Shown here: in pieces, positions 1-64,000 of the stretch
How positions within the stretch are numbered: the stretch's first letter is position 1
Layout: every line of letters starts with the position of its first letter
From: Armatimonadota bacterium
GTDB lineage: Bacteria; Sysuimicrobiota; Sysuimicrobiia; Sysuimicrobiales; Humicultoraceae
Direction: 5' to 3'
Assembly (NCBI GenBank): GCA_031081715.1
Contig: JAVHMA010000001.1
Location: forward strand, 95,385 to 159,384
Length of the DNA stretch: 64,000 nt
Notes under the pieces: generated by a model
The model's database searches: none
Seen by the model: only the letters and a program-made list of their open reading frames with translations
What the model was told of the DNA's origin: nothing
Made by a program: the position numbers and the translations under genes

Positions 1-567
1 CGCGGCTTCGTGGCGCTCGACGTGGGCGCCTCGACCGGCGGGTTCACCGACTGCCTGCTGCGGCGCGGCGCCAGCCGGGTGTACGCCGTGGACGTCGGCC
101 GTGGACAACTGCACTGGCGGCTGCGGGCGGACCCGCGGGTGGTCGTCATGGAGGGGCGACACGCGGCGCGCCTGCGGCCCGGGGACCTTCCCGAGGCTGC
201 CGACCTGGCGACCATCGACTGCTCCTTCATCTCCGCGACGCGGTTGCTCGCGCCGGTTGCCGCTTGCGTGCGCCCGGGTGGGCTCCTGCTGGTGCTCGTG
301 AAGCCGCAGTTCGAAGCCGGGCCGAAGGCGGCGCCGCGCGGCGTGGTGCGCGACCCCGCGGTCCACGAGCAGGCGGTGCGGCGCGTGGTGGATGCCGCCC
401 GGGCCCTGGGGCTTGCCGCCGAAGCGGTGGTGGCCTCGCCCCTGCGCGGCCCCGACGGCAACCGGGAGTTCTTCGTGGCCCTCCGCAAGGACGGGTCTCA
501 GCCTGCCGATGATCTGGACGAGCGCATCCGGCGCGCGGTCCGGTCGGAGGGCGGTGGCGCGCCGTGA
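1..567 (+). CDS. tlyA: TlyA-family rRNA 2'-O-methyltransferase, 5'-truncated by window edge
   Basis: The frame is open from base 1, so the start and the N-terminal S4 RNA-binding domain lie upstream of the window. The visible 188 codons are the FtsJ-like SAM-dependent methyltransferase core: the SAM loop DVGASTGGFTDCLL (about bases 19-60), then AVDVGRGQL, the DCSFIS strand and VKPQFEAG. This family 2'-O-methylates cytidines in 16S/23S rRNA and is often misnamed hemolysin. It ends in a 4-base GTGA overlap with nadK, so the two are translationally coupled, and tlyA-nadK-recN is a classic Bacillota order. Function is well supported by motifs; the exact rRNA target is known only from the family. 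Confidence 0.92.
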   Translation, partial: RGFVALDVGASTGGFTDCLLRRGASRVYAVDVGRGQLHWRLRADPRVVVMEGRHAARLRPGDLPEAADLATIDCSFISATRLLAPVAACVRPGGLLLVLVKPQFEAGPKAAPRGVVRDPAVHEQAVRRVVDAARALGLAAEAVVASPLRGPDGNREFFVALRKDGSQPADDLDERIRRAVRSEGGGAP

Positions 568-1429
568 CGCGCGTGGGCATGCTGGTGAACCCGACCCGGC
601 TGGCTGCCAGCCCGCAGGGGCCCGCGCTGCTGCGCGAGGCGCTGGGCGGGTTCGAGGCCCGCGGCGTGGCGGTGCGGCTGAACGGCCCGGGCGCCGCGGC
701 GGTCGGGCGGCCCGAGCTGGCCGCGGACGACGCCGCGCTGCCCGACGGCGCCGACCTGCTCGTCGTGCTCGGAGGCGACGGGACGATTCTGCGCGCGGCC
801 CGGATGGCCGCGGGTCGGGTCGCGGTGCTCGGCGTCAACCTTGGGGGGCTGGGGTTCTTGGCCGATCTCCCGGTCGCGGAGCTCCCGGCCGCGGTGCCGG
901 CGATCACCGACGGCGCGCTTCGGTTCGACGAGCGCACGATGCTTGAGGGCGAGGTGGTGGGAGCCGCCGGGGTGCGGGCGCGTGCGCTGGCCCTCAACGA
1001 CATGGTCGTGGCGAAGGCGGGCGTCGCCCGCGTGATCCGGATCAGCACGCGGGTGAACGACGAGCATCTGGCGACGTACCCGGCGGACGGGGTCATCGTC
1101 GCCACGCCGACCGGCAGCACCGCATACTCGCTGTCGGCCGGCGGGCCGATCATCCACCCGCAGGTGGACGTGATCGTGGTGACGCCGATCTGCCCGCACA
1201 CCTTTACCGCGCGGCCGGTGGTGGTGGCGGCGACGGCGACCGTGACCGTGGCCGTCGAGCCCAGCGGCGAGGAGGTCTGCCTGAGCGTGGACGGGCAGGA
1301 GAGCCACGATCTCCGCGAGGGCGAGCGCGTGGTCATCCGGCAGGCGGCGATCCGGACGCGCCTGGCGCACCTGGGCGCGCCGTCGTTCTACAGCATCCTG
1401 CGCACGAAGCTGGGGTGGGGCGAGCGCTA

Positions 1430-1430
<1 letters not shown>
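564..1430 (+). CDS. nadK: NAD kinase
   Basis: ATP-dependent phosphorylation of NAD to NADP in the cytoplasm. The 288-residue length is normal. Diagnostic motifs are visible: GGDGTILRAAR near residue 70 (nucleotide and metal site), NLGGLGFL about 20 residues on, and the NAD-binding segment DGVIVATPTGSTAYSLSAGGP near residue 175 followed by VTPICPHT. The GTG start at 564 overlaps the tlyA stop by 4 bases, and the following recN begins on the last base of this stop codon, indicating one operon. Confidence 0.96.
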
Positions 1431-4815
<3,385 letters not shown>

Positions 4816-4834
4816 GGACGAGGAGGTCAGGGCG

Positions 4835-5737
4835 ATGAGCGGCGCGGTCTACGTCAACGGGCGGATCACCACCCGGGAGGAGGCGGCCGTCCCGGTCTAC
4901 GACCACGGCTACCTGTACGGCGACGGCATCTTCGAGGGCATCCGCGTCTACGGGGGGCGAATCTTCAAGCTCGAGGAGCACCTGGACCGGCTCTACGAGT
5001 CCGCCCGGCACATCCTGCTGGAGATTCCGCTCGCGCGCGACGAGATGCGCCGCGCGATCCTCGAGACCGTGCGTGCCAGCGGACTGCGCGACGCCTACAT
5101 CCGGCCGGTCGTCAGCCGCGGCCCGGGCGACCTGGGCCTCGATCCGCGCAAATGCGCGCGGCCCACCGTGGTCATCATCGTGGACGCCATCCAGCTCTAC
5201 CCGGCCGAGGCCTACGCGCGCGGGCTGCGCCTGATCACCGCGGCGGTCCGCAGGCCCGCGCCAGACGCGTTGGACGGCCGCATCAAGTCGCTCAACTACC
5301 TGAACAACATCCTGGCGCGCATCGAGGCCAACCGCGCGGGTGCCGACGAGGCGCTGCTGCTCACGCGCGACGGGTACGTGTGCGAGTGCAGCGCGGACAA
5401 CCTGTTCGTGGTGACGCGCGGCGAGGTGTGGACCCCCCCGCCTCACCTGGGGCTGCTGCGCGGCGTCACCCGCGACACGGTGCTCGCGCTGGCGCGCGAG
5501 GCCGGGCTGCCCGCCGCCGAGCGCGTCTTCACGCTCCACGACGTCTACACGGCGGACGAGTGCTTTCTCACGGGGACGGGCGCCGAGGTGGGCCCGGTGG
5601 TGGAGGTGGACGGCCGCCGTATCGGCGACGGCCGCCCCGGCCCGGTCACGGCGCGGCTCGTCGCCGCCTTTCGCGCGCTGGCCCAGACCACCGGCACGCC
5701 CGTCTACGTCGAGGACCCGGCGGCGGGCCGGCGGTGA
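4835..5737 (+). CDS. ilvE: Branched-chain amino acid aminotransferase (class IV)
   Basis: PLP fold-type IV aminotransferase of 300 residues, transaminating Leu/Ile/Val with 2-oxoglutarate. Seen: an N-terminal VYDHGYLYGDGIFEGIRVY block, the PLP lysine in RIKSLNYLNN near residue 150, a NLFVVTRG strand and the phosphate-binding GLLRGVTRDTV. The ATG at 4835 has GAGGAGG upstream. D-amino-acid transaminase and 4-amino-4-deoxychorismate lyase share the fold, but the EGIRVY and LNYLNN features favour IlvE. The stop overlaps the NUDIX start by 4 bases. Confidence 0.88.
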   Translation: MSGAVYVNGRITTREEAAVPVYDHGYLYGDGIFEGIRVYGGRIFKLEEHLDRLYESARHILLEIPLARDEMRRAILETVRASGLRDAYIRPVVSRGPGDLGLDPRKCARPTVVIIVDAIQLYPAEAYARGLRLITAAVRRPAPDALDGRIKSLNYLNNILARIEANRAGADEALLLTRDGYVCECSADNLFVVTRGEVWTPPPHLGLLRGVTRDTVLALAREAGLPAAERVFTLHDVYTADECFLTGTGAEVGPVVEVDGRRIGDGRPGPVTARLVAAFRALAQTTGTPVYVEDPAAGRR

Positions 5738-6264
5738 GCGTCGAGCCCACCGTCGCCTCACGCCTGATCTTCCGCGGGCGCGCGATCGCGCTGCGCGTGG
5801 ACGAGGTCCGGTTGCCCAGCGGCCGGGCAGCCTCGCGCGAGATCGTCGAGCACCCGGGCGCCGCGGCGGTCGTCCCGCTGACGGACGACGACCACGTGGT
5901 GATGGTTCGGCAACCGCGCAAGGCGCTCGAGCGGGAGCTGCTCGAGATTCCGGCCGGGACCCTGGAGCCGGGCGAGGCGCCGCTCGTCTGCGCCCACCGC
6001 GAGCTCGCCGAGGAGACGGGCCTGCGCGCGGACGAGATGACGCCGCTGCTGACCTTTGCACCCTCGCCCGGGATCTTGACCGAGGAGATCACCATCTTCG
6101 TCGCCCGCGGGCTGCGCGCCGATCCCGGCGCGGCGCCCGAAGCCGAAGAGGAGGGGCTGCGCGTGGAGCGCGTGCCGCTGTCGGCGGTGCCGGCGCTGAT
6201 CAACGCCGGCGACATCCGCGACGCGAAATCCCTGATTGGGCTGCTGCTCCTGCGCTGGCGCTAG
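5734..6264 (+). CDS. nudF: NUDIX hydrolase, ADP-ribose pyrophosphatase type
   Basis: The 176-residue protein carries a complete NUDIX box (G-x5-E-x7-REUxEExGU) at GTLEPGEAP...RELAEETGL, about residues 77-99, and the preceding RELLEIPAGTLE typical of ADP-ribose pyrophosphatases, which split ADP-ribose to AMP and ribose 5-phosphate. The GTG start at 5734 was chosen because it makes a GTGA overlap with ilvE; the frame stays open upstream but that stretch is a shadow of ilvE. Its place just upstream of xerD matches many Bacillota. Confidence 0.88.
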   Translation: MSVEPTVASRLIFRGRAIALRVDEVRLPSGRAASREIVEHPGAAAVVPLTDDDHVVMVRQPRKALERELLEIPAGTLEPGEAPLVCAHRELAEETGLRADEMTPLLTFAPSPGILTEEITIFVARGLRADPGAAPEAEEEGLRVERVPLSAVPALINAGDIRDAKSLIGLLLLRWR

Positions 6265-6280
6265 GGCGCGGGAGGCGATC

Positions 6281-7249
6281 GTGCGACGGCAGGACAGCCC
6301 CCCGCAGGCCCGCGCCGCGCTCCCTGCGGCGCTCGCCGAGGCGATCGAGGGCTTCCTGGTCCATGTGCTCGCCGAGCGCGGGCTCGCCCGGCACACCGCC
6401 GGTGCCTATGGCCGCGATTTGGCCGACTTCGCGGCGTTTGCGGCCCGGCGCGGCGTGCGGGGACCGCGCGATCTGCGCCGCGCGACGGTCACCCTCTACC
6501 TGCTCGCCCTGCGGCGCCGCGGCCTGGCCGCAAGCACCGTGGCGCGCCGGCTCGCGGCCTTGCGGAGCTGGACCCGCTACCTGCTGCGGGAGGACGTCAT
6601 CGACGACGATCCCGCGCTCGACGTGGCGGTCGCCCGGCGGCCGCGGCGCCTGCCCGGCGTGCTCACGGTGGAGGAAGTCGAGCGCCTGCTGGCGCAGCCG
6701 CGCGGCGACGGGCCAGCGGTGTTGCGCGACCGCGCCATTCTCGAGCTGCTCTACGCCGCGGGCCTTCGCGTCGGCGAGCTGGTAGCGCTCGATGTGGGCG
6801 ACGTCCACCTCGACGTCGAGTACGTGCGCTGCGTGGGCAAGGGGGCGAAGGAGCGGATCGTGCCAATCGGCGCCGCGGCGGTGCGCGCCCTCCAACGGTA
6901 CCTCGCGCTTGCGCGGCCGGCGCTGGCGCGCCGCCGTGCCACCGCGGCGCTCTTCCTCAACCGGCAGGGCGGCCGGCTGTCGCGTCAGAGCGTCTGGGGG
7001 CTGCTGCGGGCGAGCGCGCGGAGCGCCGGTATCCGGAAGCCCGTGGGTCCGCACACGCTGCGCCACTCGTTTGCCACGCACCTGCTGGACGGTGGCGCCG
7101 ACCTGCGGGCGGTGCAGGAGATGCTCGGCCACGCGAGCGTGGTCACCACGCAGGTCTACACGCACCTGACGCGCTCCCGGCTGCGCGAGGTGTATCGGCG
7201 GGCGCATCCGCGCGACCGCATGACGGTCGGGCCGGCCGGCCGGGCGTAA
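6281..7249 (+). CDS. xerD: Tyrosine site-specific recombinase XerD
   Basis: Resolves chromosome dimers at dif. The GTG at 6281 follows a GGGAGG ribosome-binding site and gives 322 residues. The N-terminal SAM-like domain (LVHVLAERGLARHTAGAYGRDL) is followed by the catalytic domain with Arg in GLRVGEL (about 163), Lys in GKGAKER, H-x-x-R in HTLRHSF (about 258), His in LGHAS (about 283) and the nucleophile Tyr in QVYTHL (about 292). The xerD-deoB-punA-pdp order supports the chromosomal recombinase rather than a mobile-element integrase. Confidence 0.92.
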   Translation: MRRQDSPPQARAALPAALAEAIEGFLVHVLAERGLARHTAGAYGRDLADFAAFAARRGVRGPRDLRRATVTLYLLALRRRGLAASTVARRLAALRSWTRYLLREDVIDDDPALDVAVARRPRRLPGVLTVEEVERLLAQPRGDGPAVLRDRAILELLYAAGLRVGELVALDVGDVHLDVEYVRCVGKGAKERIVPIGAAAVRALQRYLALARPALARRRATAALFLNRQGGRLSRQSVWGLLRASARSAGIRKPVGPHTLRHSFATHLLDGGADLRAVQEMLGHASVVTTQVYTHLTRSRLREVYRRAHPRDRMTVGPAGRA

Positions 7250-7251
7250 CG

Positions 7252-8415
7252 GTGCGCGCGCTGGTGCTCGTGCTGGACGGCTGCGGCATCGGCGGCGCGC
7301 CCGACGCGTTGGCCTACGGCGACGAGGGCAGCGACACCCTGGGCAACACGGCGCGGGCGGTGGGCGGTCTACGGGTGCCCGTGTTGGAGCGGCTCGGGCT
7401 CGGAACGCTCGGGACGATCGCTGGCGTGGCGGCGCCGGCCGATCACCTGGCCGCGGCGGGTATCTTACGCCAGCGAGCCGCGGGAAAGGACTCGACCTCG
7501 GGGCACTGGGAGCTGGCGGGGGTGGTGCTGACCCGGCCGTTTCCCACCTACCCCGAGGGGTTCCCCCCGGAGCTGATCGTCGCCTTCTCGCGCGCGATCG
7601 GCCGGCCGGTGCTGGGCAACATCGCGGCGTCGGGGACCGAGATCATCGCCCGGCTCGGCGCCGAGCACCTGCGGACCGGCGCGCCCATCGTCTACACCTC
7701 GGCCGACAGCGTCTTCCAGATCGCGGCCCACGAGGACGTGGTTCCTCCCGAGGTGCTCTACGAATGGTGCCGCGTGGCACGCGACCTGCTGCGGCCGCCG
7801 CACGACGTGAGCCGCGTCATCGCGCGGCCGTTCGTGGGCGCGCCTGGCGCGTTCGTGCGCACCGACCGGCGGCGCGACTTCGCCTTGCCCCCGCCGGCGC
7901 CCACGGTCCTGGACGCGGTGCGGGACGCTGGGCTGGCCGTGGTCGGGGTCGGAAAGGTCGCCGACCTGTTTGCGGGCCGTGGGGTGACGCACGCCGTGCA
8001 CACCCACGACGACCTGGACGGTCTGGCCCACACGGTCGAGATCCTGCGCGCGCTCGAGGCCGGGCTGGTGTGGACCACGCTCGTGGACCTGGACACCCGC
8101 TACGGCCACCGGAACGATCCCGAGGGCTACGCGCGGCACCTCGCGGCCATCGACGGCCAGCTCGACGGCGTCCTCGGCACCCTGCGGCCCGGCGATGTGA
8201 TCGTGATCACGGCCGACCATGGGAACGACCCGACGACGCCCAGCACCGATCACGCGCGCGAGCGGGTGCCGCTGCTGGCCTGGCGGCCCGGCATGCGGCC
8301 GGGGGTGCGGCTGGGCGTGCGGGATTCGTTCTCGGACGTGGCGGCGACGCTGGCGGACGCGCTCGGCGTGCCGTGGGAGGGCGCGGGGCGCAGCTTCTGG
8401 TCCGCGCTGCAGTAG
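7252..8415 (+). CDS. deoB: Phosphopentomutase
   Basis: Interconverts ribose 1-phosphate and 5-phosphate (and the deoxy forms), feeding the products of the next two genes into central metabolism. It belongs to the alkaline phosphatase superfamily, 387 residues as expected. Metal site motifs are visible: LDGCGIGGAPDA at the N-terminus, the phosphorylated Thr region GSDTLGNTA, GKDSTSGHWE near residue 80, and TADHGNDPTTPSTDH near residue 322. It starts 2 bases after the xerD stop. Confidence 0.95.
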   Translation: MRALVLVLDGCGIGGAPDALAYGDEGSDTLGNTARAVGGLRVPVLERLGLGTLGTIAGVAAPADHLAAAGILRQRAAGKDSTSGHWELAGVVLTRPFPTYPEGFPPELIVAFSRAIGRPVLGNIAASGTEIIARLGAEHLRTGAPIVYTSADSVFQIAAHEDVVPPEVLYEWCRVARDLLRPPHDVSRVIARPFVGAPGAFVRTDRRRDFALPPPAPTVLDAVRDAGLAVVGVGKVADLFAGRGVTHAVHTHDDLDGLAHTVEILRALEAGLVWTTLVDLDTRYGHRNDPEGYARHLAAIDGQLDGVLGTLRPGDVIVITADHGNDPTTPSTDHARERVPLLAWRPGMRPGVRLGVRDSFSDVAATLADALGVPWEGAGRSFWSALQ

Positions 8416-8473
8416 CGGGGGCCGGCCGCAGCGAACTTCCCATGCGGCGCCTGGGGCGCCGGAGGAGGGGGGC

Positions 8474-9301
8474 ATGAGCTGGGCGGCGCGAGCACGCGAG
8501 GCCGCGGCCGCGGTGCGGCGGCAGGCCGGCCGGACGCCGGAGGTCGCGATCATCCTGGGCTCGGGGCTGTCGGCGCTGGCGGAGCACGTGACGGCGGACG
8601 CGCAGATCCCCTACGGGGCGATCCCGCACTTCCCGGTGGGTCACGTGGAGGGCCATCCCGGCCGGCTGGTGATCGGCACCCTCGAGGGCCGCCCGGTCGC
8701 GGTCATGCAGGGCCGGGTCCACTACTACGAGGGCTACTCGCTCGCCGAGGTGGTCTTCCCGGTGCGCGTCTTCCACGCGCTTGGCGCGCGGCTGCTGATC
8801 GTGACCAACGCCGCGGGCGGACTCAACCGGCTGTTCCGTGCGGGCGAGCTCATGGTGATCACCGACCACATCAACTTCATGGGGAGCAACCCGTTGATCG
8901 GGCCGAACGAGGAGGCGCTGGGGCCCCGGTTCCCGGACATGGTGGATGCCTACGATCCCGCGCTCGTCCAGCACGCGGAGACGGTGGCGCTGGGCGAGGG
9001 CATCGTGCTGCGCAAGGGCGTCTACGTGGCGGTGAGCGGGCCGTCCTACGAGACCCCGGCCGAGCTGCGCATGATGGCGCGCTGGGGCGCCGACGCCGTG
9101 GGCATGTCCACCGCGCACGAGGTGATCGCGGCGCGTCACCTGGGGATGCGGGTGCTGGGCCTCTCGGCGATTACCGACATGGCGACCGGCGAGGCGCCCG
9201 CGCACGTCACCCACGAGGACGTGATCGCCACGGCGCGGCGGATCGAGCCGGCGTTCGTGCGGCTCATGCGCCGGATCGTGGCGACGCTGCCGGGGGCATG
9301 A
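8474..9301 (+). CDS. punA: Purine nucleoside phosphorylase
   Basis: Phosphorolysis of purine (deoxy)nucleosides to base and (deoxy)ribose 1-phosphate. The ATG at 8474 follows a strong GGAGGAGGGGG site. The 275-residue product has the trimeric, PNP-I-type motifs ILGSGLSAL, MQGRVHYYEGY, VTNAAGGLN, the substrate-site GPSYETPAE and MSTAHEVIAARH. A short palindrome (GGCGCC repeated around 8454-8461) sits just upstream of the ribosome-binding site. ATGA overlap with pdp. Confidence 0.94.
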   Translation: MSWAARAREAAAAVRRQAGRTPEVAIILGSGLSALAEHVTADAQIPYGAIPHFPVGHVEGHPGRLVIGTLEGRPVAVMQGRVHYYEGYSLAEVVFPVRVFHALGARLLIVTNAAGGLNRLFRAGELMVITDHINFMGSNPLIGPNEEALGPRFPDMVDAYDPALVQHAETVALGEGIVLRKGVYVAVSGPSYETPAELRMMARWGADAVGMSTAHEVIAARHLGMRVLGLSAITDMATGEAPAHVTHEDVIATARRIEPAFVRLMRRIVATLPGA

Positions 9302-10617
9302 CGGCGGTGTCGTTGCTCCGCCCCGCCGAGCTCATCGCCCGCAAGCGCGACGGCGGCGAACTGAGCGCCGAGGAGATCGATGCGCTGGTCGCCGGCTACG
9401 TCGCCGACCGCATCCCGGACTACCAGGTGGCCGCGTTCTTGATGGCGGTGTACTTCCGGGGGTTGTCGGCCGACGAACTGGCGGCGCTCACCGATGCCAT
9501 GGTGCGCTCCGGGGAGACGATCGACCTGGGGCCGCTGGCGGCGCGGGCCGTGGACAAACACAGCAGTGGCGGGGTCGGCGACAAGACCTCGCTCGTCCTG
9601 GTGCCGCTGGTGGCGTCCGCGGGCGTGCCCGTGCCGAAGCTCTCGGGCCGCGGGCTGGGCCACACGGGCGGCACGCTCGACAAGCTTGAGGCGATCCCGG
9701 GCCTGCGCACCGCGCTCGACCACAGGGCGTTCCTGGCCCAGGTCGAGCGGATCGGCTGCGCGATCGCCGCGCAGACCGCGCGTCTGGTGCCGGCCGACGC
9801 GCGGCTCTATGCGCTGCGCGACGTGACCGGGACGGTGGAGAGCATCCCGCTCATCGCCGCCAGCATCATGTCGAAGAAGCTGGCCGGAGGCGCCCGGAGC
9901 ATCCTGCTCGACGTGAAGTGCGGCCGCGGGGCGTTCATGAAGACCGAGGAGGCTGCGCGCGCGCTCGCGGCCCAGATGCTCGCGATCGGCCGGCGCGCGG
10001 GCCGCCGCACGACCGCGGTCGTCAGCGGCATGGATGCGCCGCTGGGGCGGGCGGTCGGGAACGCGCTCGAGGTGGCCGAGGCCATCGACACGCTGCGCGG
10101 CGCCGGGCCGCCGGACCTGACCGAGCTGTGCCTGACGCTCGGCGGCGTCATGCTGGTGCTCGGCGGCGCGGCGCCCACGCCTGAGGCCGGCCGAGCCGAG
10201 CTCCGGCGGCGGCTGGCGCAGGGGCAGGCGCTCGAGCGGTTCCAGGCGATGGTGGCCGCGCAGGGCGGCGACCCGGCCGCCGTCGAGCGGCCGGAGCGGC
10301 TGCCCCGGGCGCCGGTGCAGGCCGCGGTACCGGCGCCCCGCGGCGGGGTGGTGGTGGCCATCGACGCAACCGCGGTCGGGCTCGCGGCGATGCGCCTGGG
10401 CGCCGGGCGCGCGACAAAGGAGGAGGCGATCGATCCGGCCGTGGGCGTGGTGATCGAGCGGCCGGTCGGGGTCGAGGTCGATCGGGGCGAGGCCCTGGCG
10501 GTCGTGCACGCGCGCGACGAGCGCGCCGCGGCCGCGGCGGCGGCCGAGGTCGCGGCGGCGGTCGCGATCGGCGAGGCCGCCGCGCCGCAGCAACTGATCC
10601 GCGCCGTCCTCGACTGA
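9298..10617 (+). CDS. pdp: Pyrimidine-nucleoside (thymidine) phosphorylase
   Basis: Cleaves thymidine/uridine with phosphate; the sugar phosphate passes to DeoB. At 439 residues it is the usual length. The signature DKHSSGGVGDKTSL near residue 83, the SGRGLGHTGGTLDKLE phosphate/substrate loop and SIMSKKLAGG...LDVKCGRGAFMK are intact, followed by the C-terminal biotinyl-like PYNP domain (about 340-435). Pdp versus DeoA specificity cannot be decided by eye; the punA neighbour and Bacillota-like order favour Pdp. Confidence 0.92.
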   Translation: MTAVSLLRPAELIARKRDGGELSAEEIDALVAGYVADRIPDYQVAAFLMAVYFRGLSADELAALTDAMVRSGETIDLGPLAARAVDKHSSGGVGDKTSLVLVPLVASAGVPVPKLSGRGLGHTGGTLDKLEAIPGLRTALDHRAFLAQVERIGCAIAAQTARLVPADARLYALRDVTGTVESIPLIAASIMSKKLAGGARSILLDVKCGRGAFMKTEEAARALAAQMLAIGRRAGRRTTAVVSGMDAPLGRAVGNALEVAEAIDTLRGAGPPDLTELCLTLGGVMLVLGGAAPTPEAGRAELRRRLAQGQALERFQAMVAAQGGDPAAVERPERLPRAPVQAAVPAPRGGVVVAIDATAVGLAAMRLGAGRATKEEAIDPAVGVVIERPVGVEVDRGEALAVVHARDERAAAAAAAEVAAAVAIGEAAAPQQLIRAVLD

Positions 10618-10644
10618 GCCGAGCGGCGGCGGGAGGAGGAGTCG

Positions 10645-11493
10645 ATGATCCGGCGGGTAGGGGTGGTCGGGTGCGGGTTGATGGGATCGGGGATCGCCGA
10701 GGTGGTGGCACGCGCCGGCTACGACGTCGTCGTGCGCGAGCTGTCCGCGGAGCTGCTGGAGCGCGGGCTCGGCCGCATCGACGCCTCGATGCGGCGCGCG
10801 GTGGAGCGCGGCAAGCTCGACGAGGCCGCGCGCGACGCGGCCCGCGCCCGGATCCGCGGGACGACCGCGCTCGAGGACCTGGCGGGCGTAGACCTGGTCA
10901 TAGAGGCGGTCATCGAACGGATGGACGAGAAGAAGGCCGTGCTCGGCGCCCTCGACCGCATCGTGGCGCCCGGGGTCGTCCTGGCGAGCAACACCTCGTC
11001 GTTGTCCATCACCGAGATGGCGGCCGCCACGCGCCGGCCCGACCGGGTGGTCGGGCTGCACTTTTTCAACCCGGTTCCGGTCATGCCGCTCGTGGAGATC
11101 GTCCGCGGCCTGGCCACCGCCGAGGAGGTGGTGGCCGCGATGCGTGAGTTCGCCGGCCGGCTGGGCAAGACCGTCGTGGTGGCCAGGGACACGCCGGGGT
11201 TCATCGTCAACCGGCTGCTGATCCCCTACCTGCTGGATGCCATCCGCGTGCTGGAGCTCGGCGTGGCCAGCCGCGAGGACATCGACACGGCGATCACCCT
11301 CGGGCTGGGGCACCCCATGGGGCCGCTGACGCTGCTGGACTTCGTCGGGCTGGACACGACGTATTACATCGCGGAGGCGATGTTCCAGGAGTTCAAAGAC
11401 AGCCGCTACGCGCCGCCGCCGCTGCTGAAACAGATGGTCCTGGCAGGTTGGTGGGGGCGGAAGAGCGGCCGCGGCTTCTACGAGTACGGGTAG
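10645..11493 (+). CDS. hbd: 3-hydroxybutyryl-CoA dehydrogenase
   Basis: NAD(P)-dependent oxidation of (S)-3-hydroxyacyl-CoA or reduction of acetoacetyl-CoA. It has 282 residues and a Rossmann start VGVVGCGLMGSGIAEVVARAGY, with SNTSSLSITEMAAAT and the catalytic His region GLHFFNPVPVMPLVEIV near residue 135; the C-terminal domain carries LGHPMGPLTLLDFVGLD. ATG 10645 has a GGGAGGAGG site. A role with the acyl-CoA dehydrogenase/ETF cluster at 15-20 kb is an inference from pathway logic. Confidence 0.92.
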   Translation: MIRRVGVVGCGLMGSGIAEVVARAGYDVVVRELSAELLERGLGRIDASMRRAVERGKLDEAARDAARARIRGTTALEDLAGVDLVIEAVIERMDEKKAVLGALDRIVAPGVVLASNTSSLSITEMAAATRRPDRVVGLHFFNPVPVMPLVEIVRGLATAEEVVAAMREFAGRLGKTVVVARDTPGFIVNRLLIPYLLDAIRVLELGVASREDIDTAITLGLGHPMGPLTLLDFVGLDTTYYIAEAMFQEFKDSRYAPPPLLKQMVLAGWWGRKSGRGFYEYG

Positions 11494-11513
11494 GCTGCAC
11501 ACAGGAGCGGGAC

Positions 11514-13232
11514 ATGCGGCAGTGGTGGGTGAGCAGCTTGCTGGTCGTGGCGGCCGCGGCCGTGGCGGCGTCAGCCGCGGCGCTGCCCGGGATTCCCAAT
11601 CCCAAGGTGGACGCTGAAGCGCCCGAGATCGGCCGTTACGGCGGCACGCTGGTGGACGCCCAGTCCAGCGAGCCGCGGACTTTCAATCCAGTGATCTACA
11701 CGGACACCGGCACCGGCGGCATCCTGGCGCCGATCTTTGACGGTCTGGTCGAGACGAACTACCTGACCGGCGAGATCGAGCCCGCGCTCGCTGAGTCGTG
11801 GACGGTGAGCGCCGACCGCCGTACCTGGACGTTCACGCTGCGCGAGGGGGTGCAGTGGTCGGACGGCAGGCCGCTGGGGATCGACGACGTGCTCTTCAGC
11901 CTCCAGGCGATCTTCACCGATGGCGTTCAGAGCACGACGCGCGACCTGCTCACCTTCGACGGCAAGCCGTTGCGGTGGCGCCGTGTGGACGACCGGCGCA
12001 TCGCGCTCACCACCGAGGAGCCGCAGGGGTTGTTCCTGCGGTTCGCGAGCGGGGTCGTGATCATTCCCCGGCACCGGCTCGGCGCGGCGCTGGCGCGGGG
12101 CGGGAGGGCGTTCAACACGGCGTGGAGCCTGAACACCCCGCCCGCCGAGATCGTGGGGACCGGGCCGTTCATCATGGAGTCTTACGTTGCCGGCCAGCGG
12201 GTGACGTACCGGCGCAATCCCCGGTTCTGGCGGGTGGACCGCGCGGGTAACCGTCTCCCGTATCTCGAGCGGTACGTCGTGCAGTTCGTGGCGAACCTGG
12301 ACGCCGAGCGGCTCAAGTTCCTCTCGCGCGAGATCGACCTCTACAGCGCCCGGCCGCGCGAGTACGCCGAGCTCAAGCGGGGCGAGGCGGCGGGAAACTA
12401 CACGGTCTACGACGGGCCGGAGACCTTCTCGATGGAGTACCTGGTCTTCAACCAGAACCCGCGCGGGCTGCGGCCGCCGAAGCTCGCCTGGTTCCAGGAC
12501 GTACGGTTCCGGCGCGCCATCAGCCATGCCATCGACCGCGACGCGATCGTCCGCCAGGTGTACGCCGGCCGTGCGACGCCGGCGTGGAGCCCGGTCAGCG
12601 TCGGCGACCGACGCTACCACAACCCGAACGTCACCCGCTATCCGTTCGACCTGGCGCGGGCCGAGGCGCTGCTGCGCGAGGCCGGATTCCGCCGGCAGGG
12701 GACCGTGATGCGTGACGCGGCCGGGAACCCGGTGGAGTTCGAGATGGCGACCGTGGCGCAGAACCCTGACTGGCAGGCGATCGGGAACCTGGTGCGGCAG
12801 GATCTGGCGCGGCTCGGCATCCGGGCGATCCTGACGCCCGAGGCGTTCGCGAGCCTGGTGACGAAGCTGGACAACACCTTCCGGTGGGACGCGATCATCA
12901 TCGGGCTCACCGGCGACCTGGAGCCAGGCACCGCGCGCACGTACTGGATGAGCTCCGGGGCGCTGCACGACTGGAACCCCCGCCAGACGCGGCCCGCCAC
13001 GGCCTGGGAGGCCGAGATCGACGACATCTTCGAGCGCGTCGCGCGGGAGTTCGACCCCGGGCGCCGGCGGGCGCTCTACTTCCGGTGGCAGCAGATCGTC
13101 TCGGAGCAGGCCCCCGTGCTATTCTTCACCAACCCGAAGACGCAGCCCGCGGTGCGCAACACGCTGGGAAACACGCGGCTCGGGCTCCAGGGGGCCACGG
13201 GCCGCCTGCACTCGCGCTACTACCGGCGCTGA
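11514..13232 (+). CDS. ABC transporter substrate-binding protein, family 5 (oligopeptide/dipeptide type)
   Basis: A 572-residue exported binding protein. ATG 11514 (after CAGGAGCGGG) gives a Sec signal: two Trp, then a hydrophobic Val/Ala run ending near residue 28. There is no lipobox cysteine, so it is either released or attached otherwise. SBP_bac_5 hallmarks are GGTLVDA, EPRTFNPV, PALAESWTVSADRRTWTFTLREGVQWSDG and RRAISHAIDRDAIV. Permease and ATPase genes are absent nearby, so it is an orphan whose ligand (peptide, sugar or metal chelate) cannot be told. Confidence 0.88.
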   Translation: MRQWWVSSLLVVAAAAVAASAAALPGIPNPKVDAEAPEIGRYGGTLVDAQSSEPRTFNPVIYTDTGTGGILAPIFDGLVETNYLTGEIEPALAESWTVSADRRTWTFTLREGVQWSDGRPLGIDDVLFSLQAIFTDGVQSTTRDLLTFDGKPLRWRRVDDRRIALTTEEPQGLFLRFASGVVIIPRHRLGAALARGGRAFNTAWSLNTPPAEIVGTGPFIMESYVAGQRVTYRRNPRFWRVDRAGNRLPYLERYVVQFVANLDAERLKFLSREIDLYSARPREYAELKRGEAAGNYTVYDGPETFSMEYLVFNQNPRGLRPPKLAWFQDVRFRRAISHAIDRDAIVRQVYAGRATPAWSPVSVGDRRYHNPNVTRYPFDLARAEALLREAGFRRQGTVMRDAAGNPVEFEMATVAQNPDWQAIGNLVRQDLARLGIRAILTPEAFASLVTKLDNTFRWDAIIIGLTGDLEPGTARTYWMSSGALHDWNPRQTRPATAWEAEIDDIFERVAREFDPGRRRALYFRWQQIVSEQAPVLFFTNPKTQPAVRNTLGNTRLGLQGATGRLHSRYYRR

Positions 13233-13261
13233 GGGGGCCGGCGTCCGGCGCCGGCCGCCCC
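13233..13261 (+). terminator. Strong GC hairpin after the binding-protein gene
   Basis: An 8-bp perfect stem (GGCCGGCG with CGCCGGCC, 5-base loop), extended by three more pairs across a one-base bulge, starts right after the stop codon. There is no T tract. It probably slows or ends transcription, or protects the 3' end; a true intrinsic terminator is uncertain. Confidence 0.5.
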
Positions 13262-13270
13262 GCGGGCCCC

Positions 13271-13299
13271 TTGCGGGCTGCGGGGCCATGCGCTATGCT
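13271..13299 (+). promoter_or_regulatory. Sigma-70-type promoter of the Mn riboswitch/terC transcript
   Basis: TTGCGG at 13271-13276 and TATGCT at 13294-13299 are separated by 17 bases. A start about 7 bases downstream would put +1 at about 13306, the first base of riboswitch helix P1, which supports both calls. Confidence 0.65.
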
Positions 13300-13303
13300 G
13301 CGC

Positions 13304-13400
13304 GACGAAGGGGAGTAGCCGCAGGCCGTGCCTGCCCGCCGGATCGTCAACACGGTCGCGCGACCCGGTCCGGCGACCCCAGAGGCGAGACCTTCGCTGT
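13304..13400 (+). promoter_or_regulatory. yybP-ykoY manganese riboswitch
   Basis: The conserved core of this class is present: GGGGAGTAGC (13310-13319), GTCAACA in the middle (13346-13352) and AGAGGCGAGACCTTCG (13381-13396). P1 pairs CGAAGG (13306-13311) with CCTTCG (13391-13396). A first hairpin pairs GCAGGC with GCCTGC (13321-13335). The second arm pairs CGCCGG (13337-13342) with CCGGCG (13370-13375), capped by GGTCG/CGACC. This family binds Mn2+ and usually activates Mn exporters, including TerC/Alx and MntP. The 70 bases between aptamer and start contain GGCGGC/GCCGCC (13415-13444), a possible expression-platform hairpin, then a GGGGAGGGG ribosome-binding site. Confidence 0.88.
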
Positions 13401-13470
13401 CCAGTCGGGACGACGGCGGCCTCGCCTTCTTCGTGCTCGCCGCCGGCTCCCGAAGGGGAGGGGTCCTGGG

Positions 13471-14460
13471 ATGCCCGAGACCGTCGGGACGCCGCTATTG
13501 TGGGGCGCCTTCACGCTGTTCATCCTCGCGTTGCTCGCGCTCGACCTGGGCCTGCACCGACGGGCGCACGTCATCGGGACGCGGGAGGCCCTCGGCTGGA
13601 GCGTCTTCTGGATCACGCTCGCGCTCGCGTTCAACGTGCTCGTGTATCGATGGTTCGGCGCGGATCGGGCGCTGGAGTTCCTGACCGGCTACCTGATCGA
13701 GAAGGCGCTGTCCGTGGACAACGTCTTCGTCTTCCTCGTCGTCTTTTCGTACTTCGCCGTCCCCGCCGCCTACCAGCACCGGGTGCTATTCTGGGGCGTG
13801 CTCGGGGCCATCGTGTTCCGGGTGACATTCATCCTCGCCGGCGCCGCGCTGCTCAAGGCCTTCCACTGGATCGTCTACGCGTTCGGGGCGTTGCTGGTCT
13901 ACACCGGCCTGCGGCTGGTGACCCAGCAGGGCGAACACGTCCATCCCGAGCGCAACCCGGCCCTGCGGCTGGTACGCCGGATCTTCCCGGTCACCCCCGA
14001 TTACCGGGAGGCGCGGTTCTTCGTGCGCGACGGGAGCCGGCTCTTGGCCACGCCGCTCCTGCTCGTGCTGGCGGTCGTCGAGGCCACGGACATCGTCTTC
14101 GCCGTGGACTCCATTCCCGCGATCTTCGCGGTGACCAAGGACCCCTTCATCGTCTACACCTCGAACATCTTCGCCATCCTCGGTCTCCGGGCGCTGTTCT
14201 TCCTGCTCGCCGGCGTCATCACCCGCTTCCACCATCTCAAGTACGGGCTGGGCCTCGTGCTGGGCTTCGTCGGGGTGAAGATGCTCGCGAGCGACGTCGT
14301 GAGCGTGCCGATCGGGCTGTCGCTTGCCGTCGTCGTGGCGCTGATCGGCGGGTCGGTGGTCGCCTCGCTCGTGTGGCCGAGCGAGCGATCGCCGGAGACA
14401 TCCCCCGAGGCGTCCGGCGCGTCGCCACTGACGATGGGGCCCGCGGACGCGGAGGATTGA
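13471..14460 (+). CDS. TerC/Alx-family integral membrane metal exporter
   Basis: The 329-residue polytopic membrane protein (about 9 hydrophobic spans) begins at ATG 13471, after GGGGAGGGG. TerC family signatures: LFILALLALDLGLHRR in helix 1, KALSVDNVFVFLV near residue 77, and EATDIVFAVDSIPAIFAVTKDPFIVYTSNIFAILGLR near residue 205, with the conserved membrane acids. Family members export Mn2+ and protect from metal or tellurite stress; several metallate secreted enzymes. The Mn riboswitch directly upstream makes Mn2+ export the best reading. The last 30 residues are a variable Ser/Pro-rich tail. Confidence 0.92.
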   Translation: MPETVGTPLLWGAFTLFILALLALDLGLHRRAHVIGTREALGWSVFWITLALAFNVLVYRWFGADRALEFLTGYLIEKALSVDNVFVFLVVFSYFAVPAAYQHRVLFWGVLGAIVFRVTFILAGAALLKAFHWIVYAFGALLVYTGLRLVTQQGEHVHPERNPALRLVRRIFPVTPDYREARFFVRDGSRLLATPLLLVLAVVEATDIVFAVDSIPAIFAVTKDPFIVYTSNIFAILGLRALFFLLAGVITRFHHLKYGLGLVLGFVGVKMLASDVVSVPIGLSLAVVVALIGGSVVASLVWPSERSPETSPEASGASPLTMGPADAED

Positions 14461-14492
14461 CCGATCCGCCTACCGGGTCGCCACGGCGGGGC

Positions 14493-15290
14493 TCAGGGCC
14501 GGAGCAGGCCGGGCGTGAGCGGCCGCGCGCTCGCCGCATGGCGGGCTGCGGCCTCGGTCTCCAGCGCCACGCGCTCCGTGGCCGGGGCGATCAGCAGCAC
14601 CGACTCCTCCGGGATGGCGATGAGCGGGTCGGCGACGTCGGGTGGGATGACCAGCTCCGGGACCAGGACGCGCGTGGCGTCGAGCCCGTCGAGGTGCTCG
14701 TAGCGGCGCCGGGGACCGCCGATCTCGTCAACGAGGTGGCGCGTCTGCGCACGGAGGTTCGCCAGGGCGCGCGCGTGCAGGCCGTCCGGGTCCAGCCGCC
14801 AAGCCTCGAGGGCGGCCCGCGTCACCGCGGTCCACTGGTGTACGCCGGCGATGATGTAGGTGACCGCGAGGCCCGCGGGGCCTTCGCGCCAGACCAGCCG
14901 CTGCGGAGGCGGATAGCCTTCGAAGACCTCGACGTACGCCCGCGGCCGCAGCTGCGGCAGGAGCCGGTCCGCGACGAGCGCGAGCGGGGGGGCCTGGGGC
15001 GCGGGCACACGGGCCCGAAGGTCCGCCAGCACCTGCGCGAACCACGCGTCGTCGGCGACCCCGCGCGGGCGGCGTCGTGCCAGCGCGGCGAGGTCTATCA
15101 GCACCTCGGCGCCCAGCACCCGCGCGCGTAGCCCGGCGTCGGTGGGCTCCACCTCGAGCTCGGGCGCGGTTGCGGCGAGATAGGCGGCCAGGCGCTCGCG
15201 CAGCTCCGCGAAGCGCCGGTAGGACCGCGCGACCGCGGCGATCGCCAGCGACGCGGCCAACACGGCGAGGACGATGACGGTCTCCGCCAC
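14493..15290 (-). CDS. YtpQ-like (DUF1444/UPF0354) membrane-anchored protein
   Basis: A GTG start at 15290 gives 265 residues: one N-terminal membrane segment (about residues 3-20, Val/Leu/Ala-rich), a short basic linker, then a DUF1444-type domain with [39 protein letters not shown], the RAALEAW segment and [12 protein letters not shown]. Function is not known for this family. Bacillus YtpQ lacks an obvious anchor, so the membrane segment is notable. The gene is alone and divergent from the acyl-CoA dehydrogenase. The frame remains open far upstream on the minus strand, but that is an antisense shadow. Confidence 0.75.
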
Positions 15291-15299
15291 CAGGACTCC

Positions 15300-15308
15300 A
15301 CTATACCA
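15300..15308 (-). promoter_or_regulatory. Extended -10 promoter for the YtpQ-like gene
   Basis: On the minus strand TGGTATAGT forms an extended -10 element whose end lies 9 bases from the GTG at 15290. No clear -35 is visible. Transcription would begin within about 2-4 bases of the start codon, implying a leaderless or nearly leaderless mRNA. Confidence 0.5.
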
Positions 15309-15368
15309 GGAGTGGAGGGGCGGACCGCGCGCGCGCAGAACTACCGGACGAACCCTCGCGAGGGCCGC

Positions 15369-16514
15369 ATGCCGGTTGTCCTGACCGACGAGCACCGCAT
15401 GATCCAGACCACGGTCCGGGAGTTCGCTGCCCGCGAGCTCCTGCCGATCGCGGCCGAGCTCGATCAGACGGCGCGGTTTCCCGCCGAGGCGCTCGCGCGG
15501 GCCGCGGCGCTGGGCCTGATGGGGATGATGGTCCCCGAGGCGTACGGCGGCGCCGGGCTCGACCCGCTGGCCTATGCGATCGCGCAGGAGGAGCTCGCCC
15601 GCGCCTCGGCCGGCTTCCAGACGATCGTCACGGTGAACAACTCGCTCGTTTGCGATCCGATCGTGCGGTGGGGCACGGACGAGCAGAAGCACCGCTACCT
15701 GCCTGACCTGGCCTCGGGCCGGCGGCTGGGGTGCTACTGCCTGACCGAGCCGGCCGCCGGCTCCGACGCGATGGCGCTGCGGACGACCGCGGTCCTCCGT
15801 GGTGACGAGTGGGTGCTTACGGGCACGAAGCTCTTCGTCACCAACGGGGTGGAGGCCGACCTCTGCGTGGTCTACGCGCGGTCGGAGGACGCCCCGGGCG
15901 CCCGCGGCATCTCCGCCTTTCTGGTGGAGAAGGCGTTTCCGGGCGTCAGCGTGGGCAAGGTAGAGAAAAAGCTCGGTATCCGGTGCTCGTCGACGGCGGA
16001 GCTCATCTTTGACGGCTGCCGCGTTCCGGCGGACAACCTGCTCGGGGGGCGCGGGGAGGGTGGCCGCATCGCACTCGCCACGCTGGCCGGCGGTCGTATC
16101 GGCATCGCGGCGCAGGCGCTCGGCATCGCGCGTGCCTGCCTCGAGGAGACGACAGCGTACGTCGGCGAGCGGGTGCAGTTCGGCGCCCCCGTCGCGAGCT
16201 TCCAGGCCGTCCGCTGGGCGATCGCAGACATCGCGACCCGCTTGGAAGCCGCGCGGCTGCTCACGTGGCGCGCGGCGGTCCGGTGGGGCACGGGTGAGCT
16301 GCAACCGGCCGAGGCGGCCATGGCGAAGCTCGCCGCTTCGGAAACGGCGATGTTCGCCGCGCACAAGGCCGTGCAGCTCTTCGGCGGGTACGGTTACACC
16401 CAGGACTACCCCGTGGAGCGCTACTTCCGCGACGCCAAGATTACCGAGATCTACGAGGGCACGTCCGAGATTCAGCGCCTGGTTATCGCGCGCCACCTGC
16501 TGCGCAGCGCCTGA
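15369..16514 (+). CDS. Acyl-CoA dehydrogenase, short-chain (butyryl-CoA) type
   Basis: FAD enzyme oxidising acyl-CoA to enoyl-CoA and passing electrons to ETF. The 381 residues cover the three ACAD domains: N-terminal helices ([14 protein letters not shown]), the beta domain with [13 protein letters not shown] and GTKLFVTNG, and the C-terminal helical domain with [33 protein letters not shown] and the catalytic Glu in [10 protein letters not shown] (about residue 363), the position used by short- and medium-chain enzymes. It leads directly into etfB, etfA and the membrane ETF oxidoreductase, so it is likely the dedicated electron donor. Chain length is inferred only. Confidence 0.9.
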
Positions 16515-16524
16515 GGGAGCCTCC

Positions 16525-17316
16525 GTGGACGTCGTCGTCTGCCTCAAACAGGTCGTGGACCCTGAGTTACCCGCGCGCGATTTTGCGATCGACCCGCGGT
16601 CGCGACGCCAGGCGCGCGAGGGGCGGACGCTCGTGATCTCCACCTACGACGAGCACGCGCTCGAGGTGGCGCTCCGGCTGAAGGAGCAGACGGGCGGCAA
16701 GGTCACGACCCTGGCCGTCGGCCCGCAGGCGGCGCTCGGTGAGGCGGTCCGCAAGGCGCTGGCGATGGGTGCCGACGAGGCTCTGGTGGTTGACGAACCA
16801 CGGGCGCCCGAGTGGCTGGGCGCGGAGGTCGCCCCTGTGCTCGCGGCCGCGATCCGGCGCATCGGCCCCGTGGATCTGGTGCTCGCCGGGTGCGAGTCGG
16901 CGGATTGGGTCGAGCGGGTCGTGGCCCCGCTTTTGGCCGAGGCCCTCGGCGCCGCGTGCGTCACCTTCGCGGCGCGGGTGGAGCCCGCCGACGGCGGCGT
17001 GCTGGTGCGCCGCATGGCCGATGACGGTGTGCACCATGTGGCGGCGCGCCTGCCCGCCGTGGTCTCGGTGGCGAGCGACGACGCCAACAAGCCGCGGCTC
17101 CCGAAAGTCAAGGACATCGTCGCCGCCAGGCGCAAGCCGGTGACGGTGGTCGCGACCGCCGACCTGGAGGTAGACCCGGCGTGGCGGCTTCCGGCCCCGG
17201 AGGTGCGCGGGGTGACGGTCCCGCCGCGCACGGGCACGTGCGAGATGCTCGGCGGTGAGCCGGCCGAGCAGGTGGAGGCGCTCGTGCGGCGCCTGCGCGA
17301 CCTCAAACTGCTCTAA
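16525..17316 (+). CDS. etfB: Electron transfer flavoprotein beta subunit
   Basis: Small ETF subunit, 263 residues from GTG 16525, carrying electrons from acyl-CoA dehydrogenases. It starts DVVVCLKQVVDPE, with the domain core NEYDEHALE-like segment reading STYDEHALEVALRLKE, ALAMGADEALVV, LVLAGCESADWVERVVAPLLAEALG, and the C-terminal LPKVKDIVAARRKP recognition-loop region. It lies 10 bases after the dehydrogenase and 10 before etfA. It looks like a conventional ETF; bifurcating character cannot be judged by eye. Confidence 0.92.
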   Translation: MDVVVCLKQVVDPELPARDFAIDPRSRRQAREGRTLVISTYDEHALEVALRLKEQTGGKVTTLAVGPQAALGEAVRKALAMGADEALVVDEPRAPEWLGAEVAPVLAAAIRRIGPVDLVLAGCESADWVERVVAPLLAEALGAACVTFAARVEPADGGVLVRRMADDGVHHVAARLPAVVSVASDDANKPRLPKVKDIVAARRKPVTVVATADLEVDPAWRLPAPEVRGVTVPPRTGTCEMLGGEPAEQVEALVRRLRDLKLL

Positions 17317-17326
17317 GGAGACGCAG

Positions 17327-18307
17327 ATGGCGGGCACCCTGGTGGTCGCGACCGCGCTGGACGGCACGCTGGCCCGCTCGGCGCTCGAGCTCCTGGGCGG
17401 CGCGCGGAGCCTGGACGCCGCGCTGGGCGGCGGGGTCGCGGCTGCGCTGATCGGGCACGGCTTGGGCCTGGTTGAGGCCGCGGAGATCCTGACCCGGCAC
17501 GGCGCCACGCGGGTCTACCGCGCCGCGCATCCGGCGCTGACCGCAGGCCAGACCGATGCGGTGCTCGCCGCGGTCGCAGGCGTCGTCCGGCGCACCGCGC
17601 CGGCGGTGGTCCTGGTGGCCGCCGACACCGTGGGGCGGGAGCTCGCACCACGACTGGCGTACCGCATGCGTGCCGGGTTGCTGACCGAGTGCGTCTCGCT
17701 GGGCGCCGACGGCGAGGCCATTGTCGCGACCCGGCAGGTCTACGGCGGCCGGGCTATTGCAACACTCGCGATGTCGTCGCGCCCCGTGGTCATTTCGGTG
17801 AAGCCGCGGGCCCTGGACGCCGCGGCCGCCGACGGGACCGGCACGGTGGAGGACGTTGCGGTCGCGATCGACGAGGCTGCGCTGCCGACTCGCGTGCAGG
17901 AGGTGGTGCGCGAGCAGGCCGAGCGCGGGCTCGACGACGCCCGGATCGTCGTCGGGGGCGGCCGGGGGCTCGGCGGCCCAGAGGGATTCAAGATCATCGC
18001 GGCCCTGGCCGACGCGCTGGGCGGCGCGGTGGGCGCCTCGCGGCCGCCGGCCGACGCGGGCTGGGTGCCTATCACCTGGCAGATCGGGCAGACGGGGAAG
18101 ACGATCCGGCCGGCGCTCTACATCGCGGTGGGCATCTCGGGCGCCACCCAGCACGTCGCCGGGGTCTCCGGGGCGCGGACGATCGTGGCGATCAACCGCG
18201 ACCCCGAGGCGCCGATCTTCTCGCTCGCGCACCTGGGCATCGTCGGCGACTACCGGGAGATCGTGCCGCTGCTCACCGCGCGGATCGCGGCGCAGAGGGG
18301 CGGCTAG
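17327..18307 (+). CDS. etfA: Electron transfer flavoprotein alpha subunit
   Basis: FAD-carrying ETF subunit of 326 residues, ATG 17327 with AAGGAG upstream. The N-terminal ETF domain is followed by the FAD domain (from about residue 200): [33 protein letters not shown] near residue 262, and [10 protein letters not shown]. These are the canonical FAD phosphate and isoalloxazine contacts. The etfBA order followed by the Fe-S oxidoreductase indicates a complete electron route to the quinone pool. Confidence 0.94.
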
Positions 18308-18309
18308 CG

Positions 18310-20286
18310 GTGGAGGTCACCTGGCTGCGCGGCGCGGCCGTGCTCGCGCTGCTCGCGATCGCCGGCGTGGTCGCCGGACGCAAGCTCCTGGTGGTCTATC
18401 GCGTGATCCGTCTGGGCGGCGGTCCGGTCCCGCTACAGTCGCCCGGACGGGCGCTGCGCGAGCTCGCGGTCCAGGTGCTCGGCCACCGGAAGGTGCTGCG
18501 GCGGCCGTTTGCAGGCCTGCTCCATCTCTGCATCTTCTGGGGCTTCCTCGTCCTCTTCTCGACGATCATCCAGGCCTTCGGGGAGGCATTCGTGCCCGGC
18601 TGGACGCTTCCGGTGCTCGGCAGCCGGCCGTGGTTCGCGCTTCTGCAAGATGTCTTCATCGTGATCGTGCTCGCGGGCGTCGCGATGGCGCTGTGGCTGC
18701 GTCTGGTGGTGCGGCCGCCGCGCCTGGCCCGGCAGGATCAGGCCGGCGCATTGCTGATCCTGGGGCTCATCAGCGGCATCATGGTGACACTCGTGGTCTC
18801 GCGTGCCGCGGCGATCCGGCTTGACGCGCCGGCGTGGGCTGCAGGCGCCGTGGTGTCTGGGGCCGTTGGCGGCTGGCTAGCCGGCCTGCCGCGTCCGGCG
18901 CTGCACGCGGTCTTCGAGGCCGCGTGGTGGCTGCACCTGGGGATCGTCCTCTACTTCCTGACCTGGATCCCCGAGGGCAAGCACCTGCACCTCCTGACGC
19001 TGGTGCCCAATGTCGCGCTGCGCAAGGCCCGACCGCGCGGGGCGCTCGCGCCGGTGGACGTGGAGGCCGCCGACCGGCTGGGCGCCTCGGCGGCGACGCA
19101 CTTCACTTGGAAGGACAATCTGGACGCGTTCGCGTGCATGGAGTGCGGCCGGTGTGTGGAGGTCTGCCCGGCGAACGTGACCGGCAAGGAGCTGGACCCG
19201 CGGCGGCTGCACACGGACCTGCGCCGGCAGCTCGTCGCGGCCGGGGGTGCGCGGCGTGCGGGCGGCGACCCGCAGGTCGCGCCGCGCCTGGTCGGTGAAG
19301 TGTTCTCGGAGGCGTTCCTCTGGCAGTGCCTGACCTGCGGCGCCTGCGTTGAGGAGTGTCCGGCGGACAACGACCACATCGACAAGATCGTGGCGATGCG
19401 GCGTCACCTCGTGATGGAGGAGGCGCGGGCGCCGGACACCATGGCCGACGCGTTGCGGAGCCTGGAGGCCCGGGGCCATCCGTTCCGCGGCGCGGGCATC
19501 GCCCGGACCGCCTGGACCGCCGGGCTGCGCGTCAAGGCGCTGCCCGACGGTGAGCGGGCGGAGTGGCTCCTGTGGGTCGGGTGCGCTGCCGCGCTCAACG
19601 AGCGCAACCACGCCCCGCTCCGCGCGCTCGTGCGACTGCTACAGGCGGCGGGCACGGACGTGGCGATCCTCGGCGACGAGGAGACCTGCACCGGGGACCC
19701 CGCGCGCCGGATGGGCAACGAGTATCTGTTCCAGATCTTCGCCCGCGCCAACGTGGAGACGCTGGGGCGCTACGGCGTCACCAGGATCGTGACCCCCTGT
19801 CCCCACTGCTACAACACGCTCGCGCATGAGTACCCGGCGTTCGGCGGCCGCTACGAGGTGTGGCACCACACCCAGCTCCTCGACCGGCTGGTGGCCGAGG
19901 GTCGACTGCGACCGGACCGGCCGGTGGCGGAGACCGTGACGTTCCACGACCCCTGCTACCTGGGCCGGCACAACGGCGAGTACGACGCGCCTCGGCGCGT
20001 GCTCGCCGCGATCCCTGGCCTCGGCCGCGTGGAGATGGCTCAGTGCCGGGAGCGCGGATTCTGCTGTGGGGCCGGCGGCGGGCTGTACTGGATGGAGGAC
20101 CGCGTCGGGGAACGCGTGAGCCACGTCCGCACGCGCCACGCCCTGGCCACCGGGGCCGGCGTGGTCGCCACCGCGTGCCCGTTCTGCATGCTCATGCTCG
20201 AGGACGGTGCCGCGGCCACCGAGGCCCGGCTGCGGCCCCACGACGTCGCGGAGCTGCTCGCCCGCAGCGTCGCCGACGGCGACTGA
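18310..20286 (+). CDS. ETF:menaquinone oxidoreductase, membrane b-heme/Fe-S protein with CCG domains
   Basis: The 658-residue fusion is typical of the EMO family, which reduces menaquinone with electrons from ETF. Residues 1-235: NarI-like membrane domain with candidate heme histidines (GHRKV, LLHLC, WWLHLGIV, GKHLH). Residues about 275-350: two [4Fe-4S] motifs, CMECGRCVEVCP and CLTCGACVEECP. Residues about 459-500 and 546-630: two CCG domains (CTGDPARR...CPHC; HDPCYLG...CCGAGGG...CPFC), as in HdrB/HdrD, for a non-cubane cluster. GTG start 2 bases after etfA. Gene order with acyl-CoA dehydrogenase and ETF is strong support. Confidence 0.9.
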   Translation: MEVTWLRGAAVLALLAIAGVVAGRKLLVVYRVIRLGGGPVPLQSPGRALRELAVQVLGHRKVLRRPFAGLLHLCIFWGFLVLFSTIIQAFGEAFVPGWTLPVLGSRPWFALLQDVFIVIVLAGVAMALWLRLVVRPPRLARQDQAGALLILGLISGIMVTLVVSRAAAIRLDAPAWAAGAVVSGAVGGWLAGLPRPALHAVFEAAWWLHLGIVLYFLTWIPEGKHLHLLTLVPNVALRKARPRGALAPVDVEAADRLGASAATHFTWKDNLDAFACMECGRCVEVCPANVTGKELDPRRLHTDLRRQLVAAGGARRAGGDPQVAPRLVGEVFSEAFLWQCLTCGACVEECPADNDHIDKIVAMRRHLVMEEARAPDTMADALRSLEARGHPFRGAGIARTAWTAGLRVKALPDGERAEWLLWVGCAAALNERNHAPLRALVRLLQAAGTDVAILGDEETCTGDPARRMGNEYLFQIFARANVETLGRYGVTRIVTPCPHCYNTLAHEYPAFGGRYEVWHHTQLLDRLVAEGRLRPDRPVAETVTFHDPCYLGRHNGEYDAPRRVLAAIPGLGRVEMAQCRERGFCCGAGGGLYWMEDRVGERVSHVRTRHALATGAGVVATACPFCMLMLEDGAAATEARLRPHDVAELLARSVADGD

Positions 20287-20292
20287 GCGGGA

Positions 20293-20324
20293 CCGGCGGC
20301 GTCAGGCCGCGCTCTTGCCGCCGG
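20293..20324 (+). terminator. Inverted repeat at the end of the ETF operon
   Basis: Perfect 8-bp arms CCGGCGGC and GCCGCCGG flank a 16-base loop, starting 6 bases after the stop codon. No T run follows. The right arm overlaps the -35 of the next gene, so it may act as terminator or operator. Confidence 0.4.
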
Positions 20325-20344
20325 GTTGCGCGGGCGGGTACACT
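20315..20344 (+). promoter_or_regulatory. Promoter of the B12-binding gene, apparently leaderless
   Basis: TTGCCG (20315-20320), 18-base spacer, TACACT (20339-20344). The ATG at 20353 starts only 8 bases after the -10, so the transcript would begin at or within a few bases of the start codon. No Shine-Dalgarno sequence is visible. Confidence 0.55.
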
Positions 20345-20352
20345 ACGTGGCG

Positions 20353-20763
20353 ATGGCGCGACCGCTCCGCATCCTGCTGGCGAAGCCCGGGCTCGACGGG
20401 CACGACCGCGGCATCAAGGTCGTCGCGCGCGCCCTGCGCGATGCCGGGTTCGAGGTGATCTACACCGGGCTGCACCAGACCCCCGAGATGATCGTCGCGG
20501 CTGCAGTCCAGGAAGACGTGGACGCGGTGGGGCTATCCATCCTGTCCGGGGCGCACAATACGCTGTTCCCGCGGGTCGTGGCGCTCCTGCGCGAGCGCGG
20601 TGCGGGCGACGTGGTCGTCTTCGGGGGCGGGATTATCCCCGACGAGGACGTGCCCGGGCTGCGGGAGGCCGGGATCAGCCAGGTCTTCAGCCCGGGGGCG
20701 TCGCTGGAGGAGATCGTGCGCTGGGTGCGGGCGAACGTGCGGCCCCGGGGCGTCCCGGCCTAG
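20353..20763 (+). CDS. Cobalamin-binding (methylmalonyl-CoA mutase C-terminal) subunit
   Basis: The 136-residue protein is a stand-alone B12-binding domain of the acyl-CoA mutase family: [17 protein letters not shown] carries the D-x-H-x-x-G cobalamin lower-ligand motif, followed by [25 protein letters not shown] and [10 protein letters not shown]. Partner large subunits bind acyl-CoA and isomerise methylmalonyl-, ethylmalonyl- or isobutyryl-CoA; none is encoded in this window. ATG 20353 was chosen; GTG 20347 in the same frame adds two residues. It sits between the ETF operon and trmI with its own promoter. Confidence 0.88.
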
Positions 20764-20790
20764 GGGCGGCCGACCACCGTCACGCGGAGG

Positions 20791-21633
20791 GTGATCACGG
20801 AGACGCGGCGGTACGAGGCCCGCCTGGAGGCCGGCGACCCGGTCCTGCTGGTCGATCGCAAGCGGCGCTCCTACCTGCTCTGGCTGCGCGAGGGGGGGAG
20901 CTACGACCTGCGCGGTGGCCGCGTGGCCCACGACGCGGTGATTGGCCAGCCCGAGGGCGCGACCGTCGAGACCTCACGTGGTGAGCGGCTGCTCGCGTTG
21001 CGCCCGACGCTGGCCGACTACGTGCTGTCCATGCCGCGCGGTGCGCAGGTTGTCTACCCGAAGGACCTGGCGCTCATTGTGATGCTCGCCGACATCTACC
21101 CGGGGGCGCGCGTCGCCGAGGCTGGGACCGGCTCCGGGGCGCTGACGATGGCCCTGCTGCGCGCGGTCGGGCCGTCGGGGCGTGTGTTTTCCTACGACAT
21201 CCGCGAAGAGTTCCAGCGCACCGCGGCGCGCAACATCGCGCGCTACCTTGGGGAGGTCGCGACGCTGGAGATGCGGCTGCACGACGTGAGCACCGGGATC
21301 CCCGACGCGCCGGTGGACCGGGTGGTGCTCGATCTGCCTGAGCCGTGGCGCGTGGCGGCCGCGGCCGCTGCCGCACTGCGGCCCGGGGGGATCCTGCTGG
21401 CCTACGTCCCGACGACCGTGCAGGTGCACCAGGTCGCATCTGCCCTGACGGCGAGCGCGGACTTCGGGCTGGTCGAGACGGTCGAGGCCCTGGTGCGGCC
21501 CTGGCACGTGGAGGGCCAGAGCGTGCGCCCGGCGCACCGCATGGTGGCCCACACCGGGTTCCTGGTGACCGCCCGCCGCGTCGTCCCGCCGCCACGGCCG
21601 GACCGTCCGGCGCCCGCGCCGGCGGCGGGCTAG
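20791..21633 (+). CDS. trmI: tRNA (adenine-58-N1)-methyltransferase TrmI
   Basis: SAM-dependent methylation of A58 in the tRNA T-loop, a modification linked to heat tolerance in Thermus. The 280 residues show the N-terminal beta domain, YPKDLALIVMLADIYPGARV, the SAM loop EAGTGSGALTMAL near residue 110, FSYDIREEF, and the catalytic/adenine site VVLDLPEPWR near residue 175. C-terminal PWHVEGQSVRPAHRMVAHTGFL is family-typical. GTG start; followed after 8 bases by an SRPBCC gene. Confidence 0.93.
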   Translation: MITETRRYEARLEAGDPVLLVDRKRRSYLLWLREGGSYDLRGGRVAHDAVIGQPEGATVETSRGERLLALRPTLADYVLSMPRGAQVVYPKDLALIVMLADIYPGARVAEAGTGSGALTMALLRAVGPSGRVFSYDIREEFQRTAARNIARYLGEVATLEMRLHDVSTGIPDAPVDRVVLDLPEPWRVAAAAAAALRPGGILLAYVPTTVQVHQVASALTASADFGLVETVEALVRPWHVEGQSVRPAHRMVAHTGFLVTARRVVPPPRPDRPAPAPAAG

Positions 21634-21641
21634 GAGGCACG

Positions 21642-22082
21642 ATGGCCAGCGTGGAGGCGTCCACGGTCATCCAGGCGCCGCTGGAGCGGGTGTACGCGCT
21701 CGCCAAGGACGTCGAGCGCTTCCCCGAGTTCATGCCGGACCTGGAAAGCGTGACGGTCCTGGAGCGCACGCACGCCGGGACGGTCACCGAGTGGGTGGGC
21801 CTGGTGCAGGGGCGCAAGATCCGCTGGGTCGAGGAGGACCACTGGGACGATGGCGCCCACCGGTGTGTCTTCCGGCAGCGCTCGGGCGACTTCACCCGGT
21901 ACGAGGGCGAATGGCGGTTCGACGCCACCCCGGCGGGTACACAGACCACCATGCGGGTGGAGTTCGAGCTGGACATTCCGCTTGCCGGCCCGCTGTTGAG
22001 CAACCTGGTGCGGTTCCTCATGCGCAAGAACTGTGAGAGCATGCTGGCCGCCCTTAAGCGGCAGCTCGAGGAAGTCGCTTGA
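21642..22082 (+). CDS. SRPBCC (START-like) family protein, coenzyme Q-binding/cyclase-like
   Basis: The 146-residue helix-grip protein is of the Polyketide_cyc/COQ10 type: ASTVIQAPLERVYALAKDVERFPEFMPDLESV at the N-terminus, a central beta sheet and a long C-terminal helix (NCESMLAALKRQLEEV). Relatives bind hydrophobic ligands such as quinones or act as aromatase/cyclases. TAGGAGG precedes ATG 21642 and the gene follows trmI closely. The ligand cannot be predicted. Confidence 0.82.
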   Translation: MASVEASTVIQAPLERVYALAKDVERFPEFMPDLESVTVLERTHAGTVTEWVGLVQGRKIRWVEEDHWDDGAHRCVFRQRSGDFTRYEGEWRFDATPAGTQTTMRVEFELDIPLAGPLLSNLVRFLMRKNCESMLAALKRQLEEVA

Positions 22083-22096
22083 GAGGGGGATGACCG

Positions 22097-22243
22097 ATGG
22101 ACCTCTGGATGGCCCCTGCGGTGCGCGCGGCCGCGGCGCGGCTGCTGCGCGGCGAGCGAGGGCAGACCGAGCTGATCATCATCGCGCTGCTGCTGTTTCT
22201 GATCTTCCTGGTCTCGACCGGACGCCGGGTCGTGGTACAGTAG
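22097..22243 (+). CDS. Small single-span membrane peptide (48 residues)
   Basis: ATG 22097 has a clear GAGAGGGGG site 8-9 bases upstream and lies 14 bases after the SRPBCC stop. The product starts MDLWMAPAVRAAAARLLRGE, then RGQTEL and a hydrophobic stretch of Ile/Leu/Phe/Val (about residues 26-40) ending with RR. The charged-Glu-then-hydrophobic layout resembles Flp-type pilins or small membrane regulators, but no family is recognised. It may be co-transcribed with trmI and the SRPBCC gene. Coding status rests on the ribosome-binding site and the composition. Confidence 0.5.
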   Translation: MDLWMAPAVRAAAARLLRGERGQTELIIIALLLFLIFLVSTGRRVVVQ

Positions 22244-22345
22244 CCCGATGGCTCGCTCCCGCGCACGGGAGAGAAAGCCGGCGGGCGCGGGGGGATACTA
22301 AAATCTGGGGGCACGGCCCCCCACTGTGTCGGCAGGGAGTGGTGC
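22244..22345 (+). other. Leader region before the sugar aminotransferase gene
   Basis: This 102-base stretch contains two short hairpins, CTCCCG/CGGGAG (about 22255-22270) and GGGGG/CCCCC (22307-22321), around an AT-rich TACTAAAAT (22296-22304) that could serve as a -10. No convincing -35 or known riboswitch motif is seen. Confidence 0.35.
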
Positions 22346-23461
22346 ATGACCCCGCGCATCGCGGCGGCGATTCCTATCGCGCGCCCGCAGATCGGCGAGG
22401 AAGAGAAGCGGGAGGTCCTCCAGGTTCTAGAGTCCGGCGGCCTGGTCGCGGGGGCCCGGGTGGCCGCGTTCGAGTCGGCCTTCGCCGGCTACCTGGGGGT
22501 GCCGTACGCCGTGGCGACCGCCTCGGGCAGCGCCGCGCTGCAGGTTGCCATCATGGCGCTGGGCGTGGGTCCCGGCGACCGGGTGGTCACGACCCCGTTC
22601 ACCTTCGCGGCGTCCAGCAATGCCGTCATCCACGCCGGCGCGCAGCCTGTGTTCGTGGACGTGGACCCGGCCACGGGCAACCTGGACCCGGACGCCACGG
22701 AGGCGGTGCTGCGTGGCGGCGGCATCCGCGCCATCCTGGTCGTCCACCTCTACGGCCGGCCCGCCGACCTGCCAGCGTTTCGCGCGCTGGCCGACCGCTA
22801 CGGCGTTCTGCTCATCGAGGACTGCGCCCAGGCGCACGGCGCTGCCGTGGACGGGCGCATGGTGGGCACCGTGGGCGACGCCGCTATTTTTAGCTTCTAC
22901 CCGACCAAGAACATGACCACGGGCGAGGGCGGCATGGTCACGACCGCCGACGCCGGGGTCGCGCGCCGGGCGCGCCTGCTCGCCGACCCGCGTGGGGACC
23001 AGGAGTACGCCTACGAGGTCGTCGGGTTCAACTACCGGATGACCGAGATCGCGGCCGCCATTGGGTTGGTGCAGCTCCGGGCGCTCGAGGCCCGCAACGA
23101 GCAGCGCCGCGCCAACGCGCGCTGGCTGGCCGCCGGGCTCGGCGACCTGCCGTGGCTGCGGCTCCCCGAGGAGCCCGCGGCGGTCCGCAGCGTCTACCAC
23201 CAGTACACGGTCCACGTGCCCGAGGGCCGCGACGCCCTGGCGCGCCACCTGGCCGCCCACGGCGTGGCCAGCCGCGTCTACTACCCCAGCCTAGTCCCGC
23301 ACACGCCCGCCTACCGACGCCTCGGGTTCGCCGGATCCTACCCGAACGCCGAAGCGCTGACCCGTCAGGTCCTCTCGCTGCCCGTCCACCCCAGCCTGCG
23401 GCCCGACGATCTTGAGGTCATCGTCGACGCCGTGCGGTCCTTCCCAGGTGCACCTCGATGA
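22346..23461 (+). CDS. DegT/DnrJ/EryC1/StrS-family PLP aminotransferase
   Basis: Likely nucleotide-sugar aminotransferase, converting a keto-sugar to an amino sugar. In 371 residues are IPIARPQIGEEEKREVLQVLESG, the substrate loop TASGSAALQVAIMALGVGPGDRVVTTPFTF, LIEDCAQAHGA (PLP ring Asp) and the Schiff-base Lys in FYPTKNMTTGEGG at about residue 187, then NYRMTEIAAAIGLVQL. The ATGA overlap with a Gfo/Idh oxidoreductase suggests a two-step dehydrogenation/transamination like that in acetamidino-sugar pathways. The actual sugar is unknown. Confidence 0.88.
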   Translation: MTPRIAAAIPIARPQIGEEEKREVLQVLESGGLVAGARVAAFESAFAGYLGVPYAVATASGSAALQVAIMALGVGPGDRVVTTPFTFAASSNAVIHAGAQPVFVDVDPATGNLDPDATEAVLRGGGIRAILVVHLYGRPADLPAFRALADRYGVLLIEDCAQAHGAAVDGRMVGTVGDAAIFSFYPTKNMTTGEGGMVTTADAGVARRARLLADPRGDQEYAYEVVGFNYRMTEIAAAIGLVQLRALEARNEQRRANARWLAAGLGDLPWLRLPEEPAAVRSVYHQYTVHVPEGRDALARHLAAHGVASRVYYPSLVPHTPAYRRLGFAGSYPNAEALTRQVLSLPVHPSLRPDDLEVIVDAVRSFPGAPR

Positions 23462-24393
23462 GCGACGGTCTTCTCCGCGTCGGTGTGGTCGGCCTCGGTC
23501 AGTGGGGCCGCCACCACGCGCGCGTCTTCGCCACCATGCCAGGCGTCGAGCTCGCGGGCGTGGTCGACCTTGACCCACGCGAGGTCGAGGCCGCGGTCGC
23601 GCGCTATGGGACGCGCGGGTACGTCCAGCATCGCGAGCTCCTGGGGCAGGTGGATGCCGTGAGCGTCGTGGTGCCCACGGTCCACCACTACCAGGTGGCC
23701 CGCGACTTCATAGACGCCGGCGTCCACGTCCTGCTCGAGAAGCCCATGACCGCGACGGTGGAGGAAGCGGAGCGCTTGGTCGACCTCACGCACCGCCGCG
23801 GCACCGTGATGCTCGTCGGACACGTGGAACGGTTCAAGGCAGCCGTCGAGTATCTACGTCGAGTCGTGCGGGACCCACTCCACGTGCAGGCGCGGCGCGT
23901 GCGGCCGTTCGATGCGCACCGCGTGATGGACGTCGGCGTCGTGCTGGACCTGATGATTCACGATATCGACGTCGCGCTCTCGCTCGTGCCCGAGCCCGTG
24001 GTCGAGATCAGCGGGGTCGGCATCCGCGTGCACAACAGCCACGAGGACCTGGCGGTGGCCCACCTGGTCACCGAGGGCGGCTGCCGAATGACGCTAACCG
24101 CCAGCCGCGTCTCCGCGGTCAAGGCGGTCGAGATGGAGATCACGATGCCCGACCGTACCGTGCACCTGGACTACCTGCGCGAGGTGATCACGGTCCGGAC
24201 GCTGAACGGCGAGGCGGAGCGCATCGCGCTCGATGGCGAGGAGCCGCTGCGCGCCGAGCTGGCGCACTTCGTGGCGTGCGTCCGGGGCGGCGACCGGCCT
24301 CGGGTGACCGCCGCCGACGGCCTGCGCGCGCTCGCGGTCAGCGACCGGCTCCTGCGCTGTCTGGTGGACGTCAGCCCTCGCGTGCCCGCGTAG
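23458..24393 (+). CDS. Gfo/Idh/MocA-family NAD(P)-dependent oxidoreductase
   Basis: The 311-residue protein has a Rossmann N-terminus (VGVVGLGQWGRHHARVFATM), the family EKP motif within VLLEKPMTATVEEAERL near residue 94, and a C-terminal alpha/beta domain with DLMIHDIDVALSLV. It probably oxidises a sugar (often a UDP-sugar C3 position) to give the keto substrate for the upstream aminotransferase, with which it is translationally coupled. Substrate is inferred from context only. Confidence 0.87.
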   Translation: MSDGLLRVGVVGLGQWGRHHARVFATMPGVELAGVVDLDPREVEAAVARYGTRGYVQHRELLGQVDAVSVVVPTVHHYQVARDFIDAGVHVLLEKPMTATVEEAERLVDLTHRRGTVMLVGHVERFKAAVEYLRRVVRDPLHVQARRVRPFDAHRVMDVGVVLDLMIHDIDVALSLVPEPVVEISGVGIRVHNSHEDLAVAHLVTEGGCRMTLTASRVSAVKAVEMEITMPDRTVHLDYLREVITVRTLNGEAERIALDGEEPLRAELAHFVACVRGGDRPRVTAADGLRALAVSDRLLRCLVDVSPRVPA

Positions 24394-24400
24394 GCCCGGG

Positions 24401-24634
24401 CTACGGCCGGACCACCACGCAGACCGAGACCCGCGTCACGCCGTCGATCCGTTCCACCAGGTGGCCGATGTCGGCCAGCGTCTTCGTGGTCGCGCCGCGC
24501 GCGACCGCCAGCACGTCCACGTCGCCCATCGTCACCGCGGCTTCGACGACCCCGGGTACCCGGCGGACGTGCCGGGCGACCTCGGCAGGCGTGCTGCGGT
24601 CGAGCTTGATCAGCAGGTAGGCGGTTTCGAGCAT
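24401..24634 (-). CDS. Stand-alone Lrp/AsnC ligand-binding (RAM) domain protein
   Basis: ATG 24634 yields 77 residues matching the Lrp/AsnC effector domain: TAYLLIKLDRSTPAEVARHVRRVPGVVEA, GDVDVLAVARGATTKTLADIGHLVERIDGV. No helix-turn-helix is present, so it is a small-molecule sensing or oligomerising module rather than a DNA binder. It is convergent with the oxidoreductase gene (7 bases between stops) and divergent from hslO. Ligand unknown. Confidence 0.78.
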   Translation of the reverse strand: MLETAYLLIKLDRSTPAEVARHVRRVPGVVEAAVTMGDVDVLAVARGATTKTLADIGHLVERIDGVTRVSVCVVVRP

Positions 24635-24772
24635 CGCGCTGGCACGGTGTTCGGTAGCCGGCGGCGGACTCCTCCGGTCGTGCCACCGCCGGGAAGGGGC
24701 GCGCTGCGGGAACGAACCCCGGGCCGGTGTCGTTGTTACCCGTGACGCGAGACACGATGGGCGAGGTGAGCG

Positions 24773-25672
24773 GTGGAGGACCTTCTGGTACGGGCGATCG
24801 GTGCCGACGGCGCCGTGCTGGCGTTCGCGACGATCACGACGGGGGCGACCGAGGAGGCCCGCCGGCGACACGGCACGCTCCCGACAGCGACCGCGGCGCT
24901 GGGGCGCACGCTGGCCGCGGCCGCGATGCTGGGTGCCGGGCTCAAGGACCGGCAGACCGTCATGGTGCGCGTGCTCGGCGACGGGCCGCTGGGGCCAATG
25001 ATCGCGGAGAGCACCGCCGACGGCGCCGTACGGGGATACGTGACCAACCCGCTGACTGACTTGCCGCCGACGCCGAGCCGGAAGCTCGACGTGAGCGGGG
25101 CCGTGGGCCGGCGCGGCACGTTTCACGTCACGCGCGACCTGGGGCTGCGTGACCCGTATCAGGGGAGCGTCCCCCTGGTCTCGGGCGAGATCGGCGAAGA
25201 CCTGGCGGCCTATCTGGCCGGCAGCGAGCAGGTACCATCGGTGGTGGCGGTCGGCGTCCTTGTCGCGCCAGGTGGTGTGCGCGCCGCGGGCGGGCTCATG
25301 CTCCAGGTGATGCCGGGCGCGCCCGCCTCGCTGCCGCGGTACCTCGAGGAACGCGCGCGTGCCCTGCCGCCCGTGACCCAGATGGTGACCGGCGGCGCGA
25401 CCGCCGACGAGATGCTTGCCACGGCGCTAGGCGAGCTGTCCATGTCGGTGCTGGACCGCCGGCCGGTGCGCTTCGCGTGCCGGTGCAGCGCCCGCAAGGT
25501 CGCGCAGGTGCTCGTGGCGCTTGGACGCGAGGAAGCCGACCGACTCCTCCGCGAAGAGGGGCAGGTCGAGGTCTACTGCCGGTTCTGCGGGAACCGGTAC
25601 GCCTTCGGACCCGAGGAGGTGGCGGAGGTGTTCGCCGCCGCGGACGACGGCGAGGCCACGGGCGGCGCCTAG
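24773..25672 (+). CDS. hslO: Redox-regulated chaperone Hsp33
   Basis: Holdase activated by oxidative unfolding. The 299 residues contain the N-terminal beta platform (LAAAAMLGAGLKD, GPLGPMIAESTADG, GYVTNP, DVSGAVGR) and the C-terminal zinc redox switch: C-x-C in FACRCSARK (about residue 236) and C-x-x-C in YCRFCGNRY (about 268), with all four cysteines kept. GTG start at 24773, overlapping GTGAGCGGTG. It stands alone, convergent with rpmB (stops abut). Confidence 0.93.
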   Translation: MEDLLVRAIGADGAVLAFATITTGATEEARRRHGTLPTATAALGRTLAAAAMLGAGLKDRQTVMVRVLGDGPLGPMIAESTADGAVRGYVTNPLTDLPPTPSRKLDVSGAVGRRGTFHVTRDLGLRDPYQGSVPLVSGEIGEDLAAYLAGSEQVPSVVAVGVLVAPGGVRAAGGLMLQVMPGAPASLPRYLEERARALPPVTQMVTGGATADEMLATALGELSMSVLDRRPVRFACRCSARKVAQVLVALGREEADRLLREEGQVEVYCRFCGNRYAFGPEEVAEVFAAADDGEATGGA

Positions 25673-25860
25673 ACCGCCCTGGCGACCCGGCGTGACTTCA
25701 GGCAGGTCGTGCAGACGTTGACACGCCGGCCCACCCCGCCGATGAGCACGCGGACCTTCTGGAGATTGGGCAGGAACCGCCGGTGCGACCGGATGTGGGA
25801 GTGGCTCAGGCTGCGGCCGGCCGCCGGTCCCTTTCCGCAGATTGCGCAACGCCGTGCCAT
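25669..25860 (-). CDS. rpmB: 50S ribosomal protein L28
   Basis: The 63-residue protein is recognisable by MARRCAICGKGP, the basic SHSHIRSHRRFLPNLQKVRV block and NVCTTCLKSRRV; two C-x-x-C pairs form a zinc-type L28. Its stop overlaps the hslO stop by 4 bases. It reads away from recG, the usual opposite orientation of rpmB next to recG in Bacillota. ATG 25860 is preceded by GAGGTGAT. Confidence 0.95.
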   Translation of the reverse strand: MARRCAICGKGPAAGRSLSHSHIRSHRRFLPNLQKVRVLIGGVGRRVNVCTTCLKSRRVARAV

Positions 25861-25911
25861 GCATCACCTCGCGGGAGCGGCCGCGAGCCTCCGCGACCGG
25901 GCAACGGTCGG

Positions 25912-25941
25912 ATTGTAGCACGCGCGGCGCGCCATGGGCAA
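25912..25941 (-). promoter_or_regulatory. Sigma-70-type promoter of rpmB
   Basis: On the minus strand TTGCCC (25941-25936), 18-base spacer, TACAAT (25917-25912). The leader to the rpmB ATG would be about 45 bases. The 80 bases between this and recG hold nothing else recognisable. Confidence 0.6.
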
Positions 25942-26020
25942 CGGCGCGCCGCCGGAGGAGAGGCCGCCGGGCTGCCGAACATCTGGGCAGGCCCGGCGGC
26001 TCCAGGCGGGTCGGTGAGCA

Positions 26021-28135
26021 ATGGCCAGGCGCCGCACACCTTCTTCCGAGGCTCCCGCGGTTGCCCGCCGGCCGGGCCCTGAGGCGCCTGTGCAGTACCT
26101 GCGCGGGGTCGGCCCGGGGCGGGCCGCGTTGCTGGCCCGCCTCGGCGTCGAGACCGTGGGCGACCTTCTGCTCCACCTGCCGCGCCGGCACGAGGACCGC
26201 CGCCACCCGACGCCGCTCGCGCGCCTGGCCGTCGACTGCGAGCAGGCCGCGATCGTCAGGATCGAGGACGTCCGCACGATCCGGACACGGCGTGGCATGG
26301 TGCTGGTTCGAGCCGGCGTGGCGGATGCCACCGGCGTGGCGCACGCCGTGTGGTTCAACCAGCCGTACCTGTCGGGCCGGCTGCGGCGCGGTCAGCTCGT
26401 CAGCCTCTACGGCCGCGTCGAGCGCGCCGGGCGCGGCGTGCAGTTTGTTGCGCCCGAGGTAGAGCCGCTGGACCCGGATGCCGAGCCCTGGAATGTCGGC
26501 CGGCTCGTGCCAGTCTACCCGGCCACCGAGGGTCTGACGCAGCGGGCGCTGCGCGCGATCATCCGCGACGCTCTGGAGACCTCGTCGGGTATCCCCGAGG
26601 TGCTGCCAGAGGCGGTCCGGGAGGCGCACGGCCTCATCGGGCTTCGCGAGGCGCTGTGGGCCGTCCACTTCCCCGACGACGAGGCTGCCTACGCGGCGGC
26701 GCGCCGGCGCCTGGGGTTCGAGGAGCTGTTCGTGCTGCAACTCGGCGTGCTCCAGCAGCGGGCCGCGCTTGAGGCCACCCCCCGCGGCGCGCGGTACGCG
26801 CCGGCGGGCGGACTGGTCGGGCGCTTCGTGGCCGCGCTGCCCTTCGCGCTGACCGACGCGCAGCGACGGGCCATCGACGAGATCCTCACCGACCTGGACG
26901 GTCCCTCGCCGATGAACCGCCTGCTCCAGGGCGACGTCGGGTCGGGCAAGACCGTGGTCGCCGCCGCGGCGCTGCTCCGTTGCGTGGAGGGCGGCTACCA
27001 GGGCGCGTTGATGGCCCCGACCGAGATCCTGGCGGTACAGCACTTCCTGACCCTCCACCGGATGCTGGCGCCGCTCGGTGTGACGGTGCACCCGCTGGTC
27101 GGTGGCATGGACGCCGCGGCGCGCGCGCCGACGCTGGAATGGGTCCGGCGGGGCGAGCCCGGGGTCGTGGTCGGCACCCACGCACTGCTCGAGGAGGGTG
27201 TGGCCTTCGAGCGCCTGGGGCTCGCCGTGATCGACGAGCAGCACCGCTTCGGCGTGGTGCAGCGCTCGCGGCTCCGCGAGAAGGGCCGCGCGCCCGACGT
27301 GCTGGTGATGACCGCGACGCCGATCCCGCGAACGCTGGTGCTCACGGTCTACGGCGATCTCGACGTGACGCTGCTCGACGCACTGCCGCCGGGCCGCACG
27401 CCGGTGGTCACCCACGTGCGCCCCAAGGCGGCACGGCCGGCGGTCTACGCCTACGTCCGCGAGCAGGTCGCCGCGGGCCGCCAGGCGTTCGTGGTCTGTC
27501 CGCTGATCGAGGAGTCGGAGTCGCTCCAGGTGCGGTCGGCGGTCGAACTCGCGCGCGAGCTCGCGAGCGGCCCGCTCGCCGGCGTGCGCGTCGAGGTGAT
27601 GCATGGCCGCCTGACCGCGGCGCAGAAGGCCGACCGCATGGAGGCGTTCCGCGCCGGGCGCATCGATGTCCTCGTGGCGACGACCGTGATCGAGGTGGGC
27701 ATCGACGTGCCCAACGCGTCGATCATGGTCATCGAGGACGCCGACCGCTACGGGCTGGCGCAGCTGCACCAGCTGCGGGGCCGCGTCGGCCGGGGCGCGG
27801 CGAAGGCCCACTGCGTGCTGATCGCGGACCCGGTAACGGAGGAGGGCCGCCGGCGCTTGGAGGTCATGCGGGCGACGACGGACGGCTTCCGCATCGCGCA
27901 GGAGGACCTGCGCCTGCGCGGCCCGGGGGAGGTCCTGGGCGTGCGGCAGCACGGCGTCGCGGGGCTGCGCGTCGCGGATCCGATCACCGACCTCCCCCTG
28001 CTCGAAGAGGCGCGGCGGGCCGCGACGGCGCTGCTGCGCGAGGATCCTGAGCTGCGCGGCGGCCAGGTACGCGAGCTGGCGGCCGCGGTGCGTCGGCGCC
28101 TCCAGGGACGTGCCGAGCTCGCCTCGGTCGGATGA
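26021..28135 (+). CDS. recG: ATP-dependent DNA helicase RecG
   Basis: Branch migration helicase for stalled forks and recombination intermediates. 704 residues: N-terminal helix-hairpin segment (YLRGVGPGRAALLARLGVETVGDLL), the OB wedge domain (about 70-170), then the SF2 core with Walker A QGDVGSGKTVVAAA near 303, DEQHRFGV near 404, MTATPIPRTL, TVIEVGIDVPNAS and HQLRGRVGRG. ATG 26021 lies 3 bases after a GTGAGCA; its start region is a little basic. ATGA overlap with the next gene. Confidence 0.95.
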   Translation: MARRRTPSSEAPAVARRPGPEAPVQYLRGVGPGRAALLARLGVETVGDLLLHLPRRHEDRRHPTPLARLAVDCEQAAIVRIEDVRTIRTRRGMVLVRAGVADATGVAHAVWFNQPYLSGRLRRGQLVSLYGRVERAGRGVQFVAPEVEPLDPDAEPWNVGRLVPVYPATEGLTQRALRAIIRDALETSSGIPEVLPEAVREAHGLIGLREALWAVHFPDDEAAYAAARRRLGFEELFVLQLGVLQQRAALEATPRGARYAPAGGLVGRFVAALPFALTDAQRRAIDEILTDLDGPSPMNRLLQGDVGSGKTVVAAAALLRCVEGGYQGALMAPTEILAVQHFLTLHRMLAPLGVTVHPLVGGMDAAARAPTLEWVRRGEPGVVVGTHALLEEGVAFERLGLAVIDEQHRFGVVQRSRLREKGRAPDVLVMTATPIPRTLVLTVYGDLDVTLLDALPPGRTPVVTHVRPKAARPAVYAYVREQVAAGRQAFVVCPLIEESESLQVRSAVELARELASGPLAGVRVEVMHGRLTAAQKADRMEAFRAGRIDVLVATTVIEVGIDVPNASIMVIEDADRYGLAQLHQLRGRVGRGAAKAHCVLIADPVTEEGRRRLEVMRATTDGFRIAQEDLRLRGPGEVLGVRQHGVAGLRVADPITDLPLLEEARRAATALLREDPELRGGQVRELAAAVRRRLQGRAELASVG

Positions 28136-29196
28136 CCGCCTCCAGGCGGCGGGGGGGTGAGGGCGCGACCCGGCGGCCGCGCCGGCGCACCGGGCCGGTC
28201 CGGCCGACGGCCGCGCGCGTGCGTCGCGCGTTGTTTGACAGCCTGGGCGCGCGGGTGGCGGGCGCGGCGGTCCTCGACCTGTTCGCGGGGACCGGCGCGC
28301 TCGGCATCGAAGCTATCAACCGTGGCGCCCGGCGCGTGGTGTTTGTGGAACGGGACCCCGCGCGCTGCAGCGCCATCCGCGCCGCGGTGCCGGCCGGGCC
28401 CTCGGACGTCGAGGTCGTCTGCGCCGACGCGCTGGTGGCCGTGGCCCGGATGGCGGCACGCGGCGATCGGTTCGACCTGGTTCTGCTCGACCCGCCCTAC
28501 GGCCGCGGGTGGCTTGACCGGGCGCTGGCGGCGGTGCGCGAGGCCGGGCTGCTCGCGCCCGAGGGGCTGGCGGTGGCGGAGGGCCACTGGCGCGACGCGC
28601 CCGCGCCTGCGGCGGGATTTGAGGTCATCCGGCACGCGCGGTACGGCGAGACCGCGCTGTGGTACGTTCGCATCGCCTCCGGCCGGGAGGCGGGGGGAGG
28701 ACGTCGCGTGCGCATCGCGGTCTACCCGGGCAGTTTCGATCCCGTGCACCACGGGCACATCGAGCTCATCCGGCGTGCGACCAAGATCTTCGACCACGTC
28801 ATCGTCGCGGTCGCCGAGAACGTCGAGAAGATCCCCGGCGCGTTCCCGCTGGAGGAGCGCGTGGCGATGATGGAGGAAGTGCTGGACGGGCTGTCGGGGG
28901 TGGAGGTCGCGGCCTACCGCGGGCTCACCGTCGAGTTCGCCCTCGCACGCGGGGCGACGTGTGTCATCAAGGGGCTGCGGGCCGTCGGTGACTTCGACTA
29001 CGAACTCAAGCAGTCGGCGATGAACCGCATCCTGGCGCCCGGGCTCGACACGCTGCTGTTCATCGCTGATCCGCAGTGGGCGTTCGTGTCGTCGTCGCTC
29101 ATTCGTGAGGTTGCGCGCCTGGGCGGGGCAGTGGACGCGATCTGCCCGCCGGCGGTGGTGCGGCGCCTCCGCCAGCGCTGGCCGGCGCAGGGCTAA
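28132..29196 (+). CDS. rsmD: RsmD-CoaD in-frame fusion: 16S rRNA G966 methyltransferase plus pantetheine-phosphate adenylyltransferase
   Basis: One open frame of 354 codons covers two enzymes normally encoded separately. Residues 20-185 are RsmD: RPTAARVRRALFDSL, SAM loop DLFAGTGALGIEAINRGA, VERD and the catalytic LLDPPYGRG near residue 120; it methylates G966 of 16S rRNA. Its usual first beta strand before the RPT motif is replaced by an Arg/Gly-rich lead. From residue 193 comes CoaD with no stop codon between. An internal GTG at 28708 behind GGGGGGAGG could give separate CoaD, so the product may be a fusion, two proteins, or both. Overlaps recG by 4 bases. Confidence 0.8.
   Translation: MTASRRRGGEGATRRPRRRTGPVRPTAARVRRALFDSLGARVAGAAVLDLFAGTGALGIEAINRGARRVVFVERDPARCSAIRAAVPAGPSDVEVVCADALVAVARMAARGDRFDLVLLDPPYGRGWLDRALAAVREAGLLAPEGLAVAEGHWRDAPAPAAGFEVIRHARYGETALWYVRIASGREAGGGRRVRIAVYPGSFDPVHHGHIELIRRATKIFDHVIVAVAENVEKIPGAFPLEERVAMMEEVLDGLSGVEVAAYRGLTVEFALARGATCVIKGLRAVGDFDYELKQSAMNRILAPGLDTLLFIADPQWAFVSSSLIREVARLGGAVDAICPPAVVRRLRQRWPAQG
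28692..28700 (+). promoter_or_regulatory. Internal Shine-Dalgarno sequence before the CoaD start
   Basis: GGGGGGAGG within the rsmD-coaD linker is placed 7 bases before GTG 28708. In the fused reading this encodes a Gly-rich linker, so the same bases can serve as linker and as ribosome-binding site. Confidence 0.55.
28708..29196 (+). CDS. coaD: Phosphopantetheine adenylyltransferase (possible separate translation product)
   Basis: Adenylates 4'-phosphopantetheine to dephospho-CoA. The 162 residues from GTG 28708 are a complete CoaD: RIAVYPGSFDPVHHGHIELIRRA with the HxGH nucleotidyl-transfer motif, FPLEERVAMMEE, KGLRAVGDFDYELKQSAMNR and the SSSLIREVARLGG loop (ISSTxxR equivalent). The normal CoaD N-terminus begins just at this GTG, 7 bases after GGAGG, so independent initiation is likely even though the frame is continuous with rsmD. 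Confidence 0.75.
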   Translation: MRIAVYPGSFDPVHHGHIELIRRATKIFDHVIVAVAENVEKIPGAFPLEERVAMMEEVLDGLSGVEVAAYRGLTVEFALARGATCVIKGLRAVGDFDYELKQSAMNRILAPGLDTLLFIADPQWAFVSSSLIREVARLGGAVDAICPPAVVRRLRQRWPAQG

Positions 29197-29199
29197 TCG

Positions 29200-29658
29200 G
29201 TGGAGACCGCGGTCGAGATCCTGGAGCGCCTGGAGGAGGTCCTGCGCCGGCACGCCGGCCGGCTGCCGGCCGGGCAGCGCCAGGCGCTCGAGCGCGAGGT
29301 CCTGGGGTTGCTGCACATGGCGCGCGCCGCGCTGCCGCGCGAGCTGCACCAGGCGACGCGGATGCTGCAGGACGCCGAGGCGACGCTCGCGCGGGCGCGC
29401 GAGGACGCCCGCCGGATCGTGCTCGACGCCCAGGCGCACGCGCGCGGGTTGGGCGACGCGCCGTCTGCGACCGCGGCGGCCCGGGCGCAGGCCGTGATCG
29501 AGGAGGCGCGCCGGGAGGCGGAGCGCATTCGATGCGGCGCGGATGAGTACGCGGCGGGCGTGCTGGCGCAACTGGAGGCGGATGTGGAGCGCGTGCTCGC
29601 GGCGATCCGACGCGGCCAGCAGGTGCTGCGCGGCTCGGGCGGCCGCCGCGCGGAGTGA
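29200..29658 (+). CDS. Coiled-coil protein of unknown function
   Basis: A GTG at 29200 gives 152 residues dominated by Ala, Arg, Glu and Leu with heptad-like spacing, for example LERLEEVLRRHAGRL, MLQDAEATLARAREDARRIVLDAQAHA and AQAVIEEARREAERIR. There is no membrane segment or known motif. The stalk-like pattern resembles ATP-synthase b/DivIVA-type coiled coils, and small proteins of this sort are often found between coaD and yceD. Function not assigned. Confidence 0.75.
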   Translation: METAVEILERLEEVLRRHAGRLPAGQRQALEREVLGLLHMARAALPRELHQATRMLQDAEATLARAREDARRIVLDAQAHARGLGDAPSATAAARAQAVIEEARREAERIRCGADEYAAGVLAQLEADVERVLAAIRRGQQVLRGSGGRRAE

Positions 29659-29667
29659 GCCCGTTCA

Positions 29668-29697
29668 TTGACACTCCAAAAACGCCGTTCCTATAAT
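29668..29697 (+). promoter_or_regulatory. Consensus sigma-70 promoter of the yceD-rpmF-fab operon
   Basis: Perfect TTGACA (29668-29673) and perfect TATAAT (29692-29697), 18-base spacer that is itself AT-rich for this genome (CTCCAAAAA). It lies in the only gap between the coiled-coil gene and yceD and should drive ribosomal L32 and fatty acid synthesis genes. Confidence 0.85.
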
Positions 29698-29724
29698 GGC
29701 TTGGCACTGAAAGGGGCGGACGCG

Positions 29725-30264
29725 ATGCGCGTCGACCTCCGACCGCTCCGCGCCGAGCGCGGCGGGACGCTTGTCATCGACTGTCACGAGACGGTCGAAA
29801 GCCGGGTGGAAGGGATTCCGTTCGTCGAGCCGGTGACGGGGCGCCTGACGCTGCACAACCTGGGCGCGGCGCTGCGGATCGAGGGGTCCGTGCGTACGGC
29901 GGCGCGGCTGGTCTGTGACCGTTGCGCGTCCCCGTACCGGTACCGGCTCCACGCGGCGGTCGACGAGGAACTGAACTGGGCGGATGTCGCATCGCCTGAC
30001 GCCGGGGACGTCACGTATCTGGTTGGCGCCGGCGATGCGGTGGGGCTGGACGTCGGCGTGCTCGCCCGCGAGGTGCTCGTGCTCGCGTTGCCCATGGTCG
30101 CGCGCTGCGGGCCCGACTGCCGGGGGCTGTGCGACGGGTGCGGCGCGGATTTGCGTATTGAGCCCTGCCGCTGCCCGCCGGAGGCTCGCCGGGCGCGCGA
30201 GGTGGATCCCCGCCTGCGCGCGCTCGCGGCGTGGCGCGAGGCCGAACCGTCCGGACCGGCGTAG
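29725..30264 (+). CDS. yceD: YceD/DUF177 family protein
   Basis: The 179-residue partner gene of rpmF is found in most bacteria; in plants and bacteria it is linked to 23S rRNA accumulation. ATG 29725 is used because it lies downstream of the promoter and after AAGGGG; the TTG at 29668 is the -35 itself. Cysteines are seen at VCDRC (about residue 68) and CGPDCRGLCDGCG near 128, the usual YceD zinc-like pattern, followed by CRCPPE and DPRLRALAAW. Confidence 0.88.
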   Translation: MRVDLRPLRAERGGTLVIDCHETVESRVEGIPFVEPVTGRLTLHNLGAALRIEGSVRTAARLVCDRCASPYRYRLHAAVDEELNWADVASPDAGDVTYLVGAGDAVGLDVGVLAREVLVLALPMVARCGPDCRGLCDGCGADLRIEPCRCPPEARRAREVDPRLRALAAWREAEPSGPA

Positions 30265-30293
30265 CCGGCGGCGAACTATCAGGAGGGAACGCA

Positions 30294-30500
30294 GTGGCGC
30301 AGAAACGGCGGCACCCGAGGTCCAGGACACGCAGCCGGCGCAGCACGTGGAAGGCGGCGCGGCCCGCGCTGGTCAGCTGTCCGCAGTGCAAGGCCCGCAT
30401 TCTCCCGCACCGTGTCTGCCCGTCTTGCGGATACTACGGTGGGCGCGAGGTCGTCGCGGTCGAGGCCGCCCGATCCAAGAAAAAGAAGAAGGAATCCTAG
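30294..30500 (+). CDS. rpmF: 50S ribosomal protein L32
   Basis: Starts at GTG 30294, 7 bases after AGGAGG. The 68 residues begin AQKRRHPRSRTRSRRSTWK and hold a zinc ribbon: CPQCK (about 28-32) and CPSCGYY. The C-terminus is unusually lysine-rich (KKKKKES). Placement after yceD is universal; plsX, which often follows, is missing. Confidence 0.93.
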   Translation: MAQKRRHPRSRTRSRRSTWKAARPALVSCPQCKARILPHRVCPSCGYYGGREVVAVEAARSKKKKKES

Positions 30501-30559
30501 GGCAGGAGCGGGCGCTTCGACGCCGGTCGTCGTGACCGGCCGACGGCCGGGGAGGTCCC

Positions 30560-31639
30560 ATGATGGCACACGTGGATTCTGCCGAGCGCACGCTCGAGGC
30601 GACGCGGCGCCTGACCCGGCGGGGCTCGACGATCGCCGGTATCGGTCGGAGCATTCCCGCGAAGGTCGTCACGAACCGCGACCTGGAGGGTCTCGTCGAG
30701 ACCACCGACGAGTGGATCCGCACGCGAACCGGCATCCGCGAGCGGCGCGTGGCGCCCGACGGCGTCGCCACCTCTGACATGGCCGTGGAGGCCTCGGTCG
30801 AGGCGCTGACCGACGCGGGCCTCGAGGCCGCCGACGTCGATCTCGTCATCGTGGGCACGGCCTCGCCCGACATGCTGTTCCCGGCGACAGCGTGCCTGGT
30901 GGCGGATCGGATCGGCGCGCGGCGCGCCGGTGCCTTCGACCTCTCCGCGGCGTGTAGCAGCTGGGCGTACGGCGTGGCGATGGGTCATGCCGCGATCGCC
31001 TCGGGCGGTGCCCAGACCGTGCTGGTCATCGGGTCGGAGACGCTCTCGCGCATCGTGGACTGGACGGACCGCAGCACGTGCGTGCTCTTCGGCGACGCCG
31101 CCGCTGCGGTCGTGCTGCGACCCTGCCCGCCGGACGAGGGCTTCCTGGCGTTCCACCTGGGCGCCGACGGCGCGGGCGGCCCGTGGATCAGCCTTCCCGC
31201 GGGCGGCTCGCGCCTGCCGGCTAGCGCCGAGACCGTGGCCGGCGGTGACCACTTCATCAAGATGAACGGACGCGAGGTGTACAAATTCGCCGTGCGCGCG
31301 ATCCCGCGTGCCATCGAGCGGGTCGCCGCGGCCGCCGGGCTCGCCGTGGACGACTTCGATCTCTTCATCCCGCACCAGGCGAACGTGCGGATCATCGAGG
31401 CCGCGGCCGAGCGCCTCGGGCAGCCGATGGATCGTTTCTTCGTCAACGTCGAGCGGTACGGCAATACCTCGTCCGCGTCGGTGCCGGTGGCTCTCTACGA
31501 GGCCGTGGAGCAGGGCCGCATTCGGCCGGGCGACCTGGTGGCGTTCGTCGCGTTCGGCGGCGGCCTGACCTGGGGCGCCGCGGCGCTGCGCTGGACAGAT
31601 GGCTCGGCGCTGGGCCGCCGGGCGGGCACGGCGCTGTGA
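30560..31639 (+). CDS. fabH: Beta-ketoacyl-ACP synthase III
   Basis: Starts fatty acid synthesis by condensing acyl-CoA with malonyl-ACP. 359 residues with the Cys-His-Asn triad: Cys in SAACSSWAYG (about residue 132; most family members have CSGF), His in IPHQANVRI (about 272) and Asn in YGNTSSASV (about 302). ETTDEWIRTRTGIRERR at the N-terminus is typical. Two adjacent ATGs at 30560 and 30563 follow GGGGAGG. An extra ~25 residues precede the usual start. Ends in a 4-base overlap with fabD. Confidence 0.94.
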   Translation: MMAHVDSAERTLEATRRLTRRGSTIAGIGRSIPAKVVTNRDLEGLVETTDEWIRTRTGIRERRVAPDGVATSDMAVEASVEALTDAGLEAADVDLVIVGTASPDMLFPATACLVADRIGARRAGAFDLSAACSSWAYGVAMGHAAIASGGAQTVLVIGSETLSRIVDWTDRSTCVLFGDAAAAVVLRPCPPDEGFLAFHLGADGAGGPWISLPAGGSRLPASAETVAGGDHFIKMNGREVYKFAVRAIPRAIERVAAAAGLAVDDFDLFIPHQANVRIIEAAAERLGQPMDRFFVNVERYGNTSSASVPVALYEAVEQGRIRPGDLVAFVAFGGGLTWGAAALRWTDGSALGRRAGTAL

Positions 31640-32583
31640 TCGCGTTCGTCTTCCCCGGGCAGGGCGCGCAGTACGTCGGCATGGGGGTCGCGCTGGCCGA
31701 GGCATCGGCCACGGCCCGTCGGGTCTTCGACCAGGCCTCGGCGGCGATCGATCTGGACGTCCTGGCGCTGTGCCGGGACGGCCCGGAGGAGCGCCTACGC
31801 GAGACGGAGTTCACGCAGCCGGCCATCCTGACATGCAGCTGGGCAGTCGCATCGGTGCTGGTCGAGGCCGGGCTCCGCCCGAGCGCCGCGGCCGGGTTGA
31901 GCCTGGGCGAGTACACGGCGCTGGTGGCCGCGGGCGCACTCGAGTTCACCGACGCGGTGCGGGTCGTCCGCCTTCGCGGCCGCTTCATGCAGGAGGCGGC
32001 CGGCGGTGGGGCGGCCATGGCCGCAGTGATGGGACTGGCCGCGGATCGGGTCGCGGAGGTCTGCCGCGGAGTTCGCGGATTCGTCGAGGCCGTCAACTTC
32101 AACGCGCCCGGCCAGGTTGTCATCGCCGGGGACGAGCCGGCGGTGGCCGACGCGGCGGCCCGTCTGCGCGAGGCGGGTGCGCGCCGCGTGGTGCCGCTGG
32201 CGGTGAGCGCGCCTTTTCACACATCGCGGATGCAGCCGGCCGCGGCGCGTCTGGCGCCGGTGCTGGAGGCTGTGGCGGTGCGGCCGGCCCGGATTCCGGT
32301 CGTGGCCAATGTGAGCGCGCGGCCGGTGCGAGAGCCCGTCGAGATCCGCGCGGCCCTGGTGGCGCAGGTCGCTGCGCCGGTCCGATGGGAGGAGACCGTG
32401 CGGGTCCTGGCGGCCATGGGCGTGCGCGGGATGGTCGAGGCCGGTCCTGGCACGACGCTCGCGGGGCTTGTGCGCCGGACCGCCCCGGATGTGACGGTGC
32501 TCTCGGCCGGTGACCCCGTGGGCGTGGACGCGGTGCTGGCTGCTCTCGGCCAGGATCGGGCTCGCGCCGGGGCGGGAGGATGA
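31636..32583 (+). CDS. fabD: Malonyl-CoA:ACP transacylase
   Basis: Transfers malonyl from CoA to ACP. 315 residues starting IAFVFPGQGAQYVGMG; the nucleophile Ser89 is in GLSLGEYTAL, where many enzymes have GHSLGE (Leu here is a known Gram-positive variant), and the catalytic His is in VSAPFHTSRM (about 196). The GTG at 31636 overlaps the fabH stop (GTGA). Confidence 0.94.
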   Translation: MIAFVFPGQGAQYVGMGVALAEASATARRVFDQASAAIDLDVLALCRDGPEERLRETEFTQPAILTCSWAVASVLVEAGLRPSAAAGLSLGEYTALVAAGALEFTDAVRVVRLRGRFMQEAAGGGAAMAAVMGLAADRVAEVCRGVRGFVEAVNFNAPGQVVIAGDEPAVADAAARLREAGARRVVPLAVSAPFHTSRMQPAAARLAPVLEAVAVRPARIPVVANVSARPVREPVEIRAALVAQVAAPVRWEETVRVLAAMGVRGMVEAGPGTTLAGLVRRTAPDVTVLSAGDPVGVDAVLAALGQDRARAGAGG

Positions 32584-32590
32584 GGGGACG

Positions 32591-33337
32591 ATGCGTCTGC
32601 GGGACCGCGTCGCGGTGGTGACGGGCGCTTCCGGCGGCATCGGGCGGCGCATCGCCACAGCCCTGGCGCAGGAGGGCGCCGCGGTCGTCGCGCACTACTG
32701 GCGGTCCGCGGACGCCGCCCGGGCCCTGGTGGCTGAGATCGAGGCCGCCGGCGGGCGCGCGCACGCGGTCGGCGGTGACCTGGCGAACCCGGAGGAAGCT
32801 TCGGCGGTCGTGGCCGCGGCCGCCGCCACCTTCGGCCAGCTCGACATCCTGGTGAACAACGCCGGGCTGGCGCGTGACGGCCTGGTGCTGCGGATGAGCG
32901 ACGACGCCTGGCGGGCCGTCCTGGACGCCAACCTGAGCGGGGCGTTCTTCTGCATTCGGGCCGCGCTGCGCGACTTCCTCAGGCAGCGCCGCGGGCGCAT
33001 CATCAACATCACCTCGACCGCCGGACAGGTCGGCAACGCCGGCCAGGCGAACTACGTCGCGGCCAAGGCCGGCCTCATCGGGCTCACGCGCGCGGTGGCC
33101 CGGGAGGTCGGGTCGCGGGGGATCACCGTGAACGCCGTGGCGCCGGGGTTCATCGACGCCGGGATGACCGGCGGACTGCCAGAGGAGATCGTCGCCCGCT
33201 ACATGGCGCAAATCCCCCTTGGCCGCGCCGGGTCGCCGGAGGACGTGGCCGCCGCCGTCGTCTTCCTGGCGTCGGAGGAGGCGGCCTATATCACGGGGCA
33301 GGTATTGAACGTCGATGGCGGTATGGTAATGCACTAG
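32591..33337 (+). CDS. fabG: 3-oxoacyl-ACP reductase
   Basis: NADPH-dependent SDR enzyme for the first reduction of elongation. 248 residues from ATG 32591 after GAGGGGA: cofactor loop [17 protein letters not shown], catalytic Ser in [13 protein letters not shown] with Tyr155/Lys159, and the C-terminal [16 protein letters not shown], all typical of FabG rather than of other SDRs. It sits between fabD and acpP. Confidence 0.94.
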
Positions 33338-33362
33338 CGAGACGGGTGAGGGGGAGGGACCA

Positions 33363-33611
33363 ATGGCTTCCGTGTTGGACCGCGTGCGCTCCAGGGTCGC
33401 CCATCAGCTCGGTGTCGAGGAGGGGTCTATCAGCCCCGAGTCGTCGTTCGTCGAGGACCTGGGCGCCGACTCGCTCGATATCGTCGAGCTTGTCATGGCC
33501 CTGGAAGATGAGTTCAAGATCGAGATCCCCGATGAGCAGGCCGAGAAGATCGTGACGGTCGGCGACGCGGTCAAGTTCATCGAAAGCCACGCCAAGGGGG
33601 CGGCCCAGTAG
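33363..33611 (+). CDS. acpP: Acyl carrier protein
   Basis: An 82-residue acidic four-helix protein with the 4'-phosphopantetheine attachment Ser37 in [24 protein letters not shown] upstream of ATG 33363 is one of the strongest ribosome-binding sites in the window, fitting the high ACP demand. The CoaD encoded upstream makes the CoA that donates its prosthetic group. Confidence 0.96.
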
Positions 33612-33640
33612 TCGCGCTGTCCTCCAGCCGGAGTCCCTCT

Positions 33641-34879
33641 GTGCGCCGGCGTGTCGTCGTCACCGGCCTGGGTGTCGTGAGCCCCATCGGCGTCGGCCAC
33701 CAGGCGTTTTGGGAGGGGCTTGCCGCGGGGCGTCCGGGTGTCGCGCGGATCAGCCGGTTCGATCCCTCGGGTCTGGCCACACAGATCGCGGGCGAGGTCC
33801 GCGACTTCGACCCCGGGGCGTACATGGACCGCAAGGAAGTGCGCCGGAACGACCGGTTCGTCCAGTTGGCCTACGCCGCGGCGCGCATGGCAATGGAGCA
33901 TGCGGGGTTCACCATCACCCCGGCCAACGCCACCCGCACGGGCGTGCTCATCGGATCGGGCATCGGCGGCATCGCCACGTGGGAGGAGCAGCACCGTGTC
34001 ATGCTCGACCGTGGACCCAACCGGGTCTCTCCGTTCTTCGTCCCGATGATGATCGTGAACATGGCCAGCGGGGTCACGGCGATCCTCACCGGCGCCCGCG
34101 GGCCGAGCTCATGCGTGGTCACGGCGTGCGCCACCGGCGGAAACGCGATCGGTGACGCCGCTCGTCTGATCGAGCGGGGCGAGGCAGACGTCATGCTGGC
34201 CGGCGGGACGGAAGCCGCGATCACGCCGCTGGCGATCGCGGGCTTCGCCTCGATGAAGGCGATGTCCACGCGCAACGACGAGCCCGCGCAGGCGAGCCGG
34301 CCGTTCGACGCCACGCGGGACGGGTTCGTCATGGGCGAAGGCGCCGGCGTCGTCGTGCTGGAGGCGCTCGAGCACGCCGAGGCGCGCGGTGCGCCGATCC
34401 TGGCCGAGCTGGCCGGGTACGGGGTGACGACCGACGCGTACCACATCACCCAGCCCGACCCCGACGGCGACGGCGCCTACCGCAGCATGGCCGCGGCGCT
34501 GGCCGACGCCGGGGTGGCGCCCGAGGAGGTCGACTACATCAACGCGCACGGCACGAGCACGCCCTACAACGACCGCCTGGAGACGCTGGCGATCAAGCGC
34601 CTGTTCGGCACGCACGCGCGGCGGCTGGCGGTAAGCTCGACGAAGTCCATGACCGGCCACCTGCTGGGCGCCGCCGGCGGCGTGGAGTGCATTGCCTGCG
34701 TGCTCGCCCTGCGACACCAGGTGATGCCGCCCACGATCAACTACCGGACCCCGGACCCCGACTGCGACCTGGACTACGTGCCCAACACGGCGCGGGCGGC
34801 GCGGCTGCGCACGGTGATGTCGAACGCCTTCGGGTTCGGCGGGCACAACGCCACGCTGGTGGTGCGCGCGTATGGGTAG
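33641..34879 (+). CDS. fabF: 3-oxoacyl-ACP synthase II
   Basis: Elongating condensing enzyme, 412 residues. [13 protein letters not shown] at the N-terminus, Cys163 in [11 protein letters not shown], His in NAHGTST (about 303) and the Lys/His pair in [14 protein letters not shown] (about 335-341) make up the KAS I/II Cys-His-His site; [12 protein letters not shown] closes the protein. GTG 33641. The end overlaps rnc by 8 bases. Confidence 0.95.
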
Positions 34880-35654
34880 GGCCCGGCGCCGCGCCCCGCG
34901 GCCGCCCGTCGAGGTCAGCGGCGACGAGACCGGCGCGGTCGGTGAGGTCCTCAGTCAGGACCGCCTGGCGCAGCTCGCGCAGCTCGAGGAGCGCCTGGGC
35001 GTCCGGTTTCGTGACCGCTCCCTGCTGGACTTGGCCCTGCGGCACGGGTCGTTCAGCCACGAGCGCGGCCACGACCCGGGCAAGAGCTACGAGCGCCTGG
35101 AGCTGTTGGGCGACGCGGTGCTCAGCCTGGTGGTCAGCGACGACCTCTACCGCCGGTACCCGGACATGGACGAGGGCGGACTGGCCAAGCAGCGGGCGCG
35201 CGTGGTGAACGAGGCCGCGCTGGCGTCCGTGGCGCGCCGGCTCGATCTCGGCCGCTACATCCTGCTGGGGCGTGGCGAGGAGAAGGGCGGCGGCCGCCAG
35301 CGGCAGTCGCTGCTGGCGGATGCGGTCGAGTCGGTCATCGGCGCGGTCTACATCGACTCGGGGTACGGCGTGGCCCACCACGTGGTGAGCCGCTGGATCC
35401 ACGAGCTCGGCGAGGTGATCCAGCGCGCCGGCGAGGACTTCAAGAGCCAGCTCCAGGAGCGGCTGCAGCGCCGCCGCCAGATGCCGCGCTACCGGATTAC
35501 GCAGGAGGAGGGGCCCGACCACGCCCGCACGTTCCTGGCCGTGGTGGAGGTCAACGGCCGGCCGCTCGGCGAGGGCCGCGGCAAGAGCAAGAAGGAGGCC
35601 GAGCAGGCGGCCGCGGCCGAGGCTCTGAGCCGGCTCGAGCGCGGCGGCGCGTGA
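34872..35654 (+). CDS. rnc: Ribonuclease III
   Basis: Double-stranded RNA endonuclease for rRNA and mRNA maturation. 260 residues: a basic N-terminal extension of ~35 residues, the RNase III domain with signature [16 protein letters not shown] near 72 and the second acid in [13 protein letters not shown], and a C-terminal dsRBD (about 185-255, [20 protein letters not shown]). acpP-fabF-rnc is a widely conserved order. The stop overlaps the HIT gene. Confidence 0.94.
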
Positions 35655-36148
35655 AGCACCTCTGGGCGCCGTGGCGGGCGGCCTACGTGGGCGGCCCCAA
35701 ACCCGGGGGGTGCGTCTTCTGCGACGCGGTGGCCGCGGGCGACGACCGGGCGATGCTGATCGTCCACCGCGGGGCGCACGGTTACCTGATCCTCAACCGC
35801 TTCCCCTACAACAGCGGGCACCTGATGGCGGTGCCTTACCGTCACGTCGCGCGGCCGCAGGAGCTCTCGGCCGAGGAGCACCAGGCGCTGATGGCCCTGG
35901 TGGTTCTCGCGCTCGGCGCCCTCGATCGCGCCATGGCCCCCGAGGGGTTCAACGTGGGCATGAACCTGGGGCGGGCCGCGGGCGCGGGCATCGACGAGCA
36001 TCTCCACATGCACGTGGTACCCCGCTGGGTGGGCGACACCAACTACATGCCGGTCCTCGGCGAGGTGAAGGTCCTGCCACAGCACCTGGACGAGACGTAC
36101 GCGCGCCTGGTCGAGGCGCTGGCCGCAGAGGTGCCGGGCCGCGATTGA
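35651..36148 (+). CDS. HIT-family nucleotide phosphorylase/hydrolase
   Basis: The 165-residue histidine-triad protein begins [12 protein letters not shown] and has a C-x-x-C (GCVFC) typical of the Ap4A phosphorylase-like actinobacterial branch. Further seen are NRFPYNSGHLM and the catalytic EHLHMHVVPRW near residue 116. Likely acts on diadenosine polyphosphates or AMP conjugates. GTGA overlap with rnc. Its stop codon lies inside the -35 of the paa promoter. Confidence 0.9.
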   Translation: MKHLWAPWRAAYVGGPKPGGCVFCDAVAAGDDRAMLIVHRGAHGYLILNRFPYNSGHLMAVPYRHVARPQELSAEEHQALMALVVLALGALDRAMAPEGFNVGMNLGRAAGAGIDEHLHMHVVPRWVGDTNYMPVLGEVKVLPQHLDETYARLVEALAAEVPGRD

Positions 36149-36174
36149 CGGGCTTTTCGCCCGGTCCCTACAAT
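36145..36174 (+). promoter_or_regulatory. Sigma-70-type promoter of the paa operon
   Basis: TTGACG (36145-36150, containing the stop codon of the HIT gene), 18-base spacer, TACAAT (36169-36174). A leader of about 30 bases carries GGAGGGGG before paaA. No operator palindrome is obvious. Confidence 0.75.
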
Positions 36175-36212
36175 GAGGGCGACGTGCGAGGCCGCGACGG
36201 AGGGGGTGCGCC

Positions 36213-37154
36213 GTGACCGTTCCACCCGAAGCCGCTGACGAGCCCGAGCAGCTCGGCGCCTTCGAGGCGCGCCTGGCCGCGGGCGACCGCGTCGAGGCCG
36301 GCGAGTGGATGCCCGCTCGCTACCGTGCCGAGTGCCTTCGCCTCATCCAGATGCACGCTAACTCGGAGCTGATGGGCGCGCTACCCGAGCGCGAGTGGAT
36401 CCCGCGCGCGCCGACGCTCGCCCGGAAGATGGCGTTGGTCGCCAAGGTGCAAGACGAGATCGGGCACGCGCAGCTCCTCTACCGGGTGGCCGAGGACCTC
36501 GGCAAGCCTCGCACGCAGATGATCGAGGAGCTCATCGCCGGCGCCTCCAAGTTCCACAACGTCTTTCACTACCCGGCCGAGACCTGGGCGGACGTCGCGA
36601 TCATTCAGGTCTTCGTGGATGGCGCCGCGATGCAGACGCAGGGGTCGCTACGGTCGTGCTCCTACGCACCCTACGCCCGGGTCCTCAAGCGGATCTGCTA
36701 CGAGGAGGACTTCCACATCCGGCTGGGGCTCGACAGTTTCCGGGCACTGGCCGAGGGCACGCCCAGGCAGCGCGCGATGCTGCAGGACGCCCTGGACCGC
36801 TGGTGGCAGCCGATCATGCACTTCTTCGGACCGCGCGACCAGGTTTCGCCGCACCTGGAGACCATGATGCGGTGGCGTATCAAGGTGAAGACCAACGACG
36901 AACTCCGCCAGCAGTTCCTCAGGCAGTTCGTGCCCGTCATCCAGGAGTACGGGCTACGCGTGCCCGACCCGGACCTGCGGTGGGACGAGACCGCGGGCCA
37001 GTACCGCTACGCGGAGCCCGACTGGGAGGAGTTCCGGCGGGTGATCCGCGGCGAGGGGCCACGGACGAAGGCCCGGCTGGAGCTTCGCCAGCGCTACCAC
37101 GCACAGCACCGCTGGGTCCGCGAGGCGGTCGCCCGGTGGGCACTGGCGGCCTGA
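36213..37154 (+). CDS. paaA: Phenylacetyl-CoA 1,2-epoxidase subunit PaaA
   Basis: Catalytic diiron subunit of the ring-epoxidising monooxygenase that opens aerobic phenylacetate degradation. 313 residues, ferritin-like; iron ligand motifs are in MHANSELMGALPERE, VQDEIGHAQLLYRV (E-x-x-H, about residue 83) and YEEDFHIRLGL near 167. WWQPIMHFFGP and KVKTNDELRQQF are typical of PaaA. GTG start 36213 after GGAGGGGG. Confidence 0.94.
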   Translation: MTVPPEAADEPEQLGAFEARLAAGDRVEAGEWMPARYRAECLRLIQMHANSELMGALPEREWIPRAPTLARKMALVAKVQDEIGHAQLLYRVAEDLGKPRTQMIEELIAGASKFHNVFHYPAETWADVAIIQVFVDGAAMQTQGSLRSCSYAPYARVLKRICYEEDFHIRLGLDSFRALAEGTPRQRAMLQDALDRWWQPIMHFFGPRDQVSPHLETMMRWRIKVKTNDELRQQFLRQFVPVIQEYGLRVPDPDLRWDETAGQYRYAEPDWEEFRRVIRGEGPRTKARLELRQRYHAQHRWVREAVARWALAA

Positions 37155-37164
37155 GGTCCCGCGG

Positions 37165-37467
37165 GTGAACCTGGCCGAGATCACGCCGGGCGCCGAAGGC
37201 GTCTTCGCGGTGTTCCGGCAGGAGACCAAGAACGATCCCCACGTCCACGTCGGCGACGTCCATGCGCCGGACGCCGAGATGGCGCTGGTGCTCGCCAAGG
37301 AGCAGTTCGCGCGGCGCGACCCGTGCGTCAACCTGTGGGTCGTGCGCTACGCTGACATTGCGGCCACGTCGTACCGCGACGCCGACATGCTCGAGCCGTC
37401 CACCGACAAGAGCTACCGGTTCGGCGGGTCCTACCGCGAACAGCAGCGGGTCTACCGCCGGCGGTGA
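37165..37467 (+). CDS. paaB: Phenylacetyl-CoA epoxidase subunit PaaB
   Basis: Small structural subunit that links the PaaAC heterodimers. 100 residues with FAVFRQETKNDPHVHVGDVHAPDAEMALVLAKEQFARR and WVVRYADI, ending in a Lys/Tyr/Arg-rich tail. GTG start. 4-base overlap with paaC. Confidence 0.92.
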   Translation: MNLAEITPGAEGVFAVFRQETKNDPHVHVGDVHAPDAEMALVLAKEQFARRDPCVNLWVVRYADIAATSYRDADMLEPSTDKSYRFGGSYREQQRVYRRR

Positions 37468-38264
37468 TGGCGCTCTGGGCGGCGCCGGACGCGCCGGCGG
37501 TCCTGGGCGATGAGGCGCGGCGCGAGGCGCTGCGCGCGATGCTGCTCGCCTGGGCGGACGACGAGCTGATCCTGGGACACCGGCACTCCGAGTGGACCGG
37601 CTTCGCCCCGGACATCGAGTCCGACGTCGCGCTGTCGTCGATCGCGCAGGACGAACTCGGCCACGCGCGGCTGCTCTACGAGCAGGCCGCGGGCGCGGGG
37701 CAGACCCCGGATCGTCTCGCGTTCGGCCGGCCGCCCGAGGCGTTTCGCAACGCCACGCTCGTCGAGCGCGAGAACGGCGACTGGGCGGTCACCATCGTGC
37801 GCGCGTGGCTGTACGACTGCGCCGACGCCGTGCGTCTGGCGGTGCTCGCGGCCTCGCCGCTCGGGTCGTTCGCCGCGCTGGCGCGGACGCTGGAGCGCGA
37901 AGAAAAGTACCACCGGCTCTTCTCCGACGTCTGGCTCGACCGTCTGGCGCGCGCAGGCGACGACAGCCGCGGCCGCGTGCAGGACGCGCTCGACGCCCTG
38001 TGGGACGAGGCGCTGGCGCTGTTCGAAGCGCCGCCTGGCGAGGAGGCGCTCGTCGCCGCCGGGGCATTGGCGGCCGGCGCGGCCGAGCAGGCGGTCCGGT
38101 GGGTGTCCGCGGTGGAGCCCAGGCTAGGGGCGCTGGGCCTGCGAGTCCCGCCGGGGCGCGGGGTCCGCTCCGGCGGACGCAGCGGTCGGCACACACCGGC
38201 GCTGGCCGCGCTGCTGGACGAGATGACCTCGGTGTCGCGCTCCGACCCGGAGGCGCGTTGGTGA
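37464..38264 (+). CDS. paaC: Phenylacetyl-CoA epoxidase subunit PaaC
   Basis: Non-catalytic ferritin-like partner of PaaA. 266 residues: LLAWADDELILGHRHSEWTGFAPDIESDVALSSIAQDELGHARLLYE at the start, LEREEKYHRLFSD in the middle. The C-terminus ends in LLDEMTSVSRSDPEARW, the usual PaaC ending. GTGA overlaps link it to paaB and paaD. Confidence 0.93.
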   Translation: MMALWAAPDAPAVLGDEARREALRAMLLAWADDELILGHRHSEWTGFAPDIESDVALSSIAQDELGHARLLYEQAAGAGQTPDRLAFGRPPEAFRNATLVERENGDWAVTIVRAWLYDCADAVRLAVLAASPLGSFAALARTLEREEKYHRLFSDVWLDRLARAGDDSRGRVQDALDALWDEALALFEAPPGEEALVAAGALAAGAAEQAVRWVSAVEPRLGALGLRVPPGRGVRSGGRSGRHTPALAALLDEMTSVSRSDPEARW

Positions 38265-38776
38265 AGGGGCCGTCCGGCCCGGCCACGGCGCGCCCGCTGG
38301 AGGCCGCGGTCCTGCGCGCCCTGGCCGACGTGGAGGACCCCGAGCTCCCGATCACCGTCACCGAAATGGGGCTGGTGCACGCGGTCTCGGTGGACAAAGA
38401 TGCGGTGCGCGTGGAGCTGCTGCCGACGTTCTCCGGATGCCCGGCCCTGGAGGTGATCCGCGAGCGCGTCCGGGGCCGCCTGGCGGCGATCCCGGGCGTT
38501 CGGGTCGTGGACGTCGTGTTCGTCTTCGAGCCGGCCTGGACCGCAGACCGTATGACCGACGCGGGACGCGCGCGGCTGCGGGCGCACGGCGTGAGTGTGA
38601 GCGGCGCTCGGCTCGCCGAGCCCGCCGTCTGCCCGCATTGCGGCTCGACCAACACGGTGCTGGAGAACCCGTTCGGCCCGACGCTGTGCCGCGCCATCTA
38701 CTACTGCCGCGACTGCCGCAATCCCGTCGAGCGGTTCAAGCCCCCGTCCGACGACCCGCTCGTCCGCGGGCGCTGA
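38261..38776 (+). CDS. paaD: PaaD: MIP18-type assembly factor for phenylacetyl-CoA epoxidase
   Basis: 171 residues: an N-terminal DUF59/MIP18 domain (ALADVEDPELPITVTEMGLV, FSGCPALEVIRERV) and a C-terminal zinc ribbon, CPHCGS near residue 125 and YYCRDCRNP near 148. PaaD is thought to help insert the metal cluster of the PaaABCE system. The reductase paaE and the downstream paaFGHJKZ genes are absent from the window. Confidence 0.93.
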   Translation: MKGPSGPATARPLEAAVLRALADVEDPELPITVTEMGLVHAVSVDKDAVRVELLPTFSGCPALEVIRERVRGRLAAIPGVRVVDVVFVFEPAWTADRMTDAGRARLRAHGVSVSGARLAEPAVCPHCGSTNTVLENPFGPTLCRAIYYCRDCRNPVERFKPPSDDPLVRGR

Positions 38777-38792
38777 TCGCCCGCCGGCCGCC

Positions 38793-40193
38793 GTGCGCCG
38801 CCACGTCGTCCTCTGGCTGACCGGTGCGCTCGCGCTTGCCGCGGCGGTCGCCGCGCGGCCGCTACCCCTCTCACCCGACCTGCGGCCGGCGGCCTACCGC
38901 GCCGACCTCCTGGTCGCGGGCGGCAGCCCGGCGGGCGTCGCCGCGGCCGTGGCCGCGGCACGGCAGGGACTGGTGGTGGTCCTGGTCGAGCCCCGGCCAT
39001 TCCTCGGGACCGTACTGACCGGCGCGATGCTCAACATGTGGGACCTCAACCGCTATCCGGGTCAGCCCCAGCGGTTTTTGACCAAGGGCATCTTCCTCGA
39101 GGTCTACCGGGCGCTCGGTGGGGTGGTGTTCGATCCGCACGACGCGCGGGCTGTGCTCCGGGCGAAGGTGGACGCGCACCCGGAGATCACCTCGCTGCTC
39201 GAGACGGAGATCGGCCGGCCGATCGTCGAGGGCGACCGCATCATCGGCGCGGTGATCCGGCGCCGCGGCGAACCGGAGACCACCGTCAGCGCGCCGGTGA
39301 CCGTGGACGCCACCGACGACGGCGACCTGGCCGCCGTCGCCGGCGTCCCCTTTGTGCTGGGCCGGGAGGCGTCCGGGATCGACCGGCGGATGATGGCGGC
39401 CACGCTCCTGTTCCGGCTCGACGGCGTGGACTGGGCCGCGATCGTGGCGCACGCGCTCGCGCACCGGCACGGGCCGCAGCCCAGCGGTGTGTTCGGGGCC
39501 TACGCCTGGGGGTTCCGCGATGCGGTGGGCGACTATGCGCCGGCCGACGAGCGTCTCTCGGCCCTCGACCTGAACCTCGGCCGCATGCCCGACGGCACGG
39601 TGTGGGTCAACGCGATCCAGGTGCACGACGTGGACGGCACCGACCCGGTTTCGCGCGCCGAGGGTTACGCGCGGGCGGTGGCGGCGATTCCGGCGTTCCT
39701 CGCTCACCTCCGGGCGCGGGCGCCGGGGTTCGCGGGGGCGCGGCTGGTGGAGGTCGCGCCCGAGCTCTACATCCGCGAGACGCGGCACCTGCAGGGGCTC
39801 TACACGTTGACCGTCCACGACATCCTGCACAAGACGGTCTTCTGGGACCGCGTGGCCGCGGCGTCCTACCCGATAGACGTCCACCCCTACGTCCGCGGGG
39901 AGCAACATCCCTACAAGGTTATGCGCCGGCCATACACGATCCCGCTGCGCGCGCTCCTGCCCGCTTCGATCGACGGCATGTTCCTGGCCAGCCGGGCCTT
40001 CTCGGCGACGTATCAGGCGGCGGCGTCCGCGCGCGTGGTGCCCACCACCATGGCGATGGGTGAGGCCGCCGGGGTCGCGGCTGCCGTCTGCGTCGAGCGC
40101 CGTGTGAGTCCTCATGCCCTCGCGGCCGACGTGCACCTGGTGCACGAGGTCCAGCGCCGCCTGGTGCGGGCCGGCGCGGTGATCGGCTTCTGA
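38793..40193 (+). CDS. Exported FAD-dependent oxidoreductase (FAD_oxidored family)
   Basis: 466 residues with an N-terminal signal segment (basic start, then Leu/Ala/Val-rich, cleavage near residue 22) followed by the dinucleotide fold ADLLVAGGSPAGVAAAVAAARQGL ending in VEPR. LTGAMLNMWDLNRYP, VDATDDGDLAAVAGV and the C-terminal MFLASRAFSATYQAAASARVVPTTMAMGEAAGVAAA match the large PF12831-type group of often secreted flavoenzymes with unknown substrates. GTG start 16 bases after paaD; not otherwise tied to that pathway. Confidence 0.82.
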   Translation: MRRHVVLWLTGALALAAAVAARPLPLSPDLRPAAYRADLLVAGGSPAGVAAAVAAARQGLVVVLVEPRPFLGTVLTGAMLNMWDLNRYPGQPQRFLTKGIFLEVYRALGGVVFDPHDARAVLRAKVDAHPEITSLLETEIGRPIVEGDRIIGAVIRRRGEPETTVSAPVTVDATDDGDLAAVAGVPFVLGREASGIDRRMMAATLLFRLDGVDWAAIVAHALAHRHGPQPSGVFGAYAWGFRDAVGDYAPADERLSALDLNLGRMPDGTVWVNAIQVHDVDGTDPVSRAEGYARAVAAIPAFLAHLRARAPGFAGARLVEVAPELYIRETRHLQGLYTLTVHDILHKTVFWDRVAAASYPIDVHPYVRGEQHPYKVMRRPYTIPLRALLPASIDGMFLASRAFSATYQAAASARVVPTTMAMGEAAGVAAAVCVERRVSPHALAADVHLVHEVQRRLVRAGAVIGF

Positions 40194-40201
40194 GCCGCCG
40201 G

Positions 40202-41017
40202 GTGGCCCTGCCCGAGACGCTCGCCCTCGTCTATCATGCGCGGGCGCGCTACCCCGACGAGGTCCCGCTCGCCGAGGTGTACCGTGACCTGGACATCGCC
40301 CCCGGCCGCGGGCGGCCGGCGGTCGCACTCAACATGGTGCAGACGCTCGACGGCGCACTCGCCGTCGGCGGCCGCGCGTGGCAGCTCGGATCGGAGGTCG
40401 ACCACTACCTGTTTCGCACCCTGCGCGGCTGGGCCGACGCCGTGCTCTCTGGCGCGGGGACGCTGCGGGCGAACGACGTCGTGCCGTCCACGCACCCGGA
40501 ACTGCAGGCGGCCCGCGCCGCCGCGGGCCGCCCGGCGAATCCCGCCGCGGTCGTCGTCACGCGCGCGGCCGCGTTCGGCGAGGATATGCTTCGCAAGCGC
40601 TTCTTCGGCGGCAGCGGGTTCCTCCCGGTGGTGATGACGACCCCCCGCGCGCGGCCCGCGGACCTGGCCCGAGTCCGCGGTGCCGGGGCCGAGGTGATGG
40701 TCGTGCCGGCGCTGGCCGACGGCCGCGTGGACCTGACGGCCGGCTTACGGGCGCTGGCCGACCGCGGCGTCGCCCGCGTCGTGGCCGAGGGCGGGCCCGG
40801 ACTCAACCGGAGTCTGGTGGAGGCGCGGCTGCTCGACGAGTTGTTCCTGACGCTGGTCGCGCGCGTCGCCGACGACGCGGCCGGGCCGGTGCTGCGCGGC
40901 CTGCTCGGCGGGGCGTCCGTGTCGCTGTCGTTGCGCAGCGAGCTCCAGTACCGGGCACCGGAGGTGCGGGAGTGGTACTTCCGCTTTGCGGTGTCGTATG
41001 CTGACGGATGTGGATGA
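40202..41017 (+). CDS. RibD C-terminal domain (dihydrofolate reductase-like) reductase
   Basis: 271 residues matching the RibD_C fold: ALNMVQTLDGALAVGG, DHYLFRTLRGWADAVLSGAGTLRAND, VVAEGGPGLNRSLVEARLLDELFLTLVARV. NADPH-dependent reduction of a pyrimidine or pterin-like substrate is expected; without the deaminase domain and other rib genes nearby, a role in riboflavin synthesis is not certain. GTG start 8 bases after the flavoprotein gene; overlaps the GNAT gene. Confidence 0.82.
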   Translation: MALPETLALVYHARARYPDEVPLAEVYRDLDIAPGRGRPAVALNMVQTLDGALAVGGRAWQLGSEVDHYLFRTLRGWADAVLSGAGTLRANDVVPSTHPELQAARAAAGRPANPAAVVVTRAAAFGEDMLRKRFFGGSGFLPVVMTTPRARPADLARVRGAGAEVMVVPALADGRVDLTAGLRALADRGVARVVAEGGPGLNRSLVEARLLDELFLTLVARVADDAAGPVLRGLLGGASVSLSLRSELQYRAPEVREWYFRFAVSYADGCG

Positions 41018-41483
41018 CATCACGGTGCTGGACGCCGACTTGGACGACCCGCGTCACGCTCGGGCCGTGGTGGAGCTCATCGCGGCGTACGCCCGCGATC
41101 CCATGGGGCTGGGCCGCGACCTCGATGCCGGGGTCAGGGCCGTGCTCCTCGACGGCCTGCGGGCGCACCCGACGACGATGGTCGTGCTGGCGTTCGACGT
41201 GGACCGCCCCGTAGGCATCGCGGTGTGCTTCGTGGGGTTCTCGACGTTCGCGGCCCGGCCGCTGGTGAACATTCACGACCTGGCCGTGCTCCCGGACGCC
41301 CGCGGCCGTGGCGTCGGACGCCGGTTGCTTGAGCACGTGGAGGCGCGGGCCCGTGCGCGGGGCTGCTGCAAGATCACCCTCGAGGTGCTTGACCGCAACG
41401 AACCCGCGCTCCGGCTCTACCGGGCATTCGGGTTCGGCGGCGACGGCGGCGGGATGACCCGGTTCCTCCAGAAACGCCTGTAG
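40998..41483 (+). CDS. GNAT-family N-acetyltransferase
   Basis: 161 residues; acetyl-CoA binding motif A is visible as VNIHDLAVLPDARGRGVGRRLLEHVEARARARGCCKITLEV, followed by NEPALRLYRAFGF (motif B). ATG 40998 lies within the end of the RibD_C gene (20-base overlap); TTG 40986 is an alternative. Substrate unknown. Confidence 0.85.
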   Translation: MLTDVDDITVLDADLDDPRHARAVVELIAAYARDPMGLGRDLDAGVRAVLLDGLRAHPTTMVVLAFDVDRPVGIAVCFVGFSTFAARPLVNIHDLAVLPDARGRGVGRRLLEHVEARARARGCCKITLEVLDRNEPALRLYRAFGFGGDGGGMTRFLQKRL

Positions 41484-41488
41484 GCCGC

Positions 41489-42664
41489 GTGCGAAGCGCG
41501 TCCCTGCCTGCTGCCTGGCTCGCCAACCTGGTCGCCTTCCTGTTCTGGACGGGCTGGCTCGCGGCCAGCCCGTTCCTGTCGCTGTACGCGACGGCGCTCG
41601 GCGCCGGCCCGGCGGCGGTCGGCGTGATCCTGGGCGGCTACCACATCGTCGGGTTGGTCCTCAGCCTCCCGGCCGGCGCCGCCTCCGAGCGCTGGGGGTC
41701 GGGTCGGGTGATGCTGACCGGGTGTGCGCTCGGCGTCGTCGGGACGCTCACCCTGGCGGCCAGCCGCGGGCTCGGGGCGCTGACGGCCGGGCTCGTCGTC
41801 GTCGGTCTGGCGCAGATCCTGATCTCCATCGGCACCCAGGTCGAGACGATCCGCGCCGTGCCGCGTCCGGCGGTGGTGCACGCCATCGGGCGGTTCTTCT
41901 TCGTCACGTCGTTCGCGCAGATTCTCGGGCCCGCGGTCGGCGCGCTGGCGGTCGGCGAGGCCGACTACCGCGCGGTCTTCCTCGTCGGGGCCGCGCTCAG
42001 CGCGCTCGGGGCCGCGGTCTCCGTGCCCCCCGCGGGCCGGCCGCTCGACCCCGAGGGCGTGCTCGCCCGGCCGCCGGCCCTGGAGGCGGTCGCCTCGACG
42101 CTGCGCGACCGGCCGGGGATCCGCGCGGCGCTGCTGGTGACGCTGGCCGGCGACCTGCTCATGTCGTTCTGGTCGTCCTTCTACCCGCTGCTGCTGAGCG
42201 CCGGGGGCTACGGCGTGGGCGCGATCGCGACCTACTTCTCGGTGCGCGCGATCGCCAACACCGCGGCGCGCCCGCTGATGACCGTGTTGATCGCGCGGTG
42301 GCCGCGGACGCACGTGCTGGTTGCAACTCTGCTCGTCGCCGGCGCGGCGGTGGCGACGATGCCGTTCGTGCGGGCGCCGGTGGTCATGGGCGCGGTCGTG
42401 CTGCTCTACGGCCTGGCGAACGGCATCTTCTTCACGCTCGCCGCCGCGGTGGTCGCATCCGGGTTCCCGCCCGAGTCGGCCGGCGTGGGGGTCGGCACGC
42501 GGATTCTGATGAGTCGCGCCGGCGTCATCCTCGGGCCGATCCTGCTCGGCGTCGTCGCGCAGAGCCTCGGCTACGTCGCGGCCTTTCTCGCCGGTGCCGC
42601 GCTGCTGGCGGCGGTCGCGTTGCTCTACGCGCCGCGCCCGCAGCGGTTCCCGCGCGTCACCTAG
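41489..42664 (+). CDS. MFS transporter
   Basis: 391 residues with about 12 hydrophobic spans and the loop-2/3 pattern GAASERWGSGRVMLTGCALG typical of the major facilitator superfamily; drug or metabolite efflux is the usual role but cannot be specified. GTG start 5 bases after the GNAT gene. Its TAG and the stop of the opposite DUF72 gene share the palindrome CTAG. Confidence 0.85.
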   Translation: MRSASLPAAWLANLVAFLFWTGWLAASPFLSLYATALGAGPAAVGVILGGYHIVGLVLSLPAGAASERWGSGRVMLTGCALGVVGTLTLAASRGLGALTAGLVVVGLAQILISIGTQVETIRAVPRPAVVHAIGRFFFVTSFAQILGPAVGALAVGEADYRAVFLVGAALSALGAAVSVPPAGRPLDPEGVLARPPALEAVASTLRDRPGIRAALLVTLAGDLLMSFWSSFYPLLLSAGGYGVGAIATYFSVRAIANTAARPLMTVLIARWPRTHVLVATLLVAGAAVATMPFVRAPVVMGAVVLLYGLANGIFFTLAAAVVASGFPPESAGVGVGTRILMSRAGVILGPILLGVVAQSLGYVAAFLAGAALLAAVALLYAPRPQRFPRVT

Positions 42665-43602
42665 CCGGCGAGCAGCGTCAGGAGCTCGCGGCCGTTGTGC
42701 GCGCCCTGGCCGCGGGCGTGGTTGTTGAACATGAGGTAGAGCGTGCGCACGCGGTCTGCGAGCCGCCGGGCATCCGCGGCCCACGCGCGCAGCTCGTCGA
42801 GGGAGTAGCGGTAGTCGTAGGCCCGGTCCGTGGACGCCCGCCGCTCGAGCAGTGCCGGATTGCGGCCGTGGAAGCGCACCACCGACCAGTTCGCGGTCAC
42901 CTCCACCTGCGGCGGCGGCAGATAGGCGGCCGGCACCAGGTCCGGGATCACGTAGGCGTAGCCGCGCTCGCGGAGGTAGCCGAGGAACGCCTCGCGGTGG
43001 CGGCGGTCCAACCAGTCCCGGTGGCGGATCTCCACCGCCACCGGCCACGCGCGCAGGTAGGGTGTCCAGGCGTCCAGGTAAGCGAGCAGGTCGGGCGAGA
43101 ACCCCTGACCTTTGGGGAACTGGAACAGCACGTACCCCAGGCGGCGAGCGGAGGCGAACTCGGCGACGAACGCGGCAAAGTGATCCCAGGCCGCGCCCAG
43201 CGCTTCCTCCGGCACGCGGTCCCCGCGCAGCGCGCCGCGCCGAGCCGCCGGCGGCAGCAGCGCGGCGATCTTTGGGGGTAGCCTGCGCGGGTCCGTCTCG
43301 TGGCGGGTGAGCCACGCGAACGCCTTGACGTTGAAGACGAACCCCTCAGGGGTCCACGCCAGCCACTGCCGCGCCCGCTCCGGCGGCTGCAGCGCGTGAT
43401 AGCTCGCGTCCACCTCCACGGTCGGGAAGACGGTGGCGTAGAACCGCAGACGGGCCCGGGGGTCGGTTCTTGTTCCGCGCGGGTAGAAGTCGCTGGCGAC
43501 CACGCTGCGGTCGGCCCAGGAGCACGTGCCGACGTAGAGATCGCACCCGCCAAGACGAATCGGGGCGCGGGAGACCGGCGAAGGGACGTCGAAAAGCTCC
43601 AC
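42661..43602 (-). CDS. DUF72 family TIM-barrel protein
   Basis: GTG 43602 gives 313 residues: LYVGTCSWADRSVVASDFYP at the start, RLRFYATVFPTVEVDASYHALQPPERARQWLAWTPEGFVFNVKAFAWLTRH, LGYVLFQFPKG, VAVEIRHRDWL, and VVRFHGRNP followed by LYLMFNNHARGQGAHNGREL. All are DUF72 hallmarks. The family has a TIM barrel and no established enzymatic role. Divergent from secD, convergent with the MFS gene. Confidence 0.87.
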   Translation of the reverse strand: MELFDVPSPVSRAPIRLGGCDLYVGTCSWADRSVVASDFYPRGTRTDPRARLRFYATVFPTVEVDASYHALQPPERARQWLAWTPEGFVFNVKAFAWLTRHETDPRRLPPKIAALLPPAARRGALRGDRVPEEALGAAWDHFAAFVAEFASARRLGYVLFQFPKGQGFSPDLLAYLDAWTPYLRAWPVAVEIRHRDWLDRRHREAFLGYLRERGYAYVIPDLVPAAYLPPPQVEVTANWSVVRFHGRNPALLERRASTDRAYDYRYSLDELRAWAADARRLADRVRTLYLMFNNHARGQGAHNGRELLTLLAG

Positions 43603-43652
43603 CGCGCACTCGGTTCGCCCGTCGCCCGCGGAGCCCTGCGGCGGCCGGGCGT

Positions 43653-43682
43653 TTGACACCGCGTTTCGGGCGCGGCTATAAT
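43653..43682 (+). promoter_or_regulatory. Consensus sigma-70 promoter of the secDF-recJ-rel operon
   Basis: Perfect TTGACA (43653-43658) and TATAAT (43677-43682), 18-base spacer. A leader of about 50 bases contains CTTTTTTTGCC and AGGAAGGGG before GTG 43742. It should drive secD through to the phosphatase at 54455, as the genes are nearly contiguous. Confidence 0.85.
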
Positions 43683-43741
43683 GAGCCGGGCTTCGGCCCT
43701 CTTTTTTTGCCTCCCGACATGGTTCGAGGAAGGGGACCGGT

Positions 43742-45124
43742 GTGGGATCGCGTGTCGGCGTTCGCCTGCTGCTGATTCTCGTGCTCCTGCTCGCTGCCGT
43801 GCAGGTCGCGTTTCGGCCGCTCGCCATTGTGGGGAGGGCGCCGGTCGGCCAGCCGCTGCAGCTCCGCATGAACCTGGGGCTCGACCTGCAGGGCGGTAGC
43901 CTGCTGGTGCTCGAGGGGCAGGACACGCCGGCGGCCCGGGCGACCCCGGAGGCCGTGGACGCCGCGATGCGCGTCATCGAGCGCCGCGTGGACCAGCTCG
44001 GGGTTGTCGAGCCGACCATCCAGCGGCAGGGCGCCAACCGGATCCTCATCGAGCTGCCCGGCATCGCTGACCCGCAGCGGGCCATCGCGCTCATCGGCAA
44101 GACCGCGCTCCTGGAGTTCGTGGACACCGGGACCACGCAGCTCCCCGAGGGTGCGACCTGGAGCGCCGACGGCCGCACGGTCACGCTGCCCGAGGGTGCG
44201 GTCGCACCGTCCGCCCCGGGCGCCCGACCTCCGGCCCGCACTATCGCGCTCGAGAAGAAGGTCGTCCTCACCGGGGCCGAGCTCGAGACCGCGCAGGCCG
44301 GGTTCGACCAGCAGACCGCGCAGCCCATCGTCAACTTCCGCCTGCGCAGTGGCGGCGCGCGCGTCTTCGAGGAGTTCACCGCGGCCAATGTCGGGCGCTA
44401 TCTGACGATCGTCCTGGACAACGAGGTCATCAGCTCGCCCGTGATCCGCGACCGGATCCCGGGCGGGCAGGGCCAGATCAGCGGTGGTTTCCGCACCATC
44501 GAAGAGGCGCGCGATCTGGCCGTGCTTCTGCGCGGCGGCGCCCTGCCCATCCCGGTCCAGGTCGTGGAGAACCGCACCGTCGGGCCGCAGCTTGGCCGCG
44601 ACTCGATCGAGGCCAGCCTGCGGGCGTCGTGGATCGCTCTGGCCGCGGTGGGCCTGTTCATGCTCCTGTTCTACGGGCTCTCCGGGGTGCTGGCCGACCT
44701 GGCCCTGGCGCTCTACGTGCTGATGGTGCTCGCCGTGCTCAGCGGGCTCGGCGCGACCCTGACGCTGCCCGGGATTGCGGGACTGGTGCTCTCTGTTGGC
44801 ATGGCGGTGGACGCCAACGTCATCATCTTCGAGAAGCTGAAGGAGGAGCTCCGCGCCGGGAAGAGCCTCAGGATGGCGGTCGGCGCGGGCTGGAACCGGG
44901 CGATCCAGACGATCGTGGACTCCAACGTCACGACGCTGATCGCCACCGCGGTGCTGTTCCTCCTCGGGAGCGGGCCGATCCGGGGGTTCGCGGTGACGCT
45001 CAGCATCGGCGTGCTCGTGAGCATGTTCACGGCGATCGTGGTGACCCGGGCCCTGGTGGACGGGGCGGCGGCGGTCGGGCTCGGCCCGCAGGTCGCGCGG
45101 GTAGCCGGGAGGGCCAGCCGATGA
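43742..45124 (+). CDS. secD: Protein translocase subunit SecD
   Basis: RND-type accessory subunit that uses the proton gradient to pull secreted proteins. 460 residues: membrane segment 1 (about 6-25), the P1 periplasmic domain starting NLGLDLQGGSLLVLE, AAMRVIERRVDQLGVVEPTIQRQG, P1-head repeats, then five helices (from about 300) with GMAVDANVIIFEKLKEELRAGKS carrying the conserved Asp. GTG start; ATGA overlap with secF. Confidence 0.94.
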   Translation: MGSRVGVRLLLILVLLLAAVQVAFRPLAIVGRAPVGQPLQLRMNLGLDLQGGSLLVLEGQDTPAARATPEAVDAAMRVIERRVDQLGVVEPTIQRQGANRILIELPGIADPQRAIALIGKTALLEFVDTGTTQLPEGATWSADGRTVTLPEGAVAPSAPGARPPARTIALEKKVVLTGAELETAQAGFDQQTAQPIVNFRLRSGGARVFEEFTAANVGRYLTIVLDNEVISSPVIRDRIPGGQGQISGGFRTIEEARDLAVLLRGGALPIPVQVVENRTVGPQLGRDSIEASLRASWIALAAVGLFMLLFYGLSGVLADLALALYVLMVLAVLSGLGATLTLPGIAGLVLSVGMAVDANVIIFEKLKEELRAGKSLRMAVGAGWNRAIQTIVDSNVTTLIATAVLFLLGSGPIRGFAVTLSIGVLVSMFTAIVVTRALVDGAAAVGLGPQVARVAGRASR

Positions 45125-46128
45125 CCCCGCGCGTCTGGGACATCATCGGGCGCCGCGGATGGGGGTACGCGCTGTCGGCGCTGGTCATTCTCCCCGGCGT
45201 GGCCGCGTTGATCTACTACTCGGCGAGCGGGCAAGGGGCGCTCAACTGGGGCGTGGACTTTACCGGGGGGAGCTACTTCCAGATCCGAACGGAGCGGCCG
45301 GCGACCACCGGGCAGGTGCGCGCGGTCGTGAACCGCTTCGCGACCGGCCAGAGCACGATCCAGCGTTCAGAGCAGGACATCTTCATCCGGACCCGCCCGC
45401 TGGCGCCACAGGCTCGTGAGGGGCTGCTGGCGGCCCTGCGGAGCGAGTTCGGCACGGTAGCGATCCTGCGGGAAGATGAGGTCGGGCCGAAGATCGGCCA
45501 GGAGCTTCGCAACGTCGCGATCCTCGCGGTCGTCATCGGACTGGCGCTGCAGGTCGTCTACATCTCGTTCCGCTTCAAGGGCCTCCGCTACGCGCTGGCC
45601 GCCGACGCCGCGTTGCTGCACGACCTCCTGGTCGTGCTGGGCATCTTCGCCATCACGCGCAAGGAGGTCAACAGCGCGTTCGTAGCGGTGCTGCTCACGG
45701 TCGTAGGCTACTCGATCAACGACACGATTGTCGTCTTCGACCGCATCCGGGAGAACTTGGCGCTGCGGACGCGGGAGGCGTTCGACCGGCTGGTCAACCG
45801 CAGCCTGCTCGAGGCGCTTGTGCGCTCGATCAACACCTCGTTGACCACGATCCTGGCCATCGCGGCCGTCTTCTTCTTCGGCGGGGTGACCATCCGCGAC
45901 TTCGCCTTCGGTCTGCTGGTTGGCATCTTCGTTGGGACTTACTCGTCGATCTTCAACGCGAGTGCGCTCCTGGTGGACTGGACGCTCTGGGCCGATCGCC
46001 GGGCCGGCCGGGCCCGCGCCGCCCAAGACGTGGAGACCGGCGGGGCCACGCCCGCGCCGGTGCCGGCCGGTGCGGGCCCGCTGCCGGGCGAGGGCGGGGG
46101 CCGGCGCCGTCGGTCAAGGCGGAGGTGA
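45121..46128 (+). CDS. secF: Protein translocase subunit SecF
   Basis: 335 residues, six helices; WGVDFTGGSYFQIR near residue 42, EVGPKIGQELRNVAI, VLLTVVGYSINDTIVVFDRIRENL and the helix-5/6 SINTSLTTILAIAAVFFFGG are canonical. The C-terminal ~45 residues are a Pro/Gly/Ala linker ending in an Arg-rich tail. SecD and SecF are separate proteins here, unlike the fused SecDF of Bacillus. Confidence 0.94.
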   Translation: MTPRVWDIIGRRGWGYALSALVILPGVAALIYYSASGQGALNWGVDFTGGSYFQIRTERPATTGQVRAVVNRFATGQSTIQRSEQDIFIRTRPLAPQAREGLLAALRSEFGTVAILREDEVGPKIGQELRNVAILAVVIGLALQVVYISFRFKGLRYALAADAALLHDLLVVLGIFAITRKEVNSAFVAVLLTVVGYSINDTIVVFDRIRENLALRTREAFDRLVNRSLLEALVRSINTSLTTILAIAAVFFFGGVTIRDFAFGLLVGIFVGTYSSIFNASALLVDWTLWADRRAGRARAAQDVETGGATPAPVPAGAGPLPGEGGGRRRRSRRR

Positions 46129-46132
46129 CATC

Positions 46133-46420
46133 GTGTCCGCGTTCGCGCTGTTCGCGCTCGTGCTGCTCGGGCTCGTCACGGTGTTCGCCCTCAGCAACCC
46201 CGCGCCGGTTGTACTGCGTTTCCTGTCCTGGCAGGTCGAAACCACGCTGGCGCTCGCCGTCATTGGCGGCGCGGTCATCGGGGGCGTCCTGGTGTTCGTG
46301 AGCGGGGTCCTGGGGCAGCAGCAGGTCCGCGCCCGTCTGCGGGAGTCGCAGGCCCGCGTCCGGGAACTCGAGGCGCGGCTCCACGACTCGAGCAGGTCCG
46401 ACCCCGGCCCGCCCACCTAG
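46133..46420 (+). CDS. LapA/YrvD-type (DUF1049) small membrane protein
   Basis: GTG 46133 follows GGAGGTG. 95 residues with two membrane helices (about 3-22 and 40-62) separated by SNPAPVVLRFLSWQVET, and a C-terminal Arg/Glu coiled coil (LRESQARVRELEARL). LapA proteins assist envelope assembly in proteobacteria; the Bacillus counterpart YrvD lies between secDF and recJ, as here. Confidence 0.82.
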   Translation: MSAFALFALVLLGLVTVFALSNPAPVVLRFLSWQVETTLALAVIGGAVIGGVLVFVSGVLGQQQVRARLRESQARVRELEARLHDSSRSDPGPPT

Positions 46421-46423
46421 TCG

Positions 46424-49400
46424 ATGGGCGGGCCGCCGGACGCCCGCTGGCGCCTGCGCTCGTCCGACCCCGAGGACGTCGCCCGCCTGGCCGCCGCGCT
46501 CGACGTGTCGCCGCTCGTGGCGCGGCTGCTGGTCAACCGAGGCCTCGCGGATGCGGCGGCTGCGCGCGCCTTCCTCGACCCTCGTCTCGACCGCTTGAGC
46601 TCACCCTTCGCGCTCGCCGGCATGGAGGCGGCCGTGACGCGTCTCGTGCGCGGCCTGCGTGCGGGCGAGCGCATCGCCGTCTACGCGGACTACGACGCCG
46701 ACGGCGTGACCGCGGCCGCGCAGCTCCTGCGCACCCTGCGCGCGCTCGGCGCGCTGGTGGAGTGGTACATCCCGGACCGCCGGACCGAAGGCTACGGGCT
46801 ACATGCGGCCGCGGTGCGGTGGCTGGCGGCCGAGGGTGCCTCGCTGCTCGTCGCAGTGGACTGCGGCGTCACCGCCGTCGAGGCGGCCTGTGCCGCCCGG
46901 GAAGCCGGGTGTGACCTCGTGGTGCTGGACCACCACCTGCCCGGGCCGTCGCTGCCCGAGGCGGCGGTCGTCGTGAATCCCCATCTGAGCCCCGGGGCGA
47001 CGGAATTCTGCGCCGCGGGACTAGCCCTGCAGGCTTGCCGGGGACTGCTCCAGGCGGCCGGCCGCGGGGCCGAGAGCGGATCGCTACTCGCGCTCGCCGC
47101 GCTGGGCACCGTGGCCGACGCGGTCCCGCTGGTCGGCGACAACCGCATCATCGTGGCTGCGGCGCTCTCCGGGGCCGACTGGTCCGCCCCACCAGGGCTC
47201 GCCGCCCTGCGCGCGACCGCAGGGATCGAGCCGCCTTTGGGCGTCCGGGACCTCTCCTTCGTGCTCGCTCCCCGGTTGAATGCGGCAGGCCGCCTAGCGC
47301 ACGCCGGGGACGCGCTGCGGCTGCTGGTGAGCGACGACGTCGCGGAGTGCGCGCGGCTCGCCGAGGCTCTCGACCGGCTCAACGTGGAGCGACGCGCGCT
47401 CTGCGAGGCCGTGCTGGCCGACGCTGTGGCGGAAGTCGAGGCCGGTGGCCTGGCCGCCGCTCCGGCGATCGTCCTGGCGCGCGAGACCTGGCACCCGGGT
47501 GTCATCGGGATCGTGGCCTCCCAGCTCGTCGAGCGCTACTACCGGCCCGTGGTCCTGATCGCGCTCGACGGTGAGCTCGGCCGGGGCTCCGCACGAACTA
47601 TCCCGTCCGTGCACGTGGTCGAGGCCCTCGCCAGGGCCGCGAGCCACCTGACCGCGTTCGGCGGCCACGCCATGGCAGCCGGCCTGACCCTCCGCACGGA
47701 GGAGGTGCCGCGATTCCGCGAGGCCTTCCTGGCCGCGGTGGCCGCCCTGGTGCGGCCGGACGACCTGCACCCGGTCGTGGAGATCGACGCCGAGGTCGCG
47801 CTATCGGAACTGACCCCGCAGCTCGCCGGGCAGCTCGCACGCCTGGCGCCGCACGGCGCCGGACAGCCCGTGCCGGTGCTCCTGACCCGGGGGCTGCGCG
47901 CGACCGGTGCGCGGGTCGTGGGCGGTGGCGCACACCTGCGCCTGGTTGTTAGCGACGGGGCGTGCACCGCGGAAGCCATCGGGTTCCGGTTGGGTGACCG
48001 CGCCGAGCTCTTGGCCTTCACCCAGGCCCGCGTGGACTTGGCGTACGCGGTCGAGCTCGACCGGTGGTGCGAGGGGAACGGGGTGCAGCTCGTCGTCGAG
48101 GCGCTGTGGACGCCCGACGTGGAACCCGCGGCCGTGGCGACCGACGTCGACGGCGTCCTCGACCGGCTGTTCGCGCGCGCCGGCGACTACCTGGACAGCC
48201 GCCACATGCGGGCCGACGACGCGGAGGCGTTTCACACCAAGGTTGTCGGGGTCACCTTCGCGGATCGGCAGGCGGTCCTGGCCGAGGTGCGGCCGGGCGA
48301 GCGCCTGCGGCTCGTACGCGACCCGGCCAACCCGGCGGATCCGCACGCGATCCAGGTGCGCCGCGCCGACGGCAGGCAGCTCGGGTTCCTGCGGGCGCCC
48401 CTCGCAGCACGGCTGGCGCCGGCCATGGACGCAGGCGCCCGCTACGCCGTAACCGCCACGGCCCTGACCGGGGGCGGCGATCGCGCGCTCGGCCTCAACG
48501 TGCTGGTTCGCCGGGAAGCGGCCTGGGCGGGTGACGCCTCGGTGCCAGGGGCCGCGTCAGGGCTGGGTCCCACCCACCGGCTCATCGACCGCCTGGCGGC
48601 CACGGCCTACAGGGGCCGGCCGCTGTCGGGGCTCCAGCGCGAGGTTCTGGCCGCGGTGGCCGGAGGCGCGCGGCTCGCGGTCCGGATGGCGCCGGGACAG
48701 GGACTGGTGGCCACCAGCACGATGGCCGCTGCGCTGCTGGCGAGCCAGGTTTGCGCCCCGGTGGCCGTCGTGCTCCCGCGGGCTGTGGAGGCGGATGCCT
48801 GGGCCGCGGCAGCCGGACCATGGCTGCGCGAAGTCGGACTCCGGTCGGCCGCGGCGCACGGCGCGCTGCCACCGCCCCTTCGCACCTGGGTGGCAGAGGG
48901 CGGGGCGCTGGACGTGCTGTTCGCCTCGGCGGAGTGGCTCGCGACGCATCCCTCGGCGGCGGCGGCCACCGTGGTCGTCGTGGATGATGCCGACCCCGGG
49001 CTGCCCGGATCGTCGGGCAGCGCCGATCCGCACGCTCGGCTGGTGCTCGGGCGTCTCTCTGACGCGCAAGTCGCGGCGCTGGCGGCCCGCGGCCTGACGC
49101 CGGGACCCACCAACGCCGGGCCGCGCACCAACCTCAGGGTGGTGGACCGGCGCGGTCGCGCGGCCGCAGATGCGCTCCTCGCGGGTGCTCGCGACCGTCC
49201 CGACCCTGTGGTTGTCCTGACGCCGGACGCAGCGACGGCGGTGGCGGCGGCGCTGGACCTCCGGCGGGTCAGGCCCCCTGACGCAGGCCGCGTCGCCTAC
49301 TACCACGAGGGCTTGCCGCTGGCGTTGCGGCGGGTGCTCGAGGACCTGTTCAGCGCGGGCGCGATCCGCGCGCTCGTCGCCGGCACGCTCCTGGTCGATC

Positions 49401-49909
49401 CTTCCGCGCCGCCGACGGTCTCGCGTGTGGTGGCGCTCGGCCTTCCACCCACACGCCTGCTCGCGTCCGAGGCCATGGGGATTGCCGGCCGGGACGGCCG
49501 CCAGGCGGCCGTCGAGCTCGCGTACGACCCCGGGGTGCTGGACGCCCTGACCGCGGCCACAACCCGCCGGCACCCGCCGCGCGAAGCGCTCGTGCGGTGT
49601 TACCATTACTTCAGGGAGCTTGACCGCCGCGGGCCGTGGGCGCTGCCGGCCGCCGGCAGCGCGGGCCTGCCCGCGGAGACGCTCGCCGCGGCGGTGGACG
49701 TGTTCCTCGAGGCCGGGGTCGTGGCGGTGGAGGATGGCGAGGGCGCCGGGACGCGGTACGCGCTCGTCGCGTCCGAGGGCCGCGTGGACCTGACGCGCTC
49801 CCTCCGGTACCGGGAGGGCGCGCGCGAGCGCGCGGCGGTCGAGACACTGCGCGCGTGGGCCGGTGGCGGCGCCGCGGCGATTCTGGCCACGCTGGCCGCG
49901 GGCGCGTGA
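46424..49909 (+). CDS. recJ: RecJ ssDNA exonuclease fused to HIRAN and degenerate RecQ-like helicase modules
   Basis: 1161 residues, far longer than usual RecJ (about 550-800). Residues 86-95 YADYDADGV, 148-152 VDCGV, 169-171 DHH and 413-420 GGHAMAAG give an intact DHH/DHHA1 nuclease, followed by the OB domain (about 455-590). Residues about 603-686 look like HIRAN (VVGVTFADRQ, RLVRDPANPADPHAIQV, GQLGFL-like). From about 735 the layout copies RecQ: LQREVLAAVAGG, a Walker A site reduced to MAPGQGLVATS without Lys, VVVVDDAD for DEAH, then VVVLTP, AYYHEGLP, AGTLLVDPS and GIAGRDGRQ. A winged-helix-like tail follows. The ATPase is probably dead. Transcribed with secDF and rel. Confidence 0.88.
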   Translation: MGGPPDARWRLRSSDPEDVARLAAALDVSPLVARLLVNRGLADAAAARAFLDPRLDRLSSPFALAGMEAAVTRLVRGLRAGERIAVYADYDADGVTAAAQLLRTLRALGALVEWYIPDRRTEGYGLHAAAVRWLAAEGASLLVAVDCGVTAVEAACAAREAGCDLVVLDHHLPGPSLPEAAVVVNPHLSPGATEFCAAGLALQACRGLLQAAGRGAESGSLLALAALGTVADAVPLVGDNRIIVAAALSGADWSAPPGLAALRATAGIEPPLGVRDLSFVLAPRLNAAGRLAHAGDALRLLVSDDVAECARLAEALDRLNVERRALCEAVLADAVAEVEAGGLAAAPAIVLARETWHPGVIGIVASQLVERYYRPVVLIALDGELGRGSARTIPSVHVVEALARAASHLTAFGGHAMAAGLTLRTEEVPRFREAFLAAVAALVRPDDLHPVVEIDAEVALSELTPQLAGQLARLAPHGAGQPVPVLLTRGLRATGARVVGGGAHLRLVVSDGACTAEAIGFRLGDRAELLAFTQARVDLAYAVELDRWCEGNGVQLVVEALWTPDVEPAAVATDVDGVLDRLFARAGDYLDSRHMRADDAEAFHTKVVGVTFADRQAVLAEVRPGERLRLVRDPANPADPHAIQVRRADGRQLGFLRAPLAARLAPAMDAGARYAVTATALTGGGDRALGLNVLVRREAAWAGDASVPGAASGLGPTHRLIDRLAATAYRGRPLSGLQREVLAAVAGGARLAVRMAPGQGLVATSTMAAALLASQVCAPVAVVLPRAVEADAWAAAAGPWLREVGLRSAAAHGALPPPLRTWVAEGGALDVLFASAEWLATHPSAAAATVVVVDDADPGLPGSSGSADPHARLVLGRLSDAQVAALAARGLTPGPTNAGPRTNLRVVDRRGRAAADALLAGARDRPDPVVVLTPDAATAVAAALDLRRVRPPDAGRVAYYHEGLPLALRRVLEDLFSAGAIRALVAGTLLVDPSAPPTVSRVVALGLPPTRLLASEAMGIAGRDGRQAAVELAYDPGVLDALTAATTRRHPPREALVRCYHYFRELDRRGPWALPAAGSAGLPAETLAAAVDVFLEAGVVAVEDGEGAGTRYALVASEGRVDLTRSLRYREGARERAAVETLRAWAGGGAAAILATLAAGA

Positions 49910-49970
49910 GCAGGGCTCCGTGCGGGAGCACCGAAGTGGTGCGGGACGAGCTGGTAAGGTGGATGCAGCG

Positions 49971-52172
49971 GTGAAGTGGCTCGACCTTCGACGGCAGCAG
50001 GCCAGCTTCCAGGACCTGCCCCCACAGGTTCAGGGCCTCGTGGCGACCCTGCGCGCCCACTTCCCGCGCGCCGACCTGGACGTCGTCCGCGAGGCGTACC
50101 TGGCGGCGGCCCGCGCGCACGACGGCCAGATGCGCGCCTCCGGCGAGCCCTACGTCACCCACGCCGTGGCGGTGGCCGGGATCCTGGCCGACTTGCACCT
50201 CGACCCGACGACCGTGGCCGCCGCGCTGCTGCACGACGTGCTCGAGGACACGGGTGTCGAGCCCGACGAGTTGCGCGAGCGGTTCGGCGCCGAGATCGCG
50301 ACCCTGGTGGACGGGGTCACCAAGCTGGGCCGGATCGAGTGGCAGAGCCGGGAGCAGCGGCAGGCCGAGAATCTGCGCAAGATGTTCCTGGCGATGGCCA
50401 ACGACATCCGCATCGTGCTCATCAAGCTTGCTGACCGGTTGCACAACATGCGCACGATCGCGCCGCTGCCGGACTGGAAGCGGCGCCGAACGTCCCAGGA
50501 GACCCTGGACATCTACGCCCCGCTCGCGGAGCGGCTCGGGATCGGCAGCCTGCAGAAGGAGCTGGAGGACCTGGCGTTCCGCGAGCTCGAGCCCGAGGCG
50601 TACGCCGAGCTCACGCGCGAGCTGACCCAGGCCGAGGAGGCGCGGCAGCGCATCGTGGACCACGTGTGCGCGGTCCTCCAGCGCGAGCTGCAGCGCGCCG
50701 GGATCAAAGTGGACCCACGGCACATTACCGGCCGGCCCAAGCACATCTACAGTATCTGGAAGAAGCTGCAACGGCCCAAGTACGCGGGCCAGCCGATCGC
50801 GCGCATCTATGACCGCCTCGGGGTGCGTGTTCTCGTGGATGACATCAAGGACTGCTACGCGGCGCTGGGCGTGGTGCACTCGGTGTGGAAGCCGATTCCC
50901 GGCGAGTTCGACGACTACATCGCCAACCCCAAGACCAGCGGGTACCAGTCGCTGCACACGGCCGTCCTCCACGAAGGCGAGCCGCTGGAAATCCAGATCC
51001 GCACCCACCAGATGCACGAGGAGGCCGAGCGCGGCATCGCCGCCCACTGGAAGTACAAGCAGGGGAAGCCCGCGGGGGCCGAGCTCGACCAGAAGCTGGC
51101 GTGGCTCCGGCAACTGCTGGAGTGGCAGAAGGACCTGGCGGATGCCCGGGAGTTCGTGGCGTCGGTCCGGCTGGACCTGTTCCAAAACGAGGTATTCGTG
51201 TTCACCCCCAAGGGTGACGTCGTCGACCTGCCGTCGGGCGCGACGCCGATCGACTTCGCGTATCGGATCCACACCGACATCGGCCACCACACTGTGGGCG
51301 CCCGCGTGAACGGCCGGCTCGTGCCGCTGTCGCAGAAGCTGCACACGGGCGACATCGTCGAGATCGTCACCAACAAGAGTAGCCCCGGGCCCAGCCGCGA
51401 CTGGCTGGGCTTCGTTGCCACGAGCAACGCGCGCGCGAAGATCCGACAGTGGTTCAAGCATGAGCGTCACCAGGAGAACGTCGGTCGCGGCCGGGAGCTG
51501 CTGGAGCGCGAGCTGCGCCGGACCGGCAGCGTCACCGCCGGGATGAAGCCCGACCGGCTGGCCGAGATCGCGGGCAAGTTCGGGATGCCCTCGGAGGAGG
51601 AACTGCTCGCCGCGGTCGGCAACGGCGACCTCTCGCTGCTCCAAGTGGCGCAGGCGCTGCGGGGCGAGGCACCCGCGGAGATCGAGGAGGCGCCCGCGCT
51701 GCCGGTGGCCGCGCCGCCCGCCCCGACCGGGGTCCGGGTGCGCGGGGTCGACAACGTACTGATGCACTTCGCGCGCTGCTGCACCCCGCTGCCGGGCGAC
51801 CGCATCGTCGGCTACATCACGCGCGGCCGCGGCGTGACGATCCACCGCAGCGACTGCTCCAACATCGCGTTCCTGCGTGGCCATCCCGAGCGCCTGCTCG
51901 AGGTGGAGTGGGAGACCTCCGCCGCCGGCTCCTACCAGGTGGAGATCGAGGTAGAGGCGTTCGATCGGGTCGGTTTGCTGAAGGACATCATGGCCGCGGT
52001 CGCCGAGACGAAGACCAACGCGCTGTCCGTGAACGCCCGGGTGCGCAAGGACAAGGTCGTGGTGACCAACCTGGTGCTCGACATCCGCAATGTCGGGCAG
52101 CTCCACGCGGTGATGCAGAAGGTAGAGAAGGTGCCCGAGGTCTTCAGCGTGGCGCGCGTGGTCCCCACGTGA
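49971..52172 (+). CDS. rel: RelA/SpoT-type (p)ppGpp synthetase/hydrolase
   Basis: Stringent-response enzyme, 733 residues from GTG 49971 (AAGGTGG site; GTG 49959 is an alternative). Order: HD hydrolase domain (HAVAVAGIL, LLHDVLEDTG, DRLHNMRT, about 65-150), synthetase domain (YDRLGVRVLV, SGYQSLHTAV, EIQIRT, about 220-350), TGS (FVFTPKGDVVDLPSGATPIDFAY, about 405) and a C-terminal ACT domain (VEIEVEAFDRVGLLKDI). The substrate-binding motif reads PGEFDDYIA, the acidic E-x-D-D of RelA synthetases, although the HD site looks intact. Followed by an aminotransferase and dtd, as in related genomes. Confidence 0.93.
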   Translation: MKWLDLRRQQASFQDLPPQVQGLVATLRAHFPRADLDVVREAYLAAARAHDGQMRASGEPYVTHAVAVAGILADLHLDPTTVAAALLHDVLEDTGVEPDELRERFGAEIATLVDGVTKLGRIEWQSREQRQAENLRKMFLAMANDIRIVLIKLADRLHNMRTIAPLPDWKRRRTSQETLDIYAPLAERLGIGSLQKELEDLAFRELEPEAYAELTRELTQAEEARQRIVDHVCAVLQRELQRAGIKVDPRHITGRPKHIYSIWKKLQRPKYAGQPIARIYDRLGVRVLVDDIKDCYAALGVVHSVWKPIPGEFDDYIANPKTSGYQSLHTAVLHEGEPLEIQIRTHQMHEEAERGIAAHWKYKQGKPAGAELDQKLAWLRQLLEWQKDLADAREFVASVRLDLFQNEVFVFTPKGDVVDLPSGATPIDFAYRIHTDIGHHTVGARVNGRLVPLSQKLHTGDIVEIVTNKSSPGPSRDWLGFVATSNARAKIRQWFKHERHQENVGRGRELLERELRRTGSVTAGMKPDRLAEIAGKFGMPSEEELLAAVGNGDLSLLQVAQALRGEAPAEIEEAPALPVAAPPAPTGVRVRGVDNVLMHFARCCTPLPGDRIVGYITRGRGVTIHRSDCSNIAFLRGHPERLLEVEWETSAAGSYQVEIEVEAFDRVGLLKDIMAAVAETKTNALSVNARVRKDKVVVTNLVLDIRNVGQLHAVMQKVEKVPEVFSVARVVPT

Positions 52173-52200
52173 CGGCCTGGCTGACGCGAGGAGGGTGGAG

Positions 52201-53382
52201 GTGAAGCGACCGACCGCTGCCCGCGTTGCCCTGTTCACCGAGTCGGTGATCCGGGAAATGACGCGGCTGTGCCACGACCACGACGCCGTGAACCTGGCCC
52301 AGGGGTTCCCGGACTTCGAAGCGCCGGCGGCGCTGCTCCAGGCGGCCGCCAAGGCGCTGCGCGACGGGTGGAACCAGTACGCGATCACGTGGGGCTCCCC
52401 TCGGCTGCGGCAGGCGATCGCCGCCAAGGCCTCCCGCGAGCTCGGCCTGGCGATCGACCCGGAGCGCCACGTGACCGTGACCTGCGGGGCGACCGAGGCC
52501 ATGATGGCGACCCTGCTGGCGGTTGTCGACCCCGGCGACGAGGTTGTCCTGTTCGAGCCGTTTTACGAGAACTACGGGCCCGACGCGCTGCTGTCGGGAG
52601 CGAGGGTGCGCTACGTGCGCCTCGACCTGACCGACCCGGTGGTGCCCTTCGACCCCGCCGAGCTGCGGGCGGCCTTCGGGCCACGGACCCGGGCGATCAT
52701 CGTCAACACGCCTCACAACCCGACGGGCAAGGTCTTCACGCGGGAGGAGTTGGAGCTGATCGCGGCGCTATGCCGGGAGCACGACGTGCTGGCGGTGACC
52801 GATGAGGTCTACGAGCACATCCTCTACGACGGCGCCCGACACGTCTCGCTCGCGGCGCTCGACGGCATGGCCGAGCGCACCGTTGTGGTCAACAGCATGT
52901 CCAAGACCTATTCGGTCACCGGCTGGCGCGTCGGGTGGACGCTGTGCGCGAATCCGGCGATCACCGACGGCATCCGGCGCGCACACGACTTCCTCACCGT
53001 GGGCGCCGCCGCCCCGCTGCAGGAGGCCGGGGCGGTGGCGCTGGCGTTTCCCCGCTCGTACTACGACGAGCTCGGTCGCGCCTACCAGCGCAAACGCGAC
53101 ATCATGCTGGGGATGCTGCGCGACGCCGGATTTCGGTGTGTCGTCCCCCGCGGCGCCTACTACGTCATGGCCGACATCGGCGGGCTGTCGGCGGACGACG
53201 ACGTGACGTTCACCACGGCGATGATCGCGACCGTCGGGGTGGGGGCCGTGCCCGGCAGCAGCTTCTACCACGACCCGGCCGCCGGCCGCCGGCTGATCCG
53301 GTTCGCCTTCCCCAAGAAGGACGAGACGCTCGCCGAGGTTCGCCGGCGCCTGGGCCGGCTCGCCCCCGCGCGGCGGGCCTGA
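52201..53382 (+). CDS. Class I/II PLP aminotransferase (kynurenine/methionine aminotransferase-like)
   Basis: 393 residues; GTG 52201 lies 5 bases after GAGGAGGG. NLAQGFPDFEAP, GWNQYAITWGSPRLRQAI, TCGATEAMMATL, VNTPHNPTGKVF and the PLP Lys in VVNSMSKTYSVTGWRVGW (about residue 240) put it in aspartate aminotransferase fold type I, subgroup I-gamma (YbdL/KAT). The DVSGxxxx-type C-terminal Arg is in RLIRFAF. Probably transaminates methionine, kynurenine or glutamine with an oxo-acid; specificity uncertain. Confidence 0.88.
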   Translation: MKRPTAARVALFTESVIREMTRLCHDHDAVNLAQGFPDFEAPAALLQAAAKALRDGWNQYAITWGSPRLRQAIAAKASRELGLAIDPERHVTVTCGATEAMMATLLAVVDPGDEVVLFEPFYENYGPDALLSGARVRYVRLDLTDPVVPFDPAELRAAFGPRTRAIIVNTPHNPTGKVFTREELELIAALCREHDVLAVTDEVYEHILYDGARHVSLAALDGMAERTVVVNSMSKTYSVTGWRVGWTLCANPAITDGIRRAHDFLTVGAAAPLQEAGAVALAFPRSYYDELGRAYQRKRDIMLGMLRDAGFRCVVPRGAYYVMADIGGLSADDDVTFTTAMIATVGVGAVPGSSFYHDPAAGRRLIRFAFPKKDETLAEVRRRLGRLAPARRA

Positions 53383-53395
53383 CGCGCGGCGGGTC

Positions 53396-53839
53396 ATGCG
53401 CGCGGTTGTCCAGCGCGTCCGGCGGGCCGAGGTGCGCGTCGGCGACGAGGTTGTCGGCGGCATCGGGGGCGGGCTGTGCGTGCTGCTCGGCGTCGCCGCC
53501 GGCGACGGCCCGGCGCAGGCGCAGGCGCTCGGGCACAAGGTCGCCACACTGCGCATTTTCGACGACGAGGCCGGTCGGCTGAACCGCTCAGTCCTGGACA
53601 CCGGCGGTGAGGTGTTGGTCGTCTCCCAGTTCACCCTCTACGGCGATACGAGCCGCGGCCGGCGGCCCTCGTTCGTGCGGGCTGCGCCGGCCGAGGTGGC
53701 TGAGCCGCTGTGCGAGGCGTTCGCCGCGCGGCTGCGCGAGCTCGGACTGCGCGTGGCCACTGGCCGGTTCCGCGCGGCCATGCTGGTCGAGATCCACAAC
53801 GACGGGCCGGTCACGATCCTGCTCGACACCGATGCGTGA
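53396..53839 (+). CDS. dtd: D-aminoacyl-tRNA deacylase
   Basis: Removes D-amino acids from tRNA. 147 residues, MRAVVQRVRRAEVRV start, VVSQFTLYGDTSRGRRPSF near residue 80 and the cross-subunit Gly-cisPro motif in NDGPVTILLDT at the end. The rel-dtd neighbourhood is conserved in Gram-positives. Overlaps the phosphatase gene by 8 bases. Confidence 0.95.
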   Translation: MRAVVQRVRRAEVRVGDEVVGGIGGGLCVLLGVAAGDGPAQAQALGHKVATLRIFDDEAGRLNRSVLDTGGEVLVVSQFTLYGDTSRGRRPSFVRAAPAEVAEPLCEAFAARLRELGLRVATGRFRAAMLVEIHNDGPVTILLDTDA

Positions 53840-54455
53840 GGGTGCGCGGCTGCTCTTGGTGCGCCACGGCCGCCACGACTGGCTAGGTCCGGCGGACAAC
53901 CGGATCGCCGGACGGCTGCCGGGCGTCTCCATCAACGCGCAGGGCCGGGCCGAGGCCGAGGCGCTCGGCCGGTGGCTGGCGGCGGCGCCGCCCGACCGCA
54001 TCGTGAGCAGCCCGCTGGAGCGGACGATGCAGACCGCGACGATCATCGGAGCGGCGACGGCGCGGTCCGTGGTCGCGGACGCTCGGCTCGTCGAGACCGA
54101 TCTCGGGCCGTGGGAGGGCCTGCCGGTCGCCGAGATCGCCGCCCGCGATCCTGCGGGGTGGCGCGCCTGGCGCACCGCGCCGACCCGGGTAGCGGCGCCG
54201 GGCATCGAGCCGGTCGCCGCGATCGCCGAGCGCATGGGCGCGGCCGCCGAGGAGTACCTGGGCCGCGGCGGGGTCACGCTGTTCGTGTCCCACCAGGACC
54301 CGCTCCTGGCCCTGTGCTGCCGGCTGCTCGGGTTGCCCCTGGACGCGATGCGGCGCCTGGAGATCTCGCCGGGCTCGCTCACCGAGTTCGAGGTCGTGCG
54401 GGGCGAGGCGGTGCTGGTGACCCTGAACGCGCGGCCGCCTGCGGTGCCCGCGTAA
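53832..54455 (+). CDS. Histidine phosphatase family (phosphoglycerate mutase-like) protein
   Basis: 207 residues from ATG 53832. The phosphohistidine motif is LLVRHGRHDW (RHG; most have RHGQT/RHGET), followed by SSPLERTMQTATII, LVETDLGPWEGLP and the second His in LFVSHQDPL. Likely a broad-specificity phosphatase such as CobC/GpmB-like. The last 77 bases overlap the end of livM on the other strand. Confidence 0.86.
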   Translation: MREGARLLLVRHGRHDWLGPADNRIAGRLPGVSINAQGRAEAEALGRWLAAAPPDRIVSSPLERTMQTATIIGAATARSVVADARLVETDLGPWEGLPVAEIAARDPAGWRAWRTAPTRVAAPGIEPVAAIAERMGAAAEEYLGRGGVTLFVSHQDPLLALCCRLLGLPLDAMRRLEISPGSLTEFEVVRGEAVLVTLNARPPAVPA

Positions 54456-55371
54456 GACCGGCCAAGATCCCTTTCGGCATGGTCAGCGACATGACCACCA
54501 GAATACCCCCGTAGATCGCTGGCGCCGGGACCGGGAGCTGCATGTAGTTCTTCAGTGCCACGTCGATCGCGCGGAGCGTGACCGCGCCGACCACCGGTCC
54601 CCACACCAAGCCGCTACCGCCGATCATCGCGGCGATGACGGGAAACAGGCTGCGCTCGATTCCGAGTACGACGGACACGTCGATGTAGCCCGAGTGCAGA
54701 CCGAAGACTGCGCCAGCCAGTCCGGTCGGAGTCGCCCCGAGCACGAACGCGACCTGCTGGACGCGGAAACGGTCCACCCCAGCTGCGGCCGCGGCCAGCT
54801 CGTTCTCCCGCACAGCCGTCATCGCCATTCCTAATCGACTGGACGCGAGCAGGGCGTTGAGGAGCAGGGAGGCGGCGGCCAGGGACAGGGTCAGGAGGTA
54901 GGCCGCTCGCAGACTCAGGTAGTGCTGGGCCGAGACGTAGAGGCCGTGGGAGCCCCCGGTGAGCTGCGGCAGGTTATCGACCGTTAGGCGGAGGAGCAGC
55001 AGCAGCGCAAAGGTGCCCACCGCGAAGTAGGCGCCACGCAGTCGTAGTAGCGGGTAGGCCAGCAGGACGGCAGAGATGGCCGCGGCGGCGCCTCCGGCGA
55101 GGGCGGCGACCGTCGAGCCGGCGGGGCCCAGCGCTGCCAGCAGTGGGACGCGCAGCAGCAGGAGGAACGTGACGTAGGCCCCCAGCCCGAAGAAGCTGGC
55201 CTGTCCCAGGTTGTAGAGCCCGAGAAAGCCTCCCAGCAGATCGTAGTTTGAAGCCAGCGTGATCAACAGAAAGGTGAACAGCAGCGCGGTCACCAGGTCC
55301 CTGGGCAGGATCCAAGGACCCGCCGCGAGCAATAGCAGCGGCACGGCTGGAAGTGCGCGTCGTACGCTCAT
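54379..55371 (-). CDS. livM: Branched-chain amino acid ABC transporter permease LivM
   Basis: 330 residues with about 9-10 membrane helices; SNYDLLGGFLGLYNLGQASFFGLGAYVTFLLL and RLGMAMTAVRENELAAAAAGVDRFRVQQVAFVLGA (the cytoplasmic EAA-like loop) are typical of LivM. The Pro/Arg-rich C-terminal tail extends 77 bases into the convergent phosphatase gene. Overlaps livH by 4 bases. Last gene of the liv operon. Confidence 0.92.
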   Translation of the reverse strand: MSVRRALPAVPLLLLAAGPWILPRDLVTALLFTFLLITLASNYDLLGGFLGLYNLGQASFFGLGAYVTFLLLLRVPLLAALGPAGSTVAALAGGAAAAISAVLLAYPLLRLRGAYFAVGTFALLLLLRLTVDNLPQLTGGSHGLYVSAQHYLSLRAAYLLTLSLAAASLLLNALLASSRLGMAMTAVRENELAAAAAGVDRFRVQQVAFVLGATPTGLAGAVFGLHSGYIDVSVVLGIERSLFPVIAAMIGGSGLVWGPVVGAVTLRAIDVALKNYMQLPVPAPAIYGGILVVMSLTMPKGILAGLTRAPQAAARSGSPAPPRPARPRTR

Positions 55372-56261
55372 CGCCCCTGCCCGGTCAGGATGGCGGCAGG
55401 CCGTAGCAGCAGCACCGCGAACAGCACCAGCAGGCTCATCATCGGTGACCAGATCGGCCCGGCCCAGAAGCCGGTGAACACCTCGGCCAGTCCCAGCGCG
55501 ATGCCAGCAGCGAGCGCACCCGGCAGGTTCCCCACGCCGCCTGCAGCGGACACGGTGAAGGCGATCATGGTCAGGCGTAGCCCCTCAAAGGGGTTCAAGG
55601 GGATCGCCATTACGAACAGCCCGCCCGAGAGCGCCGCCGCGGCGATGCCGATGGTCAGGACTGCCCGAGACACCCGTCTGGGATTCAGGCCGATGACCAG
55701 CGCGCCCGCCAGGTTCTGGGCTACCGCCCTGGCTTCCTTGCCGATGCGAGTCCGCGTCAGCAGCAGGTGTAGTACGCCGACGACGACCGCGACGATTCCC
55801 AGCACGGTCGCCCGCGGGCCCGAGACCACGACGTCGCCGAGCGCGAAAGACGAGATGCGCGGGTGCAGGGCGAAGATGGGCTGGGGTTCCACGTGGCGGG
55901 CCCAGTAGAATCCCAACATGGCCTCCAGCGCCAGGGCCAGACCGAAGGTGACCAGGATCGAGCTGACCAGGACTTCGCCGCTAGCCCGGCCGGCCATCGG
56001 CTTCAGCAAGACGGCCTCGAAGATCATCCCGACGAGGAGAAAACCAGCCGCCACCAACCCGAACGCGGGCACCACCCCCAGCCCGAGGTGGCGGACCAAC
56101 AGTGTGCTCGCGGCCGCGCCGAGCACCATGAAGACACCGTGCGCCACGTTGAGCACGTGCGTCGTGGCCAAGATCAGAGAGAACGAGAACGCCATCAGAG
56201 CGTAGAGACCGCCCACGACCAGGCCCCCGACGAGCAGCTCGAGGAACAGCGGCAGGGTCAT
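55368..56261 (-). CDS. livH: Branched-chain amino acid ABC transporter permease LivH
   Basis: 297 residues, 8 membrane spans: GGLVVGGLYALMAFSFSLILATTHVLNVAHGVFMVLGA at the N-terminus, VTFGLALALEAMLGFYW, and the EAA-like loop RTRIGKEARAVAQNLAGALVIGLNPRRV. Pairs with LivM as the transmembrane channel. ATG 56261, 5 bases after the livF stop. Confidence 0.92.
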   Translation of the reverse strand: MTLPLFLELLVGGLVVGGLYALMAFSFSLILATTHVLNVAHGVFMVLGAAASTLLVRHLGLGVVPAFGLVAAGFLLVGMIFEAVLLKPMAGRASGEVLVSSILVTFGLALALEAMLGFYWARHVEPQPIFALHPRISSFALGDVVVSGPRATVLGIVAVVVGVLHLLLTRTRIGKEARAVAQNLAGALVIGLNPRRVSRAVLTIGIAAAALSGGLFVMAIPLNPFEGLRLTMIAFTVSAAGGVGNLPGALAAGIALGLAEVFTGFWAGPIWSPMMSLLVLFAVLLLRPAAILTGQGR

Positions 56262-56266
56262 GGAGC

Positions 56267-57020
<754 letters not shown>

Positions 57021-57028
<8 letters not shown>

Positions 57029-57758
57029 CTGCGCCGCTCCGCGTACCGAGGTAGGCACCGACCACCCGCGGGTCGCGAACAACCGTCTCGGTGGGCCCGT
57101 CGGCGACGACCTGTCCATAGTTGAGGACCACCAGACGCGGACACGTGCGCGTGACGAGACGCACGTTGTGCTCGACCATCAGCACGGCGAGGTGCAGCTC
57201 GGCGTGGACCCGGCGGATGGTGTGGACCATGCGGTCAAGCTCCGCGGTGGTCAGACCCGACATCGCCTCGTCCAGGCAGAGCAGTCGTGGCCCCGTGGCC
57301 AGGGCCCGCGCGATCTCCAGCCGCTTGCGTTCCGATAGGTTGAGAGCGTGGGCGGGGAGCGTCGAGACACCGGTCAGCTCCACGAGATCGAGCAGCCGCA
57401 ACGCGGCGTCCCTGGCTTGGCGCACATCGGTGCGCCCGTCGCGCCGGCCGAACAAGCATCCGACCGCCACGTTGTCCACCACACTCATCTGCGTGAACGG
57501 CTGGACGATCTGGAAGGTCCGCGCCAGCCCGAGGTGGCAGATGCGATGGGGGGGCAAGCCGATCACTTCCCGTCCCGCAAACCGCAGCCTGCCTCCGTCG
57601 GGACGTACGAACCCTGAGATGACGTGGAAGAGCGTCGTCTTGCCGGCCCCGTTCGGACCAATGAGCCCCACGATCTCGCCCTCGGCGACCGTCAGACTGA
57701 CGCGGTCGAGTGCGGTCACCCCGCCGAACCGCTTACAAATCTGGACGACCTCGAGCAT
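57021..57758 (-). CDS. livG: Branched-chain amino acid ABC transporter ATPase LivG
   Basis: 245 residues: Walker A GPNGAGKTTLFHVISG, GLARTFQIVQPFTQMSVVDNVAVG (LivG-type Q-loop region), a signature reading LNLSERKRLEIARAL in place of LSGGQ, and Walker B LLCLDEAMSGLTTAE. The non-consensus signature is common in this LivG branch and does not suggest loss of function. Follows the binding-protein gene by 3 bases. Confidence 0.92.
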
Positions 57759-57761
57759 CTG

Positions 57762-58991
57762 CTAGCGGCTGGGCCGCCGGTACGGCGCGTCGGCCAGCTC
57801 GCGCGGCCAGACGATGCGCACCCTCCCGTCCTGAATCTGCGCCACATAGGCGGTCTGGTTCCCATGCCCGTTGAGCGTGGCCCCGGCCAGCTTCAGGTCC
57901 CAGCTGAACTTGAACCGGCCGATGATGGTCGGGACCTCAAAGTCCGGCCTGCGTAGCGTCTCGGCGATGGCCTCCCGGTCCAGGCTGGGCGTGCGTTCAA
58001 TCGCAGTGCGGACGACATCCAGTGCGACGATGCGGTTGGCGACCCAGGGGAGGTCGTACGGATCCCGATTCATCTGCTCGAAAATCCTCTGCGAGCGGTC
58101 GTCCAGAGCCCGGCGGGCCGTGTAGGTAGCGCCCACGATACCCTCGGCGCCAGTGCCGGCCGCCTGGATGAACGGGAACGCGAGCGCACGGACGTACATT
58201 TCCCTGGGGCGCAGCCCGAGCTCCCGGGCCTGTCGGATGAACGCGATGGACGGGCCCGTCCAGAGTCCCAGGAAGACGACGTCGGGGTTGAGCGTCCGCC
58301 AGCGGGCCAGGATGGCGGAGAAGTCCGAGTGGCCGAACGGCACGACCTGCTGGTCGACGACGGTCAGGCCGGCCTCGCGCGCGTAGGCAATGGCGCCGCT
58401 GGTGACATCGCGGGTGTGTGCGGTGTCCTCGAAGACGAAGGCGATCGTCCGCAGTGGTGCTCCCTCCGCGACCGCCTGACGGACCAGGTCGAAGTAGTGG
58501 CGAGTCCACCAGATGCCCGGCGCCAGTGTCCCGAACAGATACCGGAAGTTGCGGGCAAAGATCGCGCGGTCATTGGCCTCCATCGCGACCATGGGGATGC
58601 GCAGTCGCTCCGCTACGGTTGACGCGCGCAGGGTGATCGGGCTGGTGGCCGGTCCGAAGAACAGCAGCACGTTGTCGGCGGCCGCCAGCCGCTCATAGAG
58701 CTCCACGGCCTTGTCGGCGGAGCTCTCGTCATCGTAGAGCATGAGCTCCACGGGCAGGCGGCGCCCCAGGGCCCGGACCATGAATCCACCCTGCTCGTTG
58801 ACCACCCGTGCCCACTCCCGCATGAACTGCTGGTAGACCGGACCCCACTCGGCGGCGAACGGGCCGGTGACGGCCAGGGTACCACCCAGCTTGATGGTGG
58901 TTGGGGCCGGGCCGGCACTGCTCAGACCCACGGACGTGGCGAGCACGACCATGACGGTCAGCGCGCGCACATACCGAAAGCGTCCTGTCAT
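57762..58991 (-). CDS. Branched-chain amino acid-type ABC transporter substrate-binding protein
   Basis: Type I periplasmic binding fold, 409 residues. ATG 58991 is preferred (GGGAGGAAT site 8 bases upstream) over the ATG 42 bases earlier. It has a signal segment (RFRYVRALTVMVVLATSVGLSSAG) without a lipobox Cys. IKLGGTLAVTGPFAAEWGPVYQQFMREWARVVNEQGG, MLYDDESSADKAVELYERL and LLFFGPATSPITL match Peripla_BP_6/LivJ-like proteins. Ligand could be branched-chain or other amino acids, or an aromatic acid as in many liv-like systems. First gene of the liv operon. Confidence 0.9.
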   Translation of the reverse strand: MTGRFRYVRALTVMVVLATSVGLSSAGPAPTTIKLGGTLAVTGPFAAEWGPVYQQFMREWARVVNEQGGFMVRALGRRLPVELMLYDDESSADKAVELYERLAAADNVLLFFGPATSPITLRASTVAERLRIPMVAMEANDRAIFARNFRYLFGTLAPGIWWTRHYFDLVRQAVAEGAPLRTIAFVFEDTAHTRDVTSGAIAYAREAGLTVVDQQVVPFGHSDFSAILARWRTLNPDVVFLGLWTGPSIAFIRQARELGLRPREMYVRALAFPFIQAAGTGAEGIVGATYTARRALDDRSQRIFEQMNRDPYDLPWVANRIVALDVVRTAIERTPSLDREAIAETLRRPDFEVPTIIGRFKFSWDLKLAGATLNGHGNQTAYVAQIQDGRVRIVWPRELADAPYRRPSR

Positions 58992-59040
58992 GGCGGCATT
59001 CCTCCCGTAACGGACAGCGTCATAATGCCACATCGGGCTA

Positions 59041-59057
59041 TTTCAAACGCTTTGAAA
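59041..59057. promoter_or_regulatory. Perfect palindromic operator candidate upstream of the liv operon
   Basis: TTTCAAA-CGC-TTTGAAA: two 7-base arms, 3-base centre. On the minus strand its TTGAAA (59046-59041) can be the -35, with TATGAC (59024-59019) as -10 after 16 bases, so a bound repressor would block the promoter. The 34 remaining bases lead to the liv start. The AT-rich palindrome is conspicuous in this GC-rich sequence. No adjacent regulator gene is seen. Confidence 0.6.
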
Positions 59058-59131
59058 CTGGCTTCGGCACCTCTGGGTACCCTCCCTCCCGAGCGCCTGC
59101 GGTGGGCCGGTGCTGAACGGCGCGGGAGAGC

Positions 59132-59839
59132 TCAGGCCAAAAACGACGTCAGCAGCCGCCGCTCCAGCTCGCGGCTGATCTCCGTCAGGTCTTTGACGGT
59201 GTCCACCGCGCGCCAGTAGTCGCGCGAGCGGTAGGCGACGAGCAGCCGCTGCTCGGCCAGCGCCGGGAAGATGGTCGTCTCGTGATCGCCCACTTCGGGG
59301 AACCGCTCCACGGCCGCCCGCGACAGCACGTAGACGCCCGCGTTGACCCAGTACGGCAGCGTCGGCTTCTCGTGGAACGCGATGACGCGGTCCTCGGCGT
59401 TGACCTCCACCAGCCCGTACTGGCTGATATAGGGGGTCAGGACCAGGGTCGCCAGTCCGCCGCTGTGCTGGTGGTGCGCGACGACCGGGCCCAGGCGCAG
59501 GTTCGTGATGACGTCGCCGTTCGTCGCCAGGACGAGCTCGGGCGCCCCGGCGAGCAGGCCGTAGGCGCGCCGGATGGCGCCGCCGCGGCCCAGCGGTTGC
59601 TCCTCGACCGCGTAGGCGATCCGCAGGCCCCACTTCTCCCCGGTGCCGAAGTAGTCACGGATGACCTCGTGGCGGTAGCCGCACGCCATGACGACCTCAA
59701 CGATGCCCTGCGTCTGCAGCCAGTGGAGCTGGTAGGCCAGGATCGGCACGCCCAGGATCTCCACCATGGGTTTGGGCCGATCCTCGGTGTAGGGCCGCAG
59801 CCGCTCGCCCCGGCCGCCCGCGAGGATGATCGCCTGCAT
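59132..59839 (-). CDS. Sugar-phosphate nucleotidyltransferase (NTP_transferase family)
   Basis: 235 residues from ATG 59839: AIILAGGRGERLRPYTEDRPKPMVEILGVPIL is the nucleotide-binding signature (G-x-G-x-R-L, Lys in PKPM), VLATNGDVITNL holds the metal Asp, FHEKPTLPYWVNAGVYVLSRAAVERF follows, then FPALAEQRLLVAYRSRDYWRAVDTVKDL. It makes an NDP-sugar, perhaps for cell-surface polysaccharide or ADP-/GDP-heptose. Divergent from hisS; possibly separate from the liv operon downstream. Confidence 0.88.
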   Translation of the reverse strand: MQAIILAGGRGERLRPYTEDRPKPMVEILGVPILAYQLHWLQTQGIVEVVMACGYRHEVIRDYFGTGEKWGLRIAYAVEEQPLGRGGAIRRAYGLLAGAPELVLATNGDVITNLRLGPVVAHHQHSGGLATLVLTPYISQYGLVEVNAEDRVIAFHEKPTLPYWVNAGVYVLSRAAVERFPEVGDHETTIFPALAEQRLLVAYRSRDYWRAVDTVKDLTEISRELERRLLTSFLA

Positions 59840-59917
59840 TCGCCTCGGTCCGCCTCCGCGTCCCTGGAGGACGCTGCGGGGAAGTTCGCCCGCCGCCGGG
59901 CGCGTTCCTGGCCGCGT

Positions 59918-59947
59918 TTGACAGCGCCGCCCCGCGCTCGCTAGAAT
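59918..59947 (+). promoter_or_regulatory. Sigma-70 promoter of hisS-aspS
   Basis: TTGACA (59918-59923), 18-base spacer, TAGAAT (59942-59947). Transcription from about 59954 yields a leader of roughly 290 bases containing the T-box element. Confidence 0.82.
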
Positions 59948-59979
59948 GCCAGCAAGCACGCCGACCGTCATCGGCAGGC

Positions 59980-60224
59980 CGGCGACGACGGGAAGAGTAG
60001 GCCCCGGCGCTCCCAGAGAGAGGGCGCCACTGTGACGGCTGCAACCGCCCTCGAGCTACCCGGGGTCCGAACGACACCCCTGAGCCGGCGACGGGCCCGG
60101 GCCCGTCCGGGGACGCCCGTGACCGCGTGGAGGGTCCGGCCGCCGTGGTGGCCGGGAACCAGGGTGGCACCGCGGGAGGCGCAACGCGCCCCCGTCCCTG
60201 CGGGACGGGGGCGCGGCTCTTTTT
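59980..60224 (+). promoter_or_regulatory. T-box riboswitch (tRNA-Asp, possibly also tRNA-His) controlling hisS-aspS
   Basis: Stem I has AGTA (59996-59999) on its 5' side, GGCCCCGG/CCGGGGTC pairing, AGAGAG in the distal part (60015-60020) and a specifier loop GAAC-GAC-A (60069-60076), giving Asp codon GAC and, one frame on, His codon CAC (60075-60077). The antiterminator carries the T-box AGGGTGGCACCGCGGG (60161-60176). In its TGGN bulge N is C, which pairs with discriminator G73 of tRNA-Asp. A terminator follows. Uncharged tRNA should stabilise the antiterminator and allow expression. Confidence 0.92.
60185..60224 (+). terminator. Rho-independent terminator of the T-box leader
   Basis: Perfect 14-bp stem, arms 60185-60198 and 60202-60215, triloop TGC, then GCTCTTTTT ending at 60224. 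It ends 19 bases before the hisS start, as expected for T-box attenuation. Confidence 0.93.
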
Positions 60225-60243
60225 GCCGCAGGGAGGGAACGCG

Positions 60244-61542
60244 ATGGCGACGATCCAGGCGCCGCGAGGGATGCGCGACATCTTGCCCGGCGAGGTCGAG
60301 CGGTGGCAGGCGCTGGAAGCTCGCATCCACGACCTCGCCGCGCGCCACGGGTTCCGCGAGATTCGCACCCCGGTGGTGGAGCACACCGAGGTGTTCCAGC
60401 GGACCGTGGGCGAGGCCACCGACATGGTCGAAAAGGAAATGTATACGTTCACCGACCGCGGCGGCCGCTCGCTCAGCCTTCGGCCGGAAGGCACCGCGGC
60501 GGTCATGCGCGCCTACCTGGAGCATGGCCTGCGCCAGCAGCCGCAGCCGGCGCGGCTCTATTACATCGCGCCCATGTTTCGCTACGACCGGCCGCAGAAG
60601 GGCCGCTACCGCCAGCACACGCAGTTCGGCGCCGAGGTCATCGGCAGCGCGCACCCCGCCGCGGACGCCGAGGTACTGGTGCTGCCGATCCGGCTCATGC
60701 AGTCCCTGGGCCTGACCGAGATCGAGGTGCGTCTGAACAGCGTCGGCGACGCGGTCTGCCGGCCCCGGTTCCTGGAGGCGCTGCGGGCGTACTTGCGCCC
60801 GCGCGCGGCGGAGCTGTGCGAGGACTGTCGGCGGCGGTTGGAGCGCAATCCCCTGCGCGTGCTCGACTGCAAGCGCGAAGGGTGCCACCGGATCGCACAG
60901 GGCGCGCCGTCGTCGATCGACCACCTCTGCGAGGCGTGCGCGGCGCACCTGGAAGGGGTACGGCGGCAGTTCGACCTCCTCGGCGTGCCCTACCGCCTCG
61001 ACCCGTCGATCGTCCGGGGGCTCGACTACTACACGCGGACCGCGGTGGAGGTCTTCTCCGGTCGGCTGGGCGCCCAGAACGCGATGTTCGGCGGTGGCCG
61101 GTACGACGGGCTCGCCGAGCAGCTCGGGGGCCCGCCGACCCCTGGCGTCGGCTTCGGGTTCGGCATGGACCGCTTGCTGCTCGCGCTCGACGGCGAGGGC
61201 GGCGCGCCGGCCGCCGACCGGCAGGTGCAGGTGATGGTCGTGACCATCGGGCCGGCGGCGGCCAGCCGGGGCGTGCAGGTCGCCGACCGACTCCGCGGTG
61301 CCGGCCTGCGCGTCGAGACCGATCTGCTCGGCCGCGACCTGCGCGCGCAGCTCAAGCACGCCGACCGCGTGGGGGTGCGCTACGCGGTGCTGCTCGGCGA
61401 CGACGAGTTGCGCTCGGGGGTGGTGATCCTCCGGGAGATGGCGAGCGGAGAGCAAGCCAGCGTGCCGGAAGAGGGCGCGGCGGCGGCGCTCGCGGCGCGC
61501 CTGGCCGCGCCGCCGGCGGCGGGGAAGGGGAGATGGCGATGA
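60244..61542 (+). CDS. hisS: Histidyl-tRNA synthetase
   Basis: Class IIa synthetase, 432 residues, ATG 60244 after GGGAGGG. IQAPRGMRDILPGEV, REIRTPVVEHTEVFQRTVGEATDMVEKEMYTF (motif 1), FRYDRPQKGRYRQHTQFGAE (motif 2), LDYYTRTAVEVF and GGRYDGLAEQLGG, with GFGFGMDRLLLAL as motif 3; the C-terminal anticodon domain starts near 330. A four-cysteine insert (CEDC, CKREGC, CEAC, about residues 195-230) is present, possibly metal-binding. Overlaps aspS (ATGA). Confidence 0.95.
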   Translation: MATIQAPRGMRDILPGEVERWQALEARIHDLAARHGFREIRTPVVEHTEVFQRTVGEATDMVEKEMYTFTDRGGRSLSLRPEGTAAVMRAYLEHGLRQQPQPARLYYIAPMFRYDRPQKGRYRQHTQFGAEVIGSAHPAADAEVLVLPIRLMQSLGLTEIEVRLNSVGDAVCRPRFLEALRAYLRPRAAELCEDCRRRLERNPLRVLDCKREGCHRIAQGAPSSIDHLCEACAAHLEGVRRQFDLLGVPYRLDPSIVRGLDYYTRTAVEVFSGRLGAQNAMFGGGRYDGLAEQLGGPPTPGVGFGFGMDRLLLALDGEGGAPAADRQVQVMVVTIGPAAASRGVQVADRLRGAGLRVETDLLGRDLRAQLKHADRVGVRYAVLLGDDELRSGVVILREMASGEQASVPEEGAAAALAARLAAPPAAGKGRWR

Positions 61543-63320
61543 GCGTGGCGACCGTGATGCGCAGCCACATGTGCGGCGCGCTGCGGCCCGCCGATGTCGG
61601 TCAGACCGTGCGGCTGTGCGGCTGGGTGCAGCGCCGGCGTGACCTGGGCGGCCTGGTCTTCCTCGACCTCCGCGATCGCGAGGGTGTGGTGCAGGTCGTC
61701 GTGAACCCCACCGAGGTCGGCCCGGAGGCGGCGCGCGCGGCGGACGCGGTGCGCGCCGAGTTCGTCGTGCGCGTGGAGGGTCCGGTCGTGCGCCGCCCTG
61801 AGGGGACGGTCAACGCGCGGCTGGCGACCGGGGAGGTCGAGGTCCGGGCCCAAGCGGTGGAGATCCTCGCACCCTCCCTGACCCCGCCGTTTTCTCCTGG
61901 CGATGAGGCCGACCCCGACGAGGCGCTGCGGCTCCGCTACCGCTACCTCGACCTGCGCCGGCCGCGGATGGTCGCCAATCTGCTGCTGCGCCACCGGACC
62001 GCGATGGCGGTACGTCGGGCCCTGGACGCGCTGGGGTTCGTGGAGGTCGAGACCCCGATGCTCATCCGGAGCACGCCGGAGGGCGCGCGCGACTTCATCG
62101 TGCCGAGCCGGCTCCAGCCCGGCAAGTTCTACGCGCTCCCGCAGTCGCCCCAGCTCTTCAAGCAGCTGCTCATGGTGGCCGGCCTGGACCGCTACTTCCA
62201 GATCGTCCGGTGCTTCCGCGATGAGGACCTGCGGGCCGACCGCCAGCCCGAGTTCACGCAGATTGACGTGGAGATGAGCTTCGTCGGCCAGGACGACATC
62301 ATCGCGGTCACCGAGACGGTCGTGGCCACGGCGGTCGAGTCGGTGCGGGGCGTGCGCGTGGCGACGCCGTTCCCCCGCCTCTCGTACGCTGACACGATGC
62401 TGCGCTATGGGTCCGACAAACCGGATCTGCGCGTGGACCTCGAGATCGCCGACCTCACGCCGCTGGCTGCCACGAGTGGCATCGAGCGCTTCGCGGCGGC
62501 CGCGGCCACCGGCGGGGTGCTGCGCGGCCTGCGGGTGCCCGGATGCGCCGGCGCGTCGCGCCGCGAGCTCGACGAGCTCACCGCGGTGGCGGTAGCCGCG
62601 GGCGCCGGCGGGCTGGCTCCCCTCGCGCTTGTCGCCGGCGGTCCTCGCGGCCCGCTGGCGCGTCGGCTGACCGAGGGCGCAGTGGCGGCCGTCGCGGAGC
62701 GGACCGGCGCGCGGGAAGGCGACCTGGTGCTGCTCGTCGCCGGGCCCGAGCCGGTGGTCGCGGCCGCGCTGGGCCGGTTGCGCCTGGACGTAGCGGAGCG
62801 CTACGGCCTGCGCCGCGACGACGGCGCCCTGCGATTCGTCTGGGTCACCGGGTTCCCCCTGCTCGAGTGGAGCGATGCCGACGGCCGGTACACGCCTGTC
62901 CACCATCCGTTCACCGCGCCGATGATCGAGGATCTGCCGCTGCTGGCCACCCATCCTGGTCGGGTCCGGGCTCAGGCGCACGACCTGGTGCTGAACGGCG
63001 TCGAGCTCGGCGGCGGCAGCATCCGGATCCACGACCGGGCGGTCCAGGAACGGGTCTTCGACCTGCTCGGCATCGGGGCCGAAGAGGCCCGTGCCCGTTT
63101 CGGATTCCTGCTCGAGGCACTCCAATATGGCGCGCCTCCCCATGGCGGTATCGCACTCGGGCTGGATCGGTTCGTCATGCTGCTGGCGGGCGAGGCGACC
63201 ATCCGAGAGGTCATCGCTTTCCCGAAGACCGCGAGCGCGGCCGACCTGCTGACCGGTGCGCCCGGCGAGGTGGACCCGGCGCTGCTCCGCGACGCGCACA
63301 TCGCGGTGATCGCCGACTGA
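61539..63320 (+). CDS. aspS: Aspartyl-tRNA synthetase
   Basis: 593 residues, bacterial type: OB anticodon domain (VRLCGWVQRRRDLGGLVFLDLRDREG), catalytic core with FIVPSRLQPGKFYALPQSPQLFKQLLM and CFRDEDLRADRQPEFTQIDVEMSF (motif 2), GAD insertion (about 285-420), and motif 3 GIALGLDRFVMLL followed by FPKTASAADLLTGAPGEV. ATG 61539 is chosen for the ATGA overlap and AAGGGGAG site; ATG 61533 is in frame. Whether it also charges tRNA-Asn cannot be told. Confidence 0.95.
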   Translation: MSVATVMRSHMCGALRPADVGQTVRLCGWVQRRRDLGGLVFLDLRDREGVVQVVVNPTEVGPEAARAADAVRAEFVVRVEGPVVRRPEGTVNARLATGEVEVRAQAVEILAPSLTPPFSPGDEADPDEALRLRYRYLDLRRPRMVANLLLRHRTAMAVRRALDALGFVEVETPMLIRSTPEGARDFIVPSRLQPGKFYALPQSPQLFKQLLMVAGLDRYFQIVRCFRDEDLRADRQPEFTQIDVEMSFVGQDDIIAVTETVVATAVESVRGVRVATPFPRLSYADTMLRYGSDKPDLRVDLEIADLTPLAATSGIERFAAAAATGGVLRGLRVPGCAGASRRELDELTAVAVAAGAGGLAPLALVAGGPRGPLARRLTEGAVAAVAERTGAREGDLVLLVAGPEPVVAAALGRLRLDVAERYGLRRDDGALRFVWVTGFPLLEWSDADGRYTPVHHPFTAPMIEDLPLLATHPGRVRAQAHDLVLNGVELGGGSIRIHDRAVQERVFDLLGIGAEEARARFGFLLEALQYGAPPHGGIALGLDRFVMLLAGEATIREVIAFPKTASAADLLTGAPGEVDPALLRDAHIAVIAD

Positions 63321-63333
63321 CCGGCACGGCGCG

Positions 63334-63362
63334 TTGCGGGCCAGCGCACCGCGTGCTAGCAT
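63334..63362 (+). promoter_or_regulatory. Promoter of 6S RNA
   Basis: TTGCGG (63334-63339), 17-base spacer, TAGCAT (63357-63362). The predicted start at about 63369-63370 falls at the base of the 6S closing stem. Confidence 0.6.
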
Positions 63363-63369
63363 GTGGGCG

Positions 63370-63555
63370 GGAACGGTTCTCTGCCGTGTGCGAGGCGGGT
63401 CGATAGCCCCGATCCAACACGGAGTCCCAGGGAGCCCGTCTCCGACCGTGGAGGGTTCCCGCGTGATCAGCGTGGGCGACGAATCGGTCGGGAGGGCACC
63501 CACCTACGAGCGTAGGGTTCGGGGGCTATGATCCGCACGGCACGGCGGAGAGCAC
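63370..63555 (+). ncRNA. ssrS: 6S RNA
   Basis: A long, rod-like RNA is predicted in the 360-base gap between aspS and rarA, the usual Bacillota 6S locus. Closing stem: GTTCTC (63376-63381) with GAGAGC (63548-63553), GCCGTG (63383-63388) with CACGGC (63541-63546), TGCG (63389-63392) with CGCA (63534-63537). A central open region contains GATCC (63411-63415) and TATGATCC (63527-63534). The apical arm pairs TCCGACCG (about 63440-63448) with CGGTCGGG (63485-63492). 6S mimics an open promoter and binds sigma-70 RNA polymerase. No open reading frame in the gap is convincing. Confidence 0.75.
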
Positions 63556-63558
63556 TAT

Positions 63559-63588
63559 GAGGGGCGGCCGCGCACGCGGCCGCCCCTC
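63559..63588 (+). terminator. Hairpin downstream of 6S RNA
   Basis: Perfect 13-bp stem (arms 63559-63571 and 63576-63588, loop GCAC), only 4 bases after the 6S 3' end. There is no T tract after it, so termination may rely on the stem alone. Confidence 0.6.
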
Positions 63589-63652
63589 GCGGTATTGGCG
63601 GCGCGCTGCCTCTCTTCGCATCGTGGCAGCGTCCCCTGCGTGAGGGGTTCCG

Positions 63653-63661
63653 TGCTACGAT
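63653..63661 (+). promoter_or_regulatory. Extended -10 promoter of rarA
   Basis: TGCTACGAT: TG-n plus TACGAT, 20 bases before the rarA ATG. No recognisable -35. The short leader carries no clear Shine-Dalgarno sequence. Confidence 0.4.
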
Positions 63662-63681
63662 ACAGTCGGTGGGCCCCACCG

Positions 63682-64000
63682 ATGTCGCTGTTTGAGCAGA
63701 CCGGCACCCGTCCCGCGGCGCCGCTGGCGGCGCGGCTACGGCCGCGCTCGCTGGACGAGTTCGTCGGTCAGGCCCACCTGGTCGGCCCGGGCCGTGCGCT
63801 GCGGGCGGCGATCGACGACGACCAGGTTCACAGCCTGATCCTTTGGGGGCCGCCAGGGGTGGGCAAGACCTCGCTCGCGCTCATCATTGCCGCGAAGACC
63901 CGGTCGCACGTGGAGCAGGTCAACGCGGTCACGGCCGGGGTCGCCGACCTCCGGCGTATCATCGCCGAGGCGCAAGACCGGCGACGGTTCCACGGCCACC
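63682..64000 (+). CDS. rarA: Replication-associated recombination protein A (RarA/MgsA), 3'-truncated by window edge
   Basis: AAA+ clamp-loader-like ATPase acting at stalled forks. The first 106 codons are visible: SLFEQTGTRPAAPLAARLRPRSLDEFVGQAHLVGPG, LILWGPPGVGKTSLALIIA (Walker A) and QVNAVTAGVADLRRII, the RarA pattern. The aspS-6S-rarA order agrees. The gene continues beyond base 64000. Confidence 0.93.
   Translation, partial: MSLFEQTGTRPAAPLAARLRPRSLDEFVGQAHLVGPGRALRAAIDDDQVHSLILWGPPGVGKTSLALIIAAKTRSHVEQVNAVTAGVADLRRIIAEAQDRRRFHGH

Follow-up and report, generated by a model that had tools for sequence, protein, structure and literature searches.

RecQ and RecJ are textbook partners in end resection by the RecF pathway, and they have been studied as separate proteins. 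Tails on RecJ are a known feature. In Deinococcus, the RecJ core is followed by an extra C-terminal domain, as in the protein reported here; this domain binds the tail of SSB (PMC4846377), is required in vivo (PMC4663267), and was reported by its authors to have no defined homologue by HHpred (PMC4663267, PMC4846377). However, it spans about 170 residues and has neither HIRAN nor recognised helicase homology, and the two are likened by description, not by homology. RecJ of the Bacilli type, such as S. aureus RecJ (PDB 8y30), ends in PF10141 (ssDNA-exonuc_C), a tail distantly related to lobe 2 and the winged helix of the present protein, but it has no HIRAN and no lobe 1, and its lobe 2 is nearly unrecognisable. 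HLTF/Rad5 shares the HIRAN fold, the RxPxNPxDxxA region and a helicase-type core behind it, although HLTF combines these with a SWI/SNF motor and a RING, whereas here HIRAN sits between RecJ and a dead RecQ-like core. Finally, RecQ itself (E. coli 1OYW, RECQL4/5, WRN) is the nearest helicase to the C-terminal half in both sequence and fold, but this half lacks the ATPase motifs, branches as a clade apart, follows a HIRAN domain and ends in a helical hairpin of its own. In the open-licence papers searched, neither fusions of RecJ with HIRAN or RecQ nor the idea that RecJ tails are what remains of helicases could be found, though the subscription literature may differ. The protein is a RecJ with a tail, which is a known kind.

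The window, i.e. the whole stretch of 64,000 nucleotides that was analysed, contains this gene as one uninterrupted frame by ORF calling, with the following features and context:

46424..49909, plus strand: whole gene, RecJ-HIRAN-pseudohelicase, 1161 aa (single ORF; full-length orthologues phylum-wide)
46670..47107, plus strand: DHH nuclease domain, aa 83-228 (Pfam PF01368, E 2.5e-18)
47468..47740, plus strand: DHHA1 domain, aa 349-439 (Pfam PF02272, E 1e-14)
47783..48100, plus strand: RecJ_OB domain, aa 454-559 (Pfam PF17768, E 1e-20)
48227..48517, plus strand: HIRAN domain, aa ~602-698 (Pfam PF08797, HLTF HIRAN structures, model)
48569..49051, plus strand: pseudohelicase RecA-like lobe 1, aa ~716-876, ATPase motifs lost (model, RecQ profile match, motif table)
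48689..48709, plus strand: Walker A remnant APGQGLV, aa 756-762, GTGRGKS in intact relatives (alignment)
48965..48988, plus strand: motif II remnant VVVVDDAD, aa ~848-855, DEAH/DESH in intact relatives (alignment)
49133..49519, plus strand: pseudohelicase lobe 2, aa ~904-1032, with conserved DxR and YHxxLP..R (model, orthologue Helicase_C matches)
49478..49504, plus strand: motif VI remnant GIAGRDGRQ, aa 1019-1027, GRAGRDG in intact relatives (alignment)
49529..49765, plus strand: winged helix, aa ~1036-1114 (model; PF10141 matches the equivalent region in L141, an intact relative)
49802..49897, plus strand: C-terminal helical hairpin, aa ~1127-1158, after the DLxxSxRYxEG motif (model)
43742..46128, plus strand: secD then secF, upstream context (ORFs, orthologous locus)
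49863..52172, plus strand: relA/spoT-type (p)ppGpp synthetase, downstream context (ORF limits; the real start is probably later)

Residues 1-560 are an ordinary RecJ with DHH, DHHA1 and OB domains in Pfam, and the NCBIfam recJ model TIGR00644 scores 450.6 bits against a cut-off of 396.9, which places the protein in the RecJ family. DYDADG, DCG, DHH and GGHxxAxG can all be read in the translation. Judged by its sequence, the protein is a RecJ-type nuclease with intact catalytic motifs, as an earlier sequence-only reading of this DNA had stated.

That reading had also placed a HIRAN domain at about residues 603-686. The Pfam match to PF08797 covers residues 603-673 (E 2.3e-12; 47 bits, cut-off 24.7), and the barrel fold is present at about 602-698 in the AlphaFold2 model, so that both score and fold assign the protein to the HIRAN family; chains of the HLTF HIRAN structures match as well (E 7.5e-6). 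Its Arg, Asn and Asp are conserved in 37-39 of 39 aligned sequences from the phylum of the window, and its dN/dS among close relatives, 0.04-0.2, is usually the lowest of the protein. The exception is the pair L038/L039 (genus g19 of the same phylum), in which HIRAN is badly eroded, with a dN/dS of 0.62 and the conserved first strand gone; loss is under way in this pair, and hence the domain is not essential everywhere. The HIRAN domain of HLTF accommodates a dinucleotide, which lies between Y72 and Y93 (PMC4666394). According to our alignment, one of these stacking tyrosines is Phe in the window protein and the other is Ala, thus the binding mode may differ, and it is by homology to HLTF that 3'-end binding may be attributed to this domain. 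A search of genome contigs with the single C-terminal sequence gave one match, in a Sphingomonas stretch, covering the HIRAN part only.

For the remainder of the C-terminal half, searches with the single sequence give no helicase match in Pfam, weak matches to RecQ-type NCBIfam models (E 0.05-0.17), and RECQL4 in the PDB (E 8e-4). With a profile of this half built from 33 orthologues, RecQ structures rank first (4tmu, E 5.5e-24; 1oyw, E 1.8e-20), and 25 of the 33 orthologues have a Helicase_C match in the lobe 2 region. AlphaFold2 models residues 560-1161 with a pLDDT of 87.4 and a pTM of 0.86, as a HIRAN barrel, two alpha/beta lobes, a winged helix and a C-terminal helical hairpin (the domain names are our reading), and the top Foldseek matches of the model in the PDB are RECQL5, WRN, RecQ1 and bacterial RecQ (E ~1e-13 to 1e-11). 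Profile, model and Foldseek agree on two RecA-like lobes most similar to RecQ; structure prediction, a check that the sequence-only reading had proposed, finds both the HIRAN fold and the RecA-like lobes.

The ATPase motifs are altered just as that reading had described, namely a lost Walker A lysine, VVVVDDAD in place of DEAH, and a retained GIAGRDGRQ. Specifically, K/S of Walker A are replaced by L/V, E and H of DExH are both replaced by D, and the first Arg of motif VI is Ile while the second is retained. The Walker A lysine and the first motif VI Arg are absent in 39/39 aligned sequences of the phylum, the DExH glutamate is retained in one and the second motif VI Arg in three, whereas intact relatives elsewhere keep the lysine and the first motif VI Arg (27/27 and 29/29, respectively). 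The glycine-rich loop, mostly GPGRG in this phylum, is still recognisable from the family's own GTGRGK(S/T). The window protein lacks the functional Walker A, DExH and motif VI arginines of a RecQ helicase and does not reach the recQ NCBIfam cut-offs (E 0.17), which the intact relatives do not reach either (179-201 bits against 219.8-640). Because the lysine and the first motif VI Arg are lost in all 39 sequences, the C-terminal half is, on its motifs, RecQ-derived and not a RecQ helicase; profile, Foldseek and the lost lysine bear out the dead RecQ-like C-terminus of the sequence-only reading. Outside the ATPase sites, lobe 2 has an invariant YxHxxLPxxxR in the phylum and is preceded by an invariant DxR; likewise invariant are PxR, ahead of the winged helix, and LxxxxRxxEG, ahead of the final helices, with the L, E and G of DLxxSxRYxEG the same in 39/39.

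The fusion protein is matched in 28/28 good-quality genomes of the phylum and in 41/43 of all its genomes, normally at full length in frames of ~1100-1300 residues; the sample of 43 covers one order and seven families. RecJ-HIRAN-pseudohelicase is the form that RecJ normally takes throughout the phylum. Comparisons of close relatives give dN/dS values of 0.08-0.27 for the RecJ core and mostly 0.1-0.3 for the lobes and winged helix, with lobe 1 reaching 0.45 in L038/L039. A pseudogene is rejected by this purifying selection, with dN/dS well below 1 in every segment, and an assembly or frameshift artefact by the recurrence of the ORF length in independent genomes. In three fragmented assemblies (G008, G021 and G030; loci L008, L042 and L043) the gene is broken into two or three frames, probably by assembly errors; the split in G021 falls between RecJ and HIRAN. 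In the helicase tree, the dead clade is monophyletic (support 99) on a stem of 0.88 changes per site, apart from RecQ. Since the Walker A and motif VI losses are phylum-wide, motor death is probably older than the families of the phylum. Helicase profile searches of these genomes gave no convincing separate RecQ, and the best candidate, in G018, was rejected, its sequence being RecG.

Relatives with an intact motor are found in two other phyla. In family f133 of one of them, a profile search identified a stand-alone HIRAN-helicase (frames of ~650-800 aa) with intact GTGRGKS, DExH, (T/S)AT and GRAGR, located directly after secD-secF:

2579-4579 of L054, minus strand: stand-alone HIRAN-RecQ-like helicase, f133; the same in L055-L084 (profile search)

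A TIGR00644 search of 149 genomes of its phylum detected no RecJ in f133, with RecJ present in 28 genomes of other families; the same search found none in the listed genomes of families f160, f167 and f168. The other phylum was reached via long RecJs and drawn through G094, whose RecJ carries a Bacilli-type PF10141 tail. It contains L141, a RecJ-HIRAN-helicase of 1209 residues that has kept all its ATPase motifs intact. Among 398 genomes drawn evenly from it, 26 encode intact fusions of ~1200-1270 residues, all of which keep the Walker A Lys, DExH and both motif VI arginines. This intact set (L141 and L148-L173 except L169) resembles the window protein in domain order, length, locus and C-terminal motifs, but differs from it in that Walker A, DExH and motif VI are intact. 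Intact fusions are likely to be active helicase-nucleases. In the same sample, L169 is a HIRAN-helicase alone, and others are partly eroded; the genome of L169 (intact, 657 aa) also has a separate 1091-aa helicase-type frame (G680:C1:1496735-1498192). In L174, a RecJ-HIRAN-helicase frame of 1197 aa, the Walker A pattern was not found while DEAH, TAT and GRAGR are present, possibly a motor in the process of dying.

The surroundings are shared as well. In loci that extend far enough, a relA gene lies downstream in 50/52 cases from the window's phylum and 29/31 from the fusion phylum, and secF/secD lie upstream in the window's phylum, f133, G588 and L142, so that all of these look like one and the same gene. 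Given the same domain order with an intact helicase elsewhere, the window protein is, by comparison of these sequences, one of a family of RecJ-HIRAN-helicase fusions, and a decayed one. The sequence-only reading knew of no described example, which stands for the open-licence literature, but the layout is phylum-wide and has an intact version in another phylum; its interpretation is right about the fusion, yet too narrow for an architecture that is standard in one phylum and occurs in 26/398 genomes elsewhere with its motor intact. Likewise, the self-contained resection enzyme that it proposed fits the intact relatives better, as the window protein would need a helicase in trans.

Many other RecJ tails can be arranged by how much of the fusion they retain, the E-values being those of matches to a profile of the window's phylum, which are weak for the most eroded tails. 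Lobe 1, lobe 2 and winged helix without HIRAN are found in L142 (E 8e-65), L143 (3e-19) and L136 (9e-24); lobe 2 and winged helix in L145/L120 (~1e-32), L090 (3e-28) and L097 (6e-16); and scarcely more than the winged helix in L100, L102, L114 and L094 (1e-3 to 1e-7). The winged helix, with the C-terminal helices, is thus the part that survives longest. The long tails of L095, L106, L109, L110 and L125 gave no significant profile match. L096, a 1047-aa RecJ, has a 490-residue tail matching the profile at E 0.2 and PF10141 at E 0.001; by eye it looks like both lobes and a winged helix, which would make it an extreme case of decay.

In profile-profile comparison, ten eroded tails match the pseudohelicase over 239 columns (probability 99.4, E 1.6e-21), and six PF10141-type tails match its lobe 2 and winged helix by hhalign, a weaker link (probability 94.9, E 4e-8). 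PF10141 itself has a match in the intact fusion L141, at the winged helix (E 3.8e-5), and no Pfam match in the window protein, where kinship is by profile comparison only. The predicted structure of a PF10141-type tail is moderately confident (pLDDT 73), and its top Foldseek match is S. aureus RecJ, with a weak one to Hel308 (E 0.015). Structural support for this link being weak, it is sequence profiles that argue for PF10141 deriving from a helicase. The tree of RecJ cores from the fusion phylum places eroded forms among intact fusions, with at least three changes of state, and rejects a grouping of the eroded forms in one clade (AU p 0.0007).

Taken as a whole, the explanation that we consider probable is a decayed ancestral helicase-nuclease fusion, now a RecJ exonuclease with an end-binding HIRAN arm and an inert helicase core. 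The ancestor would have been a resection machine made of one chain: its 3'-5' RecQ-like motor would have separated the strands of the duplex, RecJ would have degraded the 5' strand, and HIRAN would have kept hold of either the end of the 3' strand or the ssDNA of the junction. In the window's phylum the motor would have been lost once, before the families diverged. The present protein may work as an exonuclease whose end-binding arm is fixed. HIRAN would hold the 3' ssDNA end or a branch, and RecJ would be placed at the junction by the inert core and winged helix, which would also provide docking sites for partners; by analogy with what the RecJ tail of Deinococcus binds, the SSB C-terminal tail is a probable one. 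Unwinding would be supplied by a separate helicase in trans. A role of the pseudohelicase as a DNA-binding scaffold is plausible, because its structure is kept, it is under purifying selection and HIRAN is the most strongly constrained part.

One may argue that the dead helicase is a platform for proteins only, such as the SSB tail, the trans helicase, RecO or other partners, and that HIRAN and the lobes bind no DNA ends. The long persistence of the winged helix and C-terminal helices in RecJ tails fits this, as does the SSB-binding tail of Deinococcus RecJ with its requirement in vivo (PMC4846377, PMC4663267), but the usually lowest dN/dS of HIRAN and its retained Arg/Asn/Asp pattern point to a kept ligand, and we regard a pure platform as doubtful. 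Another rival concerns history, not the description of the window protein: the HIRAN-helicase may have been a separate neighbour gene fused to recJ independently in several lineages, as the intact stand-alone gene after secDF in f133, a family showing no RecJ, would suggest. Nevertheless, all groups share the locus, the RecJ tree puts eroded tails in among the intact fusions, and domain order is constant throughout, so independent fusions seem unlikely. Finally, a functionless relic drifting away is very improbable: tails were shortened in many lineages, and helicase-derived ones eroded at least three times in the fusion phylum, but the C-terminal half is kept in 28/28 good genomes of the window's phylum with dN/dS well below 1 in every segment, a confident fold and invariant residues away from the ATPase sites.

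Returning to the decayed fusion, the best reading is that the ancestral motor died more than once and that the DNA- or SSB-binding parts stayed. On balance we lean towards a broader proposal, in which many RecJ tails, among them that of Bacilli (PF10141) and perhaps the one that binds SSB in Deinococcus, are remnants of one ancestral RecJ-HIRAN-RecQ helicase-nuclease; the intact enzyme would survive in some lineages, the motor would have been lost repeatedly, and the nuclease lost in one family that keeps only the HIRAN-helicase. A natural RecJ-HIRAN-RecQ-like chain would be a complete bacterial resection machine that can be purified and in which motor-nuclease coupling can be addressed. Moreover, the motor-dead series reveals which parts selection retains after motor loss, and the erosion series suggests where RecJ C-terminal domains that were called novel and without homologues may come from. 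Elsewhere in the window, a 6S RNA (RF00013) lies at 63375-63555 on the plus strand (76.9 bits).

Follow-up and report, generated by a model that had tools for sequence, protein, structure and literature searches.

Positions 59918-60224 of the window, the 64,000-nucleotide stretch of DNA that was analysed, comprise a T-box leader together with a promoter-like site and an intrinsic terminator, all upstream of hisS and aspS (Table 1). The placement of a T-box ahead of these two genes in the initial annotation is substantiated. The T-box model RF00230 matches over its full length (59976-60202, + strand; model positions 1-219; 22.5 bits, E 0.0054 in a 501-base search), and in the alignment Stem I, the T-box and the terminator follow one another in this order. 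The conserved T-box sequence, AGGGTGGNACCGCG with UGGN, is present in the leader (60161-60174), with GGTGGCACC at 60163-60171. The model score falls short of the 93 bits that Rfam sets as its gathering score, which is why the default search missed the leader and a permissive one was used. All 16 RF00230 matches in the window's genome are likewise below the gathering score, the best of them reaching 51.6 bits; the hisS leader of a relative from the same order, G014 (C29:28808-29047, with the hisS match from 29162), scores 99.5 bits and is above it. A 6S RNA (76.9 bits, above the Rfam cut-off) was also observed 3' of aspS, at 63375-63555 (+) of the window.

Table 1. Features of the hisS-aspS locus, and the tRNA-Ala gene found in a Leu-type leader elsewhere in the genome. 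Positions refer to the window unless a locus is named.
Feature	Position	Strand	Basis
Sigma-70-like promoter, TTGACA-18-TAGAAT	59918-59947	+	Consensus scan, 11/12 matches; 50 shuffles, mean 0.0
T-box Stem I with specifier bulge	59978-60089	+	RF00230 alignment and minimum-energy fold
AGTA, bulge side facing the specifier	59996-59999	+	Aligned to RF00230 AGUA; invariant in 13 aligned leaders
Specifier GAC (Asp)	60073-60075	+	Unpaired; six bases 5' of GAGCC; invariant in 13 aligned hisS leaders
CAC (His) overlapping GAC, two bases out of register	60075-60077	+	Last C pairs with G59992 in the fold model
GAGCC anchor of Stem I	60082-60086	+	RF00230 alignment; aligned leaders
T-box sequence AGGGTGGCACCGCG	60161-60174	+	UGGC at 60165-60168; aligned in RF00230
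Intrinsic terminator	60185-60224	+	Stem 60185-60215, T run 60220-60224; 14 pairs, 13 of them G-C; fold z -3.93
hisS, histidine--tRNA ligase	60244-61542	+	TIGR00442, 490.1 bits
aspS, aspartate--tRNA ligase	61539-63320	+	NF001750, 795 bits; TIGR00459, 696 bits; start overlaps hisS stop by 4 bases
tRNA-Ala(GGC) in T-box leader	L001 1552-1626 = L123 3447-3521	-	Between Stem I and T-box

The specifier bulge reads GAAC-GAC-ACCCCT-GAGCC and, as the initial annotation had pointed out, holds overlapping codons for the two amino acids of the operon within GACAC (60073-60077). The register in which these bases are read can be taken from the other T-box leaders of the same genome, for which ten downstream proteins were compared; one (L008), which had no match at 1e-40, was left out. 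In all nine leaders with a named product the triplet six bases 5' of GAG or AAG encodes an amino acid in keeping with that product or the pathway it belongs to (Leu, ilvB and ilvE; Gly, glyQ; Val, valS; Ile, ileS; Pro, proC; Phe, DAHP synthase and pheS; Thr, thrS). A shift of two bases 3', to the position of CAC, gives a suitable triplet in none of the nine. GAC is assigned as the specifier because it, too, lies six bases 5' of GAGCC, and it fits the operon, aspS being the second gene downstream. The ileS leader of this genome, ATC-ACCCCC-GAGCC, contains the same CAC with no link to His. The fold of Stem I leaves GAC and A60076 single-stranded and joins C60077 to G59992 (probability of being paired, 0.77); RF00230 likewise assigns C60077, the last base of CAC, to a helix. 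TBDB, in the accessible part of its description, locates the specifier 2-4 bases from the end of the bulge, and this placement rule, applied to the leader in the window, also returns GAC.

A separate observation concerns the Leu-type leader upstream of ilvE, on contig C14 of the same genome and outside the window, which harbors a complete tRNA-Ala(GGC) gene 16-55 bases before GGTGG. A scan of 15 other leaders found tRNA-Ala inside the leader in six further genomes from the order (L224, L236, L238, L245, L256 and L269). The sequences flanking the tRNA are able to pair, as if it filled the loop of Stem III, and excision of the tRNA would therefore split the riboswitch. A literature search by title found no paper on a tRNA gene inside a T-box leader.

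With regard to the tRNA recognized, the G73-CCA end of the genome's own tRNA-Asp is complementary to UGGC in the T-box sequence, which, together with the register of GAC, upholds the initial reading of Asp as the main signal. The same annotation held that UGGC does not match C73 of tRNA-His, and tRNA-His indeed ends in C73-CCA in seven of ten same-family genomes besides that of the window (G001-G005, G008 and G009); a search pattern with a fixed T at position 32 proved too narrow for most genomes and a looser one succeeded, the His-shaped match of G007, one base short, being left out of the count. No tRNA-His gene was found among the 45 tRNA matches in the window's own assembly (G000), of which 35 read as tRNAs and the other ten are 83-92 bases long. 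The draft is rated 97 percent complete and most relatives show such a gene; its absence here is probably an assembly gap. Across 28 hisS leaders, 15 from the order and 13 from a second phylum, UGGN is UGGC in 22 and UGGU in five and is lost in one; UGGG occurs in none of them, and a C73 tRNA-His is therefore unable to complete the second contact in any.

Comparison with relatives reveals how differently the two codons are conserved. The order sample comprised 43 genomes, 40 of them with a HisRS match and 15 with a specifier that could be read by eye in the hisS leader; one genome cut inside the leader (G012) was left out, and for the 24 other HisRS-bearing genomes no T-box was seen by eye in the approximately 400 bases read. 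GAC is kept in all 15 hisS leaders, whereas the following AC is present in only eight (G000, G008, G009, G010, G013, G029, G035 and G037), being replaced by GC in three (G002, G014 and G033), GG in two (G005 and G006) and AG in two (G001 and G007). When 13 of these leaders are aligned, AGTA, GAC, GAGC and the T-box prove to be conserved, the columns of GAC being invariant and the next two variable. An aspS like that of the window still follows hisS in five genomes whose leaders have no CAC (G001, G002, G005, G006 and G014), and CAC can therefore be missing from an intact operon. The proposal in the initial annotation of a sensor for two tRNAs is not supported. One of the two findings which that annotation had named as speaking against it, conservation of GAC but not of the AC behind it, is what the relatives show, and the last C of CAC lies in a helix.

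Two further observations were made on these loci. The hisS leader of G013 (L076) has GACAC and a broken T-box, with GGTCACACC instead of GGTGGNACC and UGGN lost; it is apparently decaying. In one family of the order (L060, L062, L071 and L063) the gene after hisS is 32-36 percent identical to the AspRS of the window, in two stretches, and may encode a different AspRS-like or AsnRS-like ligase.

The weight of the overlap depends on how often AC follows a specifier that ends in C. In leaders other than those of hisS, AC follows an NNC specifier in 6/50 cases in the order (103 loci given, 33 set aside by script, 70 clear non-hisS leaders) and in 17/37 in the second phylum (13 genomes; 90 loci given, 43 set aside by script, 47 clear and, less two hisS leaders, 45); these specifiers were read by script and those of the hisS leaders by eye. 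Given this background, the GAC/CAC overlap was rejected as evidence in itself. By triplet, AC follows TGG in 9/11, TTC in 3/9 and ACC in 2/9 leaders of the order, and ACC in 4/4, ATC in 4/6 and TGC in 2/2 of the second phylum. There is nonetheless a nominal excess in hisS leaders. With related sequences counted as independent throughout, the comparison in the order is 8/15 versus 6/50 (Fisher p 0.002) or, without Leu CTC, 8/15 versus 6/28 (p 0.046); in the second phylum it is 10/13 versus 17/37 (p 0.10), and the pooled odds ratio is 5.7 (p 0.0006). Because relatives were counted in this way, and because the bases behind a specifier tend to go with the specifier family (TGG-AC, CTC-GT), it is uncertain how large the excess is, yet it cannot be called nil.

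The hisS leaders of the second phylum were found better by a search for HisRS than by sequence patterns. The 109 HisRS matches gave 30 loci, 15 with a T-box sequence, from which L298 (Stem I unreadable) and L285 (identical to L284) were dropped, leaving 13 (L272, L273, L275, L279, L280, L281, L282, L284, L289, L290, L295, L300 and L301). Here CAC occurs in 10/13 leaders versus GAC in 9/13, four leaders (L282, L290, L295 and L300) having AACAC, with an Asn codon, and thus CAC without GAC; the irregular leader of L289 has GACAG. The AACAC leaders possibly sense tRNA-Asn, in organisms where a non-discriminating AspRS would also charge tRNA-Asn. As for the patterns, the one for Asp matched only G061 itself among 299 genomes of its phylum and was for that reason judged too strict; a general NNC pattern gave matches in 11 of 149 genomes, several of which by eye are not T-boxes. 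A contig scan for Asp T-boxes returned 22 stretches, of which four were read. L170 and L173 belong to the order and look by eye identical to the leaders of G009 and G010, L175 precedes hisS-aspS and carries GACAC, and L160 was discarded as not a T-box; the remaining stretches, by title mostly from GC-rich actinobacteria, look like chance matches.

Taken together, these results make us confident that the hisS-aspS operon is under the control of a transcriptional T-box specific for Asp, the leader most likely being an ordinary RNA switch that turns on two genes for tRNA-charging enzymes at times of aspartate shortage. We infer from its sequence that the leader binds tRNA-Asp and acts by antitermination. 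Uncharged tRNA-Asp would make two contacts, its GUC anticodon pairing with the GAC of the Stem I bulge and its G73-CCA end with UGGC. This pairing would stabilize, against the terminator, an antiterminator formed by AGGG (60161-60164) and CCCT (60196-60199), two strands identified in the sequence and in its alignment to RF00230. A fall in charged Asp-tRNA would then lead to transcription of both hisS and aspS, hisS being carried along with the Asp signal and presumably showing no response to His. The CAC would be composed of the last base of the specifier, the usual stacking purine and the C that opens the lower helix of Stem I. Most likely, then, the His codon overlapping the Asp codon merely results from the bases that are usual after such codons.

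Whether the AC context is itself under selection is a related matter. It is possible, and we suggest it tentatively, that AC is selected for stability rather than for His, with A60076 stacking on the codon-anticodon duplex, C60077 closing the lower helix, and GAC and AAC favoring A over G, a proposal that is compatible with an Asp-specific T-box. It is consistent with the purine kept for stacking directly 3' of the specifier, as described in the accessible part of a review (PMC7583486), and with the presence of AC behind TGG, TTC and ACC in the order and behind ACC, ATC and TGC in the second phylum, although GG or AG behind GAC in four leaders implies that this C is no strict requirement.

A sensor that reads tRNA-Asp via GAC and, by a two-base shift, tRNA-His via CAC appears quite improbable. 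The match of both codons to the two enzymes of the operon, the nominally higher frequency of AC after the specifiers of hisS leaders, the retention of CAC without GAC in the four AACAC leaders and the precedent of a T-box with codons for both Asn and Glu reported from Clostridium acetobutylicum (PMC4052509, as far as its accessible text goes) speak for it. They are set against the lack of AC in seven of the order's 15 hisS leaders, no fewer than five of which still have hisS and aspS downstream, the pairing of the last C of CAC, the occurrence of CAC in the genome's own ileS leader, and the lack of UGGG, with which C73 of tRNA-His would have to pair, in all 28 hisS leaders. A variant that we consider very improbable is that AC is selected in hisS leaders since tRNA-His docks on CAC and, by competing, weakens the response to Asp; tRNA-His would not act as an inducer because C73 cannot pair with UGGC or UGGU. 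The AC excess and the AACAC leaders leave room for such competition, by which, were it to occur, the operon would weigh the pools of tRNA-Asp and tRNA-His against each other. That the leader has decayed and its T-box is not functional is barely credible, since the low Rfam score and a whole-leader fold z of -1.15 have to be set against the equally sub-threshold scores of every T-box match in this genome, the high score of the G014 leader, the elements conserved in the 13 aligned leaders and the strong terminator.

The preferred interpretation, of an Asp-specific T-box with an incidental CAC, has some general implications. A T-box specifier ending in C often precedes AC and so yields a spurious His codon, and the present analysis settles this recurring misreading. 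It also adds hisS-aspS Asp T-boxes from a GC-rich lineage in which the Rfam cut-off misses most. The natural variants GACGC, GACGG, GACAG and AACAC make the two-tRNA idea cheap to test.

With respect to known systems, the leader aligns with RF00230 over its full length with all elements in order, but like the others of its genome it scores below the cut-off. The Clostridium acetobutylicum T-box of Saad et al. 2013 reportedly carries Asn and Glu codons shifted by one base. To judge from the accessible part of its description, it has in common with the leader in the window overlapping codons for two amino acids of one operon; both tRNAs bind there, however, whereas the leader in the window has a two-base shift, a second tRNA with the wrong discriminator and a second codon that is not conserved. 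The closest parallels are the hisS-aspS operons with T-boxes of bacilli and lactobacilli, for which the accessible text of PMC5313534 describes GACAC in the specifier loop as characteristic and cites Gutierrez-Preciado et al. 2009 as suggesting that it mainly interacts with aspartyl-tRNA. On that account, both the GACAC motif and its Asp reading are already published for hisS-aspS T-boxes, and operon, motif and reading are the same in the window. The leader reported here differs in belonging to a GC-rich genome of another lineage, in its low Rfam score, and in having close relatives that swap AC for GC, GG or AG.
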